DNA of 23,769 nt, taken from positions 1-23,769 of IMG/VR virus record IMGVR_UViG_3300029952_001371. One strand, given 5' to 3'. The stretch's first letter is position 1, and each line of letters begins with the position of its first letter. The position numbers were made by a program, and so were the translations under genes. Below, piece after piece: positions 1-23,769 of the stretch. The stretch comes from a virus. Below the pieces are notes generated by a model. The model was not told the origin of the DNA. It did not search any database and worked only from the letters and a program-made list of their open reading frames with translations.

Positions 1-249
1 CCAGGCAAAGCATATACCGATATGGTAATTTCGTGTCTATTAGATTATGGTGAACCATCAAATCAAACAGCATTTGATAATGTTAATAGTATCAAAAGCA
101 ATTATGCTTTTGATGAATTAGGACTTATTAGTAGTTCAGGACAATTATTAACACACGTAACTTTTTCTCCAATTATAAAATCTTCAAACAGACAATTAGA
201 TATAACGTATGTTGTTCGTATATCAACATTATCTTCGTTAAGTGCATAG
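1..249 (+). CDS. 3' end of an unrecognised protein, possibly a virion component (5' truncated by window)
   Basis: The reading frame is open from base 1, so the ATG at 22 need not be the start; the gene probably begins before the window. At least 82 codons are visible. The C-terminus alternates hydrophobic and polar residues (for example ITYVVRIST), suggesting beta strands. It ends 6 bp before the tail fibre start, so the two are probably co-transcribed and it may be a tail or baseplate protein. That role rests on context only; I recognise no family. Confidence 0.6.
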   Translation, partial: PGKAYTDMVISCLLDYGEPSNQTAFDNVNSIKSNYAFDELGLISSSGQLLTHVTFSPIIKSSNRQLDITYVVRISTLSSLSA

Positions 250-255
250 GAAAAA

Positions 256-2103
256 ATGGCATATCAAATAAAAAATACTAATGGAAATATTTTAACATCT
301 GTTCCCGATACCCAATTAGTATCCACTTATGGTGGATTAAGTCTTATCGGAAAAGATTACGCTGGATTTGGAACCACGCTCAATACAAATTTAGTTAGGA
401 TGGCAGAAAATTTTGCTAATTCTACACCTCCGTCAAATCCATTTATAGGTCAAATATGGTTTGACACCGTTTCTGACGCTATCAAATTTTGGGACGGTAC
501 AACTTTCAAGTCCATTAGTGTTATTACCGCTGCAGATACCGCTCCACTCAATCCAATTGAAGGGGACGAATGGCTTGACTTAATCAACCTTCAATTATAT
601 GTATGGAGTGGAACTGAATGGATATTAATTGGACCGCCTAGTAATCAAGGTGCGGGAAAAGAAGGATTTATAGTTGCACCGGCAATAAATACACCAAATG
701 GTAATGTAATTTATCTTGAATTATATGCAAATAATAATTTAATGGCAATTGTATCATCTGAAGAAATTATTCAACCGGGAATTGGTGGGTTTGGAAATAT
801 AAGGCCAGGTCTCAATTTTGCAACTGCTCCAACATACGGCATAACAGAAAGTGGTATTTATAATTTAACCGAATTAACATTAGGCGATAACGACCAAATT
901 GATTTTAGTATAGATTCAAATAATAATATGGTAATGGCCGTTGACAATGGAAATGTGATGTATGCAACCAATGGAAATAGCTTATTGCCAGGTGAATTTG
1001 CAAATTTAACCGGAACTGTTTATTTTAATAATGTTGTTGCAAATTCATTGGTGGCACCGGCTCCCGGAACTGACGGTGATTTTTTATTTAATTCACATGG
1101 AGCCATAAATGCAACCCCTGTTCTAACAATTGACTCTACAAGAACTAATATTAATGTCGAAAATAATTTAACAGCGGGAAAATTGGTCGTGTCTGGGGCA
1201 ACTACACTTAATAGTAATTTATCGGTAGATGGCCCGTCGGTATTATCTTCACAATTAGATGTGATCGGAATAGCAAACCTCGAAAATCAACTAATAGTCG
1301 GTGGAAATACAACACTATCCGGTACATTAGATGTGATCGGAATAGCAAACCTCGAAAATCAACTAATAGTCGGTGGAAATACAACACTATCCGGTACATT
1401 AGGCGTGACCGGATCATTAACTGTCGATGGATTAACATCTCTTCTGAACCCATTAAATGTATCCGGGGTAACAACATTATATGAACAACTAAATGTGACG
1501 GGAAATGCAACTTTTTCTAGTGATTTAATTGTAAATAATGCTGCAATAATCAATGGTCAATCATTTTTTATTGGAAATGCCCTTGCAAGTAATAATCTTA
1601 CCGTTAACGGAAAAATAATTGGTGAGGGAACTTTAGATATTACTGGTGTAACTACCATAAATTCTGGTACATCTGGGGCATTCTCCTTGCCATCTGTTGC
1701 CGGCATAATAGCAGGCTCCGCATTATTAACAAATGCAAATGGAACAACACAATGGGGAAATATTAATTTAAATTTTAATAATCATTTATTGGCAACCAAT
1801 GGTTATCAGGTATTCCCAGGTGGTTTAATATTACAATGGATGACTGGTTCAACTGAATTGAGCACAAGCGCAAGAGGTCCTTTTACCGAGCAGTGGCCAT
1901 TGACTTTCCCAAATAACTGTTTCTTGGTTTTACCTTCAACAAAATTTGATAATTATGTATCTGATACCGGTTGGCAAGGTACTTCAATATACCTAAATGG
2001 TCCAGGAAATTACACGAGTACAATTAATTTATGGCAAGATTTACGAGGAGACGGAGAATCATCTTCCACATTCAGAGTATTATTAATTGGAATCGGGAAT
2101 TAA
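256..2103 (+). CDS. Tail fibre / receptor-binding protein
   Basis: A 615-residue protein that is probably a distal tail fibre or adhesin contacting the host surface. The N-terminal part (about residues 1-125) carries two short modules of the GQIWFDT...WDGT and GDEWLD...WSGTEW kind that recur in fibre proteins of T4-like phages. Residues about 300-430 are low-complexity repeats of the form L-x-V-x-G-x-x-x-L, typical of trimeric beta-structured shafts, including an exact 24-residue duplication. The last about 100 residues (from NGYQVFPGGLILQW) resemble the C-terminal domain of gp53-like tail fibres, a likely tip. The start is set by an AGGAAAA ribosome binding site just before ATG 256. Function follows from architecture; receptor specificity cannot be read from sequence. 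Confidence 0.82.
   Translation: MAYQIKNTNGNILTSVPDTQLVSTYGGLSLIGKDYAGFGTTLNTNLVRMAENFANSTPPSNPFIGQIWFDTVSDAIKFWDGTTFKSISVITAADTAPLNPIEGDEWLDLINLQLYVWSGTEWILIGPPSNQGAGKEGFIVAPAINTPNGNVIYLELYANNNLMAIVSSEEIIQPGIGGFGNIRPGLNFATAPTYGITESGIYNLTELTLGDNDQIDFSIDSNNNMVMAVDNGNVMYATNGNSLLPGEFANLTGTVYFNNVVANSLVAPAPGTDGDFLFNSHGAINATPVLTIDSTRTNINVENNLTAGKLVVSGATTLNSNLSVDGPSVLSSQLDVIGIANLENQLIVGGNTTLSGTLDVIGIANLENQLIVGGNTTLSGTLGVTGSLTVDGLTSLLNPLNVSGVTTLYEQLNVTGNATFSSDLIVNNAAIINGQSFFIGNALASNNLTVNGKIIGEGTLDITGVTTINSGTSGAFSLPSVAGIIAGSALLTNANGTTQWGNINLNFNNHLLATNGYQVFPGGLILQWMTGSTELSTSARGPFTEQWPLTFPNNCFLVLPSTKFDNYVSDTGWQGTSIYLNGPGNYTSTINLWQDLRGDGESSSTFRVLLIGIGN
1255..1398 (+). repeat. Exact 72-bp tandem duplication in the tail fibre shaft
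   Basis: Two adjacent copies, 1255-1326 and 1327-1398, are identical and followed by four more matching bases (1399-1402). Each encodes 24 residues (334-357 and 358-381) beginning LDVIGIANLENQ. Flanking sequence continues as diverged repeats of the same form (LGVTGS, LNVSGV, LNVTGN). Identity at every base, third codon positions included, indicates a recent duplication. Confidence 0.97.
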
Positions 2104-2107
2104 TTTA

Positions 2108-2136
2108 TTGACTTTTTATAAATAAAAATATATCAT
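2108..2136 (+). promoter_or_regulatory. Sigma70-like promoter overlapping a T4-late-like box
   Basis: TTGACT (2108-2113) and TATCAT (2131-2136) are separated by 17 bp; the predicted transcription start falls at about 2143, the first base of the next gene. The spacer also holds TATAAATA (2117-2124), identical to the T4 late promoter core. Which one is used cannot be told from sequence. Confidence 0.5.
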
Positions 2137-2142
2137 CATAAT

Positions 2143-3453
2143 ATGATTTTTATAATTGATGCATTAGCGGGTGCTGGAAAAACATATTGGGCGGTTGAAA
2201 AAGCAAAAGAACTTGTTTCAAAAAAGCAACATGTTCTTTTCTGTTCTCCATCTACCGACTTACAATATGAAATGGCAACTCGATTAGGATCAACACCGTA
2301 TAAAATTATTAATTATATGGAATCAAAAGATACAGGTGGAGTTACTTCAACTATTAGCAATTATTTAAAAAATCCATATAAAAATGAAGTTTTAATTATT
2401 ACGCATAGTGCATTCAAAAATATTTCCAATTTTCCTAAAAAGAAAAATTGGACCATTTTTATAGATGAGGAAATTAGTGCAATAGATTTTATTTCATTTA
2501 ATTTAACCGATGCATCTAATTATCAAATTGGCTGTGATCTTGAACACGAAATTCCCGAAATAAGTTCTTGGAAATGTCAAGACGAAGGATTTATGGAAAT
2601 AAATCCTAAACACGGGTGTAATAAAAGCGACATTAATTTTTTAAAATCATTATGTTATAGTAATGATATGGTTTATCCATCTTTTAAAAAATTCATCCAA
2701 TTATTAATAAATCCAAACATGCAAATTTATGCCGACACCGGGGTAATGACCGCTTTTCGTTTTGGGTCACCGGACGTAGAGATGTGGGCCGAGCTCAATA
2801 CCAATATTTTTAATGGGTTTAAAAATTTATATTTAATGGGCGCACGTATTCAAAATAGTCAATTAATTTCCTATTTAAAATTAAAAAAAGTACCTATTAA
2901 ATTATTAGATATTCCAAAAAGATTTAGTAATCATAATCAACCAATTATTATAAAATGGATGTCTAATTATCCATTATGGTCGAAAAATTATTATAATCAG
3001 CAAAATAAAGTAGAACCCAGTATAACAAATTTTGAATTATTCGATATGTTAGTGGGAAATTCAATTGGTGAAGAAAAAATATTATTACAAAATAATAAAG
3101 GTAATAAATTTAAATATGTTAAAAATCCAAATTGGATGCCGTTTGAAGTTAAAGGACTAAATCAATATAGTGACACATTACATTATGCTGAGGGTGGAGC
3201 GTATATTTGGCCACCCGCTTATCAAAATCAAATGACTGCATTAGGATTTGACAGTGATGAAATTTTGCTAAATAAAACATTAGATCATGCATATCAAGGA
3301 CTAATGAGAGGTTCTTTAAGAAATGGGACGTTCAATAATAATAATAATATTATCTTTTTGCCCACGGAAAAGATGGCGCAAAACATGAGAAATATTTATT
3401 TTCCCAATGCAATAATTAAACAAATAGAAGGTGCAGAATATTTTTTTAAGTAA
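2143..3453 (+). CDS. P-loop helicase-like ATPase (SF1/SF2-like)
   Basis: A 436-residue protein with a Walker A motif at the extreme N-terminus (ALAGAGKT, residues 7-14), a Walker B or motif II of the DEXX type (FIDEE, residues 106-110), and near the C-terminus a motif VI-like Q385...R389-G-S-L-R393. This arrangement fits a nucleic-acid helicase or translocase. The start is forced because Walker A begins at residue 7. There is no Shine-Dalgarno sequence before the ATG and a promoter is placed so that the mRNA may be leaderless. It sits just before a second helicase-type ATPase, which suggests a role in replication. I cannot assign it to a named phage helicase. Confidence 0.65.
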   Translation: MIFIIDALAGAGKTYWAVEKAKELVSKKQHVLFCSPSTDLQYEMATRLGSTPYKIINYMESKDTGGVTSTISNYLKNPYKNEVLIITHSAFKNISNFPKKKNWTIFIDEEISAIDFISFNLTDASNYQIGCDLEHEIPEISSWKCQDEGFMEINPKHGCNKSDINFLKSLCYSNDMVYPSFKKFIQLLINPNMQIYADTGVMTAFRFGSPDVEMWAELNTNIFNGFKNLYLMGARIQNSQLISYLKLKKVPIKLLDIPKRFSNHNQPIIIKWMSNYPLWSKNYYNQQNKVEPSITNFELFDMLVGNSIGEEKILLQNNKGNKFKYVKNPNWMPFEVKGLNQYSDTLHYAEGGAYIWPPAYQNQMTALGFDSDEILLNKTLDHAYQGLMRGSLRNGTFNNNNNIIFLPTEKMAQNMRNIYFPNAIIKQIEGAEYFFK

Positions 3454-3460
3454 TAATGGT

Positions 3461-3567
3461 CTGACAGCCAAATTCTGGAGAATAAATACTTTTGTATGGT
3501 TCCACATCACGGACTCGTATTCTCTCCAGAAACGTAATGCTCGATCTCTTGTCAGAGGGGTCGAGCA
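3461..3567 (+). promoter_or_regulatory. Structured intergenic RNA with possible alternative pairings
   Basis: A perfect 9-bp stem, TTCTGGAGA (3473-3481) with TCTCCAGAA (3523-3531), encloses a 41-nt loop. Just 3' is a terminator hairpin. CTGACA (3461-3466) is complementary to TGTCAG (3550-3555) in and around the terminator loop, so an alternative long-range pairing is possible. A T4-late-like AATAAATA box is at 3481-3488. The layout resembles an attenuator-type leader of the helicase gene at 3586, but I match it to no known RNA class. Confidence 0.4.
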
Positions 3568-3575
3568 ATTTTTTA
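3538..3575 (+). terminator. Rho-independent terminator
   Basis: TGCTCGA (3538-3544) pairs with TCGAGCA (3561-3567); the stem extends inward by G-C, A-T and G-U pairs to a GTCA tetraloop (3551-3554) and is followed by AATTTTTTA. It would separate the helicase-like gene from the next gene, whose ribosome binding site (TGGAG) and ATG lie directly after it. Confidence 0.8.
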
Positions 3576-3585
3576 TGGAGAAAAT

Positions 3586-5019
3586 ATGCAAGATTATCTG
3601 ACTGAAATAAAAACATTAATTCAACCTGCTAAAGACAATGAAACTTTTAAAATTCAATGGAAAAATAAATGGCGAGAAATAATTGACAATGCTCCGCCTA
3701 ATATTACTGTTGAAGATTTGTCATTAATAATTCAATTTGTAAAAACCGAATGGAAGTTATCAGAAAATGAATTGTTAAAATATACAAGAAAAATTTCTGT
3801 AATTGAATTATTAGGATCTTATCCAAAAACACCTGATGAATTCGTAGAATTATACACAACGAAGAAAAAAATATCAATTCGACTTGATTCACTAATTAAC
3901 CCATCATATATTCGTGGAATTTGTTCTTTGGTTGATTTATATGACGAATTATATGCGTTTAATATCGACAATTTTTTAAGAATCGACAAAAAACGGCTGG
4001 AAATTGCTCTTAATACATGGTATAATACCGGTCTATCTTTTTGTCTTATATCATTATCTGATTATGTTACTGATAGATTTGCTTCAAAACAAGATGCACC
4101 CAAAAATTTAGAAGCTGAAAAGGAATGGGATAAATTTATCAATATCATTGATAAAAATGATAATAAACGAATTTATACTAAAGCGATTATGAAACATTTT
4201 ATTTGGAATGTTAAACGAGTAATGAATCCGCAAACATTACTCGGTACCGTCAATCCAATTATGCCTGTGTTGGTGGGCAGAACTGGAAATGGTAAATCAA
4301 CAGCAATAGATAATTTTATTTCTCCACTCAAAAATGGCGGCTATGTAAAAACCGATTTTGATAAATTGCTTGATCCCAATTATTATATTCAAAATGCTAA
4401 TACCCCAATCGCTTTTTTAGATGAAATGGCAAGATTGTCAACTGCGGATCAAAATAATCTTAAAGCATTTATTACATCCGACATTATTACAGCCAGAAAA
4501 TTTCATACCCAAATGATTGAACATAAAAGTAAAATTATTCAATTAATAGGTACCTCAAATTATTCGCTATCAGTTATTTCAAATGACACTACATCATCTA
4601 GGCGATTTTATGAAATTGAAACTCCAGATGATATGAAATCAAAAAATTCTTTTTGGTATGAAAAAATTAATTGGTTATTATTATGGCAATCAATTGATCC
4701 AACCACAAAAAGTCCATTATCTTCTAAATTAGCAAATGATGTATTCACCATTCAACAAAATCAACAACGAAAAAAGAATTATGTTGAAGAATGGATTTGG
4801 TCTGAGCAAATTACAGGAGGATGGAAATCAGCAACAGAAGTTTTTAATAATTGGCGTGATTGGGCATCCACAAATGATACATATCATTATTCAAAAGCAA
4901 ATTTTGCTTCATTTGGAAGGGAATTAACGGCTATTGAAGGGGTAACCAAAAAAAATAATGGAAAGATCTTTTATTACTTTGATATAGATTTTTCTAAATT
5001 GGCAGGATTTTTTGAGTAA
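3586..5019 (+). CDS. VapE/D5-like (SF3-type) helicase ATPase, putative replicative helicase
   Basis: A 477-residue protein with a central ATPase domain: Walker A GRTGNGKST (231-239), Walker B PIAFLDE (274-280), a sensor-1-like IGTSN (N325) and a double arginine SRRFYEI (R339, R340). This order matches the virulence-associated E / D5-like primase-helicase ATPases, which are SF3-related ring helicases. The C-terminal about 80 residues resemble a winged-helix tail. The N-terminal half is helical and shows no primase catalytic motif that I recognise, so primase activity is not claimed. The start has a GGAG ribosome binding site. It is followed by the large gene-free segment, an arrangement that would suit an initiator helicase next to an origin. 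Family assignment is fairly sure; role is inferred. Confidence 0.75.
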   Translation: MQDYLTEIKTLIQPAKDNETFKIQWKNKWREIIDNAPPNITVEDLSLIIQFVKTEWKLSENELLKYTRKISVIELLGSYPKTPDEFVELYTTKKKISIRLDSLINPSYIRGICSLVDLYDELYAFNIDNFLRIDKKRLEIALNTWYNTGLSFCLISLSDYVTDRFASKQDAPKNLEAEKEWDKFINIIDKNDNKRIYTKAIMKHFIWNVKRVMNPQTLLGTVNPIMPVLVGRTGNGKSTAIDNFISPLKNGGYVKTDFDKLLDPNYYIQNANTPIAFLDEMARLSTADQNNLKAFITSDIITARKFHTQMIEHKSKIIQLIGTSNYSLSVISNDTTSSRRFYEIETPDDMKSKNSFWYEKINWLLLWQSIDPTTKSPLSSKLANDVFTIQQNQQRKKNYVEEWIWSEQITGGWKSATEVFNNWRDWASTNDTYHYSKANFASFGRELTAIEGVTKKNNGKIFYYFDIDFSKLAGFFE

Positions 5020-5049
5020 GTATCATATCGTGCTGATTTATACTTACTC
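5014..5049 (+). other. 10-bp hairpin over the stop codon of the helicase gene
   Basis: GAGTAAGTAT (5014-5023) is perfectly complementary to ATACTTACTC (5040-5049) with a 16-nt loop. The left arm includes the TAA stop codon at 5017-5019. No T-tract follows, so it is a weak terminator candidate; it could instead protect the mRNA 3' end. Confidence 0.6.
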
Positions 5050-5199
5050 GTCGTTATTGATGATATGATGATTCCGATGATTATGATGATTTTTAATGTA
5101 ATAGCAAGTTTTTTATATATTGTATTTTTATTTTATAATTATTATTAAAGTTTAAAATATTATAATAACTATCGGAACTATCATATCATCAATAACGAC
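5050..5199. repeat. 29-bp near-perfect inverted repeat, 92-bp spacer
   Basis: Left arm 5050-5078 (begins GTCGTTATTGATGATATGAT) and right arm 5171-5199 match as reverse complements at 27 of 29 positions; the two differences are adjacent. The spacer, 5079-5170, is very AT-rich. As RNA this gives a long stem; as DNA it could form a cruciform or bind a dimer. Confidence 0.93.
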
Positions 5200-5236
5200 A
5201 AGTGTTTTAAAGTCCGATAGTTCCGATAGTTCAGAT
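5067..5236. repeat. Four copies of a 12-bp iteron-like repeat (GATAGTTCCGAT)
   Basis: GATAGTTCCGAT occurs exactly at 5216-5227 and, inverted, at 5171-5182. It occurs with one mismatch at 5225-5236 (GATAGTTCAGAT) and with two at 5067-5078 (GATGATTCCGAT). The 16-bp segments 5167-5182 and 5216-5231 are perfect reverse complements, so the segment 5171-5182 can pair either with the left arm of the long inverted repeat or with 5216-5231, but not both. Confidence 0.85.
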
Positions 5237-5708
5237 GATCTTATTTTATAATCAAATTTAATAATATCTAATTTGATATTTACGAAGAATCAATGACTAA
5301 TAAAATATGTTTGCCAATGTTTCCTAAACTAATATCGTGTTTTATAATTTTTACGGTTTAAAATTTTTCGAGAACATTATTTTATAGTAATAAAATTTTT
5401 TCGAAGACTGTTTATTTTTATATTACGGTTATTTTATTATATAAAAAATTTTTGGGTTACTTTTAAAAATTTCGGGGTTATTTTTTATTTTAAAAGATTG
5501 GTTTTGCTTCGCATCCAGAATTTTGGTTTTTTTGTAGTGCTTTTTCCACCCGCGCAGAGTAATTGGTAGTTAGACCATCAAAATTACCCGTTGTAAATTA
5601 TTGATTATAAAGGACAGAAATTAGAAAACTGCTCGGTTTTTGACGTTAAGCTATAACATGTACAAGTTAATAATTAAAATGTATTTTTGATGCGAAAAAT
5701 ACGGTTTG

Positions 5709-5716
5709 CATAAATA
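5709..5716 (+). promoter_or_regulatory. T4-late-like promoter box (CATAAATA)
   Basis: CATAAATA differs by one base from the T4 late core TATAAATA. Using T4 spacing the start site would be at about 5722, the first base of the next gene, which has no Shine-Dalgarno sequence. In DNA this AT-rich such boxes also arise by chance. Confidence 0.35.
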
Positions 5717-5721
5717 TTAAT

Positions 5722-6168
5722 ATGGAAGACATTGGACATTGGCATTTTATTAAAGATTTTGATCCTGAAGAATGGGTTGGGTTCATTTATCGAATTTATG
5801 ATACTCAAACGGGAAGAATGTATATTGGTAAAAAATTTTTTTGGAAAACGATAAGAAAAATAGTCAAGAATCGAAAAAATAGAAAGAAGGTTATTAAATC
5901 TTCTGATTGGAAAACGTATACTGGTTCATCTAATTGGCTTAACAGTGAAATTGCACTATATGGTAAAGAACGGTTCCGTTTTGAAATTGAATCATTACAT
6001 GAATCTCGTGGAACCCTAGCATATGCAGAGGTAACAAAAATTATTTTGGAAGATACACTTCGCAAAACATTACCAGACGGAACAAAGGCATACTTTAACG
6101 GGTTGTGCCCCCCAATAAAATTTCGTCCAGGAAATGAAACGGAAAAGGAAAAAGAATATCGAATTTAG
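5722..6168 (+). CDS. GIY-YIG family nuclease-like protein
   Basis: A 148-residue protein with a GIY-YIG type core: GFIY (20-23) and YIG (34-36), then a basic stretch (about 41-60), the block SDWKTYTGSS (61-70) and YGKERF (80-85), E103 in YAE as the likely metal-binding glutamate, and N126 in YFNG. This block order is familiar from small phage proteins annotated as GIY-YIG nucleases, some of which act as mobile (Seg-like) endonucleases. There is no separate DNA-binding domain. It lies alone after the gene-free region, a place where mobile endonucleases are often found, but it could equally be a resident DNA-processing enzyme. The ATG has no Shine-Dalgarno sequence; a late-like box lies immediately upstream. 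Confidence 0.65.
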   Translation: MEDIGHWHFIKDFDPEEWVGFIYRIYDTQTGRMYIGKKFFWKTIRKIVKNRKNRKKVIKSSDWKTYTGSSNWLNSEIALYGKERFRFEIESLHESRGTLAYAEVTKIILEDTLRKTLPDGTKAYFNGLCPPIKFRPGNETEKEKEYRI

Positions 6169-6201
6169 ATAAATTATATTCATTTGAGGTGAATAACAGT
6201 C

Positions 6202-6798
6202 ATGAATACGCCGATTTTAACTCCACAAATTATTCATTCAGCTTTTAAAACATTAGCAAAAAAAATTCACCCTGATGTTAATAATAATAGTAATTCAACC
6301 GAAAAATTCCAACATCTTAAAGAAGATTATGATAAATTGTGTGCTTCATTATCTAAAATTTATATTGTAAAGATATCGATATCTTTACAAGATTCGATTT
6401 TAGGATGTGATCGATTTTTTATCAGCAATGATGGCCAACGAAAATTCTTGTTGGCAATACCAATCGGTATAAAAGATGAAGATACAATTCAATATAAAAA
6501 TGTTCAACTTGATCCAAATCAATTTTCAATTTTGCAGGTAAAAATTCATATTATTTTACCGAAAAATTTTTTCATTATTAACGGTAAATTAATTCAAACA
6601 ATTCGTATTTCTATATGGAAAGCGTTTATTGGGGGATCTTTTAATTTTTTTGGGCCTGATGGTGCAAAATTAAAAGTTATTTTGCCTAAAAAATTAAAAA
6701 ACGATTCAATTTTTAAAATTGCAAAAGAAGGGTTAATTGATAGAAATTTTTTAGTTCGAAACGATTTGTATGTTAAGTTTCAGACATTTTTTTATTGA
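6202..6798 (+). CDS. DnaJ-like co-chaperone with reduced domain set
   Basis: A 198-residue protein. The N-terminus is a shortened J-domain: helix, HPD motif (23-25), then a helix FQHLKEDYDKL. From about residue 50 it resembles the C-terminal substrate-binding region of DnaJ/CbpA, including GKLIQTIRISIWKAFIGGSF near 132-150 and the DGAKLKVILP strand after it. The Gly/Phe linker and cysteine-rich zinc domain are absent, and a bacterial DnaJ is nearly twice as long. The HPD motif would allow it to stimulate an Hsp70 ATPase. It precedes a ClpA-like unfoldase by 50 bp, which suggests a phage protein-quality or remodelling module. A GAGGTGA site precedes ATG 6202. Function is inferred from family. 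Confidence 0.72.
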   Translation: MNTPILTPQIIHSAFKTLAKKIHPDVNNNSNSTEKFQHLKEDYDKLCASLSKIYIVKISISLQDSILGCDRFFISNDGQRKFLLAIPIGIKDEDTIQYKNVQLDPNQFSILQVKIHIILPKNFFIINGKLIQTIRISIWKAFIGGSFNFFGPDGAKLKVILPKKLKNDSIFKIAKEGLIDRNFLVRNDLYVKFQTFFY

Positions 6799-6823
6799 CT
6801 TTAATTCGTATATTTGCTAATAT
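6795..6823 (+). promoter_or_regulatory. Sigma70-like promoter for the ClpA-like gene
   Basis: TTGACT (6795-6800), a 17-bp spacer and TAATAT (6818-6823). Transcription would begin at about 6830, leaving a short leader that contains the AAGGGA ribosome binding site at 6838-6843. The -35 box lies over the stop region of the DnaJ-like gene. Confidence 0.6.
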
Positions 6824-6847
6824 TAAAATATTATGAAAGGGAACAAC

Positions 6848-9103
6848 ATGGACACTAAATCTAATCCGTTAATTAGAAATTTAATCGATATGAGTTTTAC
6901 CACAGCTTTGCAATTAAAGCAAACTACGATTACAATTGAACATATTTTACATTCGGTTTTTATGGATCAGGGTGTAAGCAATTATTTTAGGGAAAAAGGT
7001 GTCGATGTACAATTATTAATGTCGGAATTGTATAAATTTATCCAACAGCAAACGCCATATTTGCAAAATAAAATGTTCAGTAATAATGACGATCCAAATA
7101 TTATGACGGGTCAAATTACGGCTGCAACGCAAAAAATTCTGCTTGATGCAGTATTATCCGCAAAAAATGTCGGGGAAAATCTTTCATATTTTCATTTATT
7201 GGACACAATTTTTTCTAACGCCGAATCTTATGCTAGTTATTTTATGGCGAAATACGGAATTAATAAACAAATGATTGCTGAATTGGCGACACTTTCCCTA
7301 GATGCAAATAAAACAGTATTTGAAGAATTTTGTGTTAATTTGAATGAAAAGGTTAAAAAAGATTCGGATCCTCTAATTGGTAGGAAGGCTGAATTATTTA
7401 CGATCGCTCACACACTTTCCAAGAAACGGAAATCAAATGTTTTACTTACCGGAGAACCTGGTGTAGGTAAGAGTCAATTAATTGAAGGTCTTGCACAAAA
7501 TATTAATACGGGAAAAGTACCAAATACATTAAAGAATAAAATTATTTATAGTTTAGATGTCGGTTCGGTATTGGCTGGATGTAAATTTAGAGGTGATTTT
7601 GAAGGAAAAATTAAATCTATTTTGGCCGAATTAGTAAAAACACCTAATGCCATTTTATTTGTTGATGAAGCCCATCAAGTTAGTGCAGGAGAAGGAAATT
7701 CTGGGAATGGGTTGGGTTTCGCCGCAATGTTAAAGCCTGAATTGAGTCGTGGTAGAATTAAGGTAATTGCCGCTACAACTTGGGAAGGATATCGAAAGAC
7801 ATTTGAAAAAGATTCAGCTCTAATGAGACGATTTAGGGTTGTAAAAATTGACGAGCCAACTATTGAGGAGTCTATTTTGATTCTTAACGGGTTGAAATCG
7901 GGCTTAGAAAAATTTCATAATTGCAAAATTGATAAAGAAGCAATTAAAACAGCAGTAGAACTTTCAGTAAAATATCAAAAAGATCGCCAATTGCCAGACA
8001 AGGCAATTGATATTATTGATGCCGCATGTGCAAGAAAGCAGGTCAACGAAGATAAAAATCGAAGTGTAAACAAGAAAGACATTATTTTGGAAATTACAGA
8101 ATTAACTGGAATTCCAATAAAAGACGAAATTACCAGTGTATCTAAAAATATTTTAACTATTGGCGATGAACTAAAGTCAAAAGTATTCCATCAGGAAAAA
8201 GCAATTGACTCAGTTTATAAATCATTGGTTATTTCACAATCCGGATTACGAGATCCAAATCGGCCAATTGGATCATTTTTATTTACTGGTCCGTCGGGTG
8301 TTGGAAAATCTTTTGCCGCAAAGCAGATCGCGATTAGTATGAATATGCATTTTCTTAAATATGATATGAGTGAATATCAGGCAGAACATGCCATATCCTT
8401 ACTTATTGGGGCACCTCCGGGATATAAGGGATTTGGTGACTCTGGATCTGGAGAAGGTAAACTAATCAATGATCTGATTAAATATCCCAATTCTGTACTT
8501 TTATTGGATGAAGTTGAAAAAGCAAATTCGAATATTTTTTCATTATTATTGCAAATGTTGGATGAAGGAACAATTACGAGTGCAGGTGGAAAAACAGCAG
8601 ATTGTCGTAATACAATTATTATTATGTCTAGTAATTTAGGCAATAAAGAGTCAATGAAAAGCAAGTTAGGGTTTGATAATTCGTTAACTGGTAAAAGTGA
8701 AGCTGGTAAGGCAGTAGATTCATTTTTTCTGACTGAAATTCGAGGACGAATTACCGATATTATTGAGTTTAATAAATTAGATTCAATTAGTTATCGTAGA
8801 ATTGTATTAGAAAAATTTAGCAAAATGGCTAACCTACTATTGGATAAAAAAGTAACTATTATTCCGACGGAAAATTTAATCACAAAAATTCTTGATATGA
8901 ATAATGAAAAACAATATGGTGCCAGAAAAATTGATGGAATTGTAAATTCATTAGTTAAATACCCATTATCAATTGAATTATTACAAGGTAATATTATTAA
9001 TGGTAGCAATGTGGTGATTGATTGGAAAGATAATGAACTTAGTATTTCTGCTGGGAATAAGGCGATAAATATAACCAGAAAAGAAAATATTTTAGAGGAG
9101 TAA
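6848..9103 (+). CDS. ClpA-like AAA+ unfoldase (two ATPase domains)
   Basis: A 751-residue ATP-dependent unfoldase. It has a Clp N-domain (about 1-150), a first AAA+ module with Walker A GEPGVGKS (202-209) and Walker B ILFVDEAH (269-276), and a second with Walker A GPSGVGKS (481-488), Walker B LLLDE (551-555) and sensor-2 GAR (691-693). Length and the lack of a ClpB coiled-coil insertion match ClpA (about 758). In the place of the ClpP-docking IGL/IGF loop it has LGF (607-609), so it may dock on host ClpP. I chose ATG 6848 because an AAGGGA site lies 4 bp upstream; an in-frame ATG at 6833 has none and nearly coincides with the predicted transcript start. No phage protease subunit is visible in the window. 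Confidence 0.88.
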   Translation: MDTKSNPLIRNLIDMSFTTALQLKQTTITIEHILHSVFMDQGVSNYFREKGVDVQLLMSELYKFIQQQTPYLQNKMFSNNDDPNIMTGQITAATQKILLDAVLSAKNVGENLSYFHLLDTIFSNAESYASYFMAKYGINKQMIAELATLSLDANKTVFEEFCVNLNEKVKKDSDPLIGRKAELFTIAHTLSKKRKSNVLLTGEPGVGKSQLIEGLAQNINTGKVPNTLKNKIIYSLDVGSVLAGCKFRGDFEGKIKSILAELVKTPNAILFVDEAHQVSAGEGNSGNGLGFAAMLKPELSRGRIKVIAATTWEGYRKTFEKDSALMRRFRVVKIDEPTIEESILILNGLKSGLEKFHNCKIDKEAIKTAVELSVKYQKDRQLPDKAIDIIDAACARKQVNEDKNRSVNKKDIILEITELTGIPIKDEITSVSKNILTIGDELKSKVFHQEKAIDSVYKSLVISQSGLRDPNRPIGSFLFTGPSGVGKSFAAKQIAISMNMHFLKYDMSEYQAEHAISLLIGAPPGYKGFGDSGSGEGKLINDLIKYPNSVLLLDEVEKANSNIFSLLLQMLDEGTITSAGGKTADCRNTIIIMSSNLGNKESMKSKLGFDNSLTGKSEAGKAVDSFFLTEIRGRITDIIEFNKLDSISYRRIVLEKFSKMANLLLDKKVTIIPTENLITKILDMNNEKQYGARKIDGIVNSLVKYPLSIELLQGNIINGSNVVIDWKDNELSISAGNKAINITRKENILEE

Positions 9104-9110
9104 TTCACTT

Positions 9111-9287
9111 ATGGCAAAATTGGTTTCAAACAAGGTAACACTTGAATTATCGACAATTATTAAAGATTTTGACGATGTTACCACAGCAGAAAAAATGTTG
9201 GAATTAACTAATGAACAAAAATTAACCTTGATTCAAACATTGGAAGCAATTATTTCGAATAATTCGGTGATTGTGGAGATTGCGTAA
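9111..9287 (+). CDS. Small unknown protein, 58 residues
   Basis: ATG 9111 to the TAA at 9285-9287, preceded by GAGGAG at 9095-9100 and followed by the next gene with a TAATG overlap. The product begins MAKLVSNKVTLELS and is predicted to be mostly helical, with acidic and hydrophobic residues in the pattern of a small amphipathic bundle. It sits between the unfoldase and a beta-rich protein and is translationally coupled to the latter. I recognise no family; it might be an adaptor or a small structural protein, but nothing in the sequence decides this. Confidence 0.7.
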   Translation: MAKLVSNKVTLELSTIIKDFDDVTTAEKMLELTNEQKLTLIQTLEAIISNNSVIVEIA

Positions 9288-9718
9288 TGTCAAAAAATGA
9301 TTTTGGTTGTGTTATTATCGAGGGTCTAGATTATAGTGGTGGAATCGGTAATTCTCGCCGTAAATCAAATGTAATAACAGAACCAGTTAAAGGTCCTGGG
9401 TTGCAACCCAGGACCAATGGCCAGCAAACTATTCAAATTCAAACATCAAATTTTTCGGGAAATGTTATCATAGAAGCCACCTTGTCAAGAGATCCATTTC
9501 AAGGACCGTGGTCAGCGATACCATTAATTAATGGTATGAATGGTGAATCTGCAATTCAATTGACCTATATATATCCGATGTCGGTAGTTAATGTTCAAAA
9601 TTCAGGACGAACTATTAAAACAAATAAAATTTATAATATTGTCGGTCAATATTCCTGGATTAGAGCAAATATTTCAAATATATCAAATGGAATTTTACAA
9701 TCAATTAAAGTTGCTTAA
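9287..9718 (+). CDS. Beta-rich protein, possible minor virion component
   Basis: A 143-residue protein starting in a TAATG overlap with the preceding gene. It is rich in alternating polar and hydrophobic residues (NVIIEATLS, TIQIQTSN, SWIRANISN) and glycine/proline turns, as in a beta-sandwich. The phrase of the type NVIIEATLSRDP...GPW followed by a short PLI resembles small beta-sandwich proteins found among phage virion genes. It has no catalytic motif that I can see. Decoration or adaptor function is a guess; expression as a protein is well supported by codon continuity and coupling. Confidence 0.65.
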   Translation: MSKNDFGCVIIEGLDYSGGIGNSRRKSNVITEPVKGPGLQPRTNGQQTIQIQTSNFSGNVIIEATLSRDPFQGPWSAIPLINGMNGESAIQLTYIYPMSVVNVQNSGRTIKTNKIYNIVGQYSWIRANISNISNGILQSIKVA

Positions 9719-9745
9719 ATAAGTTTTTAAAATAAGGAAAAAATA

Positions 9746-10645
9746 ATGAATATAACTCAAGAACAGGCTGATTTTCTTAGGAAGCAGCATTTACAAATTT
9801 CTATGCCTTGTTACGCGGGCATGATGTTCGCGGACACCTGCTCATCCCTTCTTCGATTTATGTTGTATGCTCAAAAAATTGGATTACCTGTATCGTTTGA
9901 TCAGATGACAAACGAATCTCTTATTCCTCGGGGAAGAAATCATCTTGTTGCTAAATTTTTAGAGAATAAAACAACAACTCATTTAATGTTTATTGATAGC
10001 GATATTGGTTTTGAACCAGAATATATTTTTAAACTATTATTATACGATAAAGATATTGTTGGTGGACTCTATCCGAAAAAGAGTCTTCCGATTGATTTTG
10101 TAGTAAATATTTCACCGGAGCAAGTTAGTAACGAGGCGGATGCTAAAGGGCAAATTAAAACAGTAAATGGATTAGTTCCAATAACTCGATTAGGTACTGG
10201 TTTTATGATGATTAAACGGGAAGTGTTCAATAAAATGATTGCAGCTTATCCTCATACAAAATTTATTAATAATGTAGGTCTTGATCCAAAATTTAATCCT
10301 TTTTGCTATGCATTGTTTGATTGTTCAATTAGTCCAGACACACATGAATACCTTTCTGAAGATTGGGAATTTTGTGCACGATATCGTGCAATTGGTGGGG
10401 AAATTTTTGCCGATCCATCAATTCGATTGAATCATAATGGAACTTTTACTTTCCCGGGTGATCCAACAAATTTATATAGGTCAATGGGTTTAACTATTGA
10501 AACAAATCCACAATTGACACCTAAAATGGCCGTTAGACCTGATGAAATTAAAGATAAGGCATCTATGTTAGCATTAAAACCAGATTTGGAATCATTAACT
10601 GCTTATGAAAAATCCAAAACCGATGTAATTAAGATAGGAGAATAA
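9746..10645 (+). CDS. GT-A fold glycosyltransferase
   Basis: A 299-residue putative glycosyltransferase. The N-terminal strand (ISMPCYAG, 18-25) resembles a nucleotide-sugar-binding start, NHLVAKFL follows, and MFIDSDIGF (81-89) holds the D-x-D (84-86) that binds the metal and sugar nucleotide. SEDWEFCARYRAIGG (203-217) is the acidic motif typical of family 2-like enzymes, and H229 in LNHNG may be a further metal ligand. Such genes are frequent in T4-like phages and can modify host surface, phage proteins or DNA; the acceptor cannot be predicted. The last about 60 residues look like a helical tail. An AAGGA ribosome binding site precedes the start, and the next gene follows after 2 bp. Confidence 0.82.
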   Translation: MNITQEQADFLRKQHLQISMPCYAGMMFADTCSSLLRFMLYAQKIGLPVSFDQMTNESLIPRGRNHLVAKFLENKTTTHLMFIDSDIGFEPEYIFKLLLYDKDIVGGLYPKKSLPIDFVVNISPEQVSNEADAKGQIKTVNGLVPITRLGTGFMMIKREVFNKMIAAYPHTKFINNVGLDPKFNPFCYALFDCSISPDTHEYLSEDWEFCARYRAIGGEIFADPSIRLNHNGTFTFPGDPTNLYRSMGLTIETNPQLTPKMAVRPDEIKDKASMLALKPDLESLTAYEKSKTDVIKIGE

Positions 10646-10647
10646 TT

Positions 10648-10842
10648 ATGCCTAGTAAAAATGAGTTAAGATTTAGTTTAGAAAAATTTTTGAAAAGTAA
10701 GGTTGGTGAAGCTGAAATTTCTACATGCGGAGATAAATTTATTTCGGATTTATTTCGAACTGCTGATTTTAGTAATACTGATAACAATGTTCGTCTCGAC
10801 GCAAGTAGGTTGATTACATCAATTTCTATGATAGATGAATAA
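10648..10842 (+). CDS. Small unknown protein, 64 residues
   Basis: Starts after a TAGGAG ribosome binding site located in the end of the glycosyltransferase gene. The product begins MPSKNELRFSLEKFLKSKV, is predicted mostly helical and slightly acidic, and has no motif that I recognise. It is the last gene before a strong terminator, so it closes the operon that includes the glycosyltransferase. Confidence 0.65.
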   Translation: MPSKNELRFSLEKFLKSKVGEAEISTCGDKFISDLFRTADFSNTDNNVRLDASRLITSISMIDE

Positions 10843-10861
10843 CTTCGATTTATATTAATGG

Positions 10862-10892
10862 AAAAAGACTGACAATTTTTGTCAGTCTTTTT
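10862..10892. terminator. Perfect 13-bp Rho-independent terminator, possibly bidirectional
   Basis: AAAAAGACTGACA (10862-10874) and TGTCAGTCTTTTT (10880-10892) pair perfectly around a 5-nt loop. T-runs arise on both strands, so it could stop transcription from either side. It separates the operon ending at 10842 from the accessory operon starting at 10917. Confidence 0.92.
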
Positions 10893-10903
10893 CATGGAAA
10901 AGA

Positions 10904-10911
10904 AATAAATA
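10904..10911 (+). promoter_or_regulatory. T4-late-like promoter box (AATAAATA)
   Basis: AATAAATA lies directly after the terminator. With T4 late spacing the start would fall at about 10917, the A of the next start codon, as at 5709. No sigma70-type -35 box is evident. Confidence 0.35.
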
Positions 10912-10916
10912 TAGAT

Positions 10917-11432
10917 ATGCGTATTGATGAATTAACTCGAAAAATTTATCTTGATTTAGATGGTGTATTGTGTGACTGCGCTCGAGCTGCGGCAGAATTC
11001 AACAATATTTCGGTTAAACAATTCACCGATGCAAAATGGGATAATGACTTTTGGATTAATGTTGTAAAAAATGCAAATTTAAAAGATTTTTTTGAAAATT
11101 TACATTGGGAATCTAATGGTAAAAAGTTAGTACAATTTCTTTTTGAAAATAATTTACAATTTGAAATTTTATCTAGCCCATGTTCATTTCCTAATACATC
11201 TTCCTGCATAAAAGGCAAAAAAATTTGGTTGCAAAAGCATGGATTGAGCAATATTCATGCAATATTTTCTTGTCATAAAGAAAAATACGCGGGTAATGGA
11301 AATATTTTGATTGATGATTTGCCTTTTAATATCTCAAAATGGAATTCTGCTGGTGGAATAGGAATTTTGCATAGTAATGACAATTATCAACGTACTTTTA
11401 AAATGCTCGGTGAAATATTTCCAAATCGATAA
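10917..11432 (+). CDS. HAD-superfamily phosphatase/nucleotidase-like protein
   Basis: A 171-residue HAD-fold protein. Motif I is DLDGVL (13-18) with D13 as nucleophile and D15 as acid/base; motif II is likely SS at 86-87; motif IV is LIDDLPFN (131-138) with D133 and D134. The small helical cap after motif I (FNNISVKQFTDAKWDNDFW) fits 5'(3')-deoxyribonucleotidase-like HAD proteins, which remove phosphate from nucleotides, though sugar or polynucleotide phosphate substrates are possible. The first residues, MRIDEL, lie before the fold begins and resemble the starts of several later genes. It opens the accessory operon. The ATG has no close Shine-Dalgarno sequence. Confidence 0.75.
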   Translation: MRIDELTRKIYLDLDGVLCDCARAAAEFNNISVKQFTDAKWDNDFWINVVKNANLKDFFENLHWESNGKKLVQFLFENNLQFEILSSPCSFPNTSSCIKGKKIWLQKHGLSNIHAIFSCHKEKYAGNGNILIDDLPFNISKWNSAGGIGILHSNDNYQRTFKMLGEIFPNR

Positions 11433-11451
11433 ATATAATTGAGGTTATTTC

Positions 11452-12096
11452 ATGCTGTTGAGTCAATTATTTGAAGATAAAGAGTATAAAACGGTTTGTA
11501 TTTTTCCTGGTGGATTTCATATTTTATCGCCTGGACATTTGTATGTTTGGAAATATTTAAAGAAAAAATTTCCCGAAGCAGATTTATACGCTGCTAGCTC
11601 AAATAAAACAACTGAAAGACCATTTTCTTTTAAAGAAAAACAATTTTTGGCTTCACAAGCCGGAATTCCTCCCAATAAATTTGTTGAAGTGAGTAATCCT
11701 TATAGAGCTATTGAGATAACTCGAAATTATGATCCAACCAGTACAATTTTAATTTTTGGTTTATCATCTAAAGATAAAGATAGATTATCAAATCCCATTA
11801 AAAAAGATGGAACATTATCATATTTGCAAGAATTACCTAGTACGGCAACACCATTATCAACATTTGATAAACATGCTTATTATGTTATTGTTCCGTCAGT
11901 TAAATATAAAATTTTGGGGCAGGAAATTTCATCTGCTAGTAAAATACGTCAAATGTATATAGATGGTAATGAGAATGAACGATCTCAAATAATTAGAGAA
12001 TTGTATCCTCGTTCAATGAAAGTTGATAAAATAAAAGAAATTCTCGATCGTGTACTTTTACAACCTAAAGAATTACATGAAAATGATTTGCCATGA
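11452..12096 (+). CDS. Nucleotidylyltransferase-like protein with altered HxGH motif
   Basis: A 214-residue protein of the cytidylyl/adenylyltransferase (NMNAT-like) superfamily. The nucleotide-binding start CIFPGGFHILSPGHL (16-30) aligns with the usual FxPxHxGH, but the first histidine is serine (SPGH, 26-29). The second signature reads ISSASKIR (159-166), close to ISSTxIR with T changed to A. Family members join a nucleotide to NMN, phosphopantetheine or sugars; the substrate here cannot be read. The His-to-Ser change may alter or weaken catalysis. Neighbouring ART-like and Nudix genes make an NAD-related role attractive, but that is inference. A GAGGT site precedes the start, and the stop overlaps the next ATG (ATGA). 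Confidence 0.7.
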   Translation: MLLSQLFEDKEYKTVCIFPGGFHILSPGHLYVWKYLKKKFPEADLYAASSNKTTERPFSFKEKQFLASQAGIPPNKFVEVSNPYRAIEITRNYDPTSTILIFGLSSKDKDRLSNPIKKDGTLSYLQELPSTATPLSTFDKHAYYVIVPSVKYKILGQEISSASKIRQMYIDGNENERSQIIRELYPRSMKVDKIKEILDRVLLQPKELHENDLP

Positions 12097-12365
12097 AAAT
12101 TTCAGAAATTAGGCAAAATTCGAAGATTATGTGGTCACACGAATTGGTTAAACCATTTGATGGATATTCAGCCTATAAACTTTCTGCATCGTTGGCGGGA
12201 TATGGAGAGGTTGGAGTATTTATCGTGCAAATAAAAGATAATATTTGGAAACCATTTTATATTTTCATCGATAAAGATTTTCCGTATAAATCTTTGAAAT
12301 TAATGTTGTTTAAAAAAATAATATCGATCGCTGGAAAAATGCATGGTAAATTCGGTAAGGAGTAA
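12093..12365 (+). CDS. Unknown 90-residue protein
   Basis: Overlaps the previous gene by ATGA. The product begins MKISEI, contains mixed alpha/beta sequence with an aromatic strand (IWKPFYIFIDK, about 56-66) and ends in a basic helix. No family is recognised. Its start shares the M-x-(hydrophobic)-x-E-(I/L) pattern of neighbouring genes. It is separated from the first ART-like gene by only 2 bp, and that gene's AAGGAG ribosome binding site lies in its last codons. Confidence 0.65.
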   Translation: MKISEIRQNSKIMWSHELVKPFDGYSAYKLSASLAGYGEVGVFIVQIKDNIWKPFYIFIDKDFPYKSLKLMLFKKIISIAGKMHGKFGKE

Positions 12366-12367
12366 AA

Positions 12368-13327
12368 ATGACACTAAAATATAAACAATTAAAACCCGGT
12401 AAAATGGTTGGATCTACATCATTCGTTAATAAAGAATTGCCGGTTAAAATTAACAAAAAATTTTCAGAGAATTATTTTGATTTGCCAAAAAGTCAACAAT
12501 TAATTTTTCGTAAAATGTGTCATTTTATTAAAATTAATTGTAGTCAATTTCTTAAATCGATTAAAAAAGCAAATAAATTTTTATATCGGGGAACATATAA
12601 TTCATCAAATGTTTTTATGGGAAATCCTAGGAAGGACAGAAAACCTTCAGATACCAACATTTTTGTTCAAAAAGATATAGATACCTTGCTAACAATTGGT
12701 GGATTTACTGCTTTGAGATCAAATAGTATTTTTTGCACAGGTGATTATGAACAAGCAGAAAGTTATGGAGAGGTTTATATTATTTTTCCTATCAATGGTT
12801 TTTCTTTTACGTGGGGTAATAACAGTGATTGGATACCCACAGATGATGATATTTTAGATAGTAATATTTATTTTAAGAAGCTATGTATTAAATTAAATCG
12901 ATTGGCCCATCTAGTCGATTTTATTGATATTCCATCGAAAAAAGATAATGATCTTAAGGATGAAATAATTGACGCATGTTATAACGCTGACCGATTTGAT
13001 TATACTTCCGTTTTAAATAATATTGATAAAAATATAAAAATTTTGAAGATAAGATTAAAGCAAGCTGATTTACTTGTTAAAAAATACTCAAATATAAATT
13101 CTACATATAGAGATTTACGATCTGTTATTGACAAATTAATAGTTTTGACACTGAATAAAAAAATTATTGCAAAAAATTTTTGTAATAAATATGAATTCTC
13201 AAAAACTAATTTATCGAAAGCTGTTAAGTCTGAAAATGAAATTTATATCAGCGGTCAATATATAGCTGTAAAATCAGAAGTATACGAAGAGATGTTAATG
13301 GAAGTTTTCAAAATAGGAGTGAAATGA
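12368..13327 (+). CDS. ART-like protein A (R-S-E signature), 319 residues
   Basis: The largest of four paralogues. Conserved blocks in order are LYRG (R74), GGFTALRSNSIFCT (111-124), YIIFPINGFSFTW (137-149) and ENEIYISGQYIAV (289-301). They match the R, S-x-S and E-x-E elements of arginine-type ADP-ribosyltransferases: R74 for NAD binding, S118-N-S120, and E289/E291 as catalytic glutamates. T4 Alt, ModA and ModB, which ADP-ribosylate host proteins, belong to this broad class. Copy A alone carries an extra about 100-residue charged helical insertion between the third and fourth blocks, and it keeps a full E-x-E. It lacks the MRLxEI-like start of the other copies. ART activity is inferred from motifs; fold prediction is needed. 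Confidence 0.6.
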   Translation: MTLKYKQLKPGKMVGSTSFVNKELPVKINKKFSENYFDLPKSQQLIFRKMCHFIKINCSQFLKSIKKANKFLYRGTYNSSNVFMGNPRKDRKPSDTNIFVQKDIDTLLTIGGFTALRSNSIFCTGDYEQAESYGEVYIIFPINGFSFTWGNNSDWIPTDDDILDSNIYFKKLCIKLNRLAHLVDFIDIPSKKDNDLKDEIIDACYNADRFDYTSVLNNIDKNIKILKIRLKQADLLVKKYSNINSTYRDLRSVIDKLIVLTLNKKIIAKNFCNKYEFSKTNLSKAVKSENEIYISGQYIAVKSEVYEEMLMEVFKIGVK

Positions 13328-13758
13328 AAAATTTAGAAGAAGCGTTAAAAATTGCTGTCGGCACAGAATTTCATTGGACTGCAAAAGTTCATCTTGCACA
13401 TTTTAATATTACTGGACCAAGATTTTATGAAATTCATAAATTGTTAGAATTAATTTATAAGTCTGGTGAAGATAGTTTTGATGGTATTGGCGAGGAATTA
13501 CGTGCTTTGGATATTTTCGCACCTTCAGATCCAACTAGATTGTTAGAATTATCAGTTTTACCGGTTCAACAGATGATTTTGCCCGCACAAGAAATGATTC
13601 ATGAATTGTTATTAGATAATGATCGTTTAATAAAAACTTTAGAAACGGTAAATGCATTGTCAAATGAGCATCTCGGATTGCAAAATTTTGTTCAGGGATT
13701 AATAGATATCCAAGAAAAGTATGCCTGGTTTCTTAGAAGCACAATTAAAGGTAGGTAA
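13324..13758 (+). CDS. Dps-like ferritin-family protein
   Basis: A 144-residue four-helix protein matching Dps in length and motifs. HFNITGPRFYEIH (27-38... with H27 and H38) parallels the Dps HWNVxGxxFxxLH signature, and D53-x-x-x-E57 supplies the other ferroxidase ligands. Dps proteins form dodecamers that oxidise and store iron using peroxide and, in some bacteria, coat DNA. The basic N-terminal tail used by E. coli Dps for DNA binding is absent. The start overlaps the previous stop (ATGA) and the next gene follows directly, so it is made together with the ART-like proteins. A phage copy could limit Fenton damage to DNA or have been adopted as a structural shell; neither is shown here. Confidence 0.8.
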   Translation: MKNLEEALKIAVGTEFHWTAKVHLAHFNITGPRFYEIHKLLELIYKSGEDSFDGIGEELRALDIFAPSDPTRLLELSVLPVQQMILPAQEMIHELLLDNDRLIKTLETVNALSNEHLGLQNFVQGLIDIQEKYAWFLRSTIKGR

Positions 13759-14427
13759 ATGAAAGCATCGGAAATACTAACTCATCCATTAAAACAAGAT
13801 GATCCTGAATCATTTCGAAGGAATTTTAAAGGATTGTGGGAAACAATTGAAAATAATTGTTCAGATGCTTTGAAAAGTTATCATGATGCCGGAACTATGT
13901 TATATCGCGGAGTTAATGTTTCTAAACCAATAAAATCTTTTCTTGGTCAGAATCGAGATCAACGCAATGTGGTTTCGGGGTCAAATCCAGTTATTGGGAA
14001 AATTTGTGATTTATTAATGAAAGAGGCTGGATTTAAGGCATTACGTGGGTCAAGTATTTTTTGTGGTTCAAAATATGAGGCAGCACGTTGGGGAAGAGTA
14101 CTTTATAATATTTTTCCAATTAATGGTTTTTCATTTGCTTATTCATTAAATCATACCGGATGTTCTGCAGGTAGTTATCGTTATAGTGATTTACTTTATG
14201 AAAAAATTAAAAAGTATTACGAGTCTGATTTGATTAATGCTAAATTTCCGTTAACGAAAAGTCAACTTAAACTAGTGTCACAACAATTTGTTGACGATAA
14301 CCAAATGAATCAGACTGATTTAATTCCAGCTTTGCAATATGGCAAAGATGTTTGGATAACAGGCAGATATATTGCATTGCATTCAGCAACATATAATGCT
14401 GCATTTTCTAAAAAGGTGTTAGGATGA
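13759..14427 (+). CDS. ART-like protein B (R-S-E signature, E replaced by D), 222 residues
   Basis: Second paralogue. The blocks are LYRG (R50), GFKALRGSSIFCG (91-103), YNIFPINGFSFAY and KDVWITGRYIAL (196-207). The position of the catalytic glutamate is aspartate (D197), and the first serine of S-x-S is glycine (G97-S-S). It may therefore be inactive, altered in specificity, or a decoy. It starts MKASEI immediately after the Dps-like stop codon, and its stop overlaps the next ATG. It is the most diverged copy, with an added segment around residues 140-185. Confidence 0.58.
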   Translation: MKASEILTHPLKQDDPESFRRNFKGLWETIENNCSDALKSYHDAGTMLYRGVNVSKPIKSFLGQNRDQRNVVSGSNPVIGKICDLLMKEAGFKALRGSSIFCGSKYEAARWGRVLYNIFPINGFSFAYSLNHTGCSAGSYRYSDLLYEKIKKYYESDLINAKFPLTKSQLKLVSQQFVDDNQMNQTDLIPALQYGKDVWITGRYIALHSATYNAAFSKKVLG

Positions 14428-14612
14428 GATTAAAAGAAATAATTAGAGAAGAAGGATCATGTGGTACAAGTTCTGGTTCTATTGCAACCGTAAATACACC
14501 TTTGGGTTCTAATAGCCCAAAAGATGGGCAATTTTTTGGCGGAAATCCAAATAGTTCAATCTATACTCCTATTAAGAAAAATAGGAAGAAAAGAAAATCT
14601 GTTGTAAAATAG
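14424..14612 (+). CDS. Small Gly/Ser-rich protein with lysine-rich tail, 62 residues
   Basis: Overlaps copy B by ATGA. It begins MRLKEIIREEG, continues with a flexible stretch containing SGSIATVNTPLG, and ends with a strongly basic tail (KKNRKKRKSVVK). The composition is that of a disordered nucleic-acid-binding or internal head protein rather than an enzyme. I have seen similar SGSxATVxTPLG phrases in phage proteins of unknown role. Any packaging function is inference. Confidence 0.6.
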   Translation: MRLKEIIREEGSCGTSSGSIATVNTPLGSNSPKDGQFFGGNPNSSIYTPIKKNRKKRKSVVK

Positions 14613-14622
14613 GGGTTTTCAT

Positions 14623-15411
14623 ATGAAAAAGAAAAATAAAAAATCAGTACTCGTTTCTAATAAACCATTTAGAGAACCCAATGTTTTGGGGCCAACAGAT
14701 AAAGTAAATTCAATGGGACAAATTTTGGGGGCCCCGGAAAAATATCCAACGCCCTTAAATAAAAAATTTGTTGGCTGCTCGAAAGATAGTTCTACATCTA
14801 ATGAAATTCTTAGAGAAGATGAATTAAATTATAATGAATTTACAAATGCTTCTAAAGCAGTAGATAAAAAATGTCCAGTCTGCGGAATTTCATTTAAAAA
14901 TATTCATTCCAAAAGTCAAAAATTTTGTTCAAGAGAATGTGATAGCAAAGGCAGAATTTTGCAAAAATTAGAAGAAGCATGGAATAACCAGACTAAAAAA
15001 GCTGGATTTATTCCATATTTTAAAGATAATAATGGTATTATTAGAATGATGTTTGTAATGTCATCTGATTCTGCATATGGAGGAAGCAGATTTCAACTTG
15101 CCAAAGGTCATATTGATAAAGGGGAATCGGGGCTAGTTGCCGCATTAAGAGAAGCAAATGAAGAATGTGGGCTTAAACAATCAAATTTGATTTTGTCAAC
15201 TGTAAAGGTTGGATGGAAAGGGGAAATTCATGGAAATATAGAAAAAAGTGAAATGGTTATTTATATTGGCGAAGTTAATGATCCAATAGATTTTGATAAA
15301 CCAGGTTATGAAGTTAGTAAAACAAAATGGATGACGTCTGATGAATTTTTTGCATATGGAAGAAAAAGTCAGATTAATATTGTTAAATTTTGTGCAGGTA
15401 GAATCCAATGA
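14623..15411 (+). CDS. Zinc-finger plus Nudix hydrolase protein
   Basis: A 262-residue two-domain protein. Residues 1-80 are low complexity. A zinc knuckle follows with C84-x-x-C87 and C102-x-x-x-C106. The Nudix domain spans about 127-260 and has a perfect Nudix box, G162-x5-E168-x7-R176-E177-x2-E180-E181-x-G183, with the metal-binding glutamates intact. Nudix enzymes cleave nucleoside diphosphates linked to another group, such as ADP-ribose, NAD, dNTPs or capped RNA. The zinc finger may direct it to nucleic acid or protein. Being embedded between ART-like genes, it could remove or recycle ADP-ribose, but the sequence does not fix the substrate. An AGGGG site precedes the start and the stop overlaps the next ATG. 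Confidence 0.85.
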   Translation: MKKKNKKSVLVSNKPFREPNVLGPTDKVNSMGQILGAPEKYPTPLNKKFVGCSKDSSTSNEILREDELNYNEFTNASKAVDKKCPVCGISFKNIHSKSQKFCSRECDSKGRILQKLEEAWNNQTKKAGFIPYFKDNNGIIRMMFVMSSDSAYGGSRFQLAKGHIDKGESGLVAALREANEECGLKQSNLILSTVKVGWKGEIHGNIEKSEMVIYIGEVNDPIDFDKPGYEVSKTKWMTSDEFFAYGRKSQINIVKFCAGRIQ

Positions 15412-15989
15412 GATTGAATGAAATTGATAATTCATTAATGGATCATGATATTAAAATAGTTGAAACTATTAAAAAGAATTGTTCGGATAGTTTATCGATT
15501 TTTATCGAAAATAAAAGTATTTTATATCGAGGAATTAAAAGGCAGGATACGTATTTCACCGGGGAATCTCCGGTTAATAGAATTCCTGTGGACACGCCTA
15601 AATTTTTGTCATTTGTCATCGATGATAAATTAGAATCTTGTGGATTTAATGCATTACGATCAAATAGTATTTTTTGCACGAGTAATATTAATCATGCGAG
15701 TGCATATAGTTATACTCCTAATAGTTTGTACGTAATTTTTCCTATTAATGGATTTGATTATAGCTATTGTAAATATAACGATCTAACTGAAGAAATAGAA
15801 TGGAATACCGCTGAAATTCAAAATATGTCGACAAAAGAATTTATCCGTAATTTTGGATTTAAAGATATTAATTTGGGGTTTGGATTATGTAATGGAGTGG
15901 AAGTTTATATTCACGGAAAATATATTGCTGTACAAAAGAAATCTTTTTCTGATTATTGGCTCTACGAACATTTGGGAATTAATTTATGA
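15408..15989 (+). CDS. ART-like protein C (R-S-E signature), 193 residues
   Basis: Third paralogue and near the minimal length. Blocks are LYRG (R41), GFNALRSNSIFCT (79-91), YVIFPINGFDYSY and VEVYIHGKYIAV (164-175) with E165 in the catalytic position; the residue two before it is not glutamate. It begins MRLNEI. It is closest to copy D, sharing for instance GESP-x-NR-x-PVD after the YRG block and YIHGKYIAV at the end. Starts and stops overlap both neighbours. Confidence 0.6.
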   Translation: MRLNEIDNSLMDHDIKIVETIKKNCSDSLSIFIENKSILYRGIKRQDTYFTGESPVNRIPVDTPKFLSFVIDDKLESCGFNALRSNSIFCTSNINHASAYSYTPNSLYVIFPINGFDYSYCKYNDLTEEIEWNTAEIQNMSTKEFIRNFGFKDINLGFGLCNGVEVYIHGKYIAVQKKSFSDYWLYEHLGINL

Positions 15990-16561
15990 GCCTTTATGAA
16001 ATAATTGAACCAGAAATAGATTTTATTTCTGTTATAGAAAATAATTGTAAAGAAATTATGGAAGATTATCGATTTGCTAATAAATATCTTTTTCGTGGAA
16101 TAAAACGGATTGATTCGATAATCTTAGGTGAATCTCCGACTAATAGAAAACCAGTTGATATGAATATACGAATTCAAAGTAAAATAGATGATAATTTAAA
16201 AAATAGTGGATTTAAGGCATTACGATCAAATAGTATATTTTGTTCATCCTCTTATTCTACCGCAAAATATTATGGTTATGATAATCCATATATTATTTTT
16301 CCTTTTGATGGATTTGACTTTACATATGCTAATGGAATTACTGATTTTTTCGAGCAAGTGGGTTTGACAGGTAATATATGGTTCGAATTGGAAGATTTAA
16401 ATTTTGTTTCTAATTTTGGATTTGAAAAAACTAATTTGCCACTGGCATTAGATAAGTGTTACGAAGTTTATATTCACGGAAAATATATTGCTGTAAAATG
16501 CACGGCAAAAAATACGTCCTTAATGGAAAAATTATTGGGAATTAATGTTCAAAATAAATAA
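15986..16561 (+). CDS. ART-like protein D (R-S-E signature), 191 residues
   Basis: Fourth paralogue, last gene of the operon. Blocks are LFRG (R37), GFKALRSNSIFCS (75-87), YIIFPFDGFDFTY and YEVYIHGKYIAV (159-170) with E160. It begins MSLYEI. Likeness to copy C, its neighbour, suggests a tandem duplication followed by divergence in the middle segment. No clear terminator follows; a promoter-like sequence begins at the next base. Confidence 0.6.
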   Translation: MSLYEIIEPEIDFISVIENNCKEIMEDYRFANKYLFRGIKRIDSIILGESPTNRKPVDMNIRIQSKIDDNLKNSGFKALRSNSIFCSSSYSTAKYYGYDNPYIIFPFDGFDFTYANGITDFFEQVGLTGNIWFELEDLNFVSNFGFEKTNLPLALDKCYEVYIHGKYIAVKCTAKNTSLMEKLLGINVQNK

Positions 16562-16591
16562 TTGCTTTAATAGTTATAATCATGTTATAAT
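16562..16591 (+). promoter_or_regulatory. Probable sigma70-like promoter before dsbA-like gene
   Basis: TTGCTT (16562-16567), an 18-bp spacer and TATAAT (16586-16591). A second TATAAT is at 16575-16580 but lacks a well-placed -35 box. Confidence 0.45.
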
Positions 16592-16611
16592 TAATTTTGA
16601 GGAGAATTAAC

Positions 16612-16872
16612 ATGTCTTTACCCGCAACATATGGACCATCAGAAGTTCAAAAGTTAAAAGATTTAGTATTTGAAGGTGTTAAGTGTCTTGACGAGATTCA
16701 AACTCTTAGAGAAGGATTATCGGATACGGTAAATGCTATCGCAGATGAACTAGAAATTCCGGCTAAATTATTGCGTAAGGTAATTACAACCGCGCAAAAA
16801 GGTAATTTTAAAGATCACGAAGAAGAGTTATCGGATCTTGAACGTCTATTAGACTCAATCGGTAGAAAATAA
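16612..16872 (+). CDS. dsbA: DsbA-like double-stranded DNA-binding protein (T4 late-transcription factor type)
   Basis: An 86-residue protein similar in length and pattern to T4 DsbA (89 residues), which binds double-stranded DNA near late promoters. Features are an N-terminal helix with mixed charge, IADELEIPAKLLRKVI in the middle (compare DELGV...KMFNRLL in T4) and a C-terminal acidic helix EEELSDLERLLDSI. I chose ATG 16612 because GAGGAGA lies at 16599-16605; the longer frame from TTG 16597 would place the ribosome binding site inside the gene. It stands before the polymerase gene and has its own promoter-like sequence. Similarity is from recalled T4 sequence and is moderate. Confidence 0.6.
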   Translation: MSLPATYGPSEVQKLKDLVFEGVKCLDEIQTLREGLSDTVNAIADELEIPAKLLRKVITTAQKGNFKDHEEELSDLERLLDSIGRK

Positions 16873-16905
16873 TTAATAATTTAGATGTGAAATAGGAGTT
16901 CAATA

Positions 16906-17292
16906 TTGGGTTACGTATCTGCTCGGCTTGATAAAAAAACGGAAATGGTTGACGTTGTAGAGAGAACTAACGGAAAAAGAATTTTTAATTCTTATCCGAT
17001 TGATTATGGATTTTATATAGATGATCCGAATGGAAAGTTTATAACCATTTATAATACGCCTGTAACAAAAATTACGCCAAAATCGTCATCGGAATTTTAT
17101 AAAGAATTGGCAATTTTAAAAGGCAAGAGATTATGGGAATCAGATATTAATCCGATCTTTAAAATTCTGGCAAAACATTATAAAGGTCAAAAAACAGAAT
17201 TATTACATATTGGATATTTAGATATCGAAGTTGATTTTAAAAAATATAAATATTCACTTGATCATAAGGTTAAAATACGGAGAAAAAAATAA
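16906..17292 (+). CDS. 43: DNA polymerase N-terminal part, split gene (gp43 type, first fragment)
   Basis: A 128-residue product matching the N-terminal domain of T4-like family B DNA polymerases up to and including exonuclease motif I: IGYLDIEVDF with D106 and E108, nearly the same positions as T4 D112 and E114. It then runs about 17 basic residues and stops at TAA. The remaining polymerase, lacking this motif, is encoded 1 kb downstream after an HNH endonuclease gene. The start is TTG 16906, supported by AGGAG at 16894-16898; no in-frame ATG precedes the conserved sequence. Alone it cannot polymerise; it is expected to associate with the large fragment. Confidence 0.8.
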   Translation: MGYVSARLDKKTEMVDVVERTNGKRIFNSYPIDYGFYIDDPNGKFITIYNTPVTKITPKSSSEFYKELAILKGKRLWESDINPIFKILAKHYKGQKTELLHIGYLDIEVDFKKYKYSLDHKVKIRRKK

Positions 17293-17334
17293 TTTTTTGA
17301 TATTGAGGCTAAATACAATTAAGTAGGAGGGCGG

Positions 17335-18324
17335 ATGAATTATCAAAAAATTTACAATCAATTAATTAAATCGCGAATTAATCAACTGAAAATAAGTAAT
17401 TTTATCGTCGAACATCATCATATAATCCCTAGAAGTTTTGGTGGAAAAGATATACCTGAAAATTTAGTATACTTATCGCTTAAAGAACATTTCTTCGCAC
17501 ATTTATTGTTATACAAAATATATAAAAATGATCGAGTAAAATCTGCAAAAATGGCCGCCGCGTTAAGAAGGATGATTCAATCCAAAAAATTTTTGATATC
17601 CAGTAATCATTATGTTATCGCGCGTACTGCTTGGACAGAAAATCATCCAAGCAGATTGGCTGAAGTTAAAACAAAAATAAAAAATTCGATACACCGACGC
17701 AGATTAGTTGATGGTTGGCATATAATATTATGCGCATGTGGGTGTGGTAAGGAAGTTGCATTAGCTAAGAATGCAGATGATAAAAAAAATAAGAAGCGAT
17801 ATTGTACTAATCATAAGCCATTATATGCGTGTGCTTGTGGATGCGGCGAATTAGTGACGCTACCTAGAAATGTTCGCATACCAGGACATCATAAAAAGGT
17901 GAAATGTGCTTGCGGATGCGGCAACGATACATATAGGGAAGTTAATATTAATTATATTCAACCTAAAACTTATTGCAATGGCCATCAACCACAAAGTGTA
18001 CGTGATAGACAAAGTAATAGCCTTCATATTACACTTATGAATATGAATAAAACTGATATGACAACCAGGATTAAAAATTCTTGGGGTAAATCAGATAAAA
18101 AGAAACGATCGGATGCCATTAGACGGGGAAAAGGGTCTAAATATCAAATTCAATTTGTAGATGGAAAAATACAAGAATTTTGGTCATATGATGATGTTTT
18201 TATGATAACTGGATATACATACGATCATATTAAATACCGAATTAAACGATATTGTGGCCTTCTTAAATCAGGAGCAACCGTAACAGTAATATTTAAATAT
18301 ACAGGTAAATTAAAAAATGAATGA
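17335..18324 (+). mobile_element. HNH homing endonuclease gene inserted in the DNA polymerase gene (encodes 329 residues)
   Basis: The coding region runs over the whole interval. The product has an N-terminal HNH motif, EHHHIIPRSFGG (26-37, histidines 27-29), N43 in PENLVYL and H52/H56 in EHFFAH. Three repeated cysteine clusters CACGCG start at 133, 166 and 191, each likely a zinc knuckle with downstream Cys/His. A C-terminal segment (about 265-310, ending in DDVFMITGYTYDHIKYRIK) looks like a modular DNA-binding region of phage homing enzymes. It has a strong AGGAGG site (17324-17329). Its stop overlaps the start of the large polymerase fragment (ATGAATGA). There is no room for a group I intron core outside the ORF, so it looks like a free-standing homing gene. 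Confidence 0.82.
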
Positions 18325-20764
18325 ACAAATAATTGATGTATGGCAGTTATCTAAACTTTCAAACATATCGTTATATGAAGTATATGATGAAGAAAAAAAA
18401 CAATGGGTTGCGCCTGCAGAATCGTGTTATTTAGAACAAGGAGCGGGATACGCTCCGATTGATGATCCATTTAATGCAATTACTTCAATAACAGTATATC
18501 TTAATTGGTTAAATCAATTAATTACGTTGGCTATTCCCCCAAAAACATTAAACTTAGATCAAGCCCAAGAAATTGGTTCTAAATTTGATAATACATTTAT
18601 TTTCGGAACAGAATCAGAAATGTTGAATACATTTCTTGATCTTATTGAAGATTGTGATGTTATTTCAGGTTGGAATAGCGAAGGCTTCGATTTGCCATAT
18701 ATTGTTAATCGTATTGCTAGAATAATGAGTAAAGATGATACTCGGAGATTATGCCTTTGGGGTGAACGCCCGAAAGTTAAAAAAGTTGAAAAATACGGCA
18801 AAGAAATTTCAACCTATGAATTGGTCGGTAGAGTTCATCTCGATCTTATGTCTGCATATATTAAGTTTTCGGAAGGAGAACGGCATAGTTATGCATTAAA
18901 TGCTATTGCTGAACTTGAATTAAATTCTCATAAGACCCCATATGAAGGATCATTAGATACATTATATAATAATGATTTTGAAAAGTTTTTAGAATATAAT
19001 AGACAAGATGTAATGCTATTATTTCAGCTAGAAAACAAATTGGGATATTTGGCATTATTATATCAGCTTACGCAAGATGCAACGGTATTACTACCAACCG
19101 CCATGGGTACGGTACAGATGGTAGATAATGCCATTGTAAATCGGGCTCATGATTTGGGAATGATTGTTCCAAATAAAAAGAAACATATTGATAATTTAGA
19201 AGAAGATGCTGCCGCGGGAGCATATGTGGCGTATCCCAAAGTTGGGTTGCACGATTGGGTAGGAGTCATTGATATTAATTCACTTTATCCTTCAACTATT
19301 CGCGCATTAAATATGGGAATAGAAACAATTGTCGGGCAAATTCGGCCGATTCTAACTGATTCTTTTATTAAAGAAAAAATGAAAATAAAAGGAATGACGA
19401 TTTCGCATTCATGGGAGGAGCAATTCGGGACGCAAGAATATCAGGCTGTTATGGCTCAAAAACCTGGTATTGACATTACTATTGATTGGGAAGAAAACGG
19501 AAAGAGTGATACTTTAACCACAAAACAATGCCATGATTTGATTTTTAATAGTGGAAAAAAATGGATGTTAAGCGGAAACGGAACAATTTTTTCGTACGAA
19601 AGAATGGCAATTATTCCGGATGTTTTAACTCATTGGTATAAGGAAAGAAAAACTTTTCAAAAGAAAAAGGCTGATTCAATCAACGATGAAGATAAAGGTC
19701 ATTATGAAAGATTGCAAAAAGCGGCAAAAACACGATTAAATGCGACTTATGGATCGCTGTTAAGTCCGTCTTTTAGATTTCATGATAAGAGAGTGGGCCA
19801 ATCGGTAACATTATCTGGTCGTATTATTGCAAAGCATATGAATTCTTTTATTAATGAAAGTATAACAGGGGTATATGATTATAAAGGTGATTCAATCGAA
19901 TATGTCGACACCGATTCGAGTCAGTTTTCTGCTTGGCCTGTAATTAAACCATTGGTAGAATCTGGGCAAATGGAATGGAATCGAGAAATTGCTGTTAAAC
20001 TTTATCTAGCATTAGGAGATAAGGTAAATGAATCTTTTACGCCTTTTATGGCAAAAGCGTTTAATTGTTCAAATGAATATGGATCATTAATTCATGCATC
20101 ATGCGAGTCCGTAGCTACAAAAGCTCTATATATAACGAAAAAAAGATATGCAATGACGATTTATTATTTAGATGGTAAATGGTACCCGGAAGATAAGCCT
20201 AAATTAAAAGCAATGGGATTGGACCTGAAAAGAAGCGATACACCGGAAATTTGTCAAAAATTTCTAAGTGAAATTTTAATCGATATGCTGAAAGGTGGAA
20301 CAGATGATGATCTAGTTAAAAAAATTAATGATTTCCGTGACCAATTTAAAATGTTGCCATTACATGAACAAGGGACTCCAAAAAGAGTTAATAAACTTAC
20401 ATTTTATGATGAACAAATTAAACATGGTAAAGGTAATCGTGTGCCGGGTCATGTTCGGGCGGCAATTAATTGGAACAATTTGAGAAAATTAAGTGGTGAT
20501 AATGTGCATTCATCGATTACGGACGGAATGAAAATTCTAGTTTGCCCTCTTAAACCTAATCAATGGGATATGACTTCAATTGCTTATCCCATTGATGAAG
20601 CGCATTTACCGGAGTGGTTCACTAAATTACCGTTTGATACTGATTCCATGATTGCCGCAGTTGTTGACAAAAAAATCTCAAATCTTTTTGGAAAACTTCC
20701 CCAATGGAAGAGTATTGAGGAACGGACGAGGAAAATCAATTCATTCAATGATTTTTTCGATTAA
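18317..20764 (+). CDS. 43: DNA polymerase large part, split gene (family B, gp43 type, second fragment)
   Basis: An 815-residue fragment with the rest of the polymerase. It has Exo II GWNSEGFDLPY (118-128, D125), Exo III YNRQD (227-231, D231), Pol motif A DINSLYPS (319-326), motif B K471-x3-N475-x2-YG and motif C DTDS (531-534), plus a TKKRYAM block near residue 620. All polymerase aspartates are present, so synthesis should be intact. Exonuclease motif I is missing and lies on the upstream 128-residue protein, so proofreading needs both. Together they total 943 residues, close to T4 gp43 (898). The start overlaps the HNH stop and has only a weak ribosome binding site, suggesting coupled translation. 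It is the last gene before a strong promoter. Confidence 0.92.
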   Translation: MNEQIIDVWQLSKLSNISLYEVYDEEKKQWVAPAESCYLEQGAGYAPIDDPFNAITSITVYLNWLNQLITLAIPPKTLNLDQAQEIGSKFDNTFIFGTESEMLNTFLDLIEDCDVISGWNSEGFDLPYIVNRIARIMSKDDTRRLCLWGERPKVKKVEKYGKEISTYELVGRVHLDLMSAYIKFSEGERHSYALNAIAELELNSHKTPYEGSLDTLYNNDFEKFLEYNRQDVMLLFQLENKLGYLALLYQLTQDATVLLPTAMGTVQMVDNAIVNRAHDLGMIVPNKKKHIDNLEEDAAAGAYVAYPKVGLHDWVGVIDINSLYPSTIRALNMGIETIVGQIRPILTDSFIKEKMKIKGMTISHSWEEQFGTQEYQAVMAQKPGIDITIDWEENGKSDTLTTKQCHDLIFNSGKKWMLSGNGTIFSYERMAIIPDVLTHWYKERKTFQKKKADSINDEDKGHYERLQKAAKTRLNATYGSLLSPSFRFHDKRVGQSVTLSGRIIAKHMNSFINESITGVYDYKGDSIEYVDTDSSQFSAWPVIKPLVESGQMEWNREIAVKLYLALGDKVNESFTPFMAKAFNCSNEYGSLIHASCESVATKALYITKKRYAMTIYYLDGKWYPEDKPKLKAMGLDLKRSDTPEICQKFLSEILIDMLKGGTDDDLVKKINDFRDQFKMLPLHEQGTPKRVNKLTFYDEQIKHGKGNRVPGHVRAAINWNNLRKLSGDNVHSSITDGMKILVCPLKPNQWDMTSIAYPIDEAHLPEWFTKLPFDTDSMIAAVVDKKISNLFGKLPQWKSIEERTRKINSFNDFFD

Positions 20765-20767
20765 TTA

Positions 20768-20796
20768 TTGACACAACTCATATAACTTGCTATAAT
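20768..20796 (+). promoter_or_regulatory. Perfect-consensus sigma70 promoter
   Basis: TTGACA (20768-20773), a 17-bp spacer and TATAAT (20791-20796), all consensus. A leader of about 35 nt with AAGGAT (20823-20828) precedes the sliding clamp gene. This is the strongest promoter in the window and suggests early, high expression by unmodified host polymerase. Confidence 0.9.
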
Positions 20797-20837
20797 TAAT
20801 TATAAACATTCGAAGTAACCCATAAGGATAATATTAT

Positions 20838-21572
20838 ATGATTGACGAATTACGCGAGATTTTATCAGCAACACATAAACTAGGATTTTTACCAATTGTT
20901 AAGATTGTAGGTACACCAGCAACTACCGAATTACATTCAATCGCTCCGGATAAGAGTGTAGTGCTTGATTCAAATTTAATTCAGCCGGTTGCTGATTTTG
21001 ATGGTATTTTTGGATTACATGACCTTGGACGATTGGATATTATCCTGAATATTCCTGAATATAAAGATAATGCTTTTGTAACGGTAACTAAATTAGATGT
21101 AAATGGACGAAAGGTTCCCACAGGTATTTCATTTGAAAATGCAAATCGTGATTTTCGCAATGATTTTCGTCTAATGTCCCAGGATGTTGTTGAATCGCAA
21201 GTTCCGTTTCGTAATAGAAAAGATATTCAATGGGATGTAACTATTCAACCAACGGTAAATGCTATTCAACGTCTTAAATATCAATCTCAGGCAGCAGGTT
21301 CAACTGAAGGAACATTTTCTGCTCGTACAGATAAAGGGAATTTGTTATTTTCTTTGGGCGACCATTCTTCACATACCGGTGAATTTTTATTTGCAGATAA
21401 TGTAAATGGACAATTAAAAACTCCTCGTGAATGGCCATTAATGCAAGTACAGGCTATTCTAAATATGAATGGTGATAAAGTTCTTAAGATTTCTGATTTA
21501 GGTGCAATGGAAATTTCAGTAACAACTGGACTAGCGGTTCACCAGTTTACTGTTTTGAGTTCGGCAAAATAA
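20838..21572 (+). CDS. 45: Sliding clamp (gp45 type)
   Basis: A 244-residue protein resembling the T4 processivity clamp gp45 (228 residues), a trimeric ring that tethers the polymerase to DNA and, in T4, activates late transcription. Shared features include VADFDGIFGLHDLGRLDIIL (51-70; compare VIDFDVAIYDLNGFLGILSL in T4), a central basic region NAIQRLKYQSQ and two repeated clamp-like beta segments, the second ending in the last about 80 residues. It is placed after the polymerase and behind a perfect promoter, consistent with need in molar excess. The clamp loader genes are not in the window. Assignment rests on pattern similarity rather than on an alignment. Confidence 0.8.
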   Translation: MIDELREILSATHKLGFLPIVKIVGTPATTELHSIAPDKSVVLDSNLIQPVADFDGIFGLHDLGRLDIILNIPEYKDNAFVTVTKLDVNGRKVPTGISFENANRDFRNDFRLMSQDVVESQVPFRNRKDIQWDVTIQPTVNAIQRLKYQSQAAGSTEGTFSARTDKGNLLFSLGDHSSHTGEFLFADNVNGQLKTPREWPLMQVQAILNMNGDKVLKISDLGAMEISVTTGLAVHQFTVLSSAK

Positions 21573-21611
21573 TTAAAATAGGTGTAACATATAATTTGTA
21601 TGAGGTATTAA

Positions 21612-21806
21612 ATGCGAATTAAAACAGTATCTAATGGGACTATACGAAATCGGGAGAAGTTTACTTTTCTCCCGATTTATGATCCACCAACAGGAACGTT
21701 AGCTTGGTTTGAACGGGGTATTATACATGAAGAGTATTTTAAATATGCGCAAGGTGGTGGATTTTGGAGAATAATCAAGATAACCACAAAAAACAAGAGC
21801 AAATAG
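21612..21806 (+). CDS. Small unknown protein, 64 residues, overlapping dpdA start
   Basis: ATG 21612 follows a GAGGT site. The product is basic and aromatic (FTFLPIYDPPTGTLAWFERG, about 17-36) and shows no family that I know. Its last 14 codons overlap the next gene in another frame, and a 12-bp hairpin lies inside it. The PPTG...WFERG phrase looks like a real folded protein, but the ORF could also be a by-product of a leader RNA. Confidence 0.5.
   Translation: MRIKTVSNGTIRNREKFTFLPIYDPPTGTLAWFERGIIHEEYFKYAQGGGFWRIIKITTKNKSK
21647..21678 (+). promoter_or_regulatory. Perfect 12-bp hairpin before dpdA
   Basis: AAATCGGGAGAA (21647-21658) pairs perfectly with TTCTCCCGATTT (21667-21678) around an 8-nt loop. 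It has a GC-rich core, rare in this AT-rich window. No T-tract follows, so it is not a usual terminator; RNA processing or translational control of dpdA is possible. Confidence 0.6.
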
Positions 21807-23320
21807 TGGATGTAAATATTCCACAGCACAATATCGATTTAGAACTTTTTGATCCCAAAACCAAATTAGCAAAATATGCGGTATATCTTCCAGCACTTTC
21901 GACATTTTTTGCAAAATATATTGGTCGTCAACGATATAAATTACGTGGATATATTGAAGATGCGAGAATTCCTAAATTATTCAATAATGGAATTGAAGGA
22001 TTAAATTGGCTCAATAAAAAAGAAGGATATTTTTATTATTCATCTTTTCTTTATTCTGCCGGCCATGCTGATTTAACTTGTCAAAGTGAATCTGAGGCAA
22101 TGATTTTTCAGCGTGATAAAAAAAATACTATGTGCTTGTGTGATTCGGGTGGATTTCAAATTGGAAAAGGGGTTTGGTCAGCAGATTGGAAAGATCCCAA
22201 TTGTCCCAAAGCATTAGAAAAAAGACAGCAAGTTTTAAATTTTGCCGAAATGACCGGTGATTATTGTATGACGTTGGATGTTCCCCCTTGGATTTGCAAA
22301 ACTGAAAAAGCTAAACTCGCATCTGGTATTAATTCTTACGCAGATGCAGTTAATGCAACACAAATAAACAATGAATATTTTATTAAAAATCGTCAAGGTA
22401 ATTGCAAATTTTTAAATGTTTTGCAGGGAAATACTCACACAGAAGCCGAAGATTGGTATTCTCGGATGAAACAATATTGCGATCCCAAAAAATATGAAAA
22501 CCCATTTAATGGGTGGTCATATGGTAGTCAGACATCTGCCGATCCACATTTGGCTTTAAAAATGTTAGTTCAACAACGTTTTGACGGGTTGTTAGAAGAA
22601 GGAATTCATGATTGGGTTCATTTTCTCGGTAACAGTAATCTTGAATGGAGTTTATTATTATCGGATGTTCAACGTTCGATTAGAAAATATCATAATCCAA
22701 AATTAACTATTAGTTATGATTGTGCAACACCATTTTTATCGACAACTTTTGCAACGATTTATTATAAATTATTTGATTTTACCAAGGATGATTGGACGTT
22801 TTTTGTTTCTCCAAGTATTGATGATAAAAAATATGCCTCTGATATGCGATCTTTAAAAGATATTTTAGAGCAAGATGGAATATTTGATCAATTTATTGAT
22901 AGTCCGATCAGCGCCCGATTGACTGGTCATGATATTTGTCCATATGGTCCTGGTATGTTAAATAAATTGGGAAAAATAGGAAGAACTTCTTGGGATAGTC
23001 CGAGTTATGCCCTCCAAATGGCCCACAATGTATGGATGCATATAATGACAGTAATAGAAAGTAACAAAAAATACGACTCGGGAGTTTATCCGGCAGCATT
23101 AACTACTCGCTCTCATGGTAAAAAGAATATGTTATACTATGATAGAAGTTTTTGCAAAGATATAATTGATGATATTTTTGCAACCAGCGATTACGATAAA
23201 GCAATGAAATTAATTGAACATTATTCTAAATATTGGATGCAATTTTCTGGAACACCAAGTCGAAATATTGGTCCCAAATCAAAAAACTCATTAACAGCAT
23301 TCGACAATATATTTTCGTAA
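21764..23320 (+). CDS. dpdA: DpdA-like DNA 7-deazaguanine transglycosylase (TGT family)
   Basis: A 518-residue TGT-superfamily enzyme that likely swaps guanine in phage DNA for a 7-deazaguanine. Recognisable TGT motifs are DSGGFQ (127-132), LDVPP (171-175, substrate pocket Asp), GWSYGSQ (250-256), HFLG (286-289) and YDCATP (318-323), whose D319 aligns with the nucleophile Asp of TGT. The C-terminal CxCxxC zinc site of bacterial tRNA TGT is missing, as in phage DpdA proteins. The start is TTG 21764 with AAGGTGGTGG just upstream: a stop at 21740 and the lack of any ATG before residue 113 leave no better choice. It is 20 bp before folE, the first enzyme of deazaguanine synthesis. Confidence 0.85.
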   Translation: MENNQDNHKKQEQIVDVNIPQHNIDLELFDPKTKLAKYAVYLPALSTFFAKYIGRQRYKLRGYIEDARIPKLFNNGIEGLNWLNKKEGYFYYSSFLYSAGHADLTCQSESEAMIFQRDKKNTMCLCDSGGFQIGKGVWSADWKDPNCPKALEKRQQVLNFAEMTGDYCMTLDVPPWICKTEKAKLASGINSYADAVNATQINNEYFIKNRQGNCKFLNVLQGNTHTEAEDWYSRMKQYCDPKKYENPFNGWSYGSQTSADPHLALKMLVQQRFDGLLEEGIHDWVHFLGNSNLEWSLLLSDVQRSIRKYHNPKLTISYDCATPFLSTTFATIYYKLFDFTKDDWTFFVSPSIDDKKYASDMRSLKDILEQDGIFDQFIDSPISARLTGHDICPYGPGMLNKLGKIGRTSWDSPSYALQMAHNVWMHIMTVIESNKKYDSGVYPAALTTRSHGKKNMLYYDRSFCKDIIDDIFATSDYDKAMKLIEHYSKYWMQFSGTPSRNIGPKSKNSLTAFDNIFS

Positions 23321-23340
23321 CAATTAAGGGAATTAATATA

Positions 23341-23769
23341 ATGACAACAGAAAAAAATGTAGAAATATCTAAAAAAATTAAAGATAGAATTAATCAAGCA
23401 TCCGCGGATTTTAAATCTACAGATAATATTAGTAAGTTTATTGCTCCCGGAGAAATTGATCTTCTTGCGGAAGAAGTTGCTAATAAAATGGAAAGTGTTT
23501 TGGAGAGTTTAATTATTGATACAGAACACGATCATAATACCAGAGAAACTGCTAACCGTATTGCAAAAATGTATATTAAAGAAATCTTTAGTGGACGATA
23601 TTTACCTGAGCCAGAGGTTACTAGCTTTCCAAACACAAAAAGATTAGACCAAATGTTTGTCACGGGTCCAATTACCATTCGTTCGGTTTGTGCTCACCAT
23701 TTTCAAAATATTTCAGGTGTCGCATATATAGGTGTTTTCCCTGGATCCGATGTTATTGGACTTAGTAAA
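23341..23769 (+). CDS. folE: GTP cyclohydrolase I (3' end beyond window)
   Basis: 143 codons are visible and the frame is open at the window end. FolE converts GTP to dihydroneopterin triphosphate, the first step to both folate and 7-deazaguanines (preQ0). Motifs are TRETANRIAKMY (67-78), the zinc and active-site block SVCAHHFQNISG (115-126; C117 and H120 aligning with E. coli C110 and H113) and VIGLSK at the end. AAGGGA precedes the ATG. Pairing with dpdA indicates a DNA-modification role. Other genes of that pathway (queD, queE, queC types) would be expected beyond the window. Confidence 0.93.
   Translation, partial: MTTEKNVEISKKIKDRINQASADFKSTDNISKFIAPGEIDLLAEEVANKMESVLESLIIDTEHDHNTRETANRIAKMYIKEIFSGRYLPEPEVTSFPNTKRLDQMFVTGPITIRSVCAHHFQNISGVAYIGVFPGSDVIGLSK

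What the first reader, a model, noticed from the sequence alone, without database searches (positions are those of the whole stretch)
12368..16561. Four tandem, diverged ADP-ribosyltransferase-like paralogues in one phage operon
Four genes (12368, 13759, 15408, 15986) share in the same order an (L/F)-x-RG block, GF-x-ALR-x-x-SIFC, IFP-x-x-GF, and an (E/D)-(V/I)-(Y/W)-I-x-G-x-YIA block. This parallels the R, S-x-S and E elements of R-S-E type ADP-ribosyltransferases (T4 Alt, ModA, ModB). One copy keeps E-x-E, two keep the last E, one has D. T4 uses three ARTs with different host targets; four clustered copies here, minimal in size and varying in the middle, suggest target diversification of host-takeover effectors.
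Basis: partly seen in the sequence, partly recalled or inferred. Interest (0 to 1): 0.82.

Follow-up and report, generated by a model that had tools for sequence, protein, structure and literature searches.

The report
Multi-copy ART-like phage head-cargo family
[quoted passage not shown] the enzyme activity and the packaging are both still inferred.

Summary
Confirmed: four homologous genes (12368, 13759, 15408, 15986) share the stated blocks in order. They sit in one coupled operon but are interleaved with a Dps-like, a tiny and a NUDIX gene. They belong to a phage-only family (PHROGs 11975/12810/15932, function unknown; no Pfam hit; none found in cellular genomes). It has 173 unique ORFs here and up to 15 per contig; Agrobacterium phage Atu_ph07 has an 11-gene array.

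ART reading: plausible, unproven. R, a late Ser and a final acid (E 125, D 5 of 130) are conserved, and order and secondary structure fit T4 Mod-type ARTs. Profile similarity to ModA/ModB is weak, but above decoys and stronger than Mod-to-Alt. Against: E-x-E and the first Ser are not conserved, two other Args are more invariant, and two confident AF2 models match no PDB fold.

New: half the members, and unrelated genes of the same block, start M[KR]xx[EQ][LIF], like T4 Alt and gp24. Some copies follow T4-type gp21/gp23 genes. The Atu_ph07 array lies in a virion-protein gene cluster. A Zeta-type kinase abuts the family in all 15 loci carrying it and is fused twice; NUDIX is adjacent in 11 of 13. 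Best reading: head-packaged, injected, diversified ART-like effectors.

The parts
12368..13327 (+). P1, ART-like paralogue, 319 aa, with a roughly 80-aa insert; motifs YRG, RSNSIFC, IFPINGF, ENEIYISGQYIA
   Evidence: family profile E 1e-67; PHROG 11975 E 2e-38
13759..14427 (+). P2, ART-like paralogue, 222 aa; GSSIFC and D instead of the last E (KDVWITG); member of a conserved Asp clade; N-terminus MKASEI
15408..15989 (+). P3, ART-like paralogue, 193 aa; N-terminus MRLNEI; 59% identical orthologue in another phage contig
15986..16561 (+). P4, ART-like paralogue, 191 aa; N-terminus MSLYEIIE; AF2 model pLDDT 91.6, no PDB fold match
10917..11432 (+). nucleotidase-like gene (PHROG 2643, 5'-3' deoxyribonucleotidase) with the same N-terminal tag (MRIDEL)
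11452..12096 (+). nucleotidyltransferase-like gene (weak CTP_transf_like; GGFH..SPGH and ISSASKIR) with tag MLLSQLFEDK; its homologue is fused to an ART-like domain in L141:1636-3237
12093..12365 (+). 90-aa ORF of unknown function with tag MKISEI
13324..13758 (+). Dps/ferritin-like gene between P1 and P2
   Evidence: Pfam Ferritin E 4e-12; NCBIfam DpsA 2e-5; adjacent in other loci too
14424..14612 (+). 62-aa ORF with tag MRLKEIIREEG and a CGTSSGSI...DGQFFGG peptide
   Evidence: a similar start is seen on a NUDIX protein in L095
14623..15411 (+). NUDIX hydrolase with an N-terminal Cys-rich finger, between P2 and P3
   Evidence: Pfam NUDIX 2.5e-9; family-adjacent in 11 of 13 loci

Best explanation
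The four genes are members of a phage-specific enzyme family built on a divergent ADP-ribosyltransferase-type domain. Most likely the proteins are made late, carried into the T4-type prohead by a short N-terminal peptide of the T4 Alt/gp24 kind, clipped by the gp21-type protease, ejected with the DNA, and then use NAD+ to modify several host molecules. Each copy would have its own target because the region between the IFP strand and the final acid varies. The Zeta-type kinase, NUDIX and nucleotidyltransferase genes would be co-delivered partners in the same nucleotide/NAD chemistry. Shown: homology, copy number, conservation pattern, operon, gene neighbourhood, N-terminal peptide, T4-type head genes in related contigs. 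Inferred: ART fold, NAD use, packaging, protease cleavage, host targets.
For: Motif order R ... S ... A--(Y/F)(G) ... strand ... E and predicted element order beta(R)-beta-alpha-beta-alpha-beta-beta-alpha-beta(E)-beta match the order in the T4 Mod sequences. hhalign against 15 T4 Mod-type ART sequences: one balanced profile gives probability 40% (P 3e-4), other profiles 2-6%; 40 random subsets average score 23.0 against decoys 14.7 (95th percentile 21.6); the YRG block falls on YRG in 22 of 22 top alignments that contain it. Bona fide Mod versus Alt scores lower (0.8%), so sub-threshold scores are expected for true ART pairs here. Acid at the E position in 130/130, R50 118/136, S96 126/138. 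N-terminal tag 80/157 versus 42/852 other ORFs, and 7/10 versus 0/17 window genes; T4 Alt MELITELFDE, gp24 MAKINELLRE. Family genes directly downstream of T4-type portal/gp21/gp23 in L147 and downstream of gp21/gp23 in L115. Atu_ph07 array = gp53-63, inside CDS 31-76 where 29 products were found in virions (PMC6102473). Zeta kinase within 150 bp in 15/15 loci (P 7e-12), NUDIX in 11/13.
Against: No Pfam match and no ART hit at sequence level. Foldseek against the PDB finds nothing for two confident, mutually divergent models. E-x-E in only 12/130 and first Ser in 83/138; R67 and R93 are more invariant than the proposed NAD arginine, which canonical R-S-E ARTs do not predict. One decoy reached a higher hhalign score (36.4) than any of the random-subset Mod comparisons (maximum 26.4). 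T4 Alt itself shows no hhalign similarity to the family. No individual array product could be checked in the virion proteome (supplement not available). P1 lacks the clear tag, and so do about half of the members.
Confidence: 0.55

Rival explanations
1. A new enzyme family with its own fold, not an ART: head-delivered effectors that act with the adjacent Zeta-type kinase on nucleotides, nucleotide sugars or RNA ends; the YRG and E resemblance is convergence.
For: No PDB fold match for two confident models; three highly conserved Args plus Ser, Pro and Glu; constant adjacency of, and two independent fusions to, a Zeta/AAA_33 kinase.
Against: Collinear similarity to T4 Mod ARTs above decoys; element order as in ARTs; NUDIX and nucleotidyltransferase company fits NAD chemistry.
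Confidence: 0.27
2. Structural or decoration proteins of the virion with no enzymatic activity, in which conserved polar residues stabilise the fold.
For: The Atu_ph07 array lies in a virion-protein cluster (PMC6102473); early weak sequence link to the Goslar gp77 decorator.
Against: The Goslar link is one helix plus YRG and disappears with a broad profile; the near-invariant R, R, S, E pattern is enzyme-like; fusions to kinase and nucleotidyltransferase domains.
Confidence: 0.08
3. ART-like but expressed early inside the cell like ModA/ModB (not packaged), or acting as NAD+ glycohydrolases or counter-defence factors rather than protein modifiers.
For: ModA and ModB are a similar size and lie side by side in T4; the E(-2) residue that supports transferase chemistry is mostly absent; NUDIX and NTase neighbours suit NAD turnover.
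Against: N-terminal tag and head-gene context; ModA and ModB lack the tag.
Confidence: 0.1

Closest known systems
T4 ModA / ModB (Mod family, R-S-E clade ARTs)
   Same: About 200 aa, neighbouring genes, LYRG(I/V) block, helix after the Ser motif, following hydrophobic strand and final E-(x)-(M/Y)-I strand in the same order; best profile similarity found.
   Different: No E-x-E in most members, extra invariant Args, no significant match by standard tools, carries an N-terminal tag that ModA/B lack, many copies per genome.
T4 Alt (head-packaged ART)
   Same: N-terminal peptide of the MELITELF type, T4-type head genes in related contigs, proposed injection with the DNA (PMC9503650, PMC9958956).
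   Different: Alt is 682 aa and single copy; no measurable profile similarity to the family.
PHROGs 11975, 12810, 15932
   Same: The family itself: 134, 95 and 81 of 137 members match.
   Different: These PHROGs carry no function; nothing is claimed there about ART, packaging or partners.
Multi-ART jumbo phages such as Bacillus phage G (at least 10 ARTs) surveyed in PMC9503650
   Same: Many ART genes in one large myovirus genome, proposed head delivery, Nudix company.
   Different: Those ARTs belong to named ART families; the main text of that survey mentions neither Agrobacterium, SCTP-2 nor Zeta kinases; whether its supplement includes any member was not checked.

Membership tests
R-S-E clade ADP-ribosyltransferase | ART fold | tested here: inconclusive
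   AF2 models pLDDT 91.6 and 91.2 with matching element order but no Foldseek PDB match; coordinates not available for DALI
R-S-E clade ADP-ribosyltransferase | Arg on the first core strand (YRG) | tested here: met
   R in 118/136 (S 8, H 5, K 5), R in all four window copies
R-S-E clade ADP-ribosyltransferase | S-x-S/T motif | tested here: inconclusive
   second Ser 126/138, first Ser 83/138; P2 has GSS; by helix register the IFCTS stretch, not SNS, may be the equivalent (by eye)
R-S-E clade ADP-ribosyltransferase | E/Q-x-E with catalytic last Glu | tested here: not met
   last acid 130/130 (E 125, D 5), but E at -2 in only 12/130
R-S-E clade ADP-ribosyltransferase | significant match to a curated ART model | tested here: not met
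   Pfam none; PDB sequences none
R-S-E clade ADP-ribosyltransferase | NAD+ binding and ADP-ribose transfer | not testable with these tools
   needs protein
T4 Alt-like head-packaged effector | N-terminal prohead/capsid-targeting peptide | tested here: inconclusive
   tag enriched 80/157 versus 42/852 and like Alt/gp24 by eye; function not shown; [quoted passage not shown]
T4 Alt-like head-packaged effector | found in virions | tested here: inconclusive
   Atu_ph07 array gp53-63 inside CDS 31-76, 29 of 46 detected; individual products not listed in the main text
T4 Alt-like head-packaged effector | T4-type head proteins and gp21 protease in the same phages | tested here: met
   gp20/gp21/gp23 homologues in L147, gp21/gp23 in L115 and L124, gp23 in L011 and others
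PHROG 11975 family | profile match | tested here: met
   all four window copies, E 2e-38 to 1e-18

The most novel reading that the evidence does not exclude
A previously unrecognised, head-delivered enzyme superfamily, amplified to 15 or more copies per phage, that works with a Zeta-type kinase and NUDIX partners, with a fold not represented in the PDB and a three-Arg/Ser/Glu active site: an injected multi-effector system of large T4-type phages unlike known ARTs.
Probability: 0.27. Interest if true: 0.82.

Novelty: new variant of a known kind. Interest (0 to 1): 0.62.

Why it matters
T4 carries one head-packaged ART and makes two more in the cell. If this family is what it appears to be, some large T4-type phages inject a whole panel of diverged ART-like effectors with a dedicated kinase and NUDIX partner, so host takeover or counter-defence would begin with many simultaneous NAD-dependent modifications. 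It gives a function hypothesis for three anonymous PHROGs and a testable N-terminal packaging signal that could reveal further injected cargo in large phages.

Tried and rejected
Goslar gp77/'baseplate spoke gp220' PDB link: identical 42-residue stretch in a 212-aa protein, one helix plus YRG only, gone with the broad profile. Strongest single phmmer hit (Klebsiella phage Metamorpho ART versus P3, E 5e-5): in register only at LYRG, off-register afterwards, so not used as proof. The 40% hhalign probability is one of 45 profiles; the random-subset mean is the fair figure. Cellular homologues: two scans of GTDB genomes found none, at the sensitivity of that method. A KptA panel through the genome search was not obtainable. 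One search was a mistaken query (arbitrary letters) and is ignored. Alignment A3 was too divergent to seed wide scans. Zeta toxin-antitoxin reading: not favoured, since many of the kinase partners carry the same kind of N-terminal tag as the family; presence of an epsilon-type antitoxin was not tested.

Full report
What is there. The window holds four homologous ORFs at the coordinates given. They lie in one + strand operon, mostly with 4-bp overlaps or direct abutment, interleaved with a Dps/ferritin-like gene (13324), a 62-aa ORF (14424) and a NUDIX gene (14623); only 15408 and 15986 are true neighbours. Upstream in the same block are a nucleotidase-like gene (10917), a nucleotidyltransferase-like gene (11452) and a 90-aa ORF (12093).

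The family. Profiles and scans of IMG/VR collected 173 unique ORFs from many large phage contigs. Among sequenced phages tblastn finds only Agrobacterium phage Atu_ph07 and, weakly, Salicola phage SCTP-2. A structure search of viral models finds 27 significant matches, none named as an ART: Atu_ph07, uncultured phages, Achromobacter phage Motura and unnamed others. Copy number is high: Atu_ph07 has 11 consecutive genes, one with two domains; one 242-kb contig has 11 at one place and 4 at another (L022 and L071); about 25 of 33 representative loci have two or more. Pfam has no model; PHROGs 11975, 12810 and 15932 cover 134, 95 and 81 of 137 members, all of unknown function. Two scans of 84,980 cellular genomes found no relative. 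P3 and P4 have one-to-one orthologues in another phage, and P2 belongs to a supported clade with Asp in place of the last Glu, so the diversity is old and maintained.

Is it an ART? For: the order (Y/F)RG, Ser-rich loop, A--(Y/F)G helix, hydrophobic strand, E-hydrophobic-x-hydrophobic strand equals that of T4 ModA/ModB, and AF2 models of two divergent members (pLDDT 91.6 and 91.2) give the corresponding element order. hhalign against 15 Mod-type sequences is weak but repeatable: 40 random 20-member profiles average 23.0 against 14.7 for decoys (95th percentile 21.6, one decoy at 36.4); in all 22 top alignments that include the YRG block it is paired with the Mod YRG; one balanced profile reaches 40%. 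A Mod HMM scores family members above reversed, shuffled and unrelated ORFs (rank-sum P 8e-18, 9e-17, 1e-31; members are related, so these are not independent). As a yardstick, two undoubted relatives, Mod and Alt, score lower against each other (0.8%, with a single Alt sequence). Against: no PDB fold match for either model; first Ser only 83/138, E at -2 only 12/130; Arg at the YRG position is replaced in 18 of 136, while two other Args are 134/137 and 132/137. The family therefore works like an ART at best; as a member of the R-S-E clade it fails the E-x-E test. My probability for an ART-type domain is about 0.65.

Head cargo. Half of the members (80/157) start M[KR]xx[EQ][LIFM] against 42/852 other ORFs (Fisher 2e-43; family members are related, so the P value overstates independence). 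The tag also heads unrelated proteins of the same block: in the window 7 of 10 genes between 10917 and 16561 and 0 of 17 elsewhere (P 1.4e-4, looser pattern Mxxx[EQ][LIFM]), and non-family genes near the family more than distant ones (40/298 versus 12/237, P 0.001). T4 Alt starts MELITELFDE and gp24 MAKINELLRE; gp24 loses its first 10 residues to the prohead protease, and a roughly 10-residue N-terminal sequence targets T4 internal proteins to the prohead core (PMC9958956). In Atu_ph07 all of gp54-gp63 begin M[KR](W/L)-x-QL-x-E. Most Zeta-type partners have [ILVF]xEG just before the P-loop domain (13/18). T4-type portal, gp21 protease and gp23 genes lie directly upstream of family genes in L147, gp21/gp23 upstream in L115, and gp20, gp21 or gp23 occur in L124, L011 and others. 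Atu_ph07 gp numbers were counted from the record and agree with gp18 and gp70 of the paper; the array is gp53-63, inside CDS 31-76, from which 29 products were identified in purified virions (PMC6102473). Which ones could not be checked. The context agrees with the general proposal that phage ARTs and Nudix proteins are packaged (PMC9503650).

Partners. A Zeta/AAA_33 P-loop kinase lies within 150 bp of a family gene in all 15 representative loci that have a stand-alone copy counted there (expected 18%; P 7e-12) and is fused to the family domain in both orders (L083:16157-18490, L071:9245-10720); its best solved relative is Zeta toxin 1gvn. NUDIX genes are adjacent in 11 of 13 loci. The nucleotidyltransferase-like protein of the window has a homologue fused to an ART-like domain (L141:1636-3237); its substrate is unknown, and it is not shown to be an NMNAT.

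Verdict. Observation confirmed; interpretation partly supported. Most likely a divergent ART-type, head-packaged effector family, amplified and diversified; new as a family and as a multi-copy delivery arrangement, but of a known kind (T4 Alt/Mod; phage G already has at least 10 ARTs, PMC9503650). The main uncertainty is the fold.

Noticed in passing
L083:16157-18490 and L071:9245-10720: Independent fusions, in opposite domain order, of the family domain to a Zeta-toxin/AAA_33 type kinase; stand-alone kinases sit beside the family in 15 of 15 loci.
   Followed up: partly
window 14424-14612 and L095:11858-12574: A CGTSSGSI...DGQFFGG peptide behind the same MRLKE(I/F) start, as a 62-aa ORF in the window and as the N-terminus of a NUDIX protein in L095; function unknown.
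   Followed up: no
window 5722-6168: ORF matches PHROG 447 called 'NAD synthetase' but its sequence (GFIYRIYDTQTGRMYIGKK) and its other hits are GIY-YIG homing-endonuclease-like; the PHROG name looks wrong.
   Followed up: no
window 17335-18324: HNH homing-endonuclease-like ORF overlapping the start of the DNA polymerase gene at 18317.
   Followed up: no
L141:1636-3237 (same as L003:8323-9924): Nucleotidyltransferase-like domain fused to an ART-like domain and a Cys-containing tail.
   Followed up: partly
L148:9716-13432, L068:8861-10966: Very long proteins (1239 and 702 aa) carrying one family domain with otherwise unassigned regions.
   Followed up: no
family profile positions 67 and 93: Two Args are more conserved (134/137, 132/137) than the proposed NAD-binding Arg and have no counterpart in canonical R-S-E ARTs; unexplained.
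   Followed up: partly
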